From Sphingobacterium mizutaii (GTDB lineage Bacteria > Bacteroidota > Bacteroidia > Sphingobacteriales > Sphingobacteriaceae): a stretch of 64,000 bases of DNA. The position numbers and the translations under genes are program-made. Positions 1-64,000 of this stretch are shown here, piece after piece; the first letter of the stretch is position 1; each line of letters opens with the position of its first letter. Location: NCBI RefSeq assembly GCF_900187125.1, contig NZ_LT906468.1:1364001-1428000 (forward strand), in the 5' to 3' direction. Below the pieces are notes generated by a model. It did no database searches and was not told where the DNA came from. It saw nothing but the letters and a program-made list of their open reading frames with translations.

Positions 1-2244
1 CGGACTTTTTAGAGGTTGGCTTTCGGCATTGAGCGAAACGAAGAACTTGCCTGGATTTTTATATTCTATGGCGGCGGTCAGGTAATGAGGTGGAACGCCA
101 GCCAGTTTTTTGCCTTCATAATCTCCCGCAGAGAAGAAAAAGTCACTGTAGGTGTACATCCCTTTCACCGAAATTTGATCCTTTGGATAGAGGACTCCTT
201 GGAAAGGAATTCCCATTGCTGCAAATTCTATCCCTTGATGTATCGTCTGGGGATAGTTCTTGGTTTGCTTCACACCCAGCACAAAATCCTTCACTTCCAG
301 CAGTTCATTCTTTACCCAAGAACGGTACAGGGATATATTCCAGCTGTAACGAGTGTTCTCATGCCTTGTGCCAATTTCTACAGTGGTAGAAGATTGTTTG
401 TCCAATTTGATAGCAAAGAACTCTTTCGGGCTGGTATTGATGTTGGCTGTTACCTTTGTGCCGACCAGTTCATCGAAGGTTGGAGGCTCGTAGCTTGTGC
501 TGACATTGCCAAAAAACTGGATATCCTTGTTCCGACCAGCATTGTAAATTGCGCCAATCCGTGGATTGACCGATCTGAACTGTTGGTCTAGCGATTGGCT
601 ATAGGAGTGGAAATAGCGATATTTGTGCGATGAATGGCTATACCAAGGGCGTAATTCGGGGTCTGGGAATACATCTTCGCTGTTCCGTTCGTTATTGACC
701 GCCTGAATGTTAGCAATCAGCTGGAAGCGTTCATTAAAACGATGTTGATATTCTGTGTAAAACGTGAGGTTTACTGCATTCAGCTTGTCCTTGCTGAACA
801 TGTAGGAGTCCAGTCCATTGACATTGATATGCCCTCTACGGTCGATATTGCCATGGCTTTCTAGGAAACCGACCATGAGTCGGCCTTTATCCATTCTATG
901 CTCAGCTTGAATGCTGATTCCCCCATCAGTTCCCGTTGATCTTTAGGTGGAAAGTACGATGGGAAATACAAAACGATCTTTGATAAGCTGATAATATGCG
1001 GATACAGTAATATCGGTATTCGCTGAAATGCGGAAGGCAGTTCGGTTGGCAATCCGTAATACTTCAGCTTCTCGTCCCGGCTTGTCGCGTTCGATATTGG
1101 GGCCCATATAATAGGGCAAGGCTATTCCCTTGTTGATTTGGGCAGGATCTTCCAAGAGCATTTGCATGGTCAGAGGACCCGGCACATCGAATTTGATATA
1201 TGAATAATTAAGGTAAAGACGACTGTCTATATTGTTGGAAAAACGATGGCCGAAATTGCCGGCAACATTCATCTTTCTATTGTTATTGTGCTGACGAAAA
1301 CCATCTTGATGGCTCCCAGAGACTGAAAGGAAGGCATCTGACTTTCCCCAATGCTTGCCTGCCATCAAATTGCCCTGCGTATATCCGAAAGATCCGCCTT
1401 CGACTTTTCCTTGTAATCCTTTAGTAAATCGACCGATATGGGAATTGAAATTGACAGCACCACCAAGCGTTGCTGCTCCATAGCGGAGGGCATTGGCGCC
1501 TTTGAAAGTCTCGATCGATTCGGTAATAGCTGGATCCATTACACCGATGATAAAGGAGCCATCAGCGAAATTAATGGGGATGCCATCCTGTAAAAGATAT
1601 ACACCCCGGCGTTGGGGATTGCTTTGGATACCCGACCCCCGTATGCTCAAGCGAGGTTGGTCATTTGCTCCAAAAAACTCTTGTATGACCACTCCTGGCT
1701 CATATTTCAAAGCATCCTTAATGGTTTCCAGACGCTGAACCTCTGGAGTCATCACTGCCACCGAAGTTCCCCCTGCAATCTGCTTATGTTCCAGTTTGAT
1801 GGTTTTGAGAGATGGGGCAGCGGATAATACTTTCTGTCCCTTAATGTCTACCTCTTGGATCTCTATCCGTTTTTCTTTCAAATAGATGTCGTAAGAATGC
1901 TTGTTACTTTCATTTCCAGCTATTCTAAAGATCCCTTCAAAAGATTGGTAGGATTGATGGCTAAAAACAAGGGTATGGCTTCCTTCGGGCAGGCTAAGTT
2001 TGAAGGATCCGTTGGCATCTGTTTTGGTCGAGATTTTATGGTCAGCTTTTAAACAAATACTTACGTTAGGAATGGGTTCTTTTTCATTGGTCAGTACTTT
2101 TCCTTCGATCAAGAATTGCTGTTGAGAGATGGATATGTTTCCATAAACTATTTGACATATTGTGTTCATCATTACCAATAGAAAGCAGTACCTAAAAATT
2201 CCTAGCATATAAAATATTCCGACTCGTATCTTGATAATCTTCAT
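1..2244 (-). pseudogene. TonB-dependent siderophore-type receptor, interrupted by in-frame stop, 3' end outside window
   Basis: Outer-membrane TonB-dependent receptor, probably for a ferric chelate. The first 433 codons give a hydrophobic N-terminus (about 10-35), a carboxypeptidase-like regulatory domain (about 45-120), a TonB plug (about 165-275, with SIRGSGIQ and ALRYGAATLGGAVNF) and the first barrel strands. A TAA at 943-945 then stops translation. Reading on in the same frame from 942 to 1 gives 314 further sense codons without another stop, and these look like ordinary receptor barrel (for example VNPRIGAIYNAGR and EIGTRHENTRYSWN). The lesion is therefore one nonsense codon and not a frameshift. 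A product truncated this early in the barrel should not work. The divergent AraC regulator and the operator between them fit an iron-uptake pair. The true C-terminus lies outside the window. A base-call error would make it an intact gene. Confidence 0.85.
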
Positions 2245-2310
2245 TCAATTGTAATAAGCAAGCGAATGAGTGATGTTATTTAGATTTATACTAAATAAAA
2301 ATTATCTTTA

Positions 2311-2318
2311 CAAAGATA
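2311..2318 (-). promoter_or_regulatory. -7 element of the TonB receptor promoter
   Basis: Reads TATCTTTG on the minus strand, an exact match to the Bacteroidota TAnnTTTG element. It lies 66 nt before the receptor start codon. No TTTG is seen at the -33 position. The tandem operator ends 19 nt upstream, which fits an activator-dependent promoter. Confidence 0.55.
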
Positions 2319-2337
2319 TCTAAAGTGAGATTTTTCG

Positions 2338-2379
2338 AGTGCCCAAAATGGAAGTAATAGTGCCCAAAATAGAAGTATT
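2338..2379. promoter_or_regulatory. Tandem 21-bp direct repeat, probable AraC-regulator operator
   Basis: Two head-to-tail copies of a 21-bp unit (2338-2358 and 2359-2379) share AGTGCCCAAAAT and GAAGTA and differ at 2 of 21 bases. A 21-bp period puts both copies on one face of the helix, as expected for the two half-sites of an AraC dimer. The array lies between the receptor and araC start codons, next to the receptor -7 element. Confidence 0.6.
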
Positions 2380-2397
2380 TAGTAACCGCGATTGCAG

Positions 2398-3408
2398 ATG
2401 GAATTGATATGGACGAATCGGAAAGGAGCTGAAGAAGCCAGCATCGTTGTTCCTGATGTTTATGACCTAGGGTCTGAGCTGAAAGAACTGCTATTGGGCA
2501 ATGAGGAGCTTTCAGACGGCCTATTTAGGCTCTTCCATACGGATGGACTGATTCTTATAGATGTCCATTCCCATCTTTCTCAGCGGGCTACTGCAAACTT
2601 GTCTTTCAAGGATAATGTGTTGCTCATTGTTTTTCATCTTGAGGGCGATGTAAGGATCATGGATATGGGGAGCAGTCATGACTCTGGTCTAAAGTTACAA
2701 AGAGGGGAGCATAAATTCGAGATTTTTAATGCCAATAATTTAAAGATAATTTATGAACCTGCATTAATGCTCAATTCCTTTATCGTCGTTCTTTCTCCGG
2801 AGTTCAGCCATCGCATTATCCCTCATAACTACAGCAATCAAGATGGTCTGATTAAGGCGGTCAAGGAGGGGGAGAGAATTAGTTTGCCTTTAGATTTTGC
2901 GCCATTGAGCCTGGATATGAAACAGATAATCGAGAAGGTTCGTAACTGTAGTCGAAAGGGTTCATTTCATCGTCTATGTCTCGAGATAAAGATTGCTGAA
3001 TTGCTGATGCTGCAATTGGAACAGCAAGCCAGTTTGCATTCAGAACAGTTGGCAAGACCGGCCATGCATGATGCGGATATTGAAAAAATAGAAGAAGCGA
3101 AAAACATTTTGGAGGATCAATATACCCAACCACCAACCATAAAGGATCTGGCAGGGATGGTTGGTCTAAACGAAACAAAGCTCAAGACCAATTTTAAGAA
3201 GACCTTTAACAGTACCATCCATGCCTATACGCAACGGATTAGAATGCAAAAGGCACATGAGCTTCTTACCCAAAAGAATTTATTGTTGAAGGAAATTGCC
3301 ATGCAAGTTGGCTATCAAAAGCCCTCTAATTTTACCAATGCCTATAAGGATTTTTTTGGAATACATCCGGGTGATGTTGCCAGAAATAGGAAGAAAAGGG
3401 AATATTAA
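2398..3408 (+). CDS. AraC-family transcriptional regulator (PchR-like)
   Basis: A 336-aa DNA-binding regulator. The C-terminal 100 residues form the AraC double helix-turn-helix: the first HTH covers PPTIKDLAGMVGLNETKLKT, the second KEIAMQVGYQKPSNFTNAYK, and the family signature continues into FFGIHPGDVARNRKK. The N-terminal part (1-215) is a sensor region without a recognisable enzyme fold, as in PchR/YbtA-type regulators that sense ferric siderophores. I chose ATG 2398; a TTG two codons earlier is possible. It is divergent from a TonB receptor, and the 21-bp tandem repeat just upstream is its likely binding site. It may also autoregulate, because the operator ends only 18 nt before its start codon. 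The ligand is unknown. The partner receptor is broken, so its target pathway may be lost. Confidence 0.85.
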   Translation: MELIWTNRKGAEEASIVVPDVYDLGSELKELLLGNEELSDGLFRLFHTDGLILIDVHSHLSQRATANLSFKDNVLLIVFHLEGDVRIMDMGSSHDSGLKLQRGEHKFEIFNANNLKIIYEPALMLNSFIVVLSPEFSHRIIPHNYSNQDGLIKAVKEGERISLPLDFAPLSLDMKQIIEKVRNCSRKGSFHRLCLEIKIAELLMLQLEQQASLHSEQLARPAMHDADIEKIEEAKNILEDQYTQPPTIKDLAGMVGLNETKLKTNFKKTFNSTIHAYTQRIRMQKAHELLTQKNLLLKEIAMQVGYQKPSNFTNAYKDFFGIHPGDVARNRKKREY

Positions 3409-3619
3409 TGATTACCTGTTTTCTTATAGAAAACATAACATTGGCTTTTGTTTTTCTTTTGGATTAAAATTTTAAATTGCAACTCAAGCAAGGGGTATGC
3501 AAGAAATCTAGGTGCTCTAATCGTTATTTAGAACTAGGTCCTTGTAAACGATCCTGTTTGTCGGTTGTTCTTTGAAATTGTCGAAATTTCGCATTTATTG
3601 CTGCTGAATGCGAAAGTTT

Positions 3620-3847
3620 AGTCTTCGTTACTTTTGGAGCCCAAAAGTAACTAAACCGACGAAGGAGCTCAGGGATACCAATTCTCATTGTTACTTTTGG
3701 AGCCCAAAAGTAACCAAAAACCTTTGGCTCATTTAAGGTGGCTCTTCGCACATTCCCACACACATGGATAGAATGCCTTGTTGTCGGGAATATCTTCCTT
3801 CAAAATTCTCCCTTTAGATGGAGAATTTTTTGAAAGCATTCCAAGGC
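3620..3847. repeat. Dispersed intergenic hairpin element, copy 1
   Basis: Noncoding and largely palindromic. It has two copies of a short palindrome (TTACTTTTGG and its complement around AGCC), then an outer inverted repeat of 14 bp (3764-3777 pairing with 3870-3883, inside the first tandem unit) around an inner hairpin (3801-3811 with 3820-3830). A second copy lies at 20291-20690 with the same outer sequence but a different inner stem. No protein is encoded. Confidence 0.75.
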
Positions 3848-4644
3848 CAATCCCATCGCACAAGTCGACGGCATTCTATCCATCTCTCCGCCACTGGAAA
3901 TGAGCCGGGGGCTAAAGGACTTCCTGCGGAAGGGAAATGTTCCTTAACTAACTTACAATGCAGAATCCTAGCAAGAAAAGAACCCTAGAGGGGTTCAATT
4001 ATTTTAGCAATCCCATCGCACAAGTCGACGGCATTCTTTCCATTTGTCCGCCAAGGAAATGAGCCGGGGCTAAAGGACTTCCTGCGGAAGGATGAATGTT
4101 CCTTGATCCACTAACAATGCAGAATCCTAGCAAGAACAGAACCCTAGAGGGGTTCCATTATTTTAGCAATCCCATCGCACAAGTCGACGACATTCTATCC
4201 ATCTCTCCGCCAAGGAAATGAGCCGGGGGCTAAAGGGCTTCCTGCGGAAGGGAAATGTTCCTTGACTCACTAACAATGCAGAATCCTAGCAAGAAAAGAA
4301 CCCTAGAAGGGTTCCATTATTTTAGCAATCCCGTCGCACGGGTCAACGGCATTCTTTCCATTTTTCCGCCAAGGAAATGAGCCGGGGGCTAAAGGACTTC
4401 CTTCGGAAGGGTGAATGTTCCTTGACTCACTAACAATGCAGAATCCTAGCAAGAAAAGAACCCTAGAAGGGTTCCATTATTTTAGCAATCCAATCGCACA
4501 AGTCGACGACATTCTATCCATCTCTCCGCCAAGGAAATGAGCCGGGGCTAAAGGACTTCCTGCGGAAGGATGAATGTTCCTTGACCCACTAACAATGCAG
4601 AATCCTAGCAAGAACAGAACCCTAGAGGGGTTCAATTATTTTAG
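3848..4644. repeat. Five tandem copies of a 159/160-bp noncoding unit
   Basis: Units start at 3848, 4008, 4167, 4326 and 4486 and are very similar to one another. Each holds AATCCCATCGCAC or a close variant, GGCATTC or GACATTC, CCGCCAAGGAAATGAGCCGG, a CTTCC-GGAAG mini-hairpin, GCAGAATCCTAGCAAGAA, and a GAACCC-GGGTTC mini-hairpin. The first unit is also the right half of the dispersed hairpin element. No open reading frame runs through the array. Confidence 0.9.
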
Positions 4645-4777
4645 CTAGCATGACACGTTAGCCTGGAATTAATGCTAAAAAGATGTTCGAAATACCAAAA
4701 GAGGGTAGTTTTAATTGTATGTGGTTTTTCTGATAAGAAATACAAAATATTTTAGCTGCTTTTTCTATTTTTAAATT

Positions 4778-5137
4778 ATGAAACCATGGTTGCTAGCTAT
4801 TCTATTTATTTTCATTTCTTGCCAAACTAATTATGTTGGGAAGAAAGAACCAAGATCTTTATACATAAATACAACCATTCCAGCTAAGAGCTCTTTGGAG
4901 ATTTCAACTGAGGATAACAAATCATTTTCGATCGATGCGCAAAACATCTCGAGCGATCCAATTATTGTGTCAATAGCTACAATAGATACTGCAATGACAA
5001 AAAATAGCAAATACTCATTTAATGTTGGAGATAATGGAATTGTATTATTAAAAAATTCTTCAAATCAGGAAGCTGCAATAAAAGTTAGGATCTATAATCA
5101 TTCTTCAAAAGTACAGCAGAAAACTAGTGCTTTGTAA
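4778..5137 (+). CDS. Small putative lipoprotein, unknown function
   Basis: A 119-aa protein not assigned to a known family. It starts with a short lipoprotein signal (MKPWLLAILFIFISC), giving a predicted lipidated Cys15. The rest is polar and beta-rich, with many Ser, Asn and Lys, and shows no catalytic motif. It follows the tandem repeat array after about 130 nt and lies about 110 nt before another small membrane protein. It is probably anchored in the inner or outer membrane facing the periplasm. The ORF is AT-rich, like other small envelope genes here, and is probably real because of the clean lipobox. Confidence 0.6.
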   Translation: MKPWLLAILFIFISCQTNYVGKKEPRSLYINTTIPAKSSLEISTEDNKSFSIDAQNISSDPIIVSIATIDTAMTKNSKYSFNVGDNGIVLLKNSSNQEAAIKVRIYNHSSKVQQKTSAL

Positions 5138-5249
5138 TGGAATCTGATGCAGATTGTTGTGTATAGGTATAGTTTTTTTCTTTAAATCAACAAGCAGGAT
5201 CAGGTTTCGAAGAGTTCAAGTACAAATATTTATCACATATATCTACCTA

Positions 5250-5501
5250 ATGACAAAAAATAAAAAACTACAGGAACTAAGCCTAGAAGAACTTTATTTA
5301 GAGAAAAAGAAACGCAAAGGGATGCTAACAGTGCTTGGAATTACCATGCTAATCGTATGTTTCGCACTTGTGGTTCTTGCTGTGAAAAGTGGAAATTACG
5401 CACTCATTGCAGTTGCCTGCGGTAGTTTCATTACTCTATTGCCAAGTTTCACCTACTTAAGTCAACTCGAAACTGAGATTAAAACCCGAGAGCAAAAGTA
5501 A
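5250..5501 (+). CDS. Small two-helix membrane protein
   Basis: An 83-aa protein with a charged N-terminus (LEELYLEKKKRKG), two hydrophobic helices (about 26-45 and 49-68) and a charged C-terminus (LETEIKTREQK). It resembles short Sphingobacteriaceae membrane proteins that databases often label redox-active disulfide protein 2, although it has no CxxC pair. I chose ATG 5250, because an upstream in-frame start at 5154 would add a poorly coding extension. Function is unknown. Confidence 0.55.
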   Translation: MTKNKKLQELSLEELYLEKKKRKGMLTVLGITMLIVCFALVVLAVKSGNYALIAVACGSFITLLPSFTYLSQLETEIKTREQK

Positions 5502-5561
5502 TCTAACTGTCTGCCATCAGTAAGTGCTTAGGAACTGATAGATAGGCATAAAATGAAAAGA

Positions 5562-5580
5562 GCTGCCCATTACAGGCAGC
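5562..5580 (-). terminator. Terminator of the RND efflux operon
   Basis: GCTGCC (5562-5567) pairs with GGCAGC (5575-5580). On the minus strand the stem is followed by a T-rich stretch (TCTTTTCATTTT). It lies 25 nt beyond the last gene of the operon. Confidence 0.65.
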
Positions 5581-5605
5581 CCTTCCTTATTAAACTCATA
5601 GGTAA

Positions 5606-5824
5606 TCAACATTTTTCTGTTCCGCAGCATTCTATTTCCGATTTTATCCCCAATGCCTTCAAGATGATATTCAGCAGGCACCATTGGGTAATGGAAAATT
5701 GCAATAGGTTTGCACCTACAAATACGGCGAGCCATATCCAATTGATATTGATAAAATAGGCTCCTAAGCTGGATATTAAAACCATCGCACCAGCGATCAT
5801 TTTAATGTAGCGTTCTCTAGTCAT
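5606..5824 (-). CDS. DUF2892 (YgaP-like transmembrane) protein
   Basis: A 72-aa membrane protein with two hydrophobic helices (about 8-26 and 28-50) and a Cys-containing C-terminus ending IECCGTEKC. This matches the DUF2892 domain, which in E. coli YgaP is fused to a rhodanese and in many bacteria travels with sulfur-handling genes. It is the last gene of the RND efflux operon, 17 nt after the PII-like gene. The vicinal CC and terminal C are free thiols that could take part in sulfur chemistry; that is inference. Its presence is one of two clues that the pump has a sulfur-related role. The other is the shared promoter motif. Confidence 0.75.
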   Translation of the reverse strand: MTRERYIKMIAGAMVLISSLGAYFININWIWLAVFVGANLLQFSITQWCLLNIILKALGIKSEIECCGTEKC

Positions 5825-5841
5825 ACTTGATATTTATCTGG

Positions 5842-6147
5842 TTAATTTGATTTTTCAATAGAACTGATGGCGATATGCACTTTCGAGTGCAGGTCCATCG
5901 TCCGGTTTAACTCTTCCACTGCGGTGAAAATCTGGTCAGACTGTTCATCCTGCACAAAGGCAAAGAATAGCAAGGATTCGGTCTTGTTCATTTCTGAAGC
6001 AAACCAATTATCCTTCACGGCATCCTTTGTGCTATCCCTATAGCCCGTTACGGCGCTATAGGAATAGGTGATCACATTATTTTCTGCCAGCAAATTTTTG
6101 ACGCTGTATTGGTAGCTATTTGCAGCTGTAATGATTAATAGTTTCAT
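5842..6147 (-). CDS. PII-like (DUF3240-like) small protein of the RND operon
   Basis: A 101-aa soluble protein. The pattern MKLLIITAAN (strand), helix, ITYSYSAVTGYRD (strand and loop), LLFFAFVQDEQ (strand), helix, KVHIAISSIEKS (strand) follows the ferredoxin-like fold of PII/DUF3240 proteins. DUF3240 members often sit beside CzcA-type RND pumps. It lies 18 nt after the permease gene, so it is probably co-translated and may sense the substrate or tune the pump on the cytoplasmic side. The sequence match is weak and the assignment rests on fold pattern and context. Confidence 0.5.
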   Translation of the reverse strand: MKLLIITAANSYQYSVKNLLAENNVITYSYSAVTGYRDSTKDAVKDNWFASEMNKTESLLFFAFVQDEQSDQIFTAVEELNRTMDLHSKVHIAISSIEKSN

Positions 6148-6165
6148 AATAGTAGATCTTAAAAA

Positions 6166-9100
6166 TTAATCCTTATTGTTTGCCCATTTTTTGCGTTCCA
6201 CGATATAGTATACCAATGGCACGACGAACAAGGTCAAGATCGTAGATACGATGGCACCACCCACCAGAGAGATGGCTAGACCTTGGAAAATAGGGTCGAA
6301 AAGAATAACCGATGCACCGAGAACCACCGCTCCAGTCGTCAAAAGGATAGGCGTGGTCCGGACAGCACCAGCATCAATGATGGCCTGTTTCAATGGAATT
6401 CCATCCTTCAGCCTGATCTCGATAAAGTCGATCAGCAACACGGAGTTCCTCACCATAACTCCAGCCAGGGCAATCATCCCAATGAATGAAGTAGCCGTGA
6501 AGAAGGCCCCCAACAGCCAGTGGCCGAGTACAATTCCGATCAGTGATAATGGGATTGCCACCATCATGACAATCGGTGTTTTGAAATCTTGGAACCAGCC
6601 TACGATCAGCATGTAGATAATGATGATCACGACCATAAAGGCAATTCCTAAGTCACGGAACACTTCTAGGGTAATTTGCCATTCCCCATCCCACTTAACT
6701 GTGAAATTGCTGGTTTCCTTAGGTTGACCCATGTATAGGTCGGAGATTTCATATCCTGTAGGCAATTTCATTTGCTTCAGGGTTTCCTCCATTCCCAAGA
6801 TGGCATAAGCAGGACTTTCCAGATCACCAGCCATATCCGCAAGGACATAAACAACGCGCTGCTGATCCTTTCTACTGATGGATTTTCTCAGGGTATCTTG
6901 TTTTACCTGTACGATATCACGAACAGGGACCATGTTGCCTTGCTGACCTTTGATCTTCAGGTTCTGGATATCGTCAATATTCGTTTTGTCCTTATCGTCT
7001 AAGGCCATCACGATGCCCACTGGATTCACCGACTTTTCATCGTAAAGATTAGAAATAGGGTATTCACGCAAGAGATAAGTCAGGTTGCCAACCACTTGTT
7101 GTGGAGCAATACCATTCAACATGGCTTTTTCCTTGTCTACTTCCAATTTATATTCGGTCTGCACATCTTCAACTCCCCAGTCCACATCGACCACATCATT
7201 GGTCTTTTTCAGGATTTCCTTGACTTGATAAGCCACCTTGATCTGCTCCTGATAGTCAGGACCATAAACTTCCGCAACAATGGTCGATAATACTGGAGGG
7301 CCAGGAGGAACTTCAACAATCTTCACATTGGCATGATGCTTTTGAGCAATGGCCTGAATCGCTGGTCTAATACGCTTTGCAATAGCATGGCTCTGCTCAT
7401 CACGATCCGTTTTGTCCAACAGATTCACTTGGATGTCTGCCATGTTACTTCCACCACGCAGGTCATAGTGACGAACCAAACCATTGAAGGTAATCGGAGC
7501 CGATGTTCCTATATAATTCTGATAGTTTACAACCTCAGGCACAGTCGTTAAATATTGAGAAATTTCCTTGGCTACGGCCGATGTTCTTTCTAAGGTCGTG
7601 CCTTCCGGCATATCGATCACCACCTGGAATTCATTTTTGTTGTCAAACGGAAGCATCTTTACGGCAACCGATTTTGTAAAGAACATACCCACCGATCCAA
7701 ATAGAAGAACCACAGTCAGCCCTAGAACCAACCAACGTTTCTTGGAGTTGTCGAGTAAGGGTTTTTCAAACTTGTTATAGATCTTATAAATCCAACTGGT
7801 CTGGTGTCCCTGTTCCTCTTTTTCATGTTGTTTCTCTTTTTCATTCAATAAATGGTAGCCTAGGTAAGGCGTAATGGTCAATGCAACAAATAGGGAAAGT
7901 AACATGGCAATGGATGCACCAATTGGCATAGGGCTCATATAAGGGCCCATCATTCCTGAAACGAAGGCCATCGGTAGAATAGCCGCAATAACAGTGAAAG
8001 TTGCCAAGATGGTCGGGTTACCTACTTCATTGATCGCATAAATAGCGGCATCCTTGAATGGCAGTTTGCGCATCTTGAAATGCCTGTGCATATTCTCTGC
8101 AATGATAATACTATCATCCACCACGATACCTACGACAAAGACCAGAGCGAATAAGGTAATCCGGTTCAAGGTGTAGCCCAGCATATAATAGCTAAAGAGT
8201 GTCAGAGCAAAGGTCAGCGGTACAGAAAGGAACACAACCAATCCACCACGCCAGCCCATAGCCAGCATTACCAATGCCGTAACTGCTACAATGGCCACTC
8301 CAAGGTGGAACAGCAATTCATTTACTTTATGTGAAGCTGTTTCCCCATAGTTCCTGGTTACTTCTACTTTTACATCCTTAGGGATCAAGTTGTCCTGTAA
8401 TTTCTCTACACGTTTCAAGATCTGCTCCGAAATCTGCATCGCATCCGCGCCTTGCACTTTCGCAATGGAAAGGGTGACAGCAGGGTATTCCGATGGATTG
8501 CTTTCGAAGTTCTCATTGTTCTTGCTGTATCCAAAAGACACATAGCTTTTGGCTGTTCCAGCAGCATCATTGATCTGTGCGACCTGTTTTAGGTAAACTG
8601 GCATCTGTTGGTGCACACCAACCACCAAGTTTTCCATATCTTCTTTGCTTGCCAAGAATTGACCAGTTGTCAATAAAAACTCTTGATCGTGCTGAACAAA
8701 GCTACCTGACTGCATGCTGCCATTATTGGCTTGGATCATCTGCATGATACTCAAGGCATCAACACCATTCTCAGCCATCTTATCTTTATCCAAGACCACT
8801 TTCAATTCGCGACTACGGCCACCAATTTCTTTAATGGTCGAGACATCCTTGATCTTTTTGATTTCTGAGGATACCTCTTCCGCCATCTGACGGATTTGGA
8901 AATCATCGTATCGATCGCTCCAAAGGGTCAGTGCCAACATTGGCACATCGTTTATCGACCTTGTTTTAACAACCGGAGGATACACACCCTGAGGGAATAT
9001 ATGCTGGTTTTTTATCAACTCATCATAGAGTTTTACATAGGAACGTTCAATATCTTCGCCCACATAAAATTGGACGATGATCATGGCCTGCCCGTTCATG

Positions 9101-9366
9101 GCAGTACTATGTAGGTGTTCCACACCTTTGATATTGGAAATGATTTTTTCCAAGGGTTCCAATACCCTTCTTTCAACTTCTTCCGGGCTTGCACCAGGGT
9201 AACCGACCATAATGTCGGCCATTGGGACGTTGATTTGAGGTTCTTCCTCTCTAGGGATCAACGAAGAACTATATACACCGATGATCATCAACCCAACCAT
9301 CAACAGTATGGATAGTTTGGAGTTCAAGAACATCGAGGCTATTTTACCTGATAAACCATTTTGCAT
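6166..9366 (-). CDS. RND efflux transporter permease subunit
   Basis: A 1066-aa inner-membrane proton antiporter of the AcrB/CzcA superfamily, of normal length. It has TM1 at about 13-32, a first periplasmic loop with the usual EEEPQINVP and YPGASPEEVE, a helix bundle at about 345-545 holding the proton-relay motif VVGIVVDDSIIIAEN in TM4, TM7 at about 555-575, a second porter loop, and a C-terminal bundle (about 870-1060) with SFIGMIALAGVMVRNSVLLI. It forms a tripartite pump with the adaptor and TolC encoded just upstream. The substrate cannot be read from sequence. It has the VDDS form of TM4, and I see no methionine ladder that would mark a copper pump. The operon promoter shares an operator with the sulfur cluster at 50-51 kb. 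Confidence 0.95.
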   Translation of the reverse strand: MQNGLSGKIASMFLNSKLSILLMVGLMIIGVYSSSLIPREEEPQINVPMADIMVGYPGASPEEVERRVLEPLEKIISNIKGVEHLHSTAMNGQAMIIVQFYVGEDIERSYVKLYDELIKNQHIFPQGVYPPVVKTRSINDVPMLALTLWSDRYDDFQIRQMAEEVSSEIKKIKDVSTIKEIGGRSRELKVVLDKDKMAENGVDALSIMQMIQANNGSMQSGSFVQHDQEFLLTTGQFLASKEDMENLVVGVHQQMPVYLKQVAQINDAAGTAKSYVSFGYSKNNENFESNPSEYPAVTLSIAKVQGADAMQISEQILKRVEKLQDNLIPKDVKVEVTRNYGETASHKVNELLFHLGVAIVAVTALVMLAMGWRGGLVVFLSVPLTFALTLFSYYMLGYTLNRITLFALVFVVGIVVDDSIIIAENMHRHFKMRKLPFKDAAIYAINEVGNPTILATFTVIAAILPMAFVSGMMGPYMSPMPIGASIAMLLSLFVALTITPYLGYHLLNEKEKQHEKEEQGHQTSWIYKIYNKFEKPLLDNSKKRWLVLGLTVVLLFGSVGMFFTKSVAVKMLPFDNKNEFQVVIDMPEGTTLERTSAVAKEISQYLTTVPEVVNYQNYIGTSAPITFNGLVRHYDLRGGSNMADIQVNLLDKTDRDEQSHAIAKRIRPAIQAIAQKHHANVKIVEVPPGPPVLSTIVAEVYGPDYQEQIKVAYQVKEILKKTNDVVDVDWGVEDVQTEYKLEVDKEKAMLNGIAPQQVVGNLTYLLREYPISNLYDEKSVNPVGIVMALDDKDKTNIDDIQNLKIKGQQGNMVPVRDIVQVKQDTLRKSISRKDQQRVVYVLADMAGDLESPAYAILGMEETLKQMKLPTGYEISDLYMGQPKETSNFTVKWDGEWQITLEVFRDLGIAFMVVIIIIYMLIVGWFQDFKTPIVMMVAIPLSLIGIVLGHWLLGAFFTATSFIGMIALAGVMVRNSVLLIDFIEIRLKDGIPLKQAIIDAGAVRTTPILLTTGAVVLGASVILFDPIFQGLAISLVGGAIVSTILTLFVVPLVYYIVERKKWANNKD

Positions 9367-9410
9367 TGCTCTGAATTTAAATTTTAAAGATTTTTACCTG
9401 TTCTGAAGGC

Positions 9411-10496
9411 TTATTTAGCCTTGATTTGAACTCCGTTGAATAATCGTCCATCAGCCTTTAGCACATACTTTTCATTTTCTGATAAGCCGGATAGGACCTC
9501 AACATCATTTCCATAGGTTTTACCCAACCTTACCCATCTCAATAGTGCAATGTTTTGGTCATTTAGGACATAGATTCCTTTCAATTGCCCTTCCTCAATG
9601 ATGGCTTCCTTCGGGATAAGGGTCATGCTTGTCGCCGATTCTGCAGATGCACTGCGTTCAATTGGGAATACCGCTTGGACAAACATGCCTGAAAGGATCT
9701 GCGCAGGTTCATCTAAATTGATCTTGACGATGTATTGTCCGCCTGTATTCTGTGCAGAACTGCTCATTTCAGCTACTCTACCTTTAATGGTTTTTTGAGT
9801 CGACTTAATGGTCACATCAGCCTTCATGCCGTTTTTTATATTCAAGATCTCACTCTCGGATACCATCACTACCGCTTGAAGTTTAGAAGCACCTTCCATG
9901 CTAATAATTGGCATACCTGGATTCGCCATATCACCTTTCTTCATGAAAGTCCCGGTAATAACTCCACTGAAAGGAGCGGTAATATTGGAATAGGAGAATT
10001 GTGCCATGACTTCATTGCGCATTTGTTTGGCAGCTTCCAATCCTGCCTTTGCCATTTCCATTCGGGTGCTCATATCATCCAGTTCCTTTTGGCTAGCACT
10101 TTTTTGAGCAAACAAGGCCTCAAAGCGTTCGTAATCTTTTCTTGCATTATTATAGCCTGCATTTGCTTGTGCAATTCCAGCTTCTGCCTGTGCTTTTTTA
10201 GCGGCCAGGTCATTGCTGCTGATTCGAGCCAATAGTTGACCTTGAGAGACCTTTTGTCCGGTTTTGACGGTAATATCAGTCACGAATCCCATTAATCGCG
10301 TGCTGATCATCGCACTGTTCTCTGCTTCTATTTTACCGCTGGCAGTTACATATTTTCCTTGGTTTGATCCTGCAGTTTGTCCTATCGTTGCAGAGATAGC
10401 TGGTAGTTCCACCTTCTTTTGTTCTGCTTGATTCGAGCAGGAAGAAAGGGAGCCCAAAAGAGCTAAAAAGCTTATAGATGTTAATATTGTCTTCAT
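9411..10496 (-). CDS. RND periplasmic adaptor (membrane fusion protein), lipoprotein
   Basis: A 361-aa adaptor linking the inner-membrane permease to TolC. It has a lipoprotein signal (LLGSLSSC), a barrel-sandwich segment beginning GKIEAENSAMISTRLMGFV, an alpha-helical hairpin (about 100-165, rich in Ala, Lys and Glu), the returning lipoyl half (FSYSNITAPFSGVITGTF), a beta-barrel and a membrane-proximal domain (GRLFNGVQIKAK at the end). It starts 8 nt after the tolC stop and is followed 44 nt later by the permease. The order TolC-adaptor-permease is common in Bacteroidota. Confidence 0.93.
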   Translation of the reverse strand: MKTILTSISFLALLGSLSSCSNQAEQKKVELPAISATIGQTAGSNQGKYVTASGKIEAENSAMISTRLMGFVTDITVKTGQKVSQGQLLARISSNDLAAKKAQAEAGIAQANAGYNNARKDYERFEALFAQKSASQKELDDMSTRMEMAKAGLEAAKQMRNEVMAQFSYSNITAPFSGVITGTFMKKGDMANPGMPIISMEGASKLQAVVMVSESEILNIKNGMKADVTIKSTQKTIKGRVAEMSSSAQNTGGQYIVKINLDEPAQILSGMFVQAVFPIERSASAESATSMTLIPKEAIIEEGQLKGIYVLNDQNIALLRWVRLGKTYGNDVEVLSGLSENEKYVLKADGRLFNGVQIKAK

Positions 10497-10504
10497 TTTA
10501 TGAG

Positions 10505-11815
10505 TTAATTTGATGGTTGGGTTAAAAACTTAATTTGTATGATGGAAAGGTTGTATTCTTTGATCGCTTCCAACAACTCCACTTGTTTCTCGAAATCCTT
10601 AGCTTGAGCAACCAATAAGTCGGAGGTTTTTTCCAGACCTTGGCTATAGCGGTTTTCCAAAATCCTTAGGGATTCAGAAGCTTGTTTTTGTGCAGTTTCC
10701 GTTAAGCGGATCTTTGCTTGATTGGCAACTAGATCGCGTTTAGCTTTCTGCAATTCCAATTCATGTTTTTCAACATAGACTAGCATTTCGGATTCAGCCT
10801 TCGCATAGGAGATTTGGCTCTGTTTGATTTTATTCTGGGTTTCATTCCCATTGAAAATATCCCATGAAAGCGAGATTCCAGCTAAGTAGCCATTTGCACC
10901 GAAGCCTACAATCTTCTTGTCGTTGAAGTTATATTCCCCAAAGGCATTGATTCTTGGCAGTAATTTTTTTCTGTTCATATCAATCATCTGTCCTTGTGCT
11001 GCTAAGCCTGAAACCATGGCCCTGATGTCAGCTCTTTCTTGTGAGAACGTCAATTGATCAGTAGCTAAGCTCATGCTAGCCAGAGGCGTATCAGGTATGT
11101 AGATTTCATTGGCAGGCTTGCCCATTAACCAGTTCAGGTAATCCGAAAGATTAGAGATATGGTTGTCGACTTCAATACCTTTGTTCTGAACCTCCGAGAG
11201 TCCTACCTGTACCAAATAGACATCCGAAGCTTTGGCATATCCTTGTTGTTCCATATTTCTGGTGTTGCGCAATACCTCTTCATAGGCAATCTGTCCCTTT
11301 TCTACAGCTTTCTTCGCTTCATAAAGGAACTGAAGGTTGCTATAGGCTTTTTCGATCTCTACAACCAGCATCTCTTCTGCGAATTTCTTTTGGTATTGAT
11401 TGGCGGCAATTTTTTCTTTCAAGGCTTTTCTTGCCGAATAGACATCAAAGTTCAAAAGGGGTTGTTGAAAGGCTAGTTTGGTATTGAAATGAGCCATATC
11501 ATCAGGGTTGTTCAACAGGTCCGGATTGAAATCTGCTGCGGTCACCGTTTTTTGCTGAAGCTTGAATCCAAATGAATTCAAAGGGTCATTGGTGAAAAAT
11601 GCCGTGTGGCTCACAGATACTTTCGGAAGAAATCCAGATTTAGTTCCTTCCAGTTCTGCATTGGAGAAGTCAATTTCTTTTTGTTGTACCCGAAGCTGCG
11701 AATTGTTCTGCTTCATTTGGCTGATCGCTTCTTCTAAGCTCAATGGCTGCTGCGCCTTTAAATAGCTGCTCAATGAAGAAAGGATAATAATTAGTACTAT
11801 AAATCTTTTATACAT
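10505..11815 (-). CDS. TolC-family outer-membrane efflux protein
   Basis: A 436-aa outer-membrane channel subunit, first gene of the efflux operon. It has a signal peptide (cut near LSSYLKAQ), two repeats of long amphipathic helices (for example QPLSLEEAISQMKQNNSQLR and ISLSWDIFNGNETQNKIK, the WDIFNG turn being typical) and a C-terminal helix containing NRYSQGLEKTSDLL. Length is normal. The start at 11815 leaves a leader of about 20 nt behind a -7 element with an upstream Crp/Fnr-type site. A second TolC-family gene with little visible similarity begins at 62749. Confidence 0.93.
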   Translation of the reverse strand: MYKRFIVLIIILSSLSSYLKAQQPLSLEEAISQMKQNNSQLRVQQKEIDFSNAELEGTKSGFLPKVSVSHTAFFTNDPLNSFGFKLQQKTVTAADFNPDLLNNPDDMAHFNTKLAFQQPLLNFDVYSARKALKEKIAANQYQKKFAEEMLVVEIEKAYSNLQFLYEAKKAVEKGQIAYEEVLRNTRNMEQQGYAKASDVYLVQVGLSEVQNKGIEVDNHISNLSDYLNWLMGKPANEIYIPDTPLASMSLATDQLTFSQERADIRAMVSGLAAQGQMIDMNRKKLLPRINAFGEYNFNDKKIVGFGANGYLAGISLSWDIFNGNETQNKIKQSQISYAKAESEMLVYVEKHELELQKAKRDLVANQAKIRLTETAQKQASESLRILENRYSQGLEKTSDLLVAQAKDFEKQVELLEAIKEYNLSIIQIKFLTQPSN

Positions 11816-11840
11816 ACCTGATCGTATTTAATTAATAATG

Positions 11841-11884
11841 CAAAATTCAGATATGGCGAAGTGATTTTAGGTTACAGTAGTTAC
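11841..11884 (-). promoter_or_regulatory. Activator site plus -7 element of the RND efflux operon
   Basis: On the minus strand GTAAC-TACT-GTAAC (11884-11871) is followed after exactly 22 nt by GAATTTTG (11848-11841), a one-mismatch version of TAnnTTTG. No TTTG lies at -33. The same site and spacing occur at 50224-50267, 50300-50343 and 51342-51385. With a start about 5 nt after TTTG, the site is centred near -41. Confidence 0.7.
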
Positions 11885-11988
11885 ACAAGGAAAAAAAATA
11901 ATGATTATTTTTTAAAGGGATAAAATGTAGCTGAGTTTAAAGAAAATGGTCATTTATTGATTAATAGAGCTTCTTTTTGAATCTTTAA

Positions 11989-12020
11989 TTTGCAGACTTT
12001 TAAACAAATACATACTTTTG
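11989..12020 (+). promoter_or_regulatory. Promoter of the rtcB operon
   Basis: TTTG (11989-11992), a 20-nt spacer, then TACTTTTG (12013-12020). Both Bacteroidota elements match. A start near 12025 would give a leader of about 250 nt before the first cistron at 12274. The rest of 11885-11988 shows nothing else I can support. Confidence 0.65.
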
Positions 12021-12063
12021 CCCATAATTCTTAGATTTATTCATCCATAAATCCAAAGAAATC

Positions 12064-12108
12064 ATGACAGAGCACAACAACATATCGTCCCTTTCGCTCA
12101 TTGCCTAA
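12064..12108 (+). CDS. Possible 14-codon leader peptide
   Basis: ATG at 12064 opens a 14-codon frame (MTEHNNISSLSLIA) closed by TAA at 12106, inside the predicted 250-nt leader of the rtcB operon. The stop codon sits in a small palindrome (TGCCTAAATAGGCA). The frame could regulate expression of the operon or be chance. Confidence 0.25.
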   Translation: MTEHNNISSLSLIA

Positions 12109-12273
12109 ATAGGCAGTCAAATCCCTTATATTTTAATATATAGTGAGTATTGTTCTGCAACAATGCTTCTGCCTTAATTTCCTTGGGTTTTCTGAGCACT
12201 TTCAAAAGGGTATATCCTAATCAAGGACGAACAGAATCAGAAAATCAAATTCGAAAACATGTAATTAATTGCG

Positions 12274-13005
12274 ATGAGCAATTTGGATTGGTCGCGCGGT
12301 ATGAAATCTGCTCGACGCAAAAAGCAACTTGTCAAAAAGGATAGAGACAAAAGGTTGATTGCCTTGTGGCGGCGTTATAGCAAGCTCAGTAAATACAAAT
12401 GGAGTTTGCCTTTCGTGGAAATTGAACAACCTTATCAACGTGGTTGGAAGCGATATTTTGTATTGCATGATGACCTAAGGTATAATCCTAGAAAGGATTT
12501 CTTTGAGGCTTTATTGGAAAAGATCAATACTGTTGAATACCATCATGATCAGGATTTTAAGTTTAAGAAACGGAAAAAAAAGCGGTCAGGCTATGAATAT
12601 AAGCGGCAATTCCTTCGTGAGTTTGCTTCTTATGAATGGATTGATAATAAAATGAAGTTAACGGAAGAGGAACGAGCTTATTTCATGGAAGTGGAAACCT
12701 ACAATGTATATGCGAAAAGGACGAGTATCAGCTATGTGTTTACTGAACCCTGGCGCTATAAATTGAAAGTTGCGCCGCATTTTGTAACACATGCTAGAAA
12801 GCTCGATATTGAAGTAGAGCGGGAATTAGCATTTGTCAATAATCATATCAACAAGAATTTCCTTTGGCCTAGAATCGACCGGTTGACATCCGGTAAAGGC
12901 TATCGGGGTAATCGCTTTCTTGACGAGAAACCAAAGTATAAAAACAGAATTAAAAACATTCCCAGGTACAGTTCCAAAGAACGATTCCTGGAATTAGATA
13001 TTTAG
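12274..13005 (+). CDS. Uncharacterised basic protein co-transcribed with rtcB
   Basis: A 243-aa soluble, strongly basic protein, with runs such as MKSARRKKQLVKKDRDKR near the N-terminus and FKFKKRKKKRSGYEYKR near the middle. It is also rich in Tyr and Trp. There is no signal peptide, membrane segment or known motif. It ends 5 nt before the rtcB start, so the two are surely one operon and perhaps translationally coupled. The charge suggests contact with RNA, and the context suggests a partner or accessory of the RtcB ligase. Both are inference. I do not recognise the family beyond recalling such hypothetical genes in Bacteroidota. An internal start at 12301 is possible. Confidence 0.75.
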   Translation: MSNLDWSRGMKSARRKKQLVKKDRDKRLIALWRRYSKLSKYKWSLPFVEIEQPYQRGWKRYFVLHDDLRYNPRKDFFEALLEKINTVEYHHDQDFKFKKRKKKRSGYEYKRQFLREFASYEWIDNKMKLTEEERAYFMEVETYNVYAKRTSISYVFTEPWRYKLKVAPHFVTHARKLDIEVERELAFVNNHINKNFLWPRIDRLTSGKGYRGNRFLDEKPKYKNRIKNIPRYSSKERFLELDI

Positions 13006-13010
13006 AGCCA

Positions 13011-14411
13011 ATGGGCAATTTAAGAACAAAAGATTTAAGTAAAATAGGTTATCAGAATGATCAGCTCAGAAGCTTGGTCATTAACATAGCCAGCAAAAAT
13101 TTCAAACATCACAGCAAACAAGAATTGCTTGACTTGCTTGTGGAAATTAAGAATAATCCAGAGGCATTTTTGGAAAACGAAGAGACCAAGAAAATAGCGG
13201 AAAAGATTATTGGAAAAGTGAAAGAACAGAATTTCAAGGTTTATGAATTAAGAGAAGAACCGATTCCCTGCAAGATTTATGGAAGTAAGGGCATTGAATC
13301 TTCTGCAAAGAAGCAGATGGAAATAGCCTGTATGTTGCCAGTAAGTGTTCAGGGAGCATTGATGCCAGATGCGCACATGGGATTTGGATTGCCAATTGGA
13401 GGGGTCTTGGCTACCGAACAAGCCATAATTCCATACGCTGTGGGAATGGATATTGGATGTCGAATGGCACTCTCTATTCTCGATGCTGCAGCAGGTTTTA
13501 CCAAAAAGTATGAATACCAGATTGTGCAAGCCATTAAAAACCATACTCATTTCGGTATGGAAGGAGGCCTGGAAATCAGACAGGACCATGAGATCTTGGA
13601 CCATTCCCTGTTCAATGAACTGCCTTTTCTCAAACCATTGCGAGGAAAGGCCGCCAGACAATTAGGGACTTCGGGCAATGGGAATCACTTTGTAGAATTT
13701 GGTGAAATTGAGTTAATGGAAAATAATGGTCTCGGTTTGGAACCCAAGGTCTATACCGCTTTGCTCACGCATTCTGGAAGTCGTGGATTGGGTGCAGCCA
13801 TTGCTAAACAGTATACCCAAATCGCTATGGAAAGCTGTAAGTTACCTCGCCATGCACAGCAATTAGCCTGGCTGGACATGGAGTCAGAAGCTGGACAGGA
13901 ATATTGGTTAGCCATGAATTTAGCCGGTGATTATGCCAAAGCTTGCCATGACCGTATCCATAAAAACCTATTAAGTGCGTTGGGACTGAAGGCAATGGCG
14001 ATGGTGGAGAATCATCATAATTTTGCTTGGAAAGATGTTCTTTCGGATGGTAAAGAGACCATAATCCATCGCAAAGGCGCAACACCAGCCCATCAAGGGG
14101 AATTAGGAATCATCCCCGGTAGCATGACAACAGCCGCATATTTAGTGTCAGGCAGAGGAATTGAGAATGCCTTAAATTCTGCTTCCCATGGCTCTGGACG
14201 TGCAATGAGCCGGCAAAAAGCCAATGATAATATGACTAACTCTGCCATGAAAAAGCTGATTTCTAGTGCAAATGTCAAACTGATCGGAGGATCAGTAGAG
14301 GAGAACCCTCTGGCTTACAAGGATATTGAACAGGTTATGCTTTCCCAAAGAGAACTTGTTGATATCCAAGGAAAGTTTATCCCGAAGATTGTTAGAATGC
14401 ATAAGGAGTAA
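13011..14411 (+). CDS. rtcB: RtcB-type RNA 3'-phosphate/5'-OH ligase
   Basis: A 466-aa ligase that joins RNA 2',3'-cyclic phosphate or 3'-phosphate ends to 5'-OH ends using GTP and Mn2+. Family motifs appear in order: PDAHMGFGLPIGGV (metal Asp and His), VGMDIGCRM (metal Cys), GTSGNGNHFVEFGE, THSGSRGLG (metal His), VENHHNFAW (metal His), HRKGATPA, and SHGSGRAMSR with the His expected to carry GMP. All expected catalytic residues are present. The N-terminal 90 residues are an extension relative to E. coli RtcB. No archease gene is nearby. It is the second gene after a basic protein of unknown function and is closed by a clear terminator. Likely roles are repair of RNA cleaved by stress endonucleases or tRNA repair. 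Confidence 0.95.
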   Translation: MGNLRTKDLSKIGYQNDQLRSLVINIASKNFKHHSKQELLDLLVEIKNNPEAFLENEETKKIAEKIIGKVKEQNFKVYELREEPIPCKIYGSKGIESSAKKQMEIACMLPVSVQGALMPDAHMGFGLPIGGVLATEQAIIPYAVGMDIGCRMALSILDAAAGFTKKYEYQIVQAIKNHTHFGMEGGLEIRQDHEILDHSLFNELPFLKPLRGKAARQLGTSGNGNHFVEFGEIELMENNGLGLEPKVYTALLTHSGSRGLGAAIAKQYTQIAMESCKLPRHAQQLAWLDMESEAGQEYWLAMNLAGDYAKACHDRIHKNLLSALGLKAMAMVENHHNFAWKDVLSDGKETIIHRKGATPAHQGELGIIPGSMTTAAYLVSGRGIENALNSASHGSGRAMSRQKANDNMTNSAMKKLISSANVKLIGGSVEENPLAYKDIEQVMLSQRELVDIQGKFIPKIVRMHKE

Positions 14412-14432
14412 AATTTTTTGGAGCACTAATAA

Positions 14433-14459
14433 GGCGGCAAGAAATTGCCGCCTTTTTTT
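14433..14459 (+). terminator. Terminator of the rtcB operon
   Basis: GGCGGCAA (14433-14440), loop GAAA, TTGCCGCC (14445-14452), then seven T. A perfect 8-bp stem with a tetraloop. Confidence 0.93.
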
Positions 14460-14535
14460 GGTAAAATGTATTTAATATTCATTCTCTATTAATATTCTTT
14501 ACAGAAGAAAACCAAAAATAGCCTATATTTAAGAA

Positions 14536-14973
14536 GTGAAAAACACAGGACAAAGCTTAATCATCTTCTTTTCTATTCTTTCGATTGTTTTCCTTCAAAG
14601 CTGTTCAGATTTGAACCAACAGGATTTAATTGAAAAAAAATTGGTTTCCTATCAAGGCAGAGATACTGTTACGATTGATCTAATCCTACATGAAAAACGA
14701 TTTGTTGGGAAATATAAAGTCAATGGTCCAGGTGATTATCTCATAACGGGGGAGGTGGAAGGTGAAATCAAAGCAGATACTTTGCTTGGAAGTCTTTATT
14801 ATACCCCATTTGGTTGGCGTGATAAAAAGCGTAAAGCTTTCGCTTTGCTGGCAAAGAATGACCAATATTTTTCTGGTAAAGGCACTGAACTGATCTATAT
14901 GGGCATTCCTTATTTTGTGCCTACAACACTTAGTTTTGGACCAGACAAGGGTGTCTATCAAGTAGTGGATTAA
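14536..14973 (+). CDS. Putative lipoprotein, unknown function
   Basis: A 145-aa protein with a lipoprotein signal (IVFLQSC, predicted lipidated Cys23) and a mature part that is mostly beta-strand (DTVTIDLILHEKRFVGKYKV, GDYLITGEVEGEIKADTL). The strand pattern, with alternating charged and hydrophobic residues, resembles small beta-barrel or lipocalin-like lipoproteins common in Bacteroidota. The start is GTG, as no ATG in frame would keep the signal peptide. It stands alone between the rtcB terminator and the glycosyltransferase. Function is unknown. Confidence 0.65.
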   Translation: MKNTGQSLIIFFSILSIVFLQSCSDLNQQDLIEKKLVSYQGRDTVTIDLILHEKRFVGKYKVNGPGDYLITGEVEGEIKADTLLGSLYYTPFGWRDKKRKAFALLAKNDQYFSGKGTELIYMGIPYFVPTTLSFGPDKGVYQVVD

Positions 14974-15117
14974 CTAAAGTTTCCAATTGCAACTTATTTT
15001 AAATCAATCGGCTACATTCAATTGACCTTAATTTTTTGTAACTTAGTTGAACATACTCATTCAGATTATTTTGCTTTTTATTTGTAATAAATTGCCCTAC
15101 TAATCTGTCTTAGCATT

Positions 15118-16644
15118 ATGACCAAGACTAACATTATTATCCTAATCGGCTTTATTGTATTGAAGTTTATTCTGCAATATTCTTTGGTTCACCCTATCTA
15201 TGACCTTCAACGAGACGAGTTTTTACATTTAGACCAAGCCAATCATCTGGCTTGGGGATTTCAGTCCGTTCCTCCGATGACTTCTTGGATTTCCCTAATC
15301 ATTAAGTTTTTGGGTAATGGTGTCTTTTGGATCCGTTTCTTTCCAGCATTATTTGGGGCTTTGACCATTTTGCTGGTCTGGAAAACCATTGAAGAATTGA
15401 AAGGAAACCTTTTTGCATTGCTATTGGGTACAACATGTGTTACCTTCTCAGTTTATCTACGATTAAATACTCTTTATCAGCCAAATTCATTGGATGTGCT
15501 ATGCTGGACTTCAATGTTCTTTTTCTTGCTTAAATACCTGAATAGGAATGAGAACAAATGGCTCATTTACCTAGGTCTCGCATTTGCTGTTGGTTTTTTG
15601 AATAAGTACAATATCCTTTTTCTAGTCATGGGATTAGTGCCAGCGTTTATCCTGGTTCCAGAAAGGAAAATCTTTACAAATCGAATATTGTATCTCGGTA
15701 TCCTTTTGGCTTTATTCTTGGTCCTTCCCAATATTATCTGGCAATATAGGAATGATTTCCCAGTCTTGAGACACATGAAGGAATTGTCGGAAACCCAACT
15801 GGTCCATGTGGATCGGTGGGGCTTTCTCCGTTCGCAATTGATGTTCTTTCCAGGGACCTATTTACTGTTTATTATTGGACTTTATGGATTGGTGAAATAT
15901 TCAACCTTTAAAAAGTATAAGGTTTTCTTTTGGACCTTTTTCTTTGTTTTCGCCATATTCCTGTTCTTTAAAGCCAAAGATTATTATGCCTTAGGACTTT
16001 ACCCTATTTATTTTGCGTTTGGATCAGTTTATTTGTCACATCTACTAGACAAGAAAGCTTGGGCAAAATTATTAAAACCAGTAATCTTAATATTAAGTTT
16101 TGTTCTCTTCCTTCCTTTGTTTTTTATTGCTTTTCCCAATAAGACACCTGAATACATCGTAAAGCATCCTGAATATTATAGAAAGTTTGGAATGTTGAGA
16201 TGGGAAGACGGAAAGGAACATCAATTACCACAGGATTTTGCTGATATGCTAGGCTGGTCTGAATTGGCCCGAAAGGTAGACTCGGTGTATAGAACAATGC
16301 CTGCAGCCCAGAATACCCTAGTATTATGCGATAATTATGGTCAGGCAGGAGCCATCAATTATTATTCAAAGTTAGGTATCCAAGCAGTTTCTTTTAATGC
16401 TGATTATCTGAATTGGTTTGATCTGGATATCCCATATAAAAATATCATCCGCATTAAGAATGCTCCGGAGGTTGAGAAAGAATTCGCAGAAACTGCTCCT
16501 TATTTTGAAAAGGCCCATTTAGCGGCTTCCATTGAAAACCAATATGCAAGGGAATATGGAACCGGCATCTTTTCTTTTATCGGGGCTAAACTAAATGTGA
16601 ACGAACGGATTCGGGATGAAATCGAAGAGGAAAAGAGTTATTAG
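15118..16644 (+). CDS. GT39/ArnT-like membrane glycosyltransferase
   Basis: A 508-aa integral membrane protein of the dolichyl-phosphate-mannose mannosyltransferase (PMT/ArnT) type. The first periplasmic loop has YDLQRDEFLHLDQANHLAWG, where the acidic DE pair is the expected catalytic site, followed by PPMTSWIS. About ten to twelve hydrophobic helices run to residue 345. The soluble C-terminal domain (about 345-508) faces the periplasm. These enzymes move a sugar from an undecaprenyl-linked donor onto lipid A, protein or glycan. No lipid A or O-antigen genes are nearby, so the acceptor is unknown. It stands alone, about 140 nt after the preceding lipoprotein gene. Confidence 0.85.
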   Translation: MTKTNIIILIGFIVLKFILQYSLVHPIYDLQRDEFLHLDQANHLAWGFQSVPPMTSWISLIIKFLGNGVFWIRFFPALFGALTILLVWKTIEELKGNLFALLLGTTCVTFSVYLRLNTLYQPNSLDVLCWTSMFFFLLKYLNRNENKWLIYLGLAFAVGFLNKYNILFLVMGLVPAFILVPERKIFTNRILYLGILLALFLVLPNIIWQYRNDFPVLRHMKELSETQLVHVDRWGFLRSQLMFFPGTYLLFIIGLYGLVKYSTFKKYKVFFWTFFFVFAIFLFFKAKDYYALGLYPIYFAFGSVYLSHLLDKKAWAKLLKPVILILSFVLFLPLFFIAFPNKTPEYIVKHPEYYRKFGMLRWEDGKEHQLPQDFADMLGWSELARKVDSVYRTMPAAQNTLVLCDNYGQAGAINYYSKLGIQAVSFNADYLNWFDLDIPYKNIIRIKNAPEVEKEFAETAPYFEKAHLAASIENQYAREYGTGIFSFIGAKLNVNERIRDEIEEEKSY

Positions 16645-16728
16645 CCTTTACAGGGAAAAACCCGTAGATTTATATTTACCAATTTATTAACAATGTTATA
16701 AAGATTTAATTTTATTTCCGTTGAATTA

Positions 16729-16736
16729 TACCTTTG
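16729..16736 (+). promoter_or_regulatory. -7 element upstream of the 16783 gene
   Basis: TACCTTTG, an exact TAnnTTTG match, 46 nt before the ATG at 16783. No matching -33 TTTG is seen. Confidence 0.45.
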
Positions 16737-16782
16737 CAGATTGAATGTTATCATTCGTAAAAGCCTATTTTTTTGAAATTTT

Positions 16783-17406
16783 ATGGTTAAAAAAAGTGTA
16801 CTAGAGAAGCTTTCCGACAAAGAGCTGGAAGGATTTATCCAACCAGGCTCGAGAAAGGTTCCTGAAGCGAAAAAGATGGCCTTGGAAATCTTGCTAGAAA
16901 GAGGGCGAGTGTTTTCTGAAGAGGAGAAAATCGAAGTTGAAAGTATAATCGAAAACCAGATCCAAACCGAATACCAAGAAGATCTAACGAGGAGAAAAGC
17001 AATGGATAAGCAGTTGACAGATGATCAAAATGCTGTTGCGTTATATACCAATTTTTTCATCTTCATAATCAGTATTGTTTTTGGAATTTTATATGGCTTT
17101 ATTCTAGCCATGATAAATTATATTATCCTGAAAAAGTATGGTTTAGCCTTTTTATTGTTGGCAATCGGAATTGGGGCACTTTCTATTTCTGGTTATTTTA
17201 TTGGCTTACTCATGACGAAGGTTTCAATATCAATTGATATCCTAGGTTTTATTGTTGGAGTATTTGTTTCTGCCATAGGTTTGGCAATCATTTCCTTATT
17301 CAATAAGAACTTTATTCCGAAAGATCTTGAGTACAGGTCAAGATCAATCCTTATTCCTACACTTATTTGTATTGTTATTTTTGTTCTAAGGATGATCTAT
17401 ACCTAA
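16783..17406 (+). CDS. Membrane protein with soluble N-terminus, unknown function
   Basis: A 207-aa protein. Residues 1-80 are charged and helical (EKLSDKELEGFIQPGSRKVP, then Glu/Lys-rich). Four hydrophobic helices follow (about 88-110, 117-143, 148-173 and 183-205). I recognise no family. The N-terminal part resembles helical segments seen in other Bacteroidota membrane proteins of unknown role. It has its own -7 element and shares a bidirectional terminator with tryptophanase, so it is a single-gene unit. Confidence 0.65.
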   Translation: MVKKSVLEKLSDKELEGFIQPGSRKVPEAKKMALEILLERGRVFSEEEKIEVESIIENQIQTEYQEDLTRRKAMDKQLTDDQNAVALYTNFFIFIISIVFGILYGFILAMINYIILKKYGLAFLLLAIGIGALSISGYFIGLLMTKVSISIDILGFIVGVFVSAIGLAIISLFNKNFIPKDLEYRSRSILIPTLICIVIFVLRMIYT

Positions 17407-17429
17407 AAATTGCCTTTTTGCTTAAAATA

Positions 17430-17474
17430 AAAAAGAGTGAACATCGGATTTATCCTAAATGTTCACTCTTTTTT
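17430..17474. terminator. Bidirectional terminator between 17406 and tryptophanase
   Basis: A long hairpin: AAAAAAGAGTGAACAT pairs with ATGTTCACTCTTTTTT around a short loop. A on one side and T on the other serve both convergent genes. Confidence 0.9.
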
Positions 17475-17482
17475 TTATGCTT

Positions 17483-18859
17483 TTATTTCTTTTTCAACAA
17501 GATGGTGAAATGCCTCAAGATCTCTGATTCCCATACGATTTCTAGACCTGATTTGATCTCTTCTCGTCTATCAAAGATGTTTCTTAGGGCAGCTGCCACA
17601 TAGTCCAGGTGTTTATAGCTGTAAGTCCTTCTTGGAATTGCCAATCGAAGTAGTTCTAACTTCGGGAAACGGTCTTTTCTTGTTTCGGGGTCTCGATCTG
17701 CAAGTAAGGTCCCAATTTCAACCCCGCGGACGCCGGATTCTTTATAGAGTTCAATCGCTAATGTTTGGGCTGGATATTCCTCGCGAGGTACATGGGTCAG
17801 GAAGTTTAAGGCATCTACGAATACAGCATGTCCTCCAATTGGTTTTTGGATAGGGATTCCATATTCAATAAGTTTATTGCCTAGGTATTCCACTTGGTCG
17901 ATCCTAGCCTTTAGATAGGGTAGTTCGGTCGATTCCAAAAGCCCTTGTGCCAATGCTGCTAGATCTCTGCCCGCAAGACCTCCATAAGTGATAAATCCTT
18001 CGTAGATAATTCCCATATTGCCACAGGCACGGTAGAGCTGTTCGTTTCGCATGCCTAAAAGACCGCCAATATTCACCAAGCCATCTTTTTTAGCAGACAT
18101 CGTAAATCCGTCTCCATAAGAAAACATCTCTTTTACGATTTCCTTGATAGTCTTGTCTTGGTATTCATCTTCGCGCTCTTTGATGAAATAGGCATTTTCA
18201 GCAAATCTAGCCGCATCAAAGAAAACTGGAATTCCATATCGATCGGATAGGGCCTTTACGTCCTTGATGTTTTGCATAGATACCGGTTGACCTCCAGATG
18301 AATTGCAGGTAACTGTTATCATGCAGAATGGAATGTTTTCTTTTGGATGTGCTTTATAGACTTCTTCAAGCTTTTGGAGGTCGATATTACCTTTGAAAGG
18401 GTGAAGGTTATTGATGTCAAAGGCCTCATCAATGGTACAGTCTATTGCATGGGCTTTGCGGAATTCGATATGGCCTTTTGTCGTGTCGAAATGAGAGTTT
18501 CCCGGTACCACATTGTTTTCTTTCACGAGAATGCTGAAAAGTACGTTCTCGGCGGCTCTTCCTTGGTGGGTTGGCAAGAAATAGGGGAAGCCTAGGGTAT
18601 GGCGCACGACTTCTCGGAGTTTGAGATACGATTGAGATCCAGCATAGCTTTCATCGCCCATCATAATTTCTGCCCATTGTCGGTCAGACATGGCTCCCGT
18701 ACCGGAATCCGTTAGTAAGTCAATAAAAACTCGGTCGCTTGCCAGGTTAAAAAGATTGTTGCCTTCTTCTTCGATCCATTTTTCACGTTGTTCTCGGCTA
18801 GACATAAAGATTTCTTCAACCATCTTTACTTTATAGGGCTCTGCCCAAGGTAGTTCCAT
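17483..18859 (-). CDS. tnaA: Tryptophanase (L-tryptophan indole-lyase)
   Basis: A 458-aa PLP enzyme that splits L-tryptophan into indole, pyruvate and ammonia. PLP-fold motifs are FIDLLTDSGTGAMSD, PTHQGRAAEN, NSSGGQPVSM, FFDAARFAENAYFI and FTMSAKKDGLVNIGG, the last holding the Schiff-base Lys. It is tryptophanase and not its close relative tyrosine phenol-lyase for three reasons. HFDTTKGH has Asp where phenol-lyases have Thr. VRGVEIGT lacks the phenol-lyase Arg. ILRHFTI near the C-terminus has His where phenol-lyases have Phe. No tnaC-like leader or tnaB permease is next to it. The gene is monocistronic with a shared terminator. Confidence 0.9.
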   Translation of the reverse strand: MELPWAEPYKVKMVEEIFMSSREQREKWIEEEGNNLFNLASDRVFIDLLTDSGTGAMSDRQWAEIMMGDESYAGSQSYLKLREVVRHTLGFPYFLPTHQGRAAENVLFSILVKENNVVPGNSHFDTTKGHIEFRKAHAIDCTIDEAFDINNLHPFKGNIDLQKLEEVYKAHPKENIPFCMITVTCNSSGGQPVSMQNIKDVKALSDRYGIPVFFDAARFAENAYFIKEREDEYQDKTIKEIVKEMFSYGDGFTMSAKKDGLVNIGGLLGMRNEQLYRACGNMGIIYEGFITYGGLAGRDLAALAQGLLESTELPYLKARIDQVEYLGNKLIEYGIPIQKPIGGHAVFVDALNFLTHVPREEYPAQTLAIELYKESGVRGVEIGTLLADRDPETRKDRFPKLELLRLAIPRRTYSYKHLDYVAAALRNIFDRREEIKSGLEIVWESEILRHFTILLKKK

Positions 18860-19053
18860 AAAATTTATATTTGGTTCACTGTTGTTAAAGTTAAAAAATT
18901 AATCTAGGAAATGGTATGCTTAATCCTTCGGCATATTGGAACAATTTTGTTATCAAAGGATAAATATGATGGGGTAGAGGATTTTTGTTGTTGATTTTCT
19001 ATATTTTAGATAGACAAAATTGTCGCAGAGACCATCACCTAAACTTAATAAAC

Positions 19054-20145
19054 ATGAAATCATTCTTGCTCAGTATTTTCATCATAGTTTGCACAACCCC
19101 ATTATTTGCGCAGAAGCCACTGAAATTGGCGGTTGCTGGCTTGAGCCACGGACATGTAGATTGGGTTTTCAATCGGAAGGATAAGCAGGATATGCAGCTA
19201 GTGGGAATCTATGAAACCAATCCGGAATTGGTGGAGCGATATATGAAACGCTATCAATTAGATAGGTCCTTGTTCTTTTCCAATTTGGAAGAGATGTTGG
19301 ACAAGGTTAAACCAGATGCGGTTTCGGCATTTGGAGCTATTTCCGAGCATATTGCCGTAGTAAGGGCCTGTGCTCCCAAAAAAGTCCATGTGATGGTAGA
19401 GAAGCCTTTGGCTACCAATTTGGCAGATGCCAAAGAAATTGAATCCTTAGCCAAGAAAAACAATATCCATGTGCTTACCAATTTTGAAACCTCTTGGTAT
19501 GAAAGTAACCAAAGGATTAAAGGTCTGTTGGAGGACGGCAAATTAGGTGAAATAAGGAAGGTCATGGTCAACGATGGCCACCAAGGACCTAAGGAGATAG
19601 GAGTGAGCAAGGAATTTTTAGAGATATTGACGGACCCTGCAAAAAATGGAGCAGGAGCTCTAGTAGATTTTGGTTGTTATGGTGCCAATTTGATGACTTG
19701 GTTGATGGATGGGAAAAGACCATTGTCAGTGACCGCTGTAGTCCAACAGAATAAGCCAGAAATCTATAAAGAAGTGGACGATGAGGCAACCATCATTCTA
19801 CAATATCCAGAAGCCCAATGTATCATTCAAGGTTCTTGGAACTGGACCTATTCACGCAAGGATATGGAAGTCTATGGGAATAAAGGCTATGCGATAGCAG
19901 CCGATGCAAAAACCTTAAAAACGCGCCTGCAAGAAAACCAACCCGAAGAAATCTTGAAATTAGATGCAAGGCCAGCACCATTCAATGACCCGTTTTCATT
20001 GCTTGTAGCGGTGGTTAATGGTTCGATAGTTTTAGATCCATTGGATCAATATGGTCTTCAGGTCAATGTAACCGCTGTGGAGATCTTGGACGCAGCTATG
20101 AAGTCTGCGAAGGAGAAACGGACCATAGAGTTGGGGGGTAAATAA
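19054..20145 (+). CDS. Gfo/Idh/MocA-family oxidoreductase, exported
   Basis: A 363-aa NAD(P)-dependent dehydrogenase of the Gfo/Idh/MocA family. It begins with a Sec signal peptide (MKSFLLSIFIIVCTTPLFAQ), so it acts in the periplasm, as many Bacteroidota members do. The Rossmann domain follows (KLAVAGLSHGHVDWVF, AFGAISEHIAVVRACAPKKV), then the family signature MVEKPLATNL with the conserved Lys. The C-terminal part forms the substrate-binding sheet (GALVDFGCYGANLMTWLM). Substrates are usually sugars or inositols; which one is unknown. I chose the ATG at 19054, which starts the signal peptide. No sugar-use genes are next to it. Confidence 0.85.
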   Translation: MKSFLLSIFIIVCTTPLFAQKPLKLAVAGLSHGHVDWVFNRKDKQDMQLVGIYETNPELVERYMKRYQLDRSLFFSNLEEMLDKVKPDAVSAFGAISEHIAVVRACAPKKVHVMVEKPLATNLADAKEIESLAKKNNIHVLTNFETSWYESNQRIKGLLEDGKLGEIRKVMVNDGHQGPKEIGVSKEFLEILTDPAKNGAGALVDFGCYGANLMTWLMDGKRPLSVTAVVQQNKPEIYKEVDDEATIILQYPEAQCIIQGSWNWTYSRKDMEVYGNKGYAIAADAKTLKTRLQENQPEEILKLDARPAPFNDPFSLLVAVVNGSIVLDPLDQYGLQVNVTAVEILDAAMKSAKEKRTIELGGK

Positions 20146-20224
20146 AACCCTAATGGGTTTTATTAATTTTGATGAGGTTTTCTTCTCTGGTGCCATACAG
20201 AAATTAACATCATTGGTGGATAGG

Positions 20225-20290
20225 TCCCTGATCCGAGATCAAGAATGAAAGTAACTGTGCTTACTAACTGTACAGATTCTTCACTTTAGA
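20225..20290. repeat. Fragment of the AGATTCTTC-type intergenic repeat
   Basis: Short repeat (CTGATCCGAGATCAAG, CTGTACAGATTCTTCAC) matching in part the repeats at 20720-20830, 24474-24620 and 24860-25000. Noncoding. Confidence 0.5.
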
Positions 20291-20690
20291 TTCTTTGTTA
20301 CTTTTGAAGCCCAAATTAACCAAAACCGACGAAGGAGCTCACGGATACCAAAAACAACTCGAATCCGTAACGCTTTGGCTCATTTAAGGATTACGATTTC
20401 TTCGTTACTTTTGGAGCCCAAAAGTAACCAAAAGGCTTCGGCCCATTTAAGGTGGCTTTTCGCACGGCCTCCCGCACATGGATAGAATGCCTTGTTGTCG
20501 GGAATATCTTTCAAAAGATCATCCCTTTTGATGGGATGATCTTTTGAAAGCATTCCAAGGCCAATCCCATCGCACAGGGCATCGGCATTCTACCCATTTT
20601 TCCGCCACTGGAAATGAGCCGGGGGCTAAAGGACTTCCTTCGGAAGGATGGTTGTTTGTATAAATTGTGAACCCCTGGAAGGGGTGAAAT
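20291..20690. repeat. Dispersed intergenic hairpin element, copy 2
   Basis: Similar to 3620-4007 over most of its length, including the ACGAAGGAGCTCA stretch, ATGGATAGAATGCC, the GGCATTCTA arm and GAAATGAGCCGGGGGCTAAA. The inner hairpin differs: 20509-20525 pairs perfectly over 17 bp with 20533-20549 around a TTTTGAT loop. In copy 1 another sequence forms the stem at the same place. Only one copy of the tandem unit follows here. Confidence 0.8.
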
Positions 20691-20990
20691 ATTTTTCTGA
20701 AAATCCCTTCTTAATTCATTTCCAATTCTGAACGAATAGTGAAGAATCTGTACGGTTCTCCTCCTAAAGGTTTTGTCATCTTCTATCGAAGATTGAAGAA
20801 CTGTTCGCCAATACAGCCATGGATGTTTCTTTTTGAAGGTTTGCTTTTTTCGAGATGTTTCCATCCTCAGATGAACACAAAAAAAACTTTAACTTAATGA
20901 CATTGTCCGCCAGCATTTTTTTGTATAAACCAACATTTCACCCTCCCAAATTAACCCCTTTTTTTCCTGTTTTTCTCAAAAATCCTCCCT
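20691..20990. repeat. Intergenic repeat remnants downstream of the ABC permease
   Basis: Holds GAACGAATAGTGAAGAATCT and CTATCGAAGATTGAAGAACT, diverged matches to the repeats at 24.5 and 24.9 kb. No gene is supported. The frames here are short and have no start context. Confidence 0.5.
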
Positions 20991-23411
20991 TTATTCCTCC
21001 CTCAACGAATGTATAGGATTAGCATTTGCTGTCGATAGTGCTTTCCAACCGACGGTGACCAGTGCAAGGATCAGGGCTATTGAACCCGAGATGGCAAACA
21101 TCCACCATTGTATATCAATATGGAAGGCAAAATCTGCTAACCACCTGTCCATGGCAAACCATGCCACTGGAGTAGCAATGAGAATAGCCAGGAGCACTAA
21201 TTTTAAGAAGTCTGACGTTAGTAATCCAACTATGCTCATCGTAGAAGCACCTAAAACCTTGCGAACGCCAATTTCCTTGGTTCTCTGCTGTGCGGTATAG
21301 GTCGCAAGACCCAATAGGCCAAGACATGCAATAAAGAGGGCAAGGCTCGAAAAAGCAGTAAACAATCGCTGGAAACGAAAATCTGCCTCATATTGTTTGC
21401 TTAGGCTATCGTCTAAAAAGCTGTATGAGAAAGGTCTGTTAGGCGCTATCTTCGTCCATTGTTTCTCAAGGCTAGCAATGGTTTGAGCGAGGTGGTCTGT
21501 TTTGATCCTTAGACTAAAGTATCTCGTACTAGAACGATCAATATTGAAAGTTAAAGGTTCTATTTTCTGATGTAGAGATTGGTAATTAAAATCCTTCACG
21601 ACGCCGATAACCTGTCCCTCACGTCCCCATTGCTCAAAACGTTTCCCAATGATATCTTTAGGGTCTGCATATCCCCAAGCTTTTGCTGCTGCCTCATTGA
21701 CCAGCAAGGATTTGGCGGAGTCAATAGGGAAATCTTTCGAAAATCCTCTTCCGGCTACAACCTGAATTTTCATATTCTTCAAAAAGTCATCATCCACCTG
21801 GAATAAGGAAAGGATTTTTAGGGTCATTTTTCCGTCCTGGGTTTCTATCTGAGTTCCAGCATCAGGGTAATAAGAACCGGGTACACTCCGTGTTGCCGAA
21901 ACCGAAATAACATCGGGGTTTTGCAATAGGATTTCTTTTACTGTTTCCGTGCGGTTGGCGATATTCGTATCGTAATTATAGTCGAGAACTACGATGGCTT
22001 CTTTGCTAAAGCCAAGGTCCTTTTCTTGCATATGTTTCAACTGCGCAAATACGATCATCGTTCCTGCAATCAAGGCAATCGAAAGAAAGAATTGAAAAAC
22101 GACCATAAATCGACGCAAGGTAGCTCCATTTGGGGCTACACGATATGAACCTTTTAAAACACTGATTGGATTGAAATTTGAGAGCACAAAAGCAGGATAA
22201 CTGCTGGCAATGAGTGCAGTGACCGAAATGATTAAAATAAACAGGACAGCCGTTTTCCAGTTCAGGATAGCCGACAGAGTAAAAGTTTTTCCAGCAAAGC
22301 TTTCTGTCATTGGCAGGAATGCCGCAATCAAGCATAAAGCTAGAACAGCTGCTAGAATGACTAAAATCAATGACTCCTGCATAAATTGAAGGATGAGTCT
22401 TTTTTTGCCAGCTCCTACGACCTTTCTAATGCCAACTTCTTTTGCGCGTTCCATGGACCTCGAGGTAGAAAGGTTCATAAAGTTGGCACAGGCGATACAG
22501 AGAATAAAAACGCCTATGATCGCAAAAATATAGAGGTTTTGCATGTTTCCGGTTTTTCCCGGCTGTCGCTCAGCCTTGGAGTGCAGGTATAGATCATTCA
22601 AGGATTCGAAATTAATGGCGTACTTACCTTCGGTAAAGGCCCTATTCCTTTCCAAAAATGCAGGTATCTTCGCCTTCAATTCTTCAATGCTTCTTCCTTT
22701 AGCAAGTTTAAAATAGGTGTAGAAATCCACATAGCCCCATTCTTCAAAGGGTTCTTTCCAGGACTTCCTGAAGGAACTCATGGACATCAAAGCGTCAAAG
22801 TTTAAATGGGAGTTTTTGGGTACATCCTTCATGACCCCAGTGACTTTATAAACACCTGGATTAGCACGTCCTCCTGTCTCTCCGCCCTCAATGGCTTTCC
22901 CAATCGGGTCTTCATCTCCAAAATATTTCTTCGCAGTGGACTCTGTTAGGACAATGGAATAGGGTTCAATCAATGCAGTATGAGGATTCCCTTTGATCAT
23001 CTCCCAGCTAAACAAATCAAAGGCTGTAGAGTCCATAAAGAAGATATGGTCTTCTTGAAATGACTTTTCTCCATATTTTAATAAAATAGAGGACTGCCCT
23101 GAGAATTGAACGATTTTTTCAATTTCCGGAAATTCTGCTTGTAGTGCTGGTCCTACGGGGTAATCGCCCCAGACTTGTTCTGGACCTTGTTTGCCCATAT
23201 CATCTTTCCAAGAATGTACGATTCTATGGATTTGATCTCTTTGGCTATGGTATTTATCGAAAGACAATTCATCTAGGATATAGAGGCTGATCAGGAAGCT
23301 GCATGCAAGTCCAATAGCAAGCCCTATGATGTTGATGATTGAATAACCTTTATTCTTGGCTAATCCCCGCCAGGCAATTTTGAAGTTTTGATTTAACATA
23401 CTATTGAACAT
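20991..23411 (-). CDS. FtsX/MacB-type ABC transporter permease
   Basis: An 806-aa permease with two MacB/FtsX halves in one chain. TM1 at about 20-42 (YSIINIIGLAIGLACSFLIS) is followed by a large periplasmic domain (about 45-260), a helix group (about 290-450) with RSMERAKEVGIRKVVGAGKK, a second periplasmic domain (about 460-670), and a last helix group (680-790) with RTKEIGVRKVLGASTMSIVG. The family, very common in Bacteroidota, moves lipoproteins, peptides or signals across the periplasm and needs a separate ATPase, which is not in this window. It is alone on its transcript. Upstream lie two 16-bp inverted repeats and a sigma-54-like sequence. Confidence 0.9.
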   Translation of the reverse strand: MFNSMLNQNFKIAWRGLAKNKGYSIINIIGLAIGLACSFLISLYILDELSFDKYHSQRDQIHRIVHSWKDDMGKQGPEQVWGDYPVGPALQAEFPEIEKIVQFSGQSSILLKYGEKSFQEDHIFFMDSTAFDLFSWEMIKGNPHTALIEPYSIVLTESTAKKYFGDEDPIGKAIEGGETGGRANPGVYKVTGVMKDVPKNSHLNFDALMSMSSFRKSWKEPFEEWGYVDFYTYFKLAKGRSIEELKAKIPAFLERNRAFTEGKYAINFESLNDLYLHSKAERQPGKTGNMQNLYIFAIIGVFILCIACANFMNLSTSRSMERAKEVGIRKVVGAGKKRLILQFMQESLILVILAAVLALCLIAAFLPMTESFAGKTFTLSAILNWKTAVLFILIISVTALIASSYPAFVLSNFNPISVLKGSYRVAPNGATLRRFMVVFQFFLSIALIAGTMIVFAQLKHMQEKDLGFSKEAIVVLDYNYDTNIANRTETVKEILLQNPDVISVSATRSVPGSYYPDAGTQIETQDGKMTLKILSLFQVDDDFLKNMKIQVVAGRGFSKDFPIDSAKSLLVNEAAAKAWGYADPKDIIGKRFEQWGREGQVIGVVKDFNYQSLHQKIEPLTFNIDRSSTRYFSLRIKTDHLAQTIASLEKQWTKIAPNRPFSYSFLDDSLSKQYEADFRFQRLFTAFSSLALFIACLGLLGLATYTAQQRTKEIGVRKVLGASTMSIVGLLTSDFLKLVLLAILIATPVAWFAMDRWLADFAFHIDIQWWMFAISGSIALILALVTVGWKALSTANANPIHSLREE

Positions 23412-23474
23412 AAAAAAGTTAATGTGCCATCGATTTCATAAGGTAAAGCTTATGAATAGAATCTGATGGAGCTG

Positions 23475-23490
23475 TTCAAAAGAATTGCCA
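23475..23490 (-). promoter_or_regulatory. Sigma-54-like promoter of the ABC permease (weak)
   Basis: The minus strand reads TGGCAATTCTTTTGAA. It keeps the -24 GG and the GG-N10 spacing but has GA instead of the invariant GC at -12. It lies 63 nt before the start codon, with paired inverted repeats upstream. Confidence 0.3.
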
Positions 23491-23544
23491 TTAATGTAAT
23501 TGTTTGTTTTACAGTGTTTTAACTCTTTAATTGTGCTGGAATTA

Positions 23545-23582
23545 TGTTCGATTACGGACATAAAATTGTTCGTTTTTGAACA
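23545..23582. promoter_or_regulatory. Two 16-bp inverted repeats, 22 bp apart
   Basis: TGTTC-N6-GGACA (23545-23560) and TGTTC-N6-GAACA (23567-23582). Centres are 22 bp apart, two helix turns. They look like paired regulator-binding sites about 55 bp upstream of the sigma-54-like element. Confidence 0.5.
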
Positions 23583-23668
23583 GGATAGGAGGAGGTCCTA
23601 ATAAGGATGATTTTTTTAGATAAATTTAGCCTGACAATTGATAAAAATTCGACAAAAAAAGGAGGGTT

Positions 23669-23734
23669 TTATTCGAGACTTATTCGAGGCATGTTCGGGA
23701 CATGTTGCGAAAATTCGGAATGTGTCTCGAATAA
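23669..23734. repeat. Spaced perfect 11-bp inverted repeat
   Basis: TTATTCGAGAC (23669-23679) and GTCTCGAATAA (23724-23734), 44 nt apart. The interior holds further short palindromes (CATGTTCGGGACATG). Role unknown: an operator or a structured RNA. Confidence 0.5.
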
Positions 23735-23793
23735 GGTCAACATGAATATGTAGGTAAAATCTCTAGGATTTTCTTATCAAGTCAACGAGTAAA

Positions 23794-23824
23794 AAAGGAG
23801 GTCGAAATTCTCCCAACCTCCTTT
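23794..23824 (-). terminator. Terminator of the 23870 gene
   Basis: AAAGGAGGT (23794-23802) pairs with ACCTCCTTT (23816-23824). On the minus strand the stem runs into six T. Confidence 0.8.
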
Positions 23825-23869
23825 ATGCTGACTCTTGTTTTTTTACTTCCTTAGGGCTGGATTACTTCC

Positions 23870-24094
23870 TTAGGGCTGGGTAGTTTGATCCGTGGGAGTC
23901 TCATCTTTGACTTCATCTTTACCGGCAAACCACCATAGTGCAGCGCCTACAAGTACGAATGCTATTTTAATTAACCATGCCGTTCCTTCGCCCCAATTAT
24001 AGATCCAAAGCAAGATCCGGGGCACTGCATTAAAGAAATTCATAATAATGGCTAATAGGCCATAAATAAATAAAATTGAACCGATATTTTTCAT
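23870..24094 (-). CDS. Small two-helix membrane protein
   Basis: A 74-aa protein: MKNIGSILFIYGLLAIIMNF (first helix), a Trp-rich loop (PRILLWIYNWGEGTAWLIK), a second helix (IAFVLVGAALWWFAG) and an acidic, Thr-rich tail. I do not recognise a defined family. It has a good terminator just downstream and sits alone among repeats, which supports a real single-gene unit. Function is unknown. Confidence 0.6.
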   Translation of the reverse strand: MKNIGSILFIYGLLAIIMNFFNAVPRILLWIYNWGEGTAWLIKIAFVLVGAALWWFAGKDEVKDETPTDQTTQP

Positions 24095-24360
24095 GCTATT
24101 TTGATTTTGTTTTTGAATGAAATAAGAATCTCTAGTGATGTTTTAACCAGTGTGATTAAATATTAATCAAATTTAGGGATGTTTCATTTTTCGGAACATC
24201 CCTGAAATCAGGTATTTATCTTGGTGGATGTAGGTTCTAGGACATCCTTCGGAAGGAAGAATTTTTGGTTTGGAAAAAACTCCAGTTGGGGTGACATCTT
24301 TGTAGAAAATCGGATCGCTTGACGGATAACCCACAGCATGGGTGAAATAGTTTTCAATAA

Positions 24361-25115
24361 CCTTTTTCGTGTCACCCTGAGGGCATGCCCTCAGGGTCTC
24401 TGAACAATACATTCATCATTTGAAATAGTTTGTTCATCTAACGATGACACTCATCCCAAAAAAATAACAAACAATAGATTCTTCGCTGTGCTCTGAATCC
24501 CTCTCTGGGAATTTCTAATTCTGAACGATTAGTGAAGAATCTGTACGGAATGTTATAATAGGTCCTGTCATCCTTGATCGAAGATCAAGGACCTTTTCGC
24601 CAATGATGTTATTTTCTGTATGGTTCCGATACCATTTTCTGTATGGTTCCGAGATTCTTCCTTCGTCAGAATGACACCGGAAAAAAACGTTTTTTTGAGA
24701 TAAACTGCCCCATCGTGGGTGGGACATTCTTCTATTCCCTTTTCGTGTCACCCTGAGGGCCTGCCCGAAGGGTCTCGGAACGTTCCACTCTTAATTTAAA
24801 ATAGTTTTCTCATCTTACGATTTCGAAATGACTCGCACATCTAAAAAGATATAAAAATAGATTCTTCGCTGTGCTCTAAATCCCTCTATTGGAATTTCTA
24901 ATTCTGAACGATTAGTGAAGAATCTGTACGGAATGTTATTATAGGTCCTGTCATCCTTGATCGAAGATCAAGGACCTGTTCGCCAATGAGGTTAATTTCT
25001 GTATGGTTCTGATGTTATTTTCTGTATGGTTCTGATGTTATTTTCTGTATGGTTCTGATACCACTTTCCGCATGCTTCCAAGACCCTTCGTTCCTCAAGC
25101 TGACACCGGAAAAGG
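24361..25115. repeat. Two direct copies of a 377-nt noncoding repeat
   Basis: Copy 1 is about 24361-24737 and copy 2 about 24739-25115, nearly abutting. Shared landmarks are TTTTCGTGTCACCCTGAGGG, ATAGATTCTTCGCTGTGCTC, TCTGAACGATTAGTGAAGAA, CTTGATCGAAGATCAAGGAC (palindromic) and TTTTCTGTATGGTTC. The second copy carries three TTTCTGTATGGTTCTGAT units in tandem where the first has two diverged ones. Frames seen here are not genes. The stretch 24095-24360 holds a GGGATGTTTC-GGAACATCCC type hairpin and no gene; 25116-25301 shows nothing further. Confidence 0.8.
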
Positions 25116-25301
25116 CTCTATTTTAAGGCCGCTCTCTTATGTATTTCAAAGCCTTTAATTTTGATGTTCGTCAAATATTTCTTAACTTATTTATAAACGG
25201 CTTAGGCTAAAATTAAAATCAACCCTAGGTTTGATAATATTTTTCAAAGCATAAAAGAAAGGAGTTAGGCTTTGAGTTTGAAGATAAAAAGAATAGATAA
25301 C

Positions 25302-25775
25302 ATGCTTGAGGCTATAAAGAAAAGTGAGATTGAAATGGTGAAGGATCATTATAGCAACCTGGATATCAACAAGCCCGATCGGTTTAATCGGACTTTGTTG
25401 ATGAATGCCATTCTGTATGGTGAGCTGGAACTGGCGGATTGGGCAATCAGTCGTCAGGCCAATGTAAACCATCAGGATAAAAAAGGTCTGAGTGCATTGC
25501 ATATTGCAGTTGAAAGAAATCAGTTCCAATTGGTTTCCTTCATGTTGCGGAAAGGGGTAGACGTAGATCTGCAGGATCATTTTGGGAATACCGCCCTTTG
25601 GCGCGCCATGATGGACAACGTGGATGTCAATATTATTTACATTTTATTCCAATATCAAGCAGATCCCGATCTAAAGAACAATTATGGGATCTCAGCTCGA
25701 GACCTTCTCAGCGAAGAAAACCGGAATTGGGAACTCCTCCACAAGATTTTTAATGAAGTAAGTCCGGCTAATTAA
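25302..25775 (+). CDS. Ankyrin-repeat protein
   Basis: A 157-aa soluble protein made of about four ankyrin repeats. Clear repeat cores are NRTLLMNAILYGELELADWA, GLSALHIAVERNQFQLVSFM and GNTALWRAMMDNVDVNIIYI, linked by turns such as ANVNHQDKK and VDVDLQDHF. Ankyrin repeats bind other proteins, and no enzymatic domain is present. I chose ATG 25302; a TTG ten codons upstream is a weaker choice. The converging neighbour is a coiled-coil protein of unknown function. Partner and role are unknown. Confidence 0.8.
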   Translation: MLEAIKKSEIEMVKDHYSNLDINKPDRFNRTLLMNAILYGELELADWAISRQANVNHQDKKGLSALHIAVERNQFQLVSFMLRKGVDVDLQDHFGNTALWRAMMDNVDVNIIYILFQYQADPDLKNNYGISARDLLSEENRNWELLHKIFNEVSPAN

Positions 25776-25787
25776 TCATTTTAAGCG

Positions 25788-26195
25788 TTACCGATTTATG
25801 AAAAGATTGCTACTGACGTGATCATGCCATTTCTTGATCACGGCACAGGTTTCGTATGCTTCCTGACGGACAAATTGTTGAAGAAGGGTTTCTAGGGTTA
25901 GGATGAATTCTTCGAGATGGATAAAATTCCCTTCTTCGTCCCGGTAGTCGGTCAGGATGTCCAATAAAAAACAATGGGTTTCGAACTCGCGGAACTTGTT
26001 TTGATAGTTCTGATCTGCCCTGAGCCAAAGTTTCTCCATTTGAAATCCCGACTTGATGTGCAGGTGACAGGCGTCCTCATATTCTGACCGATGAGTCTTG
26101 AGTTCCTTTTTCATTTTCTCGATGCTGGTTTGCAGATTATCATACATAGATGATAAATGTATCTGTACCTCTCGTTGTTTTGAAATAAGTGGCAT
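25788..26195 (-). CDS. Coiled-coil protein, unknown function
   Basis: A 135-aa cytoplasmic protein, almost fully helical, with heptad-like segments (SIEKMKKELKTHRSEYEDA and EEFILTLETLLQQFVRQEAY). It has no signal peptide or membrane segment and no family I recognise. It converges with the ankyrin gene with 12 nt between the stops and has its own upstream region of about 130 nt shared with divergent cutC. Confidence 0.6.
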   Translation of the reverse strand: MPLISKQREVQIHLSSMYDNLQTSIEKMKKELKTHRSEYEDACHLHIKSGFQMEKLWLRADQNYQNKFREFETHCFLLDILTDYRDEEGNFIHLEEFILTLETLLQQFVRQEAYETCAVIKKWHDHVSSNLFINR

Positions 26196-26326
26196 AATGA
26201 TGTAATTTGGATGCTCGCAAAAATTTCAACAAGTGTACTTGGATTTTGTTTTAATAATTTATTGATTTATTGTGAATTAAAAAATCAAGATTTAATTAGC
26301 CCCACAAAAAGGATATATTTGAAAAT

Positions 26327-27073
26327 ATGAATGAAGTCAGGATAAATGGAATTCAATTGGAGATTTGCTCCAATTCGATATACTCGGCAAAGCAGGCGCA
26401 GGCCGGAGGAGCAAGTAGGGTAGAGCTGTGCCAGAATCTAGAAAATGGTGGGACGACCCCCTCTTATGGGCAGATCAAATTGACCCGAGAATCACTGCAT
26501 ATAGGTGTTCATGTACTCATCAGACCAAGATCTGGTGATTTCCTTTATACAGCGGAGGAGTTCCAGGAAATTGTGGAAGATATCCGGTATTGTAAAGAAG
26601 TGGGATGTGATGGAGTGGTGATCGGCGTTTTGAAAGCGGATGGTTCGGTAGACAAGGAAAGGATGGAGATATTGGTAAAGGAAGCTAAGCCGCTATGTGT
26701 GGTGTTCCATAGAGCTTTTGATCGTTGTAATGATCCAAAACAAGCCTTGGAAGATATTATTGCATTGGGTTGTGATCGGATATTGACTTCTGGCCTTCAA
26801 AATACAGCATGGCAGGGTCGTGAGCTATTGAAGGAATTGATTGAACAGGCAGCCGGTCGGATTGAGATCATGCCGGGTTCGGGCGTCGATGCCTCCAATG
26901 TGAAAGAAATATTGGAATTTACAAAGGCAAGCAGTGTACATTCTTCTGCAAAAGTAGTGGTAAAATCAAAGATGGAATATAGATCGGAATCTGTGACGGG
27001 TATGGACGAGGATGAAATCTATAGTTCGCAAGAGAAGGTCGAACAGATAATAGCACAAATAAAAAGCCTGTAG
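26327..27073 (+). CDS. cutC: CutC-family protein
   Basis: A 248-aa TIM-barrel protein of the CutC family, the same length as E. coli CutC. Motifs include QLEICSNSIYSAKQAQAGGA, RVELCQNLENGGTTPS, HVLIRPRSGDFLYT, VFHRAFDRCNDP, DRILTSGLQNTAWQG and EIMPGSGVD. The family was first linked to copper tolerance, but that role is disputed and the reaction is unknown. Here it is monocistronic and no copper transporter adjoins it. The first codons (MNEVRINGI) form a short extension before the barrel. Confidence 0.9.
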   Translation: MNEVRINGIQLEICSNSIYSAKQAQAGGASRVELCQNLENGGTTPSYGQIKLTRESLHIGVHVLIRPRSGDFLYTAEEFQEIVEDIRYCKEVGCDGVVIGVLKADGSVDKERMEILVKEAKPLCVVFHRAFDRCNDPKQALEDIIALGCDRILTSGLQNTAWQGRELLKELIEQAAGRIEIMPGSGVDASNVKEILEFTKASSVHSSAKVVVKSKMEYRSESVTGMDEDEIYSSQEKVEQIIAQIKSL

Positions 27074-27093
27074 AATTAATCTACAGGCTTTTT
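27061..27093. terminator. Bidirectional terminator between cutC and the 27112 gene
   Basis: A perfect 14-bp stem: 27061-27074 pairs with 27080-27093 (AAAAAGCCTGTAGA and its complement) around ATTAA. It overlaps the cutC stop codon region. Confidence 0.92.
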
Positions 27094-27111
27094 AATATGT
27101 TTTTTCTAAAC

Positions 27112-27291
27112 TTATTTAGCGTCTGCTGAAAGTTTATCTAAGATTTCATTGTTCTTAGTGATTTGGCTGTTCTTAGGCATTTTGCTTTTTGAACCTGGTT
27201 CAATATTACGGCCAAGTTTTAAAAACTGTACTTCAACGCGTGCAACAGTTTTATTTCTTCTATCTTTTCTTTTTAAACGTGTAACTCCCAT
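27112..27291 (-). CDS. Small basic conserved-type protein
   Basis: A 59-aa protein starting MGVTRLKRKDRRNKTVARVE, very basic at the N-terminus, then KLGRNIEPGSKSKMPKNSQI and an acidic end. There is no signal or membrane segment. Size and charge recall small ribosome- or RNA-associated proteins, but I recognise no family. I chose ATG 27291; the TTG three codons earlier is less likely. It begins 31 nt after the 3' end of tRNA-Cys on the same strand, so the two probably share a transcript. Confidence 0.6.
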   Translation of the reverse strand: MGVTRLKRKDRRNKTVARVEVQFLKLGRNIEPGSKSKMPKNSQITKNNEILDKLSADAK

Positions 27292-27322
27292 TGTGATCAA
27301 ATATTTTTAATTGTTATTAACG

Positions 27323-27393
27323 AGGTCGGAAGCGGATTCGAACCGCTGTAGGAGGTTTTGCAGACCTCAGCCTAGCCACTCGGCCATCCGACC
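27323..27393 (-). tRNA. tRNA-Cys (anticodon GCA)
   Basis: A full cloverleaf on the minus strand. The acceptor GGTCGGA pairs with TCCGACC, the anticodon loop is TCTGCAAAA with anticodon GCA, and the T-arm is AGCGG-TTCGAAT-CCGCT. The base after the acceptor is T, matching the U73 identity base of tRNA-Cys. CCA is not encoded. Confidence 0.96.
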
Positions 27394-27413
27394 CTTTTAC
27401 CCTTACAGGCATG

Positions 27414-27421
27414 CAAAAATA
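27414..27421 (-). promoter_or_regulatory. -7 element of the tRNA-Cys transcript
   Basis: The minus strand reads TATTTTTG, an exact TAnnTTTG, 20 nt upstream of the tRNA 5' end. The remaining 27422-27695 is AT-rich leader for the beta-barrel gene. I see no other gene there. Confidence 0.55.
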
Positions 27422-27695
27422 GGATTAAATTTTAAAATAAAAAAACCTTTTTCGCTTTTTGTTTTTCTAAGAGCTTTTAGCCCCCTTAAAGCCTTGATTT
27501 TGAATTTAATGCCGAAGAATTAGCTTTTGAATGCAGGGAGTTTTCATTGATTTTTAAAAATTAATGTGTTGATTATTAATAATTTGTACGAAATAAAGTT
27601 GCTAAAATAGAGTTTGGTCTAAACTTTGCAAGACTTGGGTGTCTCTCGCAAACATGTGTTTGAGGGAGCATAACAAAAAGATAAATAATAAGACT

Positions 27696-28334
27696 ATGAA
27701 AAAATTATTACTTTCATTTGGTGCTGCACTTTTATTAGCAGCTGGAGCTCAAGCTCAAACTAGTTATGGTTTAAAAGCTGGTGTGAACTTAGGTAAATTC
27801 TCTAATCAAACTGATTTAGCAAAAGATTACCAAACTAATAATGTTTCATTCTATGTAACTGGTTTTGCTGATCTACCTATTGCTCCTCAATTCTCCATTC
27901 AACCAGGAGTTTCCCTTCAAGGAAAAGGAAATAAATACAAATTTGATGGTGATGGATTGGATGGTTCTTCAACTACCAATCTAATGTCAGTTGAGATTCC
28001 GGTAAATGCAGTTTACTATATCCCTGCTGGTTCAGGTAATGTTTTCCTAGGTGCTGGTCCTTATGTTGGATTCAACGTTTCTGGAAAAACTAAAAACAAA
28101 GGAAACTTAGGTGAACTTGGAGGTGAAGGAGAACATGATTTGAAATTCTCTGGTGATAACAAAGACATGAACCTAATTGATGCTGGTGCTAACTTTATGG
28201 CTGGTTACAAATTCAACAATGGTTTATTGGTTAACGCTGGATATGGTTTAGGTTTAACTAACCTTAACCCTAACTCGGATGGAGATAAATTCTCTACTCG
28301 TACATTATCATTTGGATTAGGTTTCCAATTCTAG
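27696..28334 (+). CDS. Outer-membrane beta-barrel protein (PorT-like)
   Basis: A 212-aa secreted protein. The signal peptide (MKKLLLSFGAALLLAAGAQA) is followed by QTSYGLKAGVNLGKFSNQ, typical of PorT/OMP_b-brl outer-membrane barrels, then alternating strands and a C-terminal strand ending LSFGLGFQF with a terminal Phe. Its codons are restricted (many GGT, GCT and AAC), unlike the next paralogue, which suggests high expression. I chose the ATG at 27696, which starts the signal peptide. It is followed by its own terminator. It is paralogous to the gene at 28574 and probably arose by tandem duplication. Function is unknown and likely structural. Confidence 0.85.
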   Translation: MKKLLLSFGAALLLAAGAQAQTSYGLKAGVNLGKFSNQTDLAKDYQTNNVSFYVTGFADLPIAPQFSIQPGVSLQGKGNKYKFDGDGLDGSSTTNLMSVEIPVNAVYYIPAGSGNVFLGAGPYVGFNVSGKTKNKGNLGELGGEGEHDLKFSGDNKDMNLIDAGANFMAGYKFNNGLLVNAGYGLGLTNLNPNSDGDKFSTRTLSFGLGFQF

Positions 28335-28378
28335 TCGAAATAGAAAAAGGCTTAACAGCCTTAGTGAATAAATTATTG

Positions 28379-28405
28379 GGCAGTCCGGTTGGACTGCCTT
28401 TTTTT
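28379..28405 (+). terminator. Terminator between the two beta-barrel paralogues
   Basis: GGCAGTCC (28379-28386), loop GGTT, GGACTGCC (28391-28398), then seven T. Confidence 0.92.
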
Positions 28406-28542
28406 GTTACCTCTTAGGTAGATATTCTATTTAAGGATTCATGCTTATTCCTTGTATTTAATTTTTCCTTAGGGAAAAATATGTGATTGTGAAATTATGT
28501 TAATTAACTAAGTGTTAACAAATAAAATTCTCATTGCTGTTT

Positions 28543-28550
28543 AGTTTTGG
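28543..28550 (+). promoter_or_regulatory. -7 element of the second beta-barrel gene
   Basis: TAGTTTTG, an exact TAnnTTTG, 23 nt before the ATG. No TTTG is found 20 nt upstream. Confidence 0.45.
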
Positions 28551-28573
28551 GTCATAAACTAAAAATATTAAGT

Positions 28574-29209
28574 ATGAAAACATTTTTATCCTTACTTGGC
28601 ATCGCTGGATTATCCATCTTTGCAGCCAATGCCCAAACTTCCTATGGCCTTAAGGCTGGATTGAACCTTGGGAAAATCACGAACTATGATTCCCAAAAAT
28701 TTAATCCTTCCTATTTTGTGACAGGTTTCGCAGATATCCCATTAGCTGGTAGATTTTCGATCCAACCCGGGATCTCCCTGCAAAGCAAAGGGACCAAATT
28801 TGTGGACGCCATTCCAAATTGGGATCAAACAAATAGTGAGCCCTATGCCTCTTCTTTAAATGTGATGTCCATCGAAATCCCAGTAAATGCGGTTTATTAT
28901 GTGCCTGTAGGGACTGGTGATGTTTTCCTTTCTGCGGGGCCTTATTTAGGCTATAACCTCAGTGGAAAATTGAAAAATTCCAAGCTTAATTCTAATGCAA
29001 CCAATTCACGGGATGTTGAGTTCAGCGGAAATAATAAAATGATGAATCGATGGGACGCTGGGATCAACTTTGCAGTAGGGTATAAGCTTTCCAATGGTCT
29101 ATTGATCCAAGCTGGTTATGGCTTAGGATTAACAAACCTAAACGCATCTAGTCACTCAAAAGATTTCTCAAGTAGAACGATAAACTTTGGTGTAGGGTTT
29201 CAGTTTTAG
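28574..29209 (+). CDS. Outer-membrane beta-barrel protein (PorT-like), second paralogue
   Basis: A 211-aa protein with signal peptide MKTFLSLLGIAGLSIFAANA and then QTSYGLKAGLNLGKITN, close to the upstream gene. Shared landmarks are SIQPGISLQSKG, MSIEIPVNAVYYVP, GAGPYVGFN replaced by SAGPYLGYN, and a C-terminal NFGVGFQF. Insertions differ in the loops. Its codon use is looser than that of the first copy, so it is probably expressed less. It has its own -7 element and is separated by a terminator, so the two are regulated apart. Confidence 0.85.
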   Translation: MKTFLSLLGIAGLSIFAANAQTSYGLKAGLNLGKITNYDSQKFNPSYFVTGFADIPLAGRFSIQPGISLQSKGTKFVDAIPNWDQTNSEPYASSLNVMSIEIPVNAVYYVPVGTGDVFLSAGPYLGYNLSGKLKNSKLNSNATNSRDVEFSGNNKMMNRWDAGINFAVGYKLSNGLLIQAGYGLGLTNLNASSHSKDFSSRTINFGVGFQF

Positions 29210-29219
29210 CTTTTGTAGT

Positions 29220-29502
29220 ATTGAGATGTGAGATATGAGATTTGAGATATTGAGGGTGATAAAGCATTGCTTGAGGGAGTATTGAGTATTGAGTATTGAG
29301 TATTGAGTATTGAGATTTGAGATATTAAGCGTGTGACAACCAAATATGCTTAAAAGGAATATTTAGTATTGAGTTGTGAGTTATTAAGGGTGATGAAGCA
29401 GTGCTAAAAAGCAACTGTTGGGAATCTAATCTATGTTTCAGTTTCATTGGAATCCAGAAAGTCTTTCAAATTTCTCATATCTCATATCTCACATCTCATA
29501 TC
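29220..29502. repeat. TGAGATATGAGA-type low-complexity repeats with inverted arms
   Basis: Left part: GAGATGTGAGATATGAGATT and a TATTGAG run repeated five times (about 29280-29320). Right part (29471-29502): CTCATATCTCATATCTCAC, the complement of the left motif. The two ends can pair into a long imperfect hairpin. No gene is supported between them. Confidence 0.7.
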
Positions 29503-29554
29503 TTGAAAAAAAACAAAAGCCCATTTTTCAATGGGCTTTCTTGTTTTTTTTCAA
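29503..29554 (-). terminator. Terminator of the str operon
   Basis: Inner stem AAAGCCCAT (29516-29524) with ATGGGCTTT (29531-29539). The outer A8/T8 arms (TTGAAAAAAAAC and GTTTTTTTTCAA) extend the pairing. It lies 10 nt after the rpsJ stop, so the operon ends here. Confidence 0.9.
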
Positions 29555-29564
29555 AAGAAATCTA

Positions 29565-29870
29565 TCACACTTTGATTTCAACTTCAACACCTGAAGGTAA
29601 TTCTAATTTCATTAACGCATCAACTGTTTTAGAGTTAGATGAGTAGATGTCTAACAATCTCTTGTAAGAACACAATTGGAATTGCTCACGTGCTTTTTTG
29701 TTAACGTGTGGAGAACGTAAAACGGTATAGATTTTTTTCTCAGTAGGCAATGGAATAGGACCACTAACAACTGCACCTGTAGGTTTTACTGTTTTTACGA
29801 TTTTCTCAGCTGACTTGTCAACCAAGTTGTAATCGTAAGATTTCAATTTGATTCTGATTCTTTGGCTCAT
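29565..29870 (-). CDS. rpsJ: 30S ribosomal protein S10
   Basis: A 101-aa ribosomal protein of normal length. Family motifs are [40 protein letters not shown] and KARE with [11 protein letters not shown]. It assembles in the 30S head and is the NusE partner in antitermination. It is the last gene of the str operon and is followed at once by a strong terminator, so it is cut off from the rplC-rplD genes that follow it in many Bacteroidota. Confidence 0.98.
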
Positions 29871-29950
29871 TATATAAATTTGTTTTAAGATGACCCCTGG
29901 TTAGAGCTATATACAACCAGGGATCGGTTTGTTTTTTATTCGTATGAATA

Positions 29951-32074
29951 TTAGTCTTCGATACCTTTAACTTTTCCTTTAGACTTCGCGATTACGTCAT
30001 CTTGAACGTTACGAGGTGCATCAGAATAGTGATCGAATTCCATTGTAGAAGTAGCACGTCCTGAAGTGATAGTACGTAACTGCGTTACATATCCGAACAT
30101 TTCAGAAAGAGGTACTAATGCTTTGATTACTTGTGCACCATTACGTGAATCCAAACCTTGCATTTGGCCACGACGACGGTTCAAGTCACCCATTACATCA
30201 CCCATGTTTTCTTCTGGAGTCAATACTTCCACTTTCATGATAGGCTCCATCAATACTGGAGAACATTTAGGAAGAGCTTGACGGTAAGCCATCTTAGCTG
30301 CTAATTCGAAAGATAGAGAGTCTGAATCGACTGCGTGGAATGAACCATCAATCAAACGAACTTTCATACCTGACAATTGGTAACCAGCTAAAACACCATT
30401 CTTCATAGAAACTTCAAATCCTTTTTGAACTGAAGGGATATATTCTTTAGGAATAGAACCACCAACGATCTCATTAACGAATTGAAGAGGGTTTTTAACT
30501 ACATCCCAATCCTCATCAGCAGGAGAGATAACCACTTTGATATCCGCGAACTTACCACGACCACCTGATTGTTTTTTGTAAACTTCACGGTGTTCAGTAG
30601 TTCCGTTGATAGACTCTTTGTAAGCTACTTGAGGAGCACCTTGGTTAACCTCTACTTTGAACTCACGTTTCAAACGGTCGATCAAGATATCTAAGTGAAG
30701 CTCACCCATACCTGAAATAACTGTTTGACCAGTATCTTCATCCGTCTTAACTACGAAGGTTGGATCCTCCTCAGCTAATTTGTTAAGTCCGATACCTAAT
30801 TTATCAACGTCAGCTTGAGTTTTAGGCTCGATCGCTAAACCAATAACTGGCTCAGGGAATACCATTGACTCAAGAACGATTGGGTTTTTCTCATCACAAA
30901 GAGTGTCACCAGTTTTGATGTCTTTGAAACCAACAACAGCACCGATATCACCAGCACCGATTCTTTCGATCGGGTTTTGTTTGTTCGCGTGCATTTGGAA
31001 GATACGAGAGATACGCTCTTTGTTTCCTGAACGAGTGTTCAATACATAAGAACCAGCATCTAAGAATCCTGAATATACACGAGTGAAACACAAACGACCT
31101 ACGAATGGGTCAGTAGCGATTTTGAAACCTAATGCAGCGAATGGTTCAGCTTCAGAAGGCTTACGAGAGATCTCTTCACCTGTACGAGGGTCAGTACCTT
31201 TAACAGCTTCTTGATCCAATGGTGAAGGCAATAACTCCATAACGAAGTCAAGCATAGTTTGAACACCTTTGTTTTTGAAAGATGAACCACAAACCATAGG
31301 AACGATAGCGTTATCCAATACTGCTTTACGTAAAGCGTCTAAGATTTCGCGTTCTGTTAATGAATCTGGATCATCGAAGAATTTCTCCATCAATGACTCA
31401 TCGTATCCAGCAACAGCTTCTAATAATTTTTCACGGTATTCAGCAACCTCTTCAAGCATATCGTCAGGGATAGGAACTTCAGTAAAGGTCATTCCTTTAT
31501 CTGCTTCATTCCAAACGATACCACGGTTGTTGATCAAGTCAACCACACCAGTGAAGTTGTCTTCAGCACCGATAGGCAATTGAAGCGCTACAGCTTCAGA
31601 ACCTAACATATCTTTAACTTGCTTAACTACTTTTAAGAAGTCAGCACCAGAACGGTCCATTTTATTTACGAAACCAATACGAGGAACTTTGTATCCATCA
31701 GCTAAACGCCAGTTAGTCTCTGATTGAGGCTCAACACCATCAACAGCAGAGAATAAGAATACTAATCCGTCTAATACACGTAGAGAACGGTTTACTTCTA
31801 CAGTAAAGTCAACGTGACCCGGTGTATCAATTACGTTTACTTGGTATTTTTTGTTACGGTAGTTCCAGAATACTGTTACAGCAGCAGAGGTAATGGTGAT
31901 ACCACGCTCTTGCTCTTGTGCCATCCAGTCAGTTGTAGCAGAACCTTCGTGAGTTTCTCCTAACTTGTGGTTAACACCCGAGTAGAATAAAATACGCTCT
32001 GTAGTTGTAGTTTTACCAGCATCGATGTGTGCAGCGATACCAATATTTCTTACTAATTTTAAATCTTTTGCCAT
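29951..32074 (-). CDS. fusA: Translation elongation factor G
   Basis: A 707-aa GTPase that drives ribosomal translocation. GTP-binding motifs are [14 protein letters not shown] (P-loop), [12 protein letters not shown] and [10 protein letters not shown]. The switch I region [13 protein letters not shown] is intact. Domains II-V follow, with [18 protein letters not shown] in domain III and [16 protein letters not shown] in domain V. Length is normal, so it is a full translocase. It lies 126 nt after rpsG and 80 nt before rpsJ in the str operon. Confidence 0.98.
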
Positions 32075-32200
32075 GTTTTTTATTGCAGTTTGCCTATTGG
32101 CTGATTGTTATTTCCTTTGAAATAAATACACCGACTTTGATAATTGAAAAATCCATTATCTAAAGTCGGTGTAAACATATTTGATTCTTTTTGTTCAAAA

Positions 32201-32668
32201 TTAGAATCTGAAGTGTGAGAACGCTTTGTTAGCTTCCGCCATCTTGTGCGTATCTTCTTTCTTCTTAACAGCGGCACCTTCACCTTTAGAAGCTGAAATG
32301 ATTTCTCCTGCTAATTTTTCAAACATAGTTTTTTCACCACGTTTGCGCGCATAAGAAATTAACCATTTCATACCTAAAGCGATCTTGCGCTCAGGACGAA
32401 CTTCCATAGGTACTTGGAAGTTAGCACCACCAACACGACGAGATTTAACCTCTACGGCTGGCATTACATTGTTAAGAGCTTTTTTCCAAGTCTCAAGACC
32501 ATTCTCTTGAGTTTTTTGCTCTACTAATTCAACTGCATCGTAAAAAATTGAATAGGCGATAGATTTCTTACCGTCTACCATCATGTTGTTTACGAAACGA
32601 GTTACCTGAACATCGTTAAACTTCGGATCAGGTAAAATGATTCTCTTTTTTGGTTTTGCTTTTCTCAT
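32201..32668 (-). CDS. rpsG: 30S ribosomal protein S7
   Basis: A 155-aa primary binder of the 16S rRNA 3' domain. Motifs are [60 protein letters not shown] and [14 protein letters not shown]. It starts 15 nt after the rpsL stop. In many bacteria S7 represses this operon. The 126-nt gap to fusA holds a CACCGACTTT-AAAGTCGGTG palindrome (32130-32173), which could be a regulatory stem. Confidence 0.98.
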
Positions 32669-32683
32669 TTTCTTTTCCTCCGT

Positions 32684-33097
32684 TTATTTTTTCTTACCTT
32701 TTGCTGGTGCAGCAGCTGCTTGTCCTGGTTTAGGACGTTTTGTTCCGTATTTAGAACGACGTTGGTTACGACCGGCAACACCTGAAGTATCTAATGCACC
32801 ACGAATGATGTGGTAACGAACTCCTGGTAAGTCTTTAACACGACCGCCACGAATTAATACGATCGAGTGCTCTTGTAAGTTGTGGCCTTCTCCTGGGATG
32901 TAAGCATTCACCTCTTTACCGTTTGTTAAACGGACACGAGCTACTTTACGCATTGCTGAGTTTGGTTTTTTAGGGGTAGTAGTGTATACACGTGTACACA
33001 CACCTCTTCGCTGTGGACATGAGTCCAACGCTGGTGACTTACTCTTGTCTACCAGAGCTACTCTACCTTTTCTAACTAGTTGTTGAATAGTAGGCAT
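32684..33097 (-). CDS. rpsL: 30S ribosomal protein S12
   Basis: A 137-aa decoding-centre protein, first gene of the str operon. Motifs are [40 protein letters not shown] and [20 protein letters not shown]. The Lys residues at the two classic streptomycin-resistance positions (in TPKKPNS and GRVKDLPG) are wild type. The C-terminal tail is Ala/Lys-rich ([11 protein letters not shown]), a usual extension in Bacteroidota. Confidence 0.98.
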
Positions 33098-33145
33098 TTA
33101 CCTGTTTTTCTTTTTTGTTTTTGTTAAAAAATGTTTTTAAGTCCG

Positions 33146-33176
33146 CAAAGATATAAAGAATAATCTAAACTGTAAA
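33146..33176 (-). promoter_or_regulatory. str operon promoter
   Basis: On the minus strand TTTACA (33176-33171), 17 nt, then TATCTTTG (33153-33146), an exact -7 element. The leader to rpsL is about 45 nt. Confidence 0.6.
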
Positions 33177-33261
33177 GAGTTGTGTGCTAAGTTTTTTGAA
33201 ATAAATGTTGATTTGCCAAAAATAAATTGTTAAATCTTCTTAATCAGGTCTAATCCTCATG

Positions 33262-33288
33262 AAAAAGCCCTCTAGAAAACTAAAGGGC
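33262..33288 (-). terminator. Terminator of rnr
   Basis: GCCCTCTAG (33267-33275) pairs with CTAAAGGGC (33280-33288) with one G-U wobble. On the minus strand the stem is followed by five T. Confidence 0.75.
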
Positions 33289-33321
33289 CGATGTTTTTAT
33301 TCCTGACGGAGTTTTTGGGTT

Positions 33322-35451
33322 CTAGCTCAACAAAGTGAAGTCAATCTGTCTTTTTTCCAGATCTACTTTCTTGACCTTGATCTGAACCTCATCTCCCAAT
33401 TGGTAGACTTTTTTCTTTCTTTGCCCAATAATGGCAAAATTCTTTTCATCCAATGTGTAGAAATCATCCGTAATGTCTCTTAAACGGACCATTCCCTCAC
33501 ATTTGTTCTCTTCGATCTCTACGTACATTCCCCATTCGGTCACCCCAGAAACAATTCCGGTATATTCCACACCGATCTGATCCTGCAAGAATTCCGCTTG
33601 TTTGTACTTGATTGAAGCTCTTTCTGCTTCTGCAGCTTTCTTTTCCATCTGTGAAGAGTGTTCCGACATTTTTTCATAATGCTCGGCATTCACGTTTTTA
33701 CCACCATCTAAGTAGAATTGGAGCAGACGGTGTACCATCACGTCCGGATATCGGCGGATAGGGGAGGTAAAGTGGGTGTAGTAATCGAAGGCCAGTCCGT
33801 AGTGAGAAGTTTTCTTCGTCGTGTAAATTGCCTTTGCCATGGAACGGATCGCAAGCGAGGTCAGTAAGTTCTGTTCTTTTGAGCCTTCAATTTTTGTCAT
33901 CAAGGCGTTTAAGGACTTTGCAGTCTCTTTGTCGGTCTTGATGCTCAATCGGTGCCCGAACCTAGAGGCGAACAAAGAAAAGCTGGTCAAGGTCTCCGGA
34001 TTAGGCACATCGTGGAATCTGTAGACGAAAGGAAGCTTGTTTTTTCCTTTGCCCATTCTTCCGATGAATTCAGCAACCTTACGGTTTGCCAATAGCATAA
34101 AGTCCTCGATCAACTTATGGGCTTCTTTTCTCACTTTGGTGTATACCCCTAATGGTTTTCCGTTTTCATCCAGATTGAATTTCACTTCCTCCGATTCAAA
34201 ACTGATCGCTCCAGCTTTAAACTTGCGATCGCGAAGGATAAAGGCAAGCTCGTTCAATTTTAAGATGGCTTCGGAAAGCTCATCTTCTTTTCCTTCGATA
34301 ATCTCTTGGGCTTCCTCATAACTGAATCTTCTATCGGAATGGATAACCGTTCTTCCGAACCATTGGTCCATCACGTTTGCTTTCTCGTCCAATTCAAACA
34401 CGGCTGAGAAACAGAGTTTGTCCTCGTTTGGTCGCAAGGAGCAAAGATTGTTTGAAAGTCTTTCTGGGAGCATCGGGATGACGCGGTCAACCAAGTATAC
34501 CGAAGTGCCGCGTTCGAAAGCTTCTTTGTCTAAAGTGGAGTCAGGAGTTACATAATGGGAAACATCAGCAATATGGATACCTACCTCGTAATTCCCGTTC
34601 TCCAGCTTTTTGAAGGAGATGGCGTCGTCAAAATCTTTTGCGTCTGCAGGGTCGATCGTGAAGGTGGTGGTTGATCGGAAGTCGTGGCGCTTAGCAATCT
34701 CTTCAGCAGAGATCGTGTCCGAAATAGAATTGGCTGCGTCCTCGACCGCCTTAGGAAACTCCAGTGGGAAACCAAAGTCAGCTAGGATGGCGTTCATCTC
34801 GGTGTTGTTCTCACCTTTTTTACCAAGAACGCTTTTTACTATCCCGATAGGGTTCTTGGCATTCTTTGGCCATTCCAAAATGGACACTAAAACTTTCTCG
34901 CCGTTTTTCGCGCCGTTGAGGTTGTCCAGTGGAATGAAAATATCATGCAGCATTTTCCGGTCGTCCGGTTGGAAGAATGCATAAGATTTTGAAATGTCTA
35001 TAGTCCCTGTGAAATCGGTCTTTGCTCGCTGTAAGATTTCCACCACTTCACCTTCTCTTTTCCTTCCTTTCTTCCTTTCGTAAACATGGACTTTCACGAT
35101 GTCATTATGCAGCGCCTGTCTCAGTTTTCTAGGGGCAACATAGATATCGCTTTCGCTGTCGTCATCAGGTACGATATAGGCGGATCCGTCGGCTGTCATG
35201 TCTACCTTTCCAGTGACATAAACATGGAGTTGCTTAAGTTGGAATTTTCCTCTTTCCGGTTGGTGGAAAAGACCAAGTCTTGAACCGTCAGAAAGGATGT
35301 CGGAGATGGTGACTTTTGAGTCGCTATCGGTGATGTTAAGTTTGGCGGCTACTTGCTTATAGTTAAGGGGAGTGTTTCCGGATTTTTCAAAAATGTCTAC
35401 GATCAGTTGGGTTAAAACTTCTTTGTAAGGATTCTCTTTTTTTGATTTCAT
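33322..35451 (-). CDS. rnr: Ribonuclease R
   Basis: A 709-aa 3'-to-5' exoribonuclease that degrades structured RNA. It has an N-terminal winged-helix part (about 10-65), two cold-shock OB folds (about 70-225), the RNB catalytic domain with TIDPADAKDFDDAISF (the metal-binding Asp cluster), DRVIPMLPERLSNNLCSLRP and HFTSPIRRYPDVMVHRLL, and an S1 domain (about 625-709, EYTGIVSGVTEWGMYVEIEE). It ends soon after S1 and lacks the long basic tail of E. coli RNase R, as is usual in this phylum. It is monocistronic. Confidence 0.95.
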   Translation of the reverse strand: MKSKKENPYKEVLTQLIVDIFEKSGNTPLNYKQVAAKLNITDSDSKVTISDILSDGSRLGLFHQPERGKFQLKQLHVYVTGKVDMTADGSAYIVPDDDSESDIYVAPRKLRQALHNDIVKVHVYERKKGRKREGEVVEILQRAKTDFTGTIDISKSYAFFQPDDRKMLHDIFIPLDNLNGAKNGEKVLVSILEWPKNAKNPIGIVKSVLGKKGENNTEMNAILADFGFPLEFPKAVEDAANSISDTISAEEIAKRHDFRSTTTFTIDPADAKDFDDAISFKKLENGNYEVGIHIADVSHYVTPDSTLDKEAFERGTSVYLVDRVIPMLPERLSNNLCSLRPNEDKLCFSAVFELDEKANVMDQWFGRTVIHSDRRFSYEEAQEIIEGKEDELSEAILKLNELAFILRDRKFKAGAISFESEEVKFNLDENGKPLGVYTKVRKEAHKLIEDFMLLANRKVAEFIGRMGKGKNKLPFVYRFHDVPNPETLTSFSLFASRFGHRLSIKTDKETAKSLNALMTKIEGSKEQNLLTSLAIRSMAKAIYTTKKTSHYGLAFDYYTHFTSPIRRYPDVMVHRLLQFYLDGGKNVNAEHYEKMSEHSSQMEKKAAEAERASIKYKQAEFLQDQIGVEYTGIVSGVTEWGMYVEIEENKCEGMVRLRDITDDFYTLDEKNFAIIGQRKKKVYQLGDEVQIKVKKVDLEKRQIDFTLLS

Positions 35452-35926
35452 AGTCTGTCGTTTTGTCTGTTCCTTCCATCAGAATTTTGCGAAGGAAGGA
35501 GAGGGGAGAGGGAGTAACCTAAAGGCTAAGCAGTCGGAATATTTTGCGCTCCTCTGAAACCCGAATCTAATATACTGAAAACTGTCGGTTATTGGTTCAT
35601 TCGCTGGAAAATGGGTTTAAATAATTTTATCTCATTTATAAGTTAATTGAATATATATTTTAGCTACAATAAAATACTGAATAATAGCGTATTAAAATAT
35701 ATTTGCTAAAACAATATTTATCAGTATTTTTCATAAATGCCTGTTTTGTAGATGTAAATGAGCTTTGGGGTCTTTTTGATATGCTTTTGCTAAAGTTTGT
35801 TTATTTAATTTATTGAGTATATTAATATATATAAGTATCTATAAAATAGAGTAGTATAAATATTATAACTAAAAATTAGCAAGATGTAAAAAATTGATTT
35901 AGCTTAAGGTTTTAGGGCAAAAAAAA
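35452..35926. other. AT-rich intergenic region with a spaced inverted repeat
   Basis: No gene is supported in 475 nt. It holds a perfect 10-bp inverted repeat, AAAATACTGA (35671-35680) and TCAGTATTTT (35721-35730), 40 nt apart in very AT-rich DNA. It lies between the start of rnr and the terminator of the Fur-family gene. Confidence 0.5.
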
Positions 35927-35966
35927 TGCTCTTGAAATTTCTTCTGGATTTGAAATTTCAAGAGCA
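35927..35966 (-). terminator. Terminator of the Fur-family gene
   Basis: A perfect 15-bp stem: TGCTCTTGAAATTTC (35927-35941) and GAAATTTCAAGAGCA (35952-35966). The minus strand continues with eight T. Confidence 0.9.
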
Positions 35967-35989
35967 ATTTATAAAAATTTTATGAATAA

Positions 35990-36454
35990 TTACGAGGATT
36001 TCTCGTTGCAAATGTCGCAGATTCCTACGGCGTTGATGGCGATCGAGTGCAATGAAAAATCGGTAGGGAGGTTGATTTTTGGCAATGCGATTTCATCCAA
36101 ACAGTAGACAGAATTGCAGACTGAACAAATGAAATGTACGTGCTGATCATGGTGATGGTCGGCTGTACATTTCGTCGAACAGAAGGCATAAGTTGCCGTT
36201 CCATTCAGGTCAAAAACCTTATGGAGAATTCCCTTTTCTTCAAAACTTGCCAGGATCCTATAGAGGGTAACCCGGTCGATTTCTGACCCTAAGATCTTCT
36301 CTAATTCGGGTTGTGAAATAGCTGAAAGTTTAGTGGAAATAATGTCCAAAACCCGTAGTCTGGGTTGGGTAACTTTAAGTTGATTTGCCTTTAAAACCTG
36401 GCTGAATTCTTCTAATTTTTCCGGATCCAATTCCGTGCTCATATCCGTTTTCAT
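35990..36454 (-). CDS. Fur-family metal-responsive repressor
   Basis: A 154-aa Fur/Zur/PerR-type regulator. The N-terminal winged helix includes KVTQPRLRVLDIISTK and the recognition segment DRVTLYRILASFEEKGIL. The C-terminal dimer domain has CTADHHHDQHVHFICSVC, giving His ligands and the first CxxC, and a second CxxC in GICDICNE for structural zinc. Which metal it senses is not clear from sequence; the HHHDQHVHF stretch is common in both Fur and Zur. It is monocistronic with its own terminator. It could regulate the metal-uptake genes in the window, but no Fur box was identified. Confidence 0.88.
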   Translation of the reverse strand: MKTDMSTELDPEKLEEFSQVLKANQLKVTQPRLRVLDIISTKLSAISQPELEKILGSEIDRVTLYRILASFEEKGILHKVFDLNGTATYAFCSTKCTADHHHDQHVHFICSVCNSVYCLDEIALPKINLPTDFSLHSIAINAVGICDICNEKSS

Positions 36455-36490
36455 GGTTTAAATTTACGCAATTATATTGGGTATAAAAAA

Positions 36491-36515
36491 AGCCCCCAAT
36501 TTCTCATTGGGGGCT
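36491..36515 (-). terminator. Terminator of the transaldolase gene
   Basis: AGCCCCCAAT (36491-36500), loop TTCTC, ATTGGGGGCT (36506-36515). On the minus strand the stem is followed by seven T. Confidence 0.9.
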
Positions 36516-36540
36516 CTATATTTTCTCAGGAAAATACCGA

Positions 36541-37200
36541 TTATTTACCTGCTGCTTTAGCGTGGTCAGCTAAGAATTGAGCTAGTCCGCTATCTGTTAA
36601 TGGGTGCTTCAATAAAGCTAACATAGCTGATAAAGGACCCGTCATAACGTCTGCACCGATCTTCGCACAACCTAAAATATGTGCACTATGACGTACAGAT
36701 GCTGCTAAAATCTGTGTTTCAAAGCCGTAATTATCGTAGATTTCACGGATTTCTTCGATCAAACTCAAGCCATCTACTGAAATATCGTCCAAACGACCGA
36801 TGAATGGAGATACGTAAGTAGCACCTGCTTTAGCCGCCAATAAAGCTTGGCCAGCAGAGAAAACTAGCGTACAGTTGGTTTTGATGCCTTTTTTACTGAA
36901 ATATTTGATTGCTTTAATACCGTCTTTGATCATAGGAACTTTAACGACGATCTTGCTGTCTAGTGCTGCTAAAGCCTCACCTTCTTTGATCATTCCTTCA
37001 TAATCTGTTGAAATTACCTCAGCACTTACGTCTCCCTCAACGATATCGCAAATAGCTTTATAGTGATTGATTACATTTTCTTCACCAGAAATACCTTCTT
37101 TAGCCATTAAGCTAGGGTTGGTGGTTACTCCGTCTAAAACGCCAAGATCTTGAGCTTCTTTGATTTGTTCCAGGTTTGCGGTATCAATAAAAAATTTCAT
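36541..37200 (-). CDS. fsa: Fructose-6-phosphate aldolase / short transaldolase
   Basis: A 219-aa TIM-barrel enzyme of the short transaldolase (TalC/FSA) type. Motifs are [45 protein letters not shown] (the Schiff-base Lys), [30 protein letters not shown] and [20 protein letters not shown]. Such proteins act either as transaldolase in the pentose phosphate pathway or as fructose-6-phosphate aldolase. Short Bacteroidota members often serve as transaldolase. The residue in QALLA suits the family but does not settle which. I chose ATG 37200; the upstream extension is not conserved-looking. It is monocistronic. Confidence 0.9.
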
Positions 37201-37255
37201 GATAGTATTTGAATTAATTTGTTTTGTAGAATTTTCGAATATCCAATTGGATAGG

Positions 37256-37263
37256 CAAAGGTA
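37256..37263 (-). promoter_or_regulatory. -7 element of the transaldolase gene
   Basis: The minus strand reads TACCTTTG, an exact TAnnTTTG, about 55 nt before the ATG. Confidence 0.45.
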
Positions 37264-37474
37264 ATTATATTGTTTCAAGAATTGAAGTTATTGCCTTCAT
37301 ATCCAATATATTTATTACGTTTAAATGCATTTTTACTCCTAAACGGAACAAATTCCAGCGTTCTCCTGTTATAATGGAAAGCAATTGTAATAATTTATTC
37401 ATGTGCAAAAGCTTTTTTCCTTTTTGGATTTCAATCCTTTATCTTTAAAAAGCTGTAACAACAATTCGCATTTC

Positions 37475-38704
37475 ATGCAAATATTTAGATCTCTCAAGTA
37501 CCCCAACTATCGATTACATGTTATAGGGCAATCAATCTCCCTCTTAGGTACTTGGATGCAACGGATAGCCATCAGCTGGTTGGTCTATCAATTGACAAAC
37601 TCGGTTTTTTGGCTAGGTTTTGTTTCCTTTATATCCTTACTTCCTTCACTTGTTTTATCCCCATTTATCGGCGCTTTTGTCGATCGTCATAAAAAATATA
37701 AGCTCGTTTTGATCACCCAAATTGGGTTGATGGTCCAAGCTGGCTTGTTGGCTCTTTTGGTTTATTTAAAGATGGAATCCGTCTTGTATTTGTCCATTTT
37801 GGGCTTTCTTCAAGGCGTGGTAAATGCTTTTGACGTATTGGGGAGACAGGCTTTGCTGGTCAATTTAGTGGATAATCGTAAGGATTTGCCCAATGCTATA
37901 GCGTTAAATAGTTCAATTTTCAATGCTGCTAGAATGGTAGGGCCTGCAATAGGAGGGATTTTACTGTCAACTTATGGAGAATTGGCCTGTTTTACACTGA
38001 ATTTTTTAAGTTTTATCCCAGTAATTATCTGTCTATTATTGATGAAAGTGACGGAACATGTGATCGTGATTCCTAATGAAACCTCTTTCCAGGGGCTTGT
38101 ACATGGCTTCAATTATCTCAAACGATCCCCACATATCGCCTCTTTAATTGTTATTCTGAGCATTTCAAGCCTATTGGTTATTCCTTATACCTCCCTTTTG
38201 CCAGCTGTTGCCAGGGAGTTATTCCAAGGAAATGAACGTACTTTTTCCTGGTTTGAGAGTGCTGCCGGACTGGGTGCCATGATCGGAGCGATCAATATGG
38301 CGAGGTTAAAGACTGGTGAAAATCTCCGGTATAGGATCATGTTTGCAGCCTTTTTTATGGGGATTTCACTGGTATTACTGGCATTTGCCCATTATTTGCC
38401 ATCAGCATTACTGTTCACTGGGGCGGTTTCATTCTCCATGATGATGCAGAATTCGTCCATCAATACTTACATTCAAACCCATGCAATGCCAGCTTATAGA
38501 GCCAGGGCAATGTCCTATTATGTGATGGCATTCCAGGGAATATTCCCTATTGGGAGTCTTTTGACAGGTGCAATAGCGGAAATAGTAGGGATTAAGAACA
38601 CTCTTTATATTATGGGTGGCTGTGGAATTTTACTGGCTATAGGCTTCTATATTTACCTAAGGCTTCATATTCAGCGCAGGTTGTTTAAATTCAATTTACG
38701 TTGA
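37475..38704 (+). CDS. MFS transporter, EntS-like exporter
   Basis: A 409-aa major facilitator with about twelve helices. The start SLKYPNYRLHVIGQSISLLG and TWMQRIAISWLVYQLTNSVF, and the loop FIGAFVDRHKKYKLV (motif A type), match the MFS_3/EntS subgroup, whose members export siderophores or drugs. The later ARMVGPAIGGILLSTYGELA is also typical. I chose ATG 37475; an upstream GTG at 37403 would add a 24-residue tail. Its last 34 nt overlap the end of the convergent aspartyl-protease gene. The substrate is unknown. Confidence 0.88.
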   Translation: MQIFRSLKYPNYRLHVIGQSISLLGTWMQRIAISWLVYQLTNSVFWLGFVSFISLLPSLVLSPFIGAFVDRHKKYKLVLITQIGLMVQAGLLALLVYLKMESVLYLSILGFLQGVVNAFDVLGRQALLVNLVDNRKDLPNAIALNSSIFNAARMVGPAIGGILLSTYGELACFTLNFLSFIPVIICLLLMKVTEHVIVIPNETSFQGLVHGFNYLKRSPHIASLIVILSISSLLVIPYTSLLPAVARELFQGNERTFSWFESAAGLGAMIGAINMARLKTGENLRYRIMFAAFFMGISLVLLAFAHYLPSALLFTGAVSFSMMMQNSSINTYIQTHAMPAYRARAMSYYVMAFQGIFPIGSLLTGAIAEIVGIKNTLYIMGGCGILLAIGFYIYLRLHIQRRLFKFNLR

Positions 38705-39123
38705 TTTAAGGTCAAAATATTCTTTTTGTAATCAATTTTTGCGCCATATAACTTCAAGATATCCCCTCCTAAAACCCCGATAACTGGGTCTAAACCAATC
38801 TGACCATACGCATAATTAATAGAGCTGAGGTCCAATACCGCTACGGTAAAGTTTTTGGTACTCCAATCTGCCATTTTTATCTGGGGAATGGTAATCATAA
38901 AACTTTGCATATTGTTGGTGCCTAGACCAGTAGAAAGGATGTCGGTATTCAAGAAATCTTCTTCATTAATGCCTGAATTTAGAAGGGTTTCCTTGTCCAA
39001 CACGGTTTTTGAAGCGCCCGTGTCGATAACCATTTTAAATTTCTTGTCAAAAATCTCGATCTCTGTAATAATATGAAAGCCATCGGCTTGCAGGCCGATG
39101 ACTTCAAATGGAATATTTTGCAT
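38671..39123 (-). CDS. Retropepsin-like aspartyl protease domain protein
   Basis: A 150-aa soluble protein with one pepsin-like lobe. KMVIDTGASKTVL holds the catalytic Asp-Thr-Gly, and GVLGGDILKLYGAKIDYKKN is the second conserved turn. A single lobe implies a dimeric active site, as in retroviral and bacterial clan AA proteases. There is no signal peptide, so it should be cytoplasmic. Its 3' end overlaps the MFS gene by 34 nt in a tail-to-tail arrangement. It lies 28 nt downstream of mdh on the same strand, so the two may be co-transcribed. The substrate is unknown. Confidence 0.8.
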   Translation of the reverse strand: MQNIPFEVIGLQADGFHIITEIEIFDKKFKMVIDTGASKTVLDKETLLNSGINEEDFLNTDILSTGLGTNNMQSFMITIPQIKMADWSTKNFTVAVLDLSSINYAYGQIGLDPVIGVLGGDILKLYGAKIDYKKNILTLNQRKLNLNNLR

Positions 39124-39151
39124 TTAAATAATTATTCTGAATTATATTGAG

Positions 39152-40096
39152 CTATTTTTTTAGTACCCCTTCGGCGTAAAGAACATCATTCATTTTGCGA
39201 ACTGCATCAGCACTTGCTTTGAACAATTCCTCTTCCTCAGCAGATAGATTCATTGGTACGATTCTGTCCCAACCTTTATTATTGATGATCACAGGCACAC
39301 CGATATTGATGTCTTCTTGACCATATTCACCTTCAAGGTAAACTGAAGCCGTGAACAATTTGTTCTGGTTGTGCACAATACTTTCCACCATTGCTGCTGC
39401 GGCTGCACCCGGTGCGTACCATGCAGAAGTGCCGATTAAAGCGGTCAATGTAGCACCACCAACCATGGTTTTCTTAACGATTTCTTGTTCTTCTTCCTCT
39501 GTAAGGAAGTCTGCCACTGGCACGCTGTTCCAGGTTGCATGTTTGATCAATGGAATCATGGTCGTATCACCATGTCCACCAATTACGATGGCATTTAAAT
39601 CATTTGCAGAAGCATTTAATTTATCACTGATTTGATATTTGAATCGTGCTGAATCCAATGCTCCACCCATTCCGATGATTCTATTTTTAGGAAGTCCGCT
39701 TGATTTTAATGCTAAATAGGTCATTGTGTCCATTGGGTTGGAAACAATTAATATGATGATCTCTGGTGAATGTTTGATGAGGTTTTCAACTACGGTCTTT
39801 ACGATATTGGCATTCGTACCGATTAATTCTTCTCTCGTCATCCCTGGTTTCCTAGGAATACCTGAGGTAATCACCGCCACTGTTGAGCCTGCCGTTGCTA
39901 AATAATCATTGGTAACTCCTTTTATTTTTGCATCAAATCCTAAAAGGGCTGAGGTTTGCATCATATCTTGGGCCTTCCCCTCCGCAAAACCTTCTTTAAT
40001 GTCTAACAAGATGATCTCTTCTGCTACATTTTTTCTTACCAGATTATCAGCGGTCGTTGCTCCAACTGCCCCTGCTCCAACTACGGTTATTTTCAT
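39152..40096 (-). CDS. mdh: Malate dehydrogenase
   Basis: A 314-aa NAD-dependent enzyme converting malate to oxaloacetate in the TCA cycle, of the LDH-like type. Motifs are KITVVGAGAVGATTADNLVR (Rossmann), SGIPRKPGMTREEL with the substrate-binding Arg that marks malate over lactate specificity, VSNPMDTMTYLALKSSGLP, GMGGALDSARFKYQI and VIGGHGDTTMIP with the catalytic His. I chose ATG 40096, which starts the Rossmann strand; the upstream extension is not plausible. A TATTTTTG -7 element lies at 40133-40140 (minus). Confidence 0.95.
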   Translation of the reverse strand: MKITVVGAGAVGATTADNLVRKNVAEEIILLDIKEGFAEGKAQDMMQTSALLGFDAKIKGVTNDYLATAGSTVAVITSGIPRKPGMTREELIGTNANIVKTVVENLIKHSPEIIILIVSNPMDTMTYLALKSSGLPKNRIIGMGGALDSARFKYQISDKLNASANDLNAIVIGGHGDTTMIPLIKHATWNSVPVADFLTEEEEQEIVKKTMVGGATLTALIGTSAWYAPGAAAAAMVESIVHNQNKLFTASVYLEGEYGQEDINIGVPVIINNKGWDRIVPMNLSAEEEELFKASADAVRKMNDVLYAEGVLKK

Positions 40097-40295
40097 ATAG
40101 TTAAGGGTTATGTTTATTTCCACTAAATCTAACAAAAATAATCGTCAATCGCAGGCTAATTAGCGTCAATTTAATGTAAATCAATAATTACAGAGCAAAA
40201 TTTCGAAGGGGAAATCGGGAGTATCATCCATAAACCTAACCTTAAATTTTATGGATTTCGAAGAATAGAATAGTTAGGCTAAAAGGAAAAAAATT

Positions 40296-40323
40296 AAGGA
40301 GCTGTTTGATCAAACAGCTCCTT
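40296..40323. terminator. Palindromic terminator after tamL
   Basis: A 28-nt perfect palindrome centred on GATC, with AAGGAGCTGTTT on one arm. The minus strand continues into a T-rich run. It begins 4 nt after the tamL stop and probably works in both directions. Confidence 0.85.
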
Positions 40324-40326
40324 TTC

Positions 40327-42627
40327 TTAGAATGGATAACCTATCGCTAGGTTAAACACCAAATTATCTCTTCTCCAGTCCCGATCGCGGATATCGATAT
40401 ATTTGAATACCCAGCGGTCATCTTTAGGACGATATGGAACCCTGAATGGTATAGCGAAGTCCGTACGGATGATTAAGAAATCCAAATCTAACCTTAGACC
40501 TAGACCTCCACCAACAGCCAATTCACTTAAGAAAGCCTTACTGAACTGACCACCAGGTTTATTTTCATCTTTGTTTTGCAACCAAACATTACCTGCATCG
40601 ATAAAAGCTGCCCAATGCAGCATCCCTGCTAGTTTAGCTCTATATTCTGTATTCAGTTCCAGTTTATAGTCACCGGTTTGGTCAGCAAAGAAATTTTCCT
40701 CACCCAAGTTTTCAGGAAGGGAAGAACCTGGACCTACCGCACGTGCCCTGAAAGCCCTTAATCCATTAGGGCCACCGGTAAAATACTGCTTCAAATATGG
40801 TAATGAACGCGAGTTTCCATAAGAATAACTCGTTCCGATCATAATCCTGGATGCAAGGGTTGAAGTAGGCGTAATCTTTAAATAATGTCTTAAATCTGCC
40901 TCAGCTTTAATAAATTGCGAATACGGGGTACCGAAAACCTCTTTGATTTTCCCTTCATTGTAGTTAGCCCCTTGGATCAATCCCAAGATGTTACCAGACG
41001 TATTTAATCCCGCCTTGGCATAGAAGGTATGCTTCTTGTTCTCCATGGTATTCGTGAATGTGTACACGTAATTTGGACCAAAAGAAAACTGTGGGTCTAC
41101 AATATGACGTAGGGTAGGGACAGTGTCCATCTGCGCCCTATATTCATCAGAAATACCTCTAGGTTGCACATAGATAATCTCTGCAAGCGTTAAATTATGG
41201 TCCTTTTGCTGGTTTTCTTTCCATGCATAACCATAGTTTAAGGTCATTGAATTCAAGGTATAGGCAGTCCTACGGTTCAAGAATTCATAACCCGCTTTTA
41301 AGAATGTCTTCGGGATATACTGTTTACCGGGAGTCCATTTATAAGGAGATAGCAAACGAGGCCAAGTAATTCCTACTTCAGCACCGTAACGAATGTAAGA
41401 AGAGTTTAAGTTTACATTTCCTCCAGTTTGGGTTTCATAACCTCCGAAAACAGAAACTGTTAGGTTCTCAAACCCTTTGAATGCATTCTTTAAGGTCCAA
41501 TTGGCCGTAACTTCCGTTCCATTATAAACGGCAGCAGTCTTACCCACAAGCTCCAAACGGATGGATTTTTTCTCCATTGGCGTCAAGTAATAATAGACAT
41601 CCAAATGATCGGTAGAATCTGGACTATCCACAAATTCGTTCTTGACAAATTTGAAAGTATTCAAGTTTACCAAGTGGTTGATGGTCATATTGTGATTCCA
41701 TCGGTTGTACATCTGCTCTGGTTCCAAGAACAGGTGGTTAGCCAATACTTTCTTACGGTATTTGTTCTGTGGGTCAATGATATAGAACTTGTCGTCGTAT
41801 TTCTCAACACTTCTCGGAACTCTTCTTCTATTGGACCCAGAAGTTTCCTTATAGTCCGCAAAAACATAGACATTCCCGATATGTTGAGGTTCTTTCGCCT
41901 GTCTAGGGGTTTCCGGTTTGACAGTCATGTACATGTTGACTTTATTGTCTCCAATTGTACTGTCTACTTCTACCAATAGGTTGTCAGGACTAAAATAATA
42001 GTAGCCTTGATCCTTTAACTTATCGTCAATCCGATCCCTCTCATTCAAGATGACATCGAGGTTGTAGTTATTACCAGGTTTTAATAAAGTCTGAGCCTTG
42101 GTATTGATAATAGATCTCCCTAAGCGACTATTGCTATCGACATCAAATTTGACTTCATTGATTCGATAGATGGGCCCTGGAAAGGCATCATATTGAATGG
42201 TTGCCATCTTACCATCAATCAGCGTATCAGAAGTGACGTGAGCCGTAAAGAATCCAAGATTTTCCATCTTATTTCTAAGCAGGTTCTCATTGTATTCCCT
42301 GTTTACATCACTCAATAGGACAGGGGCTTCACCTTGTTTCTTTAACCAACGCCTTATGAAGTTGTTGCTAGTATCCGGACCGCCACCCATATTCCATAAA
42401 CCCACTTTAAAATAAACCCCTAAAAGTTTACTGTTTGGTTTAGGCAATAGAGAACCCTCCAAAAAGGTCTCAAAACCTTCTTTTCGCTCCTTTGGAATGG
42501 TGTCATTATGGATGACCACATCTCCTTCTTTATAGAATTTGTCCCCTTCAGCAATGTATTTTGTAGGATTACAGCTTGCGATAAGCAATAATCCAAAGGA
42601 GTAAGCAAACAGTTGCTTAATTTTCAT
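40327..42627 (-). CDS. tamL: TamL, BamA-family lipoprotein
   Basis: A 766-aa outer-membrane protein of the Omp85 superfamily. It begins with a lipoprotein signal (FGLLLIASC, lipidated Cys18) and so matches the lipidated TamA-like protein of Bacteroidota. POTRA-like repeats (about 90-300) are followed by a 16-stranded barrel (about 400-766) with PYLKQYFTGGPNGLRAFRAR (the family VRGF/Y-type lid motif region) and a C-terminal strand ending FNLAIGYPF. It works with TamB to place proteins or lipids in the outer membrane. Its ATG overlaps the end of tamB by 11 nt, indicating translational coupling. Confidence 0.9.
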   Translation of the reverse strand: MKIKQLFAYSFGLLLIASCNPTKYIAEGDKFYKEGDVVIHNDTIPKERKEGFETFLEGSLLPKPNSKLLGVYFKVGLWNMGGGPDTSNNFIRRWLKKQGEAPVLLSDVNREYNENLLRNKMENLGFFTAHVTSDTLIDGKMATIQYDAFPGPIYRINEVKFDVDSNSRLGRSIINTKAQTLLKPGNNYNLDVILNERDRIDDKLKDQGYYYFSPDNLLVEVDSTIGDNKVNMYMTVKPETPRQAKEPQHIGNVYVFADYKETSGSNRRRVPRSVEKYDDKFYIIDPQNKYRKKVLANHLFLEPEQMYNRWNHNMTINHLVNLNTFKFVKNEFVDSPDSTDHLDVYYYLTPMEKKSIRLELVGKTAAVYNGTEVTANWTLKNAFKGFENLTVSVFGGYETQTGGNVNLNSSYIRYGAEVGITWPRLLSPYKWTPGKQYIPKTFLKAGYEFLNRRTAYTLNSMTLNYGYAWKENQQKDHNLTLAEIIYVQPRGISDEYRAQMDTVPTLRHIVDPQFSFGPNYVYTFTNTMENKKHTFYAKAGLNTSGNILGLIQGANYNEGKIKEVFGTPYSQFIKAEADLRHYLKITPTSTLASRIMIGTSYSYGNSRSLPYLKQYFTGGPNGLRAFRARAVGPGSSLPENLGEENFFADQTGDYKLELNTEYRAKLAGMLHWAAFIDAGNVWLQNKDENKPGGQFSKAFLSELAVGGGLGLRLDLDFLIIRTDFAIPFRVPYRPKDDRWVFKYIDIRDRDWRRDNLVFNLAIGYPF

Positions 42628-45600
42628 TATTACCCCCTTCCTCTTCTTCATTTTTAATGGCAGACTTATTTGGCTCAATGGTATTTGTTGAAGTATCTCT
42701 ATTTGTGCTGTCTACTGGCAGTCCAGTGCTATCTGGCTGTGTTTTCAGCTCTTCTTGTTTCCTCTCTTTTTCTCTTTCTTCCATCCGTTTTCTGAATTCA
42801 GGGCTATGGATCATCAAACTATCGCGGATTACCATTCTTACGGAATCACGGTATACCGAATCGGTTTCCATTCTTTCCACATCAAATCTTCTTCTGAAGC
42901 CGCGGCTATCGGTATTATAATATTCCTGTAATGCTTTGGAGTTCATGAACAATTCCCTAAATCTATTGTAACTCATATTGATGATAAAACCGATACCTGT
43001 TTCAACAAATTGTCCCTGTAGGGTAGCTTGATATTGGTTTTTGCGGTAAACTCTCGCAAAATAACGTCCATCTTTCGATAATTGATAATCCAAGGAAATA
43101 TCACCTGCAATATTAGAAGCTTTTTCGCCTGGACGGGTATTTCCTTCCACCTCAAAGTTGGAACCAATCGTGATCTTTAAGCGATCATCAAACAGCATTT
43201 TGGAGATACCAACATTTAAGTCTGTTCTGGTTTCAGCATTTCCAGTCAGGTAATCCTCTTCCGAATTCAAGTTGAAGTCTAACTCAACCCCTTTGATTAG
43301 GTCAGAAGCTAAATTGTTCAATTGACCGGTCAAGAAGGAACTTACGGTACTTCTCACCATGGCTTCCGTACCACCACCCGACAAACTTTCAAATGGATTC
43401 GCCGACATAAATCTACCCAAGGCAATCAAGGAGAATACCTGTTTATTTAATTCGGCTGGATCCTCGCGCATATTTGAAAGGGCAATATTAACCTTGCTCA
43501 CCACATCTTGGGAAACAATGGCGTTCTGCTCATCCAAATCGATATCGAAATTGATCTGAGGTTTGAATAGTTCTCCAGTCAATTTCAACAATACATTAAA
43601 TGGCACCCTTTGTTTATATAGGTTTTGGCTTTCTGAACCAATTTGGTTCTGTACCAATTCCAATGTAGCAAACTTACCTGTGTAAACCGCTGTGATATCT
43701 AATCTTGCATCCAATGGATCTCCATTCCATGTAATGGTACTTCCTTTTTGGAAACTGAAATCCTTGGAAATAGGACCGAAGGAGAAGGTATAATCACCTT
43801 TTTCCACGGTAAATGTACCAGACATCGTAATCTTTTCATTGGCATCAATGCTGGTATTGATCTCGGCAACACCTTGGATATTTAAGGCATCCTGGGTTCC
43901 TTCATCTAAGATGACCTTGAATTTTGCGTCTGGATCTGTACTTAGGTTCAATGCAATATCATAGCCTGACAATTGGCTTGAAACCGTAGTCAAGGAGTCT
44001 AGCTGTGCAAATACATTGGCCCTCGCCGTATCACTTTTATCAACAAATTTGACAACACCTTCGCGTTGTGCAATACCTGGATCATCATTTGGAACGATGA
44101 AGTTGAAATCTGTACGGTCATTAGCTTTTACATTTCCATCAATCCTTGGTTTATCTAAATCACCAGTAATCCGCAAGTTTGAAGTCACGTACATCTTACC
44201 AAAGAATAGATCATTGTCAAGGCGTGTGGAGTTCATGACCTCAAAATCATCCGTTGTCAGGTTCAGATTAAAGATAAAATCTGTGTAGGTTGTGGTTTTG
44301 ATAGTACCATTCAACCGAGCCACATTATTTTTAGAGTCCACCAAATTAAATTGACGGAAGCTGATTCCCTGATCATTAAAATAGATTTTCTGATTATCAG
44401 CGCGCATATTGGAGTTCAACATGGAGGCATTGATAATGGCGTCATGGAATGTCAATTCACCATTGATCCTTGGAGCTGATGTGGTTCCTGTAATCTTTAA
44501 GGTTCCAGCTAAATCCCCTTGTGCATCTCTCAGATTACCCAAACTGAAAGCTTGAATCGTTTGCATGCGCATAGGGTTTAAGTTCAAGGTAGCATCAATC
44601 TGCATATCGCCTTCTGGAGGCGAAATAACATCACCTACGAGATGAACATCATTACCGTTTTCCGTTATTCTGACATCAGCAGAATAGGTGTTTTCCTTAA
44701 TATTGTTAACCTTTAAAGCTACATTACCGATGGTATCTGTACCAAAGAAGAATTTATCTATCGTTAAATCTGAAACAAATACTGGCGTCGATTCAAATCT
44801 AGAAACTGTCGCATTACCATTAATTCCACCACCAACTTTTAATGTTTCTGATTGAAGCATTTCCGTAATGGTTTCAATTCTAAAGTTATTGAAGCTAAGG
44901 TCAATAGGAGCATTATAGGTTGAATCCTGGGATTGGATCCGTAGTTCTTGGCCATCATTCGATAAAACGAAGCCAGTTGCCCGGACTCCTCGTTGTCCAA
45001 AACTGATTACATTGTTTGGTTCAATATCCCAATCTTCATAGTTCAACATTAATCCATCTTCTTTCAAAGAAAGATCATAACTATTGTTGCCCACCAACAT
45101 GGTTGCACCTAGATGATATTGTTCTTTATCTTCCTTATCCTTAATCCATAGCCCAAAATCAACGTTGTTCTCAACCACACTACCACTGATTACGGTATTT
45201 CGGAGCTCAATGTTATTGACCAAGATATGGCCGATCAAGGCATTATAATATAAGGTGCTATCTGCGGTAATGATATCCACACCCACATTTTCAACCTCAG
45301 TGCCTGCATAGGTAACCTTTGGAGCCAATAACTTGGCCATCAAAGTCCGGTCCTCACTATTGAAAGTACCATCTAGGGTCACATCCTGTAGTTCCTGTAA
45401 ATCAGGAAGGAAGTCACGCACGATCCTTGACCGATATAATCGAGCAGAAAACTCAAATTGCTGTGGCGAATATTCATATTTCGTATGGACACCTGAAGGG
45501 TTATAATAGGTCTGAATAATATCCGAAATAGATGACCCTAATTCAGTCAACTTATAACTTCCCGTTAAATGGGCGCTTAAAAATTCAGAGTTTAATATTA

Positions 45601-47920
45601 ATGTGTTTCTTCCAGTGTCCGACTGAGCAGTTAATGAAATGGTATCCAAACCATATCGATCTTTTTCATAGGCAATGGAAGAATTGGTAACCAATAATGA
45701 CCCATTTAGATTATCTAAATCCAAGCTTTCAAAATCAGCTAAGATTTTACCATGATATCTGACGTCCTGATCCATTAATTTCAAATTCTTGAAATTAATG
45801 CTGTCGATCATCATTTCTGCGTACAATCTCGGGAACTCACCGCGCATATCCGCTTGAATATTGGCATTCAGGTCGATGTTTGGATCCGGACTATTGATGC
45901 TACCAGCGATATCTCCTGAGCGAGCTGTCAGGTCAAATTCGATGTCCTTATAGCTATAGCCCATCGCATCAAAACGGTTAAGCGTTCCTAAAATATCGGC
46001 TTGCATGGTCTTAGGATTCAATCCAGTACCATTAACCTGTGCCTGGGCAGATATATAACCCAATACCGAATCCTGTTTCAGGAACTCACCCAAATTAAAG
46101 TTATCAACCGTTACAAAGGCATTGTAGGTAGTATCTCTACCCATGCTCAACTTTCCATTAACCGTTGCATTCCCTTGCTCGGTTATCAATTTCATGTCGG
46201 TATCAAAACCGTTCATGCCTCCTTTGAAAGTACCCGTCAAGCTTATGTTTCGTGGCAATTGTATACTATCAGGCAATAGGGAAGGAGCGATCAATTGATT
46301 TAAATCATTTCTACCTGTCACCATTTTTTTCAGGTTCAGGTCCAGATACATTTTGTCCACATCAGGAAGTCCCTTGATATGAGCAGTAGCAATAACATGG
46401 GTATTGTTTAAGGTTTTGAACTCAAATCGAGGAATTCGAAGGTCATTCAATTTACCCATCACCTTTCCATCGATATAGAAACGTTTGTTCATTAATGGCT
46501 TCATAACTTCCTCTTTTTCAAGATCAGGAGCTAATAGCCTAATGTCTTTCATATCGATATGGCTCTTTTTGATATTGGCATTGATGCTCATCGTCGCTGG
46601 GTTGTTCGATACAGCATCTAATGAAGGGTAGGAAATAATGATTTCGTCTTGAATCAGCGTATTTGGCGTTTCAAGTAATAGATCCTTGATCGTAGCCCCA
46701 GTATTGGTATAGACAAAGTCTCCCTTCAGCATTTTTAGATCAAAGCCAGAATGATCTTTAACCGTAAATCCTTTCAGATCTCCTGAGATGGAGTCTGAGG
46801 AATAATATAGTTCATCCAAGGCACCAGCAATATCAGTAAGCTTAAGATTAAAATAATCGATTCCTTTGGTCCTGGCTTGATTATCATCTTTGAACCAAAA
46901 ATTGGTCTTTTCAATGGCAAGTTTATCCACCGAAACCTTCCAGTTTACAGAAGAGGTCGTGGTGTCAGCAGTATCATCAAAAGTATGTTCTTGAGTCGTT
47001 TTTCCAAATAAAACCTCTGAATCCGATTGTGAAAGCTTGATTTCTTTCAGCTTTACAATTTCCTTGTTCAGATCAATTTGATCAATGTTACCAGCAAGGT
47101 TCTTAATATCAAACTTGCTCTGCATATTGATCGCCTTATCATCATATCGGATAAAGATATTCTTTAGATCCACAGTCTTGATATCTATACTGGGAAGAAG
47201 AGAACTTTGTTCAACGCTCTGGTTTGTGATACCAAAGTCTGATGCTTTTAAAGAATCCTGGGAGGTAATGACAGCCCATTGCTTGATATCAGCGCTAAGT
47301 CCGTCAATCTTAACATTTGGCATACCAAATGCCATGTTATTGGTCAGGTCAAATTTTGAAACCCGCGTATCAAATTTATTTAAGTAAATATCAGCAGAAG
47401 TACCAATGACATCATCTTTATAGACAAATTTGATCCTTTCAAAAAGGACTTTATCGATGTCAAAAGTCAGTGCCGAGGCAGAATCAGCAGTAGGAGTGCT
47501 TTCCTTTTCAGATGCAAAGGCCGCAACGATATAATCAAAGTTAAAGCTGCTGTCGGGAAGCGTTCTATTGATTTTAGCTGTAATACCCTTTAACTGCAGC
47601 TCATTGATTTCAACGGTGTTTTTCAATAATTTGAACATATTGATATCCACCAAGAGGGACTCGCCGGCTATTAGGGTATCTTTAGATTCATCTGCGAAAA
47701 AGACATCATTCAACTCCAGTTTTTTTGGAAAGTTGATATAGATATGGCCAATATCTACCTGTGTTCCAAGCTTATTTTCTAAATAATTCGAAACCTTGCC
47801 AACCACATAGTTTTGAACTGAAGGTAGACGGATCAGAAAAATTAGAAGTAAAATTAAAGCTATTATGGACCCTATAATCCACAAGACTGTTTTTAATACA
47901 ATTCGACCAAATCTATTCAA
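42617..47920 (-). CDS. tamB: TamB, translocation and assembly module protein
   Basis: A 1767-aa giant of the AsmA/TamB superfamily. One N-terminal helix (about 10-30, VLWIIGSIIALILLLIFLI) anchors it in the inner membrane. The rest is a long beta-taco of repeating strands that crosses the periplasm and can carry lipids. The conserved C-terminal TamB (DUF490) domain spans about 1250-1660 (FTVEKGDYTFSFGPISKDFS, then SALGRFMSANPFE-like segments). The last about 130 residues form a charged, Glu/Lys/Arg-rich tail, longer than in Proteobacteria. It is first of a two-gene operon with tamL. Length is within the Bacteroidota range. Confidence 0.93.
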   Translation of the reverse strand: MNRFGRIVLKTVLWIIGSIIALILLLIFLIRLPSVQNYVVGKVSNYLENKLGTQVDIGHIYINFPKKLELNDVFFADESKDTLIAGESLLVDINMFKLLKNTVEINELQLKGITAKINRTLPDSSFNFDYIVAAFASEKESTPTADSASALTFDIDKVLFERIKFVYKDDVIGTSADIYLNKFDTRVSKFDLTNNMAFGMPNVKIDGLSADIKQWAVITSQDSLKASDFGITNQSVEQSSLLPSIDIKTVDLKNIFIRYDDKAINMQSKFDIKNLAGNIDQIDLNKEIVKLKEIKLSQSDSEVLFGKTTQEHTFDDTADTTTSSVNWKVSVDKLAIEKTNFWFKDDNQARTKGIDYFNLKLTDIAGALDELYYSSDSISGDLKGFTVKDHSGFDLKMLKGDFVYTNTGATIKDLLLETPNTLIQDEIIISYPSLDAVSNNPATMSINANIKKSHIDMKDIRLLAPDLEKEEVMKPLMNKRFYIDGKVMGKLNDLRIPRFEFKTLNNTHVIATAHIKGLPDVDKMYLDLNLKKMVTGRNDLNQLIAPSLLPDSIQLPRNISLTGTFKGGMNGFDTDMKLITEQGNATVNGKLSMGRDTTYNAFVTVDNFNLGEFLKQDSVLGYISAQAQVNGTGLNPKTMQADILGTLNRFDAMGYSYKDIEFDLTARSGDIAGSINSPDPNIDLNANIQADMRGEFPRLYAEMMIDSINFKNLKLMDQDVRYHGKILADFESLDLDNLNGSLLVTNSSIAYEKDRYGLDTISLTAQSDTGRNTLILNSEFLSAHLTGSYKLTELGSSISDIIQTYYNPSGVHTKYEYSPQQFEFSARLYRSRIVRDFLPDLQELQDVTLDGTFNSEDRTLMAKLLAPKVTYAGTEVENVGVDIITADSTLYYNALIGHILVNNIELRNTVISGSVVENNVDFGLWIKDKEDKEQYHLGATMLVGNNSYDLSLKEDGLMLNYEDWDIEPNNVISFGQRGVRATGFVLSNDGQELRIQSQDSTYNAPIDLSFNNFRIETITEMLQSETLKVGGGINGNATVSRFESTPVFVSDLTIDKFFFGTDTIGNVALKVNNIKENTYSADVRITENGNDVHLVGDVISPPEGDMQIDATLNLNPMRMQTIQAFSLGNLRDAQGDLAGTLKITGTTSAPRINGELTFHDAIINASMLNSNMRADNQKIYFNDQGISFRQFNLVDSKNNVARLNGTIKTTTYTDFIFNLNLTTDDFEVMNSTRLDNDLFFGKMYVTSNLRITGDLDKPRIDGNVKANDRTDFNFIVPNDDPGIAQREGVVKFVDKSDTARANVFAQLDSLTTVSSQLSGYDIALNLSTDPDAKFKVILDEGTQDALNIQGVAEINTSIDANEKITMSGTFTVEKGDYTFSFGPISKDFSFQKGSTITWNGDPLDARLDITAVYTGKFATLELVQNQIGSESQNLYKQRVPFNVLLKLTGELFKPQINFDIDLDEQNAIVSQDVVSKVNIALSNMREDPAELNKQVFSLIALGRFMSANPFESLSGGGTEAMVRSTVSSFLTGQLNNLASDLIKGVELDFNLNSEEDYLTGNAETRTDLNVGISKMLFDDRLKITIGSNFEVEGNTRPGEKASNIAGDISLDYQLSKDGRYFARVYRKNQYQATLQGQFVETGIGFIINMSYNRFRELFMNSKALQEYYNTDSRGFRRRFDVERMETDSVYRDSVRMVIRDSLMIHSPEFRKRMEEREKERKQEELKTQPDSTGLPVDSTNRDTSTNTIEPNKSAIKNEEEEGGNNEN

Positions 47921-48391
47921 AGCCTGAAAAATATCCTTTTATAATTAATATTGTATCTCTTACTAACACCTATTAGCTGCATTTGTTTAATAATAAATCA
48001 ATTTAATTGCAGCATAATTTTCCTGCAAATATATAGTTTGAAAAGGAAAATACCCTAGATTTCTTTATTGTCTTTCGGTGAATTAAAGCAAGGAATGTGC
48101 CGTATATTCTATTAATAATCAATTTGTTTACACTAAGTATTTTCATTTATGAATATTGAAAAAACATTCAACTATTGTTTAAAATATTTGAATAATTAAC
48201 ACCTATTATTTCTGTCCAGCTCTTCTGTAATAAAACGAAGGAGGTTACTTTTGTAAAATTTTGATTTTGCTGTAGCGTTTCTCTTTCCATTTGTGATGTC
48301 TGTGCAATATTTTGATTTTAAGCGCCTCCACAGTCGAATAAAAGGAAAGATTTCTTATATTTATCTACCTACATCAATCTAAATTTTAAAC
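47921..48391. other. Intergenic region between divergent tamB and the Dabb lipoprotein
   Basis: An AT-rich 471-nt region without a gene. On the + strand TACTTTTG (48246-48253) is an exact -7 element about 140 nt before the Dabb start codon, implying a long leader. ATTAGCTGCAT and ATTGCAGCATAAT near 47972-48016 form a loose inverted repeat. I see nothing else. Confidence 0.45.
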
Positions 48392-48868
48392 ATGAAAAGA
48401 AAAAACTTCATCACAACAATTCTAGTCGGAGCAAGTTCAGGAGCGTTATTGAGCTCATGTGCCAATGAGTCTTCTAATGCAAGCAATACTAGCACTGCCG
48501 ATTCTACTGGGGCAGCAACTGCTCCTGAGGCCGCTGCTCAAACAGAGGAACTTGGAGCCGGGCTTATTGTCCACAATGTGTTCTTTTGGCTAAAAGAGGG
48601 GATCACTGCAGAAGAAGAGAAAGATTTTATGAATTTTTTTGAAGAACTAAAGAAAGTTCCTGGACCAAAAGCATTGAGATTTGGAAAACCAGCACCTACC
48701 ACTCCTCGGGATGTCGTAGACAACTCATTTTCCTACTATTTGTTGGTGACCTTTAATACCATGGACGATATCAATACCTACGAACATCACCAAATTCACC
48801 TTGATGCTGTAGATAAATTCAGTAAATATTGGACTAAGGTTCAGGTGAAAGATGCTATTCTGATGTAA
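48392..48868 (+). CDS. Dabb-domain lipoprotein
   Basis: A 158-aa protein. A lipoprotein signal (SSGALLSSC) leads to a Ser/Thr/Ala linker (about 24-50) and a Dabb (stress-responsive alpha/beta barrel) domain: LIVHNVFFWLKEGITAEEEK, FFEELKKVPGPKALRFGKPA, DNSFSYYLLVTFNTMDD and HHQIHLDAVDKF. Dabb domains dimerise into a ferredoxin-like barrel. Some are enzymes, but most exported ones have unknown roles. The start of the mature part (RKNFITTILVGASSGALLSS) resembles a twin-arginine-like secretion start but has only one Arg and a Lys. It is monocistronic with a strong terminator. Confidence 0.85.
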   Translation: MKRKNFITTILVGASSGALLSSCANESSNASNTSTADSTGAATAPEAAAQTEELGAGLIVHNVFFWLKEGITAEEEKDFMNFFEELKKVPGPKALRFGKPAPTTPRDVVDNSFSYYLLVTFNTMDDINTYEHHQIHLDAVDKFSKYWTKVQVKDAILM

Positions 48869-48887
48869 TCTTTCCGATAAAAATATA

Positions 48888-48921
48888 AAAGAGGCCGTTG
48901 GATTTCCCCAGCGGCCTCTTT
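48888..48921. terminator. Bidirectional terminator between the Dabb and DUF4342 genes
   Basis: AAAGAGGCCG (48888-48897) pairs with the CGGCCTCTTT arm ending at 48921 around a T/C-rich loop. It serves both convergent genes. Confidence 0.85.
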
Positions 48922-48944
48922 CGTTCAGTAAAAAATCTAAGAAA

Positions 48945-49259
48945 TTAGTGTACTTCAATATCCGTACTTTGTGTGTTTTCTTCTGTTTTAGCAGCATCAG
49001 TAGGGTCTTTATCTTCTGGCTTATCGCTGCGTTCCACAGTGATTTTGCATTCAGTCAATAAAGCCGCAATAGCGCCTACTGCTGCAAATATTGGAGCTAA
49101 TACCACTCCGATTACGCCTAAGGTTACTGGAAAGCTCATGATGTCTTTTCCATGTTTATCGGCGATGCTGATCTTCGTTACGTTTCCTTCAGCGATTAAA
49201 TCCTTGATCCTTTTTAATAAGTTCTCCCCTGTTACTGAGAATGTTTCTTTAATTGACAT
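48945..49259 (-). CDS. DUF4342 family protein
   Basis: A 104-aa protein with the DUF4342 pattern: VTGENLLKRIKDLIAEGNVT (helix), KISIADKHGKDIMSFPVTLG, then the hydrophobic segment VIGVVLAPIFAAVGAIAALL, and TECKITVERSD. The acidic, Thr-rich tail (EDKDPTDAAKTEENTQSTD) is low complexity. One membrane-inserting helix is likely. The function of the family is not known. It sits alone between two convergent or opposed units. Confidence 0.8.
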   Translation of the reverse strand: MSIKETFSVTGENLLKRIKDLIAEGNVTKISIADKHGKDIMSFPVTLGVIGVVLAPIFAAVGAIAALLTECKITVERSDKPEDKDPTDAAKTEENTQSTDIEVH

Positions 49260-49416
49260 AGTTGTTCGTTTTTATTTGATATACAATTTGTTGTTAACTT
49301 ATTTTTGTTAATCAAAGATAAGACTTGTACAACGTTCTCTGTTAAGAGATTAGGTCAATCGATATATATTTTCGGTAACTGCCAATAAATAATCGGTGAA
49401 TTTTCCAAACCGATAC

Positions 49417-50205
49417 TTACTTGCTGATCTCTTGGATGATGACCACAATCCCCATCAATAGAACAAACCAACCGAAAGCAGGTTTCAATTTTTTTCCATC
49501 AATCTTCTGGCTCAATTTGGAGCCGATCAAAATGCCTGTAATTGCAATTCCGGAAAGGGTCAATAGAAAGGTCCAGTTGATTAAATGGAAATCTAATTTT
49601 CCGATAAATCCAAAAAGTGAATTGGCCGCTATGATCAATAGGGAAGTACCCACTGCTTTCTTCATGGGCATTTGATTAAAGATAATCAAGGCAGGAATAA
49701 TTAGGAATCCGCCTCCAGCACCTACTAATCCGCTGATAAATCCTACCGCAGCTCCTTGAAAGACTAATGGTAGAACACTACGTTGACTTATTTTCTTGGA
49801 TTCATCAACCTGATTCCCTTTTATCATTTTTAATGCTGCAAATAACATCAGGATAGCGAATAGAAGCATGATCCCCATGTTTTTTGTTATTTCAAAGCTG
49901 CCGATCTGGAATAAGTGATTAGGAATTGCCTCGATGATGTATAATCGGGTCAGGAAAACCGTAATAATGGAGGGTAAACCAAAATACAGGGCTGTTTGGA
50001 AGTCCACCAAATTATTCCTGAAATATGGAACTGCACCCACAGCAGAGGTGGAGCCAACAATGAATAAGGAGTAGGAGGTAGCCAACAATGGGTCTATTTG
50101 AAATAAATAAACTAAAACAGGGACGGTTAAAATACTGCCACCACCACCAATCAATCCAAGTGAAATACCTATCCCAATCGACGCTATATATCCTAAAAAC
50201 TCCAT
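49417..50205 (-). CDS. TauE/SafE family sulfite/sulfur-compound exporter
   Basis: A 262-aa membrane protein with about eight helices. The two family repeats are visible: SLGLIGGGGSILTVPVLVYL at the N-terminus and FISGLVGAGGGFLIIPALII in the middle, followed by KKAVGTSLLIIAANSLFGFI. The family moves sulfite, sulfoacetate or other small sulfur compounds. I chose ATG 50205; an upstream TTG is less likely. It diverges from the YeeE-type genes. Its promoter has the GTAAC-N4-GTAAC site 22 nt before a GAACTTTG -7 element, as the other promoters of the sulfur regulon do. Confidence 0.88.
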   Translation of the reverse strand: MEFLGYIASIGIGISLGLIGGGGSILTVPVLVYLFQIDPLLATSYSLFIVGSTSAVGAVPYFRNNLVDFQTALYFGLPSIITVFLTRLYIIEAIPNHLFQIGSFEITKNMGIMLLFAILMLFAALKMIKGNQVDESKKISQRSVLPLVFQGAAVGFISGLVGAGGGFLIIPALIIFNQMPMKKAVGTSLLIIAANSLFGFIGKLDFHLINWTFLLTLSGIAITGILIGSKLSQKIDGKKLKPAFGWFVLLMGIVVIIQEISK

Positions 50206-50223
50206 AAATAAATTTTTCTTCCA

Positions 50224-50267
50224 CAAAGTTCCGGGAAAGTTTTTTTGGAGTTAGTTACATTAGTTAC
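50224..50267 (-). promoter_or_regulatory. Activator site and -7 element of tauE
   Basis: On the minus strand GTAAC-TAAT-GTAAC (50267-50254), exactly 22 nt, then GAACTTTG (50231-50224). The -7 element has one mismatch to TAnnTTTG. There is no -33 TTTG. Confidence 0.72.
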
Positions 50268-50299
50268 ATAGCTATGAAGCAGTTTTGCACAGGTATTGA

Positions 50300-50343
50300 G
50301 TAACTTTGGTTACTAAAAGACTTTTTTTAAGACCGTACTTTTG
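50300..50343 (+). promoter_or_regulatory. Activator site and -7 element of the YeeE operon
   Basis: GTAAC-TTTG-GTTAC (50300-50313), a perfect palindrome, exactly 22 nt, then TACTTTTG (50336-50343), an exact TAnnTTTG. The leader to ATG 50365 is about 17 nt. It sits back to back with the tauE promoter. Confidence 0.75.
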
Positions 50344-50364
50344 CAGAAAATTTATTTAACGACT

Positions 50365-50913
50365 ATGGATTTATTAATGGGGCCTTGGCCCTGGTACGTC
50401 GGCGGCTCACTAGTCGCCCTTATTATGCTGGCTTTAATTTTACTAGGTAGAACTTTTGGATTTTCATCCAATTTCAGAAACATCTGCGCTGTCCTTGGGG
50501 CAGGCAATTCCTGTAGCTTTTTTAAATTTGATTGGAGAACACAGATGTGGAACCTGTTGTTCCTGCTAGGTTCCGTGATTGGTGGCTTTCTTGCTGCTCA
50601 TTTTCTTTCCGACAACCAAATTCCTCAAATTTCCGAACAAACAGTGACAGATTTAAAGGAACTAGGAATTGAAAGTGCAGGAGCAGCTTACTCCCCAACC
50701 GAAATCTTCGAAACCATCAACGCGAAAAATATCGCCATCCTTGCAATTGGAGGTTTATTGATCGGTTTCGGAACGAGGTATGCAGGCGGTTGTACTTCCG
50801 GACATGCTATCTCGGGCCTCAGTGATCTACAATGGCCATCTTTGATTGCTGTTGTTGGCTTTTTTATCGGTGGACTGGTCATGGTTCATCTATTATTTCC
50901 CCTTATTTTTTAA
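50365..50913 (+). CDS. YeeE/YedE family thiosulfate-type transporter, first half
   Basis: A 182-aa membrane protein with about five helices. It has the family signature [20 protein letters not shown], whose Cys is the thiol that relays thiosulfate in YeeE, and a further Cys in [11 protein letters not shown]. Full-length YeeE is about 350 aa, so this protein and the next (50917) are probably the two halves of one transporter, encoded 3 nt apart. I chose ATG 50365; the TTG at 50341 would put the -7 element inside the gene. Confidence 0.88.
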
Positions 50914-50916
50914 GAC

Positions 50917-51330
50917 ATGAAAAAATTAATATTTATATTATTAGGCGTAGCTTTTGGTGTTGTCATGTATAAAGCCGAGGCTGCCTCATGGTTTCGTATC
51001 TATGAAATGTTCAGTTTCCAATCTTTTCACATGTATGGATTTATGGCAACTGCCTTATTGATCGGCCTTCCTGCAGTACAATATCTGAAACGAAAGAAAG
51101 TAAAGGATGTAAATGGCGATTCGGTATCTATTACACCTAAAGCCAAATCCATTCCTAGGTACCTTATTGGTGGTATTATCTTTGGACTTGGTTGGGCATT
51201 GGTAGGTGCATGTCCAGGACCAGTTTTTGTGTTGATCGGTTCAGGTTTGTATAGCATGTTGATCGTGGCTGCTTTCGCTGTTCTAGGGACCTATATATAT
51301 GGTCTTGTAAGAGAGAAATTGCCTCATTAA
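50917..51330 (+). CDS. DUF6691 / YeeE-YedE family transporter, second half
   Basis: A 137-aa membrane protein with about four helices. The signature GGIIFGLGWALVGACPGPVF includes the family Cys in GACPGP, which lies on the substrate path in YeeE. The gene begins 3 nt after its partner and should be translationally coupled to it. Together they should take up thiosulfate or another sulfane-sulfur compound from the periplasm, for use by the rhodanese encoded next. Confidence 0.85.
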   Translation: MKKLIFILLGVAFGVVMYKAEAASWFRIYEMFSFQSFHMYGFMATALLIGLPAVQYLKRKKVKDVNGDSVSITPKAKSIPRYLIGGIIFGLGWALVGACPGPVFVLIGSGLYSMLIVAAFAVLGTYIYGLVREKLPH

Positions 51331-51341
51331 CAAATTGATGT

Positions 51342-51385
51342 GTAACAAAAGTAACGGATACTGGTATTTGATTGGCCTAACTTTG
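51342..51385 (+). promoter_or_regulatory. Internal activator site and -7 element before the rhodanese gene
   Basis: GTAAC-AAAA-GTAAC (51342-51355), exactly 22 nt, then TAACTTTG (51378-51385), an exact TAnnTTTG. It begins 12 nt after the preceding stop codon, so the rhodanese and MBL genes have their own regulated start as well as read-through. Confidence 0.72.
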
Positions 51386-51403
51386 TTGTATAAAATTATT
51401 GAT

Positions 51404-51712
51404 ATGATAAAATTATTAACAGTTCCAGAGTTTAAGGCTCAAATAAAAAATAACGACGTTCAACTACTTGATGTTAGAACAGAAATGGAATACGCATTAG
51501 GCAAGATTGATGGCTCTACTTTAATTAATGTACAGTCTTCTGATTTTATGGATCAAGCAAAAAAGTACATTAACTTTCAAAAACCAATCTATATCTATTG
51601 CCGTTCTGGAGCACGCTCGCACATGGCGGCCAAGATATTGGAAAACATGGGCGCAAAAGAAATTTTCGATCTACAAGGAGGATTTTTATCTTGGGCGCAA
51701 AACAATAAATAA
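51404..51712 (+). CDS. Single-domain rhodanese
   Basis: A 102-aa sulfurtransferase. The active-site loop IYCRSGARSHMAAKIL has the catalytic Cys in CRSGAR, the six-residue loop typical of sulfane-sulfur transferases, preceded by the conserved LLDVRTEMEYALGKIDGSTL. It moves sulfur from thiosulfate or persulfides to an acceptor such as a thiol. I chose ATG 51404, because the -7 element at 51378-51385 would lie inside a longer form. It lies between the transporter pair and the persulfide dioxygenase-like gene, an order consistent with a sulfur oxidation route. Confidence 0.92.
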   Translation: MIKLLTVPEFKAQIKNNDVQLLDVRTEMEYALGKIDGSTLINVQSSDFMDQAKKYINFQKPIYIYCRSGARSHMAAKILENMGAKEIFDLQGGFLSWAQNNK

Positions 51713-51761
51713 GAAACATTAACTTAACAGAATTATAAATTTAATATTTTAAAAAAATACT

Positions 51762-53141
51762 ATGTTTTTTCAACAAGTTTATGATAAAACCTTAGCTCAA
51801 GCCAGTTTCTTTATTGGCTGTCAAGCTAAAAACGAAGCGATTGTAATTGATGCAAAGAGGGATATTGATTCCTATTTGGAAATTGCAAAGCAAAATAACA
51901 TGAAGATTACGCACATTGCTGAAACACATATTCATGCCGACTTCCTAGCAGGTTCTCGCGAACTGGCTGAAGTAACGGGTGCTAAATTATATCTTTCTGA
52001 TGAAGGTGGTGAGAATTGGCAATATGAATTCCCTCATGTTGGCCTAAAAGAGGGAGATGTCATCAATGTGGGTAACCTGAGCTTAAAAGTTATGCATACT
52101 CCAGGACATACTCCTGAAAGTATCAGCTTCCTGTTGACAGACCATCCTGCATCCGAAGAGCCCGTAATGATCTTCACTGGTGACTTTGTTTTCGTAGGCG
52201 ATATCGGTAGACCTGACCTTTTAGAAGAGGCGGCGGGTCTGGTTGGTACTAAGGAAATTGGTGCTCAGCAGATGTTTGAATCCTTGAAAAAATTTGCCGC
52301 ATTACCAGATTACGTTCAGGTATGGCCCGGTCATGGTGCTGGATCTGCCTGTGGTAAAGCTTTAGGTGCTGTACCTAGCAGTACAGTTGGATATGAAAAG
52401 ATCAGAAACTGGGCTTTCCAATTCGGCGATGACTACGAAGGCTTCAAAAATTACTTGTTGAGCGATCAACCTGAAGCCCCGGTGTACTTTGCCATGATGA
52501 AGAAATTGAACAAAGTAGACAGACCTCTTTTGGTTGAAGTGCCAGAGCACCCAACATTATCGGTTGAAGAGGTTGAAAAGATGGATGATATCACCTTAAT
52601 AGATACCCGTCATAAAACTGAATTTGCTAAAGGTCACTTAAAGGACGCTATCAATATCCAAAACAATAATTCCCTGGCAAACTGGGCAGGATGGATGATT
52701 GGCTATGATGAAAACATGGTCATGATAGCAGACGAAGGTAACCAAGAAGAAATTACAAGAAAATTAATGCGTATCGGATTAGATAATATCAAAGGCTTTG
52801 TGACTGATTTGGATTCTGCTGAATTGGAAAAAACCAAGCTTGTCGGTGCCGATACTGTGGAAGCAATGAAAGATAATTCAGATACCGTATTGTTGGATGT
52901 TCGTGGAATCTCTGAATTCAAAGCTGAACATATACCAGGAGCTGAACATCGCTTTGTTGGTTCTTTTAGAAAGAAATTACCAACCGATATCAAAGATAAA
53001 AAGATCATTATTCAATGTCAATCTGGAGACAGAGCTACTATTGCGGCTTCTTACCTAGAAAAAAATGGTTTCAACCAAGTTTATAACTATGCCGGAAGTT
53101 TTATAGACTGGAAAAATCAAGGTAAAGAAACAACAAAATAG
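51762..53141 (+). CDS. MBL-fold persulfide dioxygenase-like protein fused to two rhodanese domains
   Basis: A 459-aa cytoplasmic fusion. The metallo-beta-lactamase domain (about 1-240) has THIHADFLAG, MHTPGHTPESI, TGDFVFVGDIGRPDL and VWPGHGAGSACGKA, the layout of ETHE1/CstB persulfide dioxygenases, which oxidise glutathione or other persulfides to sulfite with one Fe(II). The first rhodanese (about 265-350) has ADEGNQ where an active loop has C-x-x-G, so its catalytic Cys is replaced by Ala. The second (about 365-455) has the intact loop CQSGDRA. One dead and one live rhodanese match CstB-type enzymes. The rhodanese just upstream could hand it persulfide. It is followed 11 nt later by the Crp/Fnr regulator. 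Confidence 0.92.
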   Translation: MFFQQVYDKTLAQASFFIGCQAKNEAIVIDAKRDIDSYLEIAKQNNMKITHIAETHIHADFLAGSRELAEVTGAKLYLSDEGGENWQYEFPHVGLKEGDVINVGNLSLKVMHTPGHTPESISFLLTDHPASEEPVMIFTGDFVFVGDIGRPDLLEEAAGLVGTKEIGAQQMFESLKKFAALPDYVQVWPGHGAGSACGKALGAVPSSTVGYEKIRNWAFQFGDDYEGFKNYLLSDQPEAPVYFAMMKKLNKVDRPLLVEVPEHPTLSVEEVEKMDDITLIDTRHKTEFAKGHLKDAINIQNNNSLANWAGWMIGYDENMVMIADEGNQEEITRKLMRIGLDNIKGFVTDLDSAELEKTKLVGADTVEAMKDNSDTVLLDVRGISEFKAEHIPGAEHRFVGSFRKKLPTDIKDKKIIIQCQSGDRATIAASYLEKNGFNQVYNYAGSFIDWKNQGKETTK

Positions 53142-53152
53142 TATATTTGAGT

Positions 53153-53779
53153 ATGAGTCTAATAGAAAACGCTTATACCGGAATATTAGAACCCGCCTTA
53201 ATTGAAGAAATTGAGGCGGTTGCTACTTTAAAGACCTTTCAATCTGGCGACATAATTATTGATATCGGTCAATATATCCGTTCTATGCCCTTGCTATTAA
53301 CAGGAGCAATAAAGATCATGCGTGAGGATGAAAAGGAAGGGGAGTTGTTGCTTTATTATTTAGCAAAAGGTGAAACCTGTACCATGTCCATTGCTTGTTG
53401 CCTAGGGAACAAAAAAAGTGAGATCAGGGCACAAGCTGAAATGGAAACCGTAGTCGCCATGATTCCAAACCAATACCTCAACGAATGGCTTGTGAAGTAT
53501 AGTTCTTGGCGAAGCTTTATTTTAAACAGCTATTCTTCCCGAATGAACGAAATGCTTGGAGCCATCGATAACCTCGCATTCTCCAAAATGGAGGACCGAA
53601 TCATGAACTATCTCAAAGAAAAAGTGAAACTTACGGAAGACCGAATTCTGACGGTTACCCATCAGGATATTGCTTTAGACCTCAATACCTCCCGTGTAGT
53701 GGTCTCCAGGATCCTTAAGAAACTGGAAAATGAAGATAAGATCGTCCTTCTAAGAAATGAAATAAGGGTTTTAGTATAA
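53153..53779 (+). CDS. Crp/Fnr-family regulator with Cys cluster
   Basis: A 208-aa regulator. The cyclic-nucleotide-type domain (about 10-120) includes FQSGDIIIDIGQYIRSMPLL and LLYYLAKGETCTMSIACCLG, with Cys76, Cys82 and Cys83. The C-terminal winged helix has TVTHQDIALDLNTSRVVVSR as the HTH with recognition helix TSRVVVSRIL. It has no FNR-type N-terminal iron-sulfur Cys cluster. The three thiols near the effector pocket could respond to persulfide; that is inference. It is last in the sulfur operon, 11 nt after the MBL gene, and is the natural candidate to bind the 14-bp sites described. I chose ATG 53153 over the TTG two codons earlier. Confidence 0.9.
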   Translation: MSLIENAYTGILEPALIEEIEAVATLKTFQSGDIIIDIGQYIRSMPLLLTGAIKIMREDEKEGELLLYYLAKGETCTMSIACCLGNKKSEIRAQAEMETVVAMIPNQYLNEWLVKYSSWRSFILNSYSSRMNEMLGAIDNLAFSKMEDRIMNYLKEKVKLTEDRILTVTHQDIALDLNTSRVVVSRILKKLENEDKIVLLRNEIRVLV

Positions 53780-53782
53780 ATA

Positions 53783-54367
53783 CTAACGCTCGAATAAGAA
53801 TAATAATAGGGACAGGTGATAATAGGAAATGTTTTTGTGTTTGAACACCTTTTTCAACGTCGAAAGAGCTTTAGATCTTGAGAAATAAACATTACTAGCA
53901 GTTGTCCCTAATTCCTCGCAAATCTCTGCAGTGTCTTTGCCCTCCAATACCGATAACTGAATGATTTTCCCTTGCTGATTCGGTAATTTCTCAATCTCCT
54001 TTACAATCAACTCGATCAATTCCGTATAGATGATCTTGCTCAGGATATTTTCTTCCCCTGATTCTAGGTTTACCAACCATTCCTCATCATGCCGAAGTTG
54101 ATTTCTCTTTAACTTGAGATGATCCAAACACTCGTTCCTTGTAACAAGGTATAGAAAGGATTTGATACTTTCCTCAGCATGAAAGTTCTCTTTCTTCTCC
54201 CATAGCTTACAAAATGCTTCCGAAACGATCTCTCTGGCAATGTCTCTATCCTTGATAATTTTGAACGCATAGAAGTGCAAGGCATGGCTGTATTGATCCA
54301 TGAAGTAGCATAAAGAAGACTCTTTACCCTGCTGTAAGCCAATGACTTCCTTGTCAAAATTGTTCAT
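53783..54367 (-). CDS. ECF-family RNA polymerase sigma factor
   Basis: A 194-aa sigma-70 factor of the extracytoplasmic type common in Bacteroidota SusCD loci. Region 2 has LHFYAFKIIKDRDIAREIVS and EAFCKLWEKK. Region 4 has LIVKEIEKLPNQQGKIIQLS and LEGKDTAEICEELGTTASNV. The C-terminus (YYHLSLLLFLFER) is hydrophobic. It converges with the Crp/Fnr gene, 3 nt apart. The FecR-type anti-sigma that would be its usual partner lies more than 6 kb away, beyond the SusCD genes, and a terminator separates them. Confidence 0.88.
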   Translation of the reverse strand: MNNFDKEVIGLQQGKESSLCYFMDQYSHALHFYAFKIIKDRDIAREIVSEAFCKLWEKKENFHAEESIKSFLYLVTRNECLDHLKLKRNQLRHDEEWLVNLESGEENILSKIIYTELIELIVKEIEKLPNQQGKIIQLSVLEGKDTAEICEELGTTASNVYFSRSKALSTLKKVFKHKNISYYHLSLLLFLFER

Positions 54368-54579
54368 CTCGTGATTTGATAGGCAATATTAAAATGGTCA
54401 TTATAAATTTAATGTTAATTTGACGAATAAAAAAGTTTAAAGCATTTTTTTAAGCAATAAAATAGAAAGAAATTAGCCTAAAACTATTCTTAAGCTCAGT
54501 TCGAACCTCCATATTCAAGTACTGCACAATCAAAAAAATACAGTGGGCATCTGAAACTCTATAAAATGATCAAAAAGAA

Positions 54580-54607
54580 ATCGAGATCTGCTTTCGCAAA
54601 CCTCGAT
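54580..54607 (-). terminator. Terminator downstream of the SusCD operon
   Basis: ATCGAG (54580-54585) pairs with CTCGAT (54602-54607), with a further inner stem. The minus strand continues TTTCTTTTT. It isolates the ECF sigma gene from the SusCD lipoprotein. The rest of 54368-54579 shows no gene. Confidence 0.7.
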
Positions 54608-54650
54608 CCCCCAATTATAACAATGACTCCAACAAAACCTTCTCTTTATA

Positions 54651-54693
54651 ATAGTAGACAGACCTTCTGTCTTCTGTCTTATGTCTACTGTCT
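54651..54693. repeat. AGACAG/TGTCT-type low-complexity repeat
   Basis: CTTCTGTCTTCTGTCTTATG and CTACTGTCTC form degenerate direct repeats just before the stop of the lipoprotein gene. They are similar in style to the TGAGATATGAGA tracts at 29.2 kb. Confidence 0.6.
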
Positions 54694-55527
54694 CTAAATA
54701 GCTTTAAAGTTCCAGAACCATGCTGTTCCCCAAGCGCCAACTCCCGGCTCTGGATAGCTCAATACAATTTCCGAATCATTGATGATAAGGATATCATATT
54801 CATAAACAGGTGCATTTCCTTCATTAGGCGACTTTCCACAAAGAACCGTAACGCCTTTGGTCGTTAATTTTCCTTTGGCCCAAACCGTTCCATCATCCAA
54901 TTTCACTTGCTTGCCCATATCAAAAGAAAAACTGCCTACTTCCTGTTGGCCTGTAGATTTCACTTTAGTCAATTTTGCTCCGCGAAGGGAAAAGATCATT
55001 TTTGCGCCTTTTCCCTCGCCAGGAGCCTGACCATCTATATCGGCTTCTTTCAAGGTCCACCATGCTGGTCCATTGCTACCCATATAGCCTCCATTACCCC
55101 AAACTGAAGGTTTAGTCGTATCCCATACCCAAGTCTTGTCTTTGCCATCGGTCAGCATTCCCCATTCCAATGGAACAGGAAATGATAACTCATCGACAGT
55201 CACTTTCAATGACTTGCTGATCTTACTGCCATCAGGGTTCAACCCGGTAAAGATGATTTCATTTTCACCGGTAGAAACTAGCAGAACAGTATCTGTTTTC
55301 TTTTGTGTTACGCCCGTTCCATAATCCCATGAGGATAGGACCGGACTGTTATTGTTGACTACCACCTTGTTGCTCTTTTTCCCATTTACGGTCAGAACAG
55401 TGGCAGAGATATCCAATTGCTCAGCTCCAATGGCTGATCCCAATTCCATTCGATCTTCTATAGGTTCACAACCCAATAACAAGGCAAATGAAATCGAAAA
55501 TATGATGATATTGATTAAATTTCTCAT
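54694..55527 (-). CDS. SusCD-locus lipoprotein
   Basis: A 277-aa protein with a lipoprotein signal (FSISFALLLGC) followed by the acidic EPIEDRMELG, typical of surface-exported lipoproteins. The N-terminal half looks like a PKD/Ig-type beta-sandwich (VNNNSPVLSSWDYGTGVTQK). The C-terminal half is rich in Gly and Trp (WVWDTTKPSVWGNGGYMGSN, PAWWTLKEADIDG) and could be a glycan-binding surface. It follows susD by 17 nt and would occupy the place of SusE/SusF. No exact family is recognised. Confidence 0.75.
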   Translation of the reverse strand: MRNLINIIIFSISFALLLGCEPIEDRMELGSAIGAEQLDISATVLTVNGKKSNKVVVNNNSPVLSSWDYGTGVTQKKTDTVLLVSTGENEIIFTGLNPDGSKISKSLKVTVDELSFPVPLEWGMLTDGKDKTWVWDTTKPSVWGNGGYMGSNGPAWWTLKEADIDGQAPGEGKGAKMIFSLRGAKLTKVKSTGQQEVGSFSFDMGKQVKLDDGTVWAKGKLTTKGVTVLCGKSPNEGNAPVYEYDILIINDSEIVLSYPEPGVGAWGTAWFWNFKAI

Positions 55528-55544
55528 TTGTTTAAGTTTATTGA

Positions 55545-57242
55545 TTACCAACCTGGAAACTCATTGCTTGAATCTCCCCAACCTTTATTTTGAACCAAAA
55601 CGCCTTCTGAAAGCGCAATTTGCGAACTTGGAATTGGCCAAAAACCTCCAGTAGCCTCATAACGTGCTTTATAACCGCCCCCAAATGCTTTCATTTTCGT
55701 GTCAATACCTTTGTTTTTGATATCCACACCTTCTTGTTTAGCCAAGGCAGTACCTGCATCATTCCATCGCATCAAGTCAAAATAGCGTAAGCCTTCAAAA
55801 GAAAGTTCCCAACGGCGTTCTCTTTTCAGTGCAGCTAATGAATAAGCAACTGGTGTCAATTTTGCCCTTGCTCTTACCCTGTTCAGGTTCGTTGCGGTCT
55901 CCGTCAACTCAGCATGCATCAACAATACATCTGCAAATCTGATCAATGCCAAATCCTGTGTATGGGCAAGTTGCATTTCTGATTGTGCAGCATTGGCCAA
56001 GATCGCATAGGATGGGAGCAGAGCTCCAGTTTCCTTATCATAGGCGGTAATGGAGATGTATTTCTTCTGCCAAAATCCGGTTTCTTCCATTTGGTTGTCA
56101 GCCCCGAAGATATAGGAATCTACATCGGTCGCCATATTGATAATGGATCCTGTACGTCTTACATCGGTTGGTTCTGCCTGTTTCCATTCATTCCATAGGT
56201 TACTATTCACTGGTCCTGCTCCCCAACCTTGTCCAAAAGGGAAAGTCCCTGCTAGACCGTTGTTAGAACGCAATCCAAAGTGTAAGTTGTATTGATTGGA
56301 ATAACCCAAATTATATTGGTCTCCCCAATCCACCAAGGTTCCGAATTTCACTGCAAAAACAGTTTCCTTATGGCCTTCACCTTCATATTTCAGGTTGTTG
56401 TCCTGAGCGTATTTATAGTCCAGTTTTGTGAACTCATTGGAATACGGCCAAAGGTTTCTGAAATCACTCACAAGGTCATGACCACTGTTTTTGATACAGT
56501 CATCTAACCATTGGATAACTTGCGCCTTGGTCACAGATCCGCCAGATGCTAAAGGAAGATCTGCTTTTTTATAATATCCAGTATAGAAAAGGAAAACCCT
56601 AGCCATCAATGCTTCTGCAGCCCATTTGGTCGCATGACCCGAAGGAACTGAATTGTATGGAGTAGCAGGCATCAAACTGATAGCGGTCTTCAAATCCTCT
56701 GCAATCAATGCGTAAGTTTCTGCTGCCGGATTCTTCGGGATATTAGTGACTTGGGTACTGGTTACCAAAGGCACCTCACCAAACATCTGGGAGAGCTCGA
56801 AATAATACAAAGCCCTTAAAAAATGAACCTCACCAAGAACTTGATTCTTTTGTCCTTCGTTGGTCCAACCTTGAACCTGATCCAATGTTTCCAATGCCGT
56901 ATTGGCCCTGAAGATTCCTTGGTATCTTGCTGTCCAGAAGGTCAAGAAACGATCGGGTTGGGTATTCATCAGGTGATCTAAACCTTGCATATCGCGGTCG
57001 TTCTCACCTCCACCCCCAAAACGGTCGTCTGAAGCCAATTCTGCCATGTAGAAATGCGTATTCGCTACATTCGAAATTGCTGCGCTTAAACTCGAGTAAA
57101 TCCCTGTAAGCATGGAGTTAGCATCCGATACATTCACCGGAAAATTCGCTGTATTTTTCTTATCGTAACTCTCAGAATCTAGGAACTTTTCACAAGAACT
57201 AAGAAATCCTACAGCCATCAATAATAATATCGTCTTTTTCAT
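55545..57242 (-). CDS. SusD/RagB-type nutrient-binding lipoprotein
   Basis: A 565-aa surface lipoprotein (LLMAVGFLSSC) of the SusD/RagB family. TPR-like helices include NQVLGEVHFLRALYYFELSQ and ATKWAAEALMARVFLFYTGY, and the C-terminal region has LKRERRWELSFEGLRYFDLM, a family landmark. It forms a lid on the partner SusC. The substrate is unknown. No glycoside hydrolase, sulfatase or peptidase gene accompanies the pair, so a non-glycan nutrient is possible. It starts 8 nt after the susC stop. Confidence 0.93.
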   Translation of the reverse strand: MKKTILLLMAVGFLSSCEKFLDSESYDKKNTANFPVNVSDANSMLTGIYSSLSAAISNVANTHFYMAELASDDRFGGGGENDRDMQGLDHLMNTQPDRFLTFWTARYQGIFRANTALETLDQVQGWTNEGQKNQVLGEVHFLRALYYFELSQMFGEVPLVTSTQVTNIPKNPAAETYALIAEDLKTAISLMPATPYNSVPSGHATKWAAEALMARVFLFYTGYYKKADLPLASGGSVTKAQVIQWLDDCIKNSGHDLVSDFRNLWPYSNEFTKLDYKYAQDNNLKYEGEGHKETVFAVKFGTLVDWGDQYNLGYSNQYNLHFGLRSNNGLAGTFPFGQGWGAGPVNSNLWNEWKQAEPTDVRRTGSIINMATDVDSYIFGADNQMEETGFWQKKYISITAYDKETGALLPSYAILANAAQSEMQLAHTQDLALIRFADVLLMHAELTETATNLNRVRARAKLTPVAYSLAALKRERRWELSFEGLRYFDLMRWNDAGTALAKQEGVDIKNKGIDTKMKAFGGGYKARYEATGGFWPIPSSQIALSEGVLVQNKGWGDSSNEFPGW

Positions 57243-57250
57243 GATTGCAA

Positions 57251-60200
57251 TTAAAATTTAAGGTTTAAACCAAACATTATAGTTCTAGGCTGCGGATAGA
57301 ATCCTAAATCAATTCCAGTAACCCATGACTTATCATATCCATAGCCGATTTCTGGGTCCATACCGCTGTATTTGGTGAACGTGTACAGATTCTGTACCGT
57401 ACCATAAAGACGGATCTGACTGAAAGGCGATTTATTCCAAAGTTTGGAGAAATCATAGCCTACAGTAATGTTTTGGATCTTAACGAAATCTGCATCTTCG
57501 ATATAGATGTCCGAGATATATTGATTGTTGGTATGGCTACCACTGGTTAATCGAGGCAACTTGTTCGAAGTCCCTTCACCATGCCATCTTTCAAAGATCT
57601 CCGTAGTATAGTTCTGTAATGGACTGTCAGCAAATGAACGGTAAGATTTTGCAATCTGATGTCCAAATGAGCCATGAGCAGTTATACCCAAGTCAAATCC
57701 CTTGTATCCCAAGCTGATGTTCATACCACCACTAAAGTCAGGATGCGGATTTCCGATCATCATTTTGTCGGCATCAGTGATAGAGCCATCCATGTTGGCA
57801 TCCACAAAAGCTACGTCTCCTGGTTGTGCTGTAGGTAAAACTCCTTTTCCTGCTGCACGCCATGCGTCAATCTGATCTTGGTTTTGGAAAATTCCATCAG
57901 TTTTGAATCCATAGAAATAACCGATTGGGAAACCTACTTGAGCCCGGTACATTTCTTTTGTTCCTTGACTCAGTACATTTTCTTCCCCATGGATAATTCC
58001 TTCTGAATTGGCAATCCTTACAACTTCATTCTTGTTATAAGCACCGTTCAAGCCAATGCTATAGCTGAAGTTGTCATTTCTATCTGACCAGTTCAAACCC
58101 AGTTCAAAACCTTTGTTAACAATGTCCCCGCCATTGATGAATGGGGCAGAGGTTCCATAGATCGCTAATACGGGCGCCTGAACTAACCAATCCACCGTTG
58201 ATTTCTTATACCAATCGAAGACAACCGATAATTTGTTGTCTACAAATCTCGAATCAAAACCTACGTTGATCTGCTCGGATGTTTCCCAACTTACGTCCGG
58301 ATTCGGTAAAATATCAGGATATGCTCCACGAAGCAGCGTATTCATGTTATTACCAAAATAATAACCGTTTTTATTGTTGATAGCAATGGTTGCCAAGTAT
58401 TGGAATGGCGAAATGCTCGCATTACCATTTTGACCCCAGCTAGCTCTCAATTTAAAGAAGTTGATGCCTTCATTCCCTTGTAGGAAATCTTCATTGCTCA
58501 GTACCCAACCCACAGATGCGGAAGGGAAATATCCCCAACGTTTTCCAGGAGCGAAATTAGATGAACCATCAGCCCTTAAGGTCAATGTAGCCATATAGGT
58601 CTCATTATAGTTGTAATTGACACGTCCGAAAACCGAAGCAATGGAACCCATTGGCCAATGTACACCGTTCACGGTTGGAATAAATCCATCATAACCTTGA
58701 CCATTGCTCACCCATGCTTTCTCCCATTGACCCGGAAAGGATGAGTTAGAGGTTGTTACGCTTAAGTCTTCGCCGATACCGCTCTTCTCCATAGATTGAC
58801 CCGCTACAACATCAAATTGATGACCAGTAATCGGTTCGAAATGGTAGCTTAAAGTGTTCTCTAAAACCCAGTTATAACCTACAGATTGGTTTTGGCTGAT
58901 ATCATCAACCGCATTTTGAACGGTGGTTGATAAGTTATAAACATCTGTATATTGTCTATAGGTGGATGCACTCATTCTATATCCAAAATTCGACTTGAAT
59001 ATCAAATTTTTGATGGGTTGGATTTCCATATAAGCATTGGCAAATAAGCTGTGGCTTTTTGCTTTATTCTGACCTCTACGGAAGACCATTTCTGCCATAG
59101 GATTGGAAATAGCACCATCCAAAGCCCATTTATCAGCTACTTTGCTCGGTTGATCATAATAATCTCCATTCTCATTAAATGCAGGCAATAAAGGGTTGCC
59201 AACTAGCATGTTATGCACGTCATTCCAATAGATGTTTCCAATACCGATTCCAGACCGGTTGTTGTATCCATAGTTAATGTTCTCTCCAATTTTGATGATA
59301 TTGAATTCATCATTTTTCAATAGAATATGGTCAGAGTTTAAACGAACTGTATGTCTTTGGAAATCAGGTTGAACAGGTTTTCCAATGATCCCTTCACGGT
59401 TGGTGATGGAATAACCCATGGAGAATTTTGACTGTTCATTTCCACCCATTAGGTTCAAGGATGTATTTTGTAAAATGGCATCGTCATTATGGATTTCCTT
59501 CATCCAGTTAGTGCCATTCCAAGTTCCATCTTGAATTTGTTGGTATTGTTTAGGAATGAGGTTAGCCCAGTCATAAGGAGCTCCACCTTCATTGAAGCGA
59601 CGTTCATCTTGAATCGTCATATATTCTTTTGCCGTTAATAAGGAAGGCAATTTATAGGCATTTTGGAAACCTAGGTAGTTATCAATATGCAAGGACATCT
59701 TTCCATCCTTACCTTGCTTGGTAGTGACCAAAACAACCCCGTTTGCCGCTCTTGCTCCATAAATAGCCGCAGATGCCGCATCTTTTAATACGTCAATACG
59801 CTCGATGTCCGATGGGTTCAACATATTGATATCCCCACCTGCGATTCCATCAATGACATATAAAGGACTGGAATTACCGATGGTTCCCAGACCACGGATC
59901 GTAACTTTGAAGCTTTCCCCCGGCATCCCCGAACTTTGGGTAATCTGTACCCCTGGTGATTGACTTTGTAGGGCTTCCAATATGCTAGGCGTGCTTAATT
60001 TCTCCAAATCTTCGCCTTTTACCTCAATGGTAGCACCAGTATTTAATTTCTTCTTTTGGGTACCGTATCCAACAACCACAATCTCATCCAGATCGCCTAA
60101 ATCTTCTTTTAGGATGATGTTGATGTTCTGTTGATTGCCAATGCTAACTTCCGATTTCAAGAAGCCGATATAACTTACGCTTAAGCTGATATTGCTTCCA

Positions 60201-60742
60201 CTGACCTCTAAAGAAAAGTTTCCGTTTGCATCAGTAGACGTTCCATTGCTAGTGCCTGTAACGACTACGGAAGCCCCTTGAATAGGATTCCCGGACTCAT
60301 CGCTCACTTTTCCGCTGATGCGTCTTTGTTGCGCAGCCCTGTTTTCCACTGCAGAAACTTGCGCTCCTAGCGTTGGATTTTCGGATCGACGTAGAATGAT
60401 CGTACCATCCACCAATTCCCAGGAAATTGGCTTCCCGGTAAATAGATTGGTCAAGGCCGTTTCAAGTTTTTCATTCTTGATATCTGCATTGATCTTGGTA
60501 TTTGCAATGTCTTTGCCATTCAAGAAAAATGGAATCCCACTCTGCTTCTGAATGGATTGCATCACTTGAACCAAGGGTGAGTTCTTAGCTTTTATGCTGA
60601 CATGCTGTGCATAGCTGTTCGCATATACTTGAACTACACTTAGGACAGTCAATAAAAAGGTTAATTTCATGGTCAATACCCAGTGTTTTAATTTAGGTAT
60701 GGCAGACCTACTGCCATAATCAAATTGTTGTATAAAAATCAT
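57251..60742 (-). CDS. SusC/RagA-type TonB-dependent transporter with STN domain
   Basis: A 1163-aa outer-membrane transporter. The N-terminus carries an unusually long stretch before the signal (MIFIQQFDYGSRSAIPKLKH, then LTFLLTVLSVVQVYANSYAQ), which is normal for Sphingobacteriaceae. Next come an STN domain (about 50-115), as in transducing receptors such as FecA, a carboxypeptidase-like domain (about 140-220, GKVSDESGNPIQGASVVVTG), the plug (about 235-345, with EIVVVGYGTQKKK and SPLYVIDGIAGGDINMLNPS), and the barrel to the final NLKF. The STN domain implies signalling through the FecR encoded just upstream. I chose ATG 60742; a second plausible start, at the Met of MKLTFLL, is at 60670. 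Confidence 0.95.
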   Translation of the reverse strand: MIFIQQFDYGSRSAIPKLKHWVLTMKLTFLLTVLSVVQVYANSYAQHVSIKAKNSPLVQVMQSIQKQSGIPFFLNGKDIANTKINADIKNEKLETALTNLFTGKPISWELVDGTIILRRSENPTLGAQVSAVENRAAQQRRISGKVSDESGNPIQGASVVVTGTSNGTSTDANGNFSLEVSGSNISLSVSYIGFLKSEVSIGNQQNINIILKEDLGDLDEIVVVGYGTQKKKLNTGATIEVKGEDLEKLSTPSILEALQSQSPGVQITQSSGMPGESFKVTIRGLGTIGNSSPLYVIDGIAGGDINMLNPSDIERIDVLKDAASAAIYGARAANGVVLVTTKQGKDGKMSLHIDNYLGFQNAYKLPSLLTAKEYMTIQDERRFNEGGAPYDWANLIPKQYQQIQDGTWNGTNWMKEIHNDDAILQNTSLNLMGGNEQSKFSMGYSITNREGIIGKPVQPDFQRHTVRLNSDHILLKNDEFNIIKIGENINYGYNNRSGIGIGNIYWNDVHNMLVGNPLLPAFNENGDYYDQPSKVADKWALDGAISNPMAEMVFRRGQNKAKSHSLFANAYMEIQPIKNLIFKSNFGYRMSASTYRQYTDVYNLSTTVQNAVDDISQNQSVGYNWVLENTLSYHFEPITGHQFDVVAGQSMEKSGIGEDLSVTTSNSSFPGQWEKAWVSNGQGYDGFIPTVNGVHWPMGSIASVFGRVNYNYNETYMATLTLRADGSSNFAPGKRWGYFPSASVGWVLSNEDFLQGNEGINFFKLRASWGQNGNASISPFQYLATIAINNKNGYYFGNNMNTLLRGAYPDILPNPDVSWETSEQINVGFDSRFVDNKLSVVFDWYKKSTVDWLVQAPVLAIYGTSAPFINGGDIVNKGFELGLNWSDRNDNFSYSIGLNGAYNKNEVVRIANSEGIIHGEENVLSQGTKEMYRAQVGFPIGYFYGFKTDGIFQNQDQIDAWRAAGKGVLPTAQPGDVAFVDANMDGSITDADKMMIGNPHPDFSGGMNISLGYKGFDLGITAHGSFGHQIAKSYRSFADSPLQNYTTEIFERWHGEGTSNKLPRLTSGSHTNNQYISDIYIEDADFVKIQNITVGYDFSKLWNKSPFSQIRLYGTVQNLYTFTKYSGMDPEIGYGYDKSWVTGIDLGFYPQPRTIMFGLNLKF

Positions 60743-60749
60743 ATTTTTG
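60742..60749 (+). promoter_or_regulatory. -7 element on the + strand at the susC start codon
   Basis: TATTTTTG is an exact TAnnTTTG facing away from susC. No TTTG is found 20 nt upstream; TTG at 60725-60727 is the nearest. It would start an RNA near 60755. Confidence 0.4.
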
Positions 60750-60754
60750 TACAA

Positions 60755-60857
60755 TTAGGATTTTAAATGATTAAGGTTTACTATCAGTTTACTGTATTCT
60801 TGAGATCCTCATGTATAGCCGAACAATGGTGTGAGAGACCATGTTCGGTTTTTTTTT
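60755..60857 (+). ncRNA. Candidate cis-antisense RNA in the susC leader
   Basis: Predicted to run about 100 nt from the + strand -7 element at 60742-60749 to the terminator at 60819-60857. It lies wholly in the 5' leader of susC, on the opposite strand. No + strand gene precedes the terminator. The layout resembles antisense repressors of SusCD loci (DonS-type) in Bacteroides. The promoter part is weaker than the terminator part. Confidence 0.4.
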
Positions 60858-60866
60858 ATGAGGATC
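60804..60866 (+). terminator. Intrinsic terminator nested in a 9-bp outer inverted repeat
   Basis: Inner stem CCGAAC (60819-60824) with GTTCGG (60843-60848), plus ATGGT/ACCAT and a 7-nt loop, then nine T (60849-60857). Outer arms GATCCTCAT (60804-60812) and ATGAGGATC (60858-60866) pair perfectly. On the minus strand the same DNA lies between fecR and susC and could form a leader stem. Confidence 0.85.
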
Positions 60867-60917
60867 ACCCTAAATGGGAATGGTGTAATTGTTTGTCTTC
60901 ATAATTTGTTTAGTTAA

Positions 60918-62105
60918 TTAAATGATGATTAGTTTATAGGTACTTCCTTTTTGTTTCAATTTGAATTTCACGCCACTCTTCTCTATTAACCGAATAACCT
61001 CGGCTAAGTTTTTATCCCGACCTATTTCTCCATAGAAATAGGTGGCAGGGATATTTCCTTGATATTCTACCTGTATATCATACCAACGGCTCAAGCCTTT
61101 CATCACATCCCGCAACTCGGTTTCATAAAACATGAATTTGTTGTTCTTCCAAGCAATAAAACTCTCTACCTCAACCGCTCTCTTGCTGAGTCCATTGGCT
61201 GAATTGATGGCCTGTTGATTTGGTGAAAGACTTATTTTCCCGGAGGCGGAATGTACATTGATGGAACCTTCCACCAAAGTGGAAACGGTTTGGGCATCTT
61301 CTGGATATGCCGATACATTGAATTGGGTCCCAGTAACCTCAATGGTCTGTGAACTGCTGATGACCTCAAATGGTACTCGTTTGTCGTTCTTGTTCAGTTT
61401 TGCCACTTCAAAATAACCCTCACCTTCCAGTTTTACGGTTCTACGGTTCGGGTCAAAAGCTAATGGATATTCCAATTTGGACATGGAGTTTAACCAAACC
61501 TTGCTACCATCAGGTAATTTAATCTGATATTTTCCGCCCTTAGGGACCTGAATGGTCGCCATAATTTTGGTCAGCTCTTTTTTGTTGACTTCAAGGAGGG
61601 GCGTTCCATCAGAATATGCCAAATCTTGATCAATCACGATACCATCCTTGTCACTTCGAAGATTGATGGTTCTCCCATCGGATAGCGAAAGCTCCGCCTT
61701 ATTGGAACCTGGTTGTACCGCAGATAATTCAGCATCAACCTCCGTAATTGTTTGAGAACGATAATTAAGAAATGAATATCCAAGGCCAAACAACAGGATA
61801 GCAGCGGCAGCATAATAAATCCAAACTCGTTTTTTAGAACGGATAGGTTTGGGTTCAGCCTTCCTGATTTTTTGCAGGGTGTGGCTTTTGATATCTTCCA
61901 GCCATTCTGTATGATCGGTTTGGTTCAGGTTGACCCAAGTCAGAGCATCCTCAAACAATTCATCTTCGATCAGGATCTTTTTAAAGAATTCTTCATGTTC
62001 TGGCTTTTCTTTTATCCATTGGTCCAATTGGATACTTTCAAGCGAACTGATATTCCCCTCAATGTATTTTTTGATTAATGCAGCTACTTCTCTGGAAGTT
62101 TTCAT
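60918..62105 (-). CDS. FecR-family anti-sigma factor
   Basis: A 395-aa inner-membrane regulator. The cytoplasmic anti-sigma part (1-85) includes VAALIKKYIEGNISSLESIQ and LDQWIKEKPEHEEFF. One TM helix at about 93-112 (WIYYAAAAILLFGLGYSFLN) is followed by the periplasmic FecR domain (about 165-265: VPKGGKYQIKLPDGSKVWLN, VKLEGEGYFEVAK, VTGTQFNVSAYP) and a C-terminal DUF4974 domain (about 320-395: KFMFYETELRDVMKGLSRWY). It receives a signal from the STN domain of the susC product. The expected ECF gene is not upstream but at 53783-54367. I chose ATG 62105. Confidence 0.92.
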   Translation of the reverse strand: MKTSREVAALIKKYIEGNISSLESIQLDQWIKEKPEHEEFFKKILIEDELFEDALTWVNLNQTDHTEWLEDIKSHTLQKIRKAEPKPIRSKKRVWIYYAAAAILLFGLGYSFLNYRSQTITEVDAELSAVQPGSNKAELSLSDGRTINLRSDKDGIVIDQDLAYSDGTPLLEVNKKELTKIMATIQVPKGGKYQIKLPDGSKVWLNSMSKLEYPLAFDPNRRTVKLEGEGYFEVAKLNKNDKRVPFEVISSSQTIEVTGTQFNVSAYPEDAQTVSTLVEGSINVHSASGKISLSPNQQAINSANGLSKRAVEVESFIAWKNNKFMFYETELRDVMKGLSRWYDIQVEYQGNIPATYFYGEIGRDKNLAEVIRLIEKSGVKFKLKQKGSTYKLIII

Positions 62106-62197
62106 TTTGTTTATAATGGTCGTTGGAGCTAAAACGAAACATAGGGTCAAACCTTAGTAACTTTTTTAAAATATTTTTTATTTCCTACCAGAAGCCA

Positions 62198-62205
62198 TAA
62201 CTTTG
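62198..62205 (+). promoter_or_regulatory. -7 element directly before ATG 62211
   Basis: TAACTTTG, an exact TAnnTTTG, ends 5 nt before the ATG. A start about 5 nt downstream would make the mRNA leaderless. Confidence 0.45.
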
Positions 62206-62210
62206 CGAAT

Positions 62211-62612
62211 ATGCTTAACACAACAATCGGGTTCAATCAGCAATTTCCCCTTATCGCTAAGGTCTTAGGGATTGTATTGCTGTTTGTATTGACCTCATGT
62301 CCGATTAAGGCATCAATCAAGCAAAATCTGTATCAGGACACCAAAACTGAAAGCAGAAGCAACAAATCAGCGAAACCTGATTCTTGGATTGACTACGAAG
62401 CGGTGGATTGTAGCGTTGCAAATGAGCAAATCAAAGCTCATGATCTCGTGGTTAAAGATTTTCAAGTACAGCCAGCTGTAATTGCTTTGTTTAGCCTTGC
62501 CTTAATCCTTTTTTCTTTCCTGCCTAGGAAAGAAGTAGAAAATTACCATTGGAATTCCCAAAAGACCAATTCCAATGATCTATTCCTCCAATTCCGTCGT
62601 TTAAACTTATAG
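62211..62612 (+). CDS. Small membrane protein upstream of an efflux operon
   Basis: A 133-aa protein with a first hydrophobic segment (LIAKVLGIVLLFVLTSC, with a possible lipobox Cys), a polar middle part (about 34-80) and a second helix (AVIALFSLALILFSFL). A basic tail follows. I do not recognise the family. It precedes a TolC-family gene by 136 nt on the same strand and diverges from fecR. It is probably the first gene of the efflux unit. Function is unknown. Confidence 0.6.
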   Translation: MLNTTIGFNQQFPLIAKVLGIVLLFVLTSCPIKASIKQNLYQDTKTESRSNKSAKPDSWIDYEAVDCSVANEQIKAHDLVVKDFQVQPAVIALFSLALILFSFLPRKEVENYHWNSQKTNSNDLFLQFRRLNL

Positions 62613-62748
62613 AATTGCTATCCTGACAGCAGTTTGTCCTGTGGACAAATGTATGTAGGCCTGGAAATGAACTGTCTTGTTCATTCCTAAATTTTCTGTG
62701 TAATGGCTCGGCCAAGCCATTTAATCAATTCAAATTTTACTATTTAAG

Positions 62749-64000
62749 ATGGGTTTAAAATTTAAAAGCCTATTGATCCTGTTGGGACTGTTCATCGCTA
62801 TGGATAGCCATGCACAAAGCCTGCAAGATCTCTGGGATAAAACAAGGAATTATTACAAAGGATTTGAAGTTCAGAAACAACAGATCCTATTGGCAAAACA
62901 GGATAGTATTGCCCAACAGATAAAATACAAACCTCAAGTCCAAGCCCAATTCCAACAAGGATTTAGCTCAGTTGAAGGAACCTCTGGTGCCTTTCTGCCG
63001 CTTCCCGGAATCATGAATATTTCCGGTCCTAATCAATTGGATGGTGCTTCTTCTACTTTCAATCATTTTCTTTCGGGAAGTATGAACTGGGATTTGATCA
63101 ACTTCGGAAGAAAAGGACTGGATAAAGATATTTCCAGTACAAAAATTGACTACACTAAATTAAAAGAGCAAGATTTCTCTTATAACGTCCAACAAAAATT
63201 GACCAGGCGATATATTGAATTTCTGTTTTTTCAGGTAATGGATGATTGGTACCAAAAGCATAGCGAGCGCTATCAATCCATAGTGGATATTACCAAAGGC
63301 TTGGCACGTGCGGGTATTGTTCCTGGTGCAGATACCTTATTGGCGACTTCCTCCTTGAAGAATGTAGAAAGCAATCTGCTTCAAATTCAAGGGAAATTAA
63401 ATGGTGCTAAGATCTTGTTAAAGGAATTTACCAATGAAGAGGTATTAAGTGCTGGAAACAATAATCCAGAAGCTTTTTTACAATTGATTGGCAGCCAGCA
63501 GACCAGTACCCTTGAGCATCCTTTGTTGATGATGAAAAAGAAGGAAGAAGAATCTCTTACGCTCTTGGAGAAAAAACAAGGCAAAGAACTTTTTCCACGC
63601 GTGATGTTATTGGGAGGCTTGGCAAATCGCAGTTCAGGTGTTACAGCCAATGGTTATGTCCATGGAAACTATGGCGAAATCTATAATGATTTTGCCAATA
63701 ACTATTTTGTAGGAGTAGGAGTTACCTGGAATCTACAGGATATGTTTAGATCCAAGTCGGACAAGAAACAATATAATCTAAAACTTCAGAACAATCTATT
63801 TGAACAGGAGCTGCTACAGAATGAAATCAATAGCAACCTAAATCAGCTGAATGCCGAGATATCAGCTGCTGCTGATGGTATTAAGGAATCGAATATCAGT
63901 AGACAACAGGCAGAAGATGCCTATCAACTCTATAAGGCCCGCTATGAAGGTGGTTTGATAAACCTTTCGGAGTTGTTGCAGGTCCAGGAAATCCTCCTAC
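62749..64000 (+). CDS. TolC-family outer-membrane efflux protein, cut by window end
   Basis: The first 417 codons of an outer-membrane channel protein. It has signal peptide KFKSLLILLGLFIAMDSHAQ, then helical hairpins with LTRRYIEFLFFQVMDDWY and GLARAGIVPGADTLLATSSL, a barrel segment near VGVGVTWNLQDMF, and a second helical repeat with AEDAYQLYKARYEGGLINLS, typical of TolC near the C-terminal half. The 3' end, and probably adaptor and permease genes, lie beyond 64000. It shows little similarity to the TolC at 10505, so it belongs to a separate pump. Confidence 0.88.
   Translation, partial: MGLKFKSLLILLGLFIAMDSHAQSLQDLWDKTRNYYKGFEVQKQQILLAKQDSIAQQIKYKPQVQAQFQQGFSSVEGTSGAFLPLPGIMNISGPNQLDGASSTFNHFLSGSMNWDLINFGRKGLDKDISSTKIDYTKLKEQDFSYNVQQKLTRRYIEFLFFQVMDDWYQKHSERYQSIVDITKGLARAGIVPGADTLLATSSLKNVESNLLQIQGKLNGAKILLKEFTNEEVLSAGNNNPEAFLQLIGSQQTSTLEHPLLMMKKKEEESLTLLEKKQGKELFPRVMLLGGLANRSSGVTANGYVHGNYGEIYNDFANNYFVGVGVTWNLQDMFRSKSDKKQYNLKLQNNLFEQELLQNEINSNLNQLNAEISAAADGIKESNISRQQAEDAYQLYKARYEGGLINLSELLQVQEILL

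Follow-up and report, generated by a model that had tools for sequence, protein, structure and literature searches.

Paired promoter sites of Sphingobacterium mizutaii most likely belong to a Bacteroidota-wide set of switches through which a Crp-type protein activates H2S and persulfide detoxification genes

In Escherichia coli, class II promoters that depend on Crp or FNR carry a 14-bp dyad of 5-4-5 layout, centred at -41.5 and bound by a regulator of the Crp/Fnr fold, with arms that read TTGAT or TGTGA. The cst operon of Staphylococcus aureus (tauE, cstA, cstB and sqr) provides a functional module of a TauE exporter, a CstB-type dioxygenase-rhodanese and SQR (PMC5480029). Persulfide-responsive control of sulfide oxidation genes is likewise exerted by the ArsR-family proteins SqrR/BigR/SoxR and by FisR; the ArsR-type persulfide sensors are reported to be repressors (PMC12423496, PMC5823870). 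Persulfidation of a Crp protein has been seen in Acinetobacter, with an effect that is not known (PMC7315123). Here we describe a locus from Sphingobacterium mizutaii in which the 5-4-5 promoter layout and centre, a regulator of the Crp/Fnr fold and the functional module of the cst operon occur together.

Paired sites and further sites in the genome

We analysed a window of 64,000 nucleotides, positions 1364001-1428000 of the 4.65 Mb, single-contig genome. The gene tauE, encoding a sulfite exporter TauE/SafE family protein (PF01925; 49417-50205, minus strand), stands back to back with a plus-strand operon that begins with two YeeE/YedE half-proteins, yeeA (PF04143; 50365-50913) and yeeB (PF04143, DUF6691; 50917-51330). 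On the tauE side, the operator GTAACTAATGTAAC (50267-50254, minus strand) is followed after 22 nt by the -7 element GAACTTTG (50231-50224, minus strand), with a predicted start near 50219 and the ATG at 50205. On the YeeE side, the operator GTAACTTTGGTTAC (50300-50313, plus strand), whose arms form a perfect palindrome, is followed after 22 nt by TACTTTTG (50336-50343, plus strand), with a predicted start near 50348 and the ATG at 50365. Our recheck agreed exactly with the sequences, coordinates and 22-nt distances that a first-pass annotation had given for both GTAAC-N4-GTWAC sites and both -7 boxes. That annotation called the two sites identical, which holds for their common consensus but not for the 4-nt spacer and one arm base.

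It had also named these two sites only and overlooked most of the set, including the one ahead of the operon whose last gene encodes the regulator. This third operator, GTAACAAAAGTAAC (51342-51355, plus strand), has the same 22-nt spacing to its -7 element TAACTTTG (51378-51385, plus strand; predicted start near 51390, ATG at 51404). The plus-strand operon behind it encodes a single-domain rhodanese (51404-51712), a CstB-type persulfide dioxygenase-rhodanese fusion (PDO; 51762-53141) and, as its last gene, starting about 12 nt behind PDO, the Crp/Fnr regulator (53153-53779) that we propose as the activator. Since the operator lies ahead of an operon ending in crp, we infer positive autoregulation. 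The PDO is a metallo-beta-lactamase and rhodanese fusion of 459 residues, and its best solved-structure matches are 3tp9 and 3r2u, the latter of which we take to be S. aureus CstB. A fourth operator, GTAACTACTGTAAC (11871-11884, minus strand), with the -7 element GAATTTTG (11841-11848, minus strand), precedes a minus-strand operon for a TolC-type outer membrane efflux protein (10505-11815), a membrane fusion protein (MFP; 9411-10496) and an RND (AcrB-type) pump (6166-9366). Elsewhere in the genome, a site with a -7 box lies upstream of an MFS gene (genome 3018928), and another, whose -7 box TAACTTTA has one mismatch, lies in the promoter of a gene (genome 2235453) that we take to be SQR from the look of its sequence and from gene neighbourhoods in relatives.

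At zero to one mismatch, the full pattern of dyad, 22 nt and -7 box has six matches in the genome, all of them in the promoters just described (tauE, YeeE, rhodanese-PDO-crp, TolC/MFP/RND, MFS and SQR). At two mismatches, the genome scan found it no commoner than the control. The GTAAC-N4-GTWAC 14-mer has 23 oriented matches genome-wide and its reversed control 132; we therefore rejected an enrichment of the 14-mer, and the dyad alone proves nothing. Most of the other exact dyads lie inside genes. One perfect dyad, GTAACTTTAGTTAC (genome 2051351-2051364), lies ahead of an NhaC-like antiporter gene at a distance of 164 nt, has no -7 box at +26 and was not counted. TTTG stands at exactly +26 in 5/23 oriented sites (P ~8e-7 for one offset, 2e-5 over 31 offsets). 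The non-random signal is the coupling of the dyad to the promoter, not the dyad itself.

In Flavobacterium johnsoniae, TAnnTTTG occupies -12 to -5 (PMC6847099). These coordinates put the dyad at -48 to -35, the 22-nt spacer at -34 to -13 and the centre at -41.5, which bears out the earlier placement near -41 and, with predicted starts, corresponds to the position of a class II activator. The predicted leaders are 14 nt for tauE, 17 nt for yeeA and 14 nt for the rhodanese gene. Position -12 is G in 2/4 window promoters. On inspection, TTTG is absent at -33 from both the tauE and the YeeE-operon promoters, as the first-pass annotation had noted. This absence carries little weight, since in Flavobacterium the -33 element is in any case hard to make out (PMC6847099).

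Conservation and co-occurrence with the regulator

We compared 80 loci with orthologs of the regulator from Sphingobacterium, Flavobacterium, Myroides, Maribacter, Aequorivita, Salegentibacter and others. Beside the crp ortholog, in varying order, are found tauE, yeeA/yeeB, PDO, rhodanese, sqr, an MFS gene and RND operons. The MFS proteins of these neighbourhoods are 84-86% identical to the site-carrying MFS protein of S. mizutaii, and several of the RND pumps are 77-88% identical to the window pump. Thus, genes that are scattered in S. mizutaii and share the site are clustered with the regulator elsewhere. The sulfur regulon appears to include an RND efflux pump, since an operator precedes its operon (6166-11884) and its relatives adjoin the crp ortholog in several genera.

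Across the 80 loci, TTTG stood at offset 26 from the dyad in 107 sites, and every other offset occurred at most 6 times; no exact match was found nearby in 26/80. We collected 103 distinct promoters chosen by site and TTTG only, with no requirement on the -12 and -11 bases. T was present at -12 in 83% and A at -11 in 94%, so that the box is the TAnnTTTG of the Bacteroidota primary-sigma promoter type. T is also common upstream of the arms (83%). Two bases past the dyad, G is found in 62%, with no TTTG there, and may be a remnant of the -33 element. The genes downstream were PDO (21), tauE (21), yeeA (18), tolC (10) and crp (2), 72 in total; the remainder includes, by the look of the sequence, genes for a thioredoxin, a c-type cytochrome, a SulP permease and a YeiH-like exporter. 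At three loci, small cysteine-containing proteins of ~120-136 residues have an operator upstream and lie near the crp ortholog.

The first-pass annotation had linked the sites to the protein at 53153, and two independent lines support this link, namely the synteny of its orthologs with the same genes and sites and the distribution of the pattern across genomes. At the family level (151 genomes), the exact promoter pattern occurs in 29/35 genomes with a strong ortholog and in 14/116 without (P=6e-15), and in several of these 14 it adjoins a Crp of this kind that is more diverged. At the phylum level (345 genomes), the counts are 26/36 with and 16/309 without (P=3e-20), that is, the exact pattern is missing in 10/36 strong-ortholog genomes and present in 16/309 others, and the reversed control showed no association (P=0.12). 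These P values overstate the independent evidence, because the loci share ancestry and the counts are not independent. In one genome where crp is located elsewhere, the sole exact match to the full pattern precedes yeeA-yeeB-tauE-PDO. Among four congeners with PDO and no detected ortholog, in three the 13-15 kb around PDO contain no site, even with two mismatches allowed; the fourth, G090, has no Crp match at 1e-20, yet its PDO gene is preceded by a one-mismatch site.

The regulator, its proposed mechanism and the alternatives

The protein at 53153 matches PF00027, PF13545 and PF00325 above the curated cut-off and has a fold match to CRP, placing it in the Crp/Fnr superfamily. It is not an FNR proper: the conserved cysteines are C76, C82 and C83 only, without the N-terminal cysteine cluster that holds a 4Fe-4S centre in FNR, and the recognition helix lacks the glutamate of the E--SR motif. 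These three cysteines and the helix S180-R181-V182-V183-[VI]184-S185-R186 (SRVVVSR in S. mizutaii) are invariant in 81/81 orthologs, the window protein included. CRP proper, which binds cAMP, has an arginine in its phosphate-binding cassette and the recognition helix SRETVGR; here the helix is a different one and the sequence of the cassette region is GETCTMSIACCLGNKKSEIRA. With equivalence to E. coli residues judged by eye, the cysteines presumably fall in the phosphate-binding cassette of CRP. The structure model is good overall, with pLDDT <50 at residues 79-88, which span C82/C83, and so we make no claim on thiol geometry.

The only close Crp paralog in the genome (2950154-2950753) is ~40% identical, with the helix SREVISR and C-T-S instead of C-C-C. 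In two further genomes, G057 and G105, divergent Crp proteins are encoded next to tauE and PDO, where the sites read GTAAC-N4-GTAAC. Their helix is TARVVVSR; the RVVVSR core and C76 are kept, and GG takes the place of CC. Thus, not all such regulators require C82/C83, the match between recognition helix and operator is stricter than that between the CC pair and the operator, and C76 may be a more basic sensory residue than C82/C83. A point against the scheme proposed below is that C76 is also kept in the paralog of S. mizutaii, which has a different recognition helix. In G057, the site is a few nucleotides from the crp gene and precedes tauE.

We propose that a dimer of the protein at 53153 would bind GTAAC-N4-GTTAC as its operator, centred at -41.5, and contact RNA polymerase at promoters with a TAnnTTTG -7 box and no clear -33 box. 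It would thereby turn on tauE, the YeeE pair, rhodanese-PDO-crp (its own operon, by positive autoregulation), SQR, the MFS transporter and the TolC/RND pump, a regulon predicted to oxidise and export sulfide-derived sulfur. SQR would convert sulfide to persulfide and the PDO-rhodanese fusion would convert persulfide to sulfite or thiosulfate, while TauE would export sulfur oxyanions and YeeE would move thiosulfate or sulfur. The target gene set points to sulfide or persulfide as the signal; the inducer is most likely persulfide or sulfane sulfur, and its sensors would be C76 together with C82/C83, at the place where Crp holds the phosphate of the cyclic nucleotide. The reading that fits the data best, to which we assign a probability of roughly 0.8, is a positively autoregulated class II activator of the Crp/Fnr type that governs sulfide and persulfide detoxification and so fills the role of the repressor CstR in Staphylococcus. 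The sites, their spacing and gene set, their conservation, their co-occurrence with the regulator and its invariant residues are observed; from them we infer binding, activation, signal and substrates.

The component of this scheme for which an alternative has the most substance is the signal. A class II activator of the same genes could respond instead to oxygen, nitric oxide, cAMP or general thiol oxidation, since Crp/Fnr proteins sense many signals, C82/C83 are missing from the G057/G105 subgroup at the same genes, and the sulfide and nitroxyl responses of S. aureus overlap (PMC5480029). We regard this as a possible but minority outcome, given targets devoted almost wholly to sulfide and persulfide handling and cysteines that do not vary in 81 orthologs. 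The protein could also bind these sites as a repressor released by persulfide, in the way of CstR or SqrR. Known sulfide and persulfide regulators are often repressors (PMC9774590), and a protein at -41 could block polymerase; however, a blocking position is usually flexible, so that one exact spacing over many genes and genera suits polymerase contact better, and the promoters have no -33 box for unaided polymerase. The fixed spacing and missing -33 box thus favour class II activation, and we consider repression improbable.

Were the site used by a different DNA-binding protein, the adjacent crp gene would be a bystander. The Crp paralog at 2950154 is available for such a role and G090 has its near-site with no detected ortholog, but co-occurrence and synteny follow the 53153 protein and the paralog has a different recognition helix, which makes this explanation rather less probable than repression. 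Chance is the least credible origin of the paired sites. The lack of genome-wide enrichment for the 14-mer and for the two-mismatch pattern is what chance would give, but the offset histogram, the unselected TA at -12/-11, the gene set and the co-occurrence already refute it.

Comparison with known systems

In the open literature that we searched, we found no description of a Crp/Fnr sulfide or persulfide regulator, of the GTAAC operator or of this regulon in Bacteroidota, nor any sulfide regulator in this phylum. If the activator reading holds, Bacteroidota gain a sulfide/persulfide regulon with a defined operator, regulator and target list, and one RND pump as well as one MFS transporter would have roles linked to sulfur. 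It would also show that an activator can make up for the weakness of the -33 element in promoters of Bacteroidota, and the paralog with SREVISR and C-T-S offers a natural contrast for operator specificity. It would further point to a recruitment of the Crp/Fnr fold to the sensing of sulfur, by way of ligand-pocket cysteines. We give about even odds to the wider proposal of a dedicated persulfide-sensing Crp/Fnr branch, in which a thiol cluster replaces the cyclic-nucleotide pocket and which, with its own operator GTAAC-N4-GTTAC, would act widely across Bacteroidota as the class II activator for detoxifying sulfide, its control extending to an RND and an MFS exporter with sulfur species as possible cargo.

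The best match in the PDB by both sequence and fold is 3dv8, a Crp/Fnr protein from Eubacterium rectale whose record assigns no function, with cysteines at the C76 and C82 positions, but with no third cysteine and at ~22% identity. We found no information on its regulon; thiol sensing may occur in this Firmicutes relative too. Compared with the class II promoters of E. coli, the arms are GTAAC, the recognition helix has V where E. coli has glutamate, and the -10 element is replaced by the -7 box of the Bacteroidota primary sigma factor. SqrR/BigR/SoxR and FisR have protein folds unrelated to Crp/Fnr. We found no member of the CsoR/CstR family (CsoR domain, PF02583) in the S. mizutaii genome, in a search that detected its controls. 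Whereas CstR of S. aureus is a CsoR-family repressor, the regulator here is of the Crp/Fnr type and its sites are distributed among several promoters, and the cst-type module would thus be under an activator where S. aureus has a repressor.
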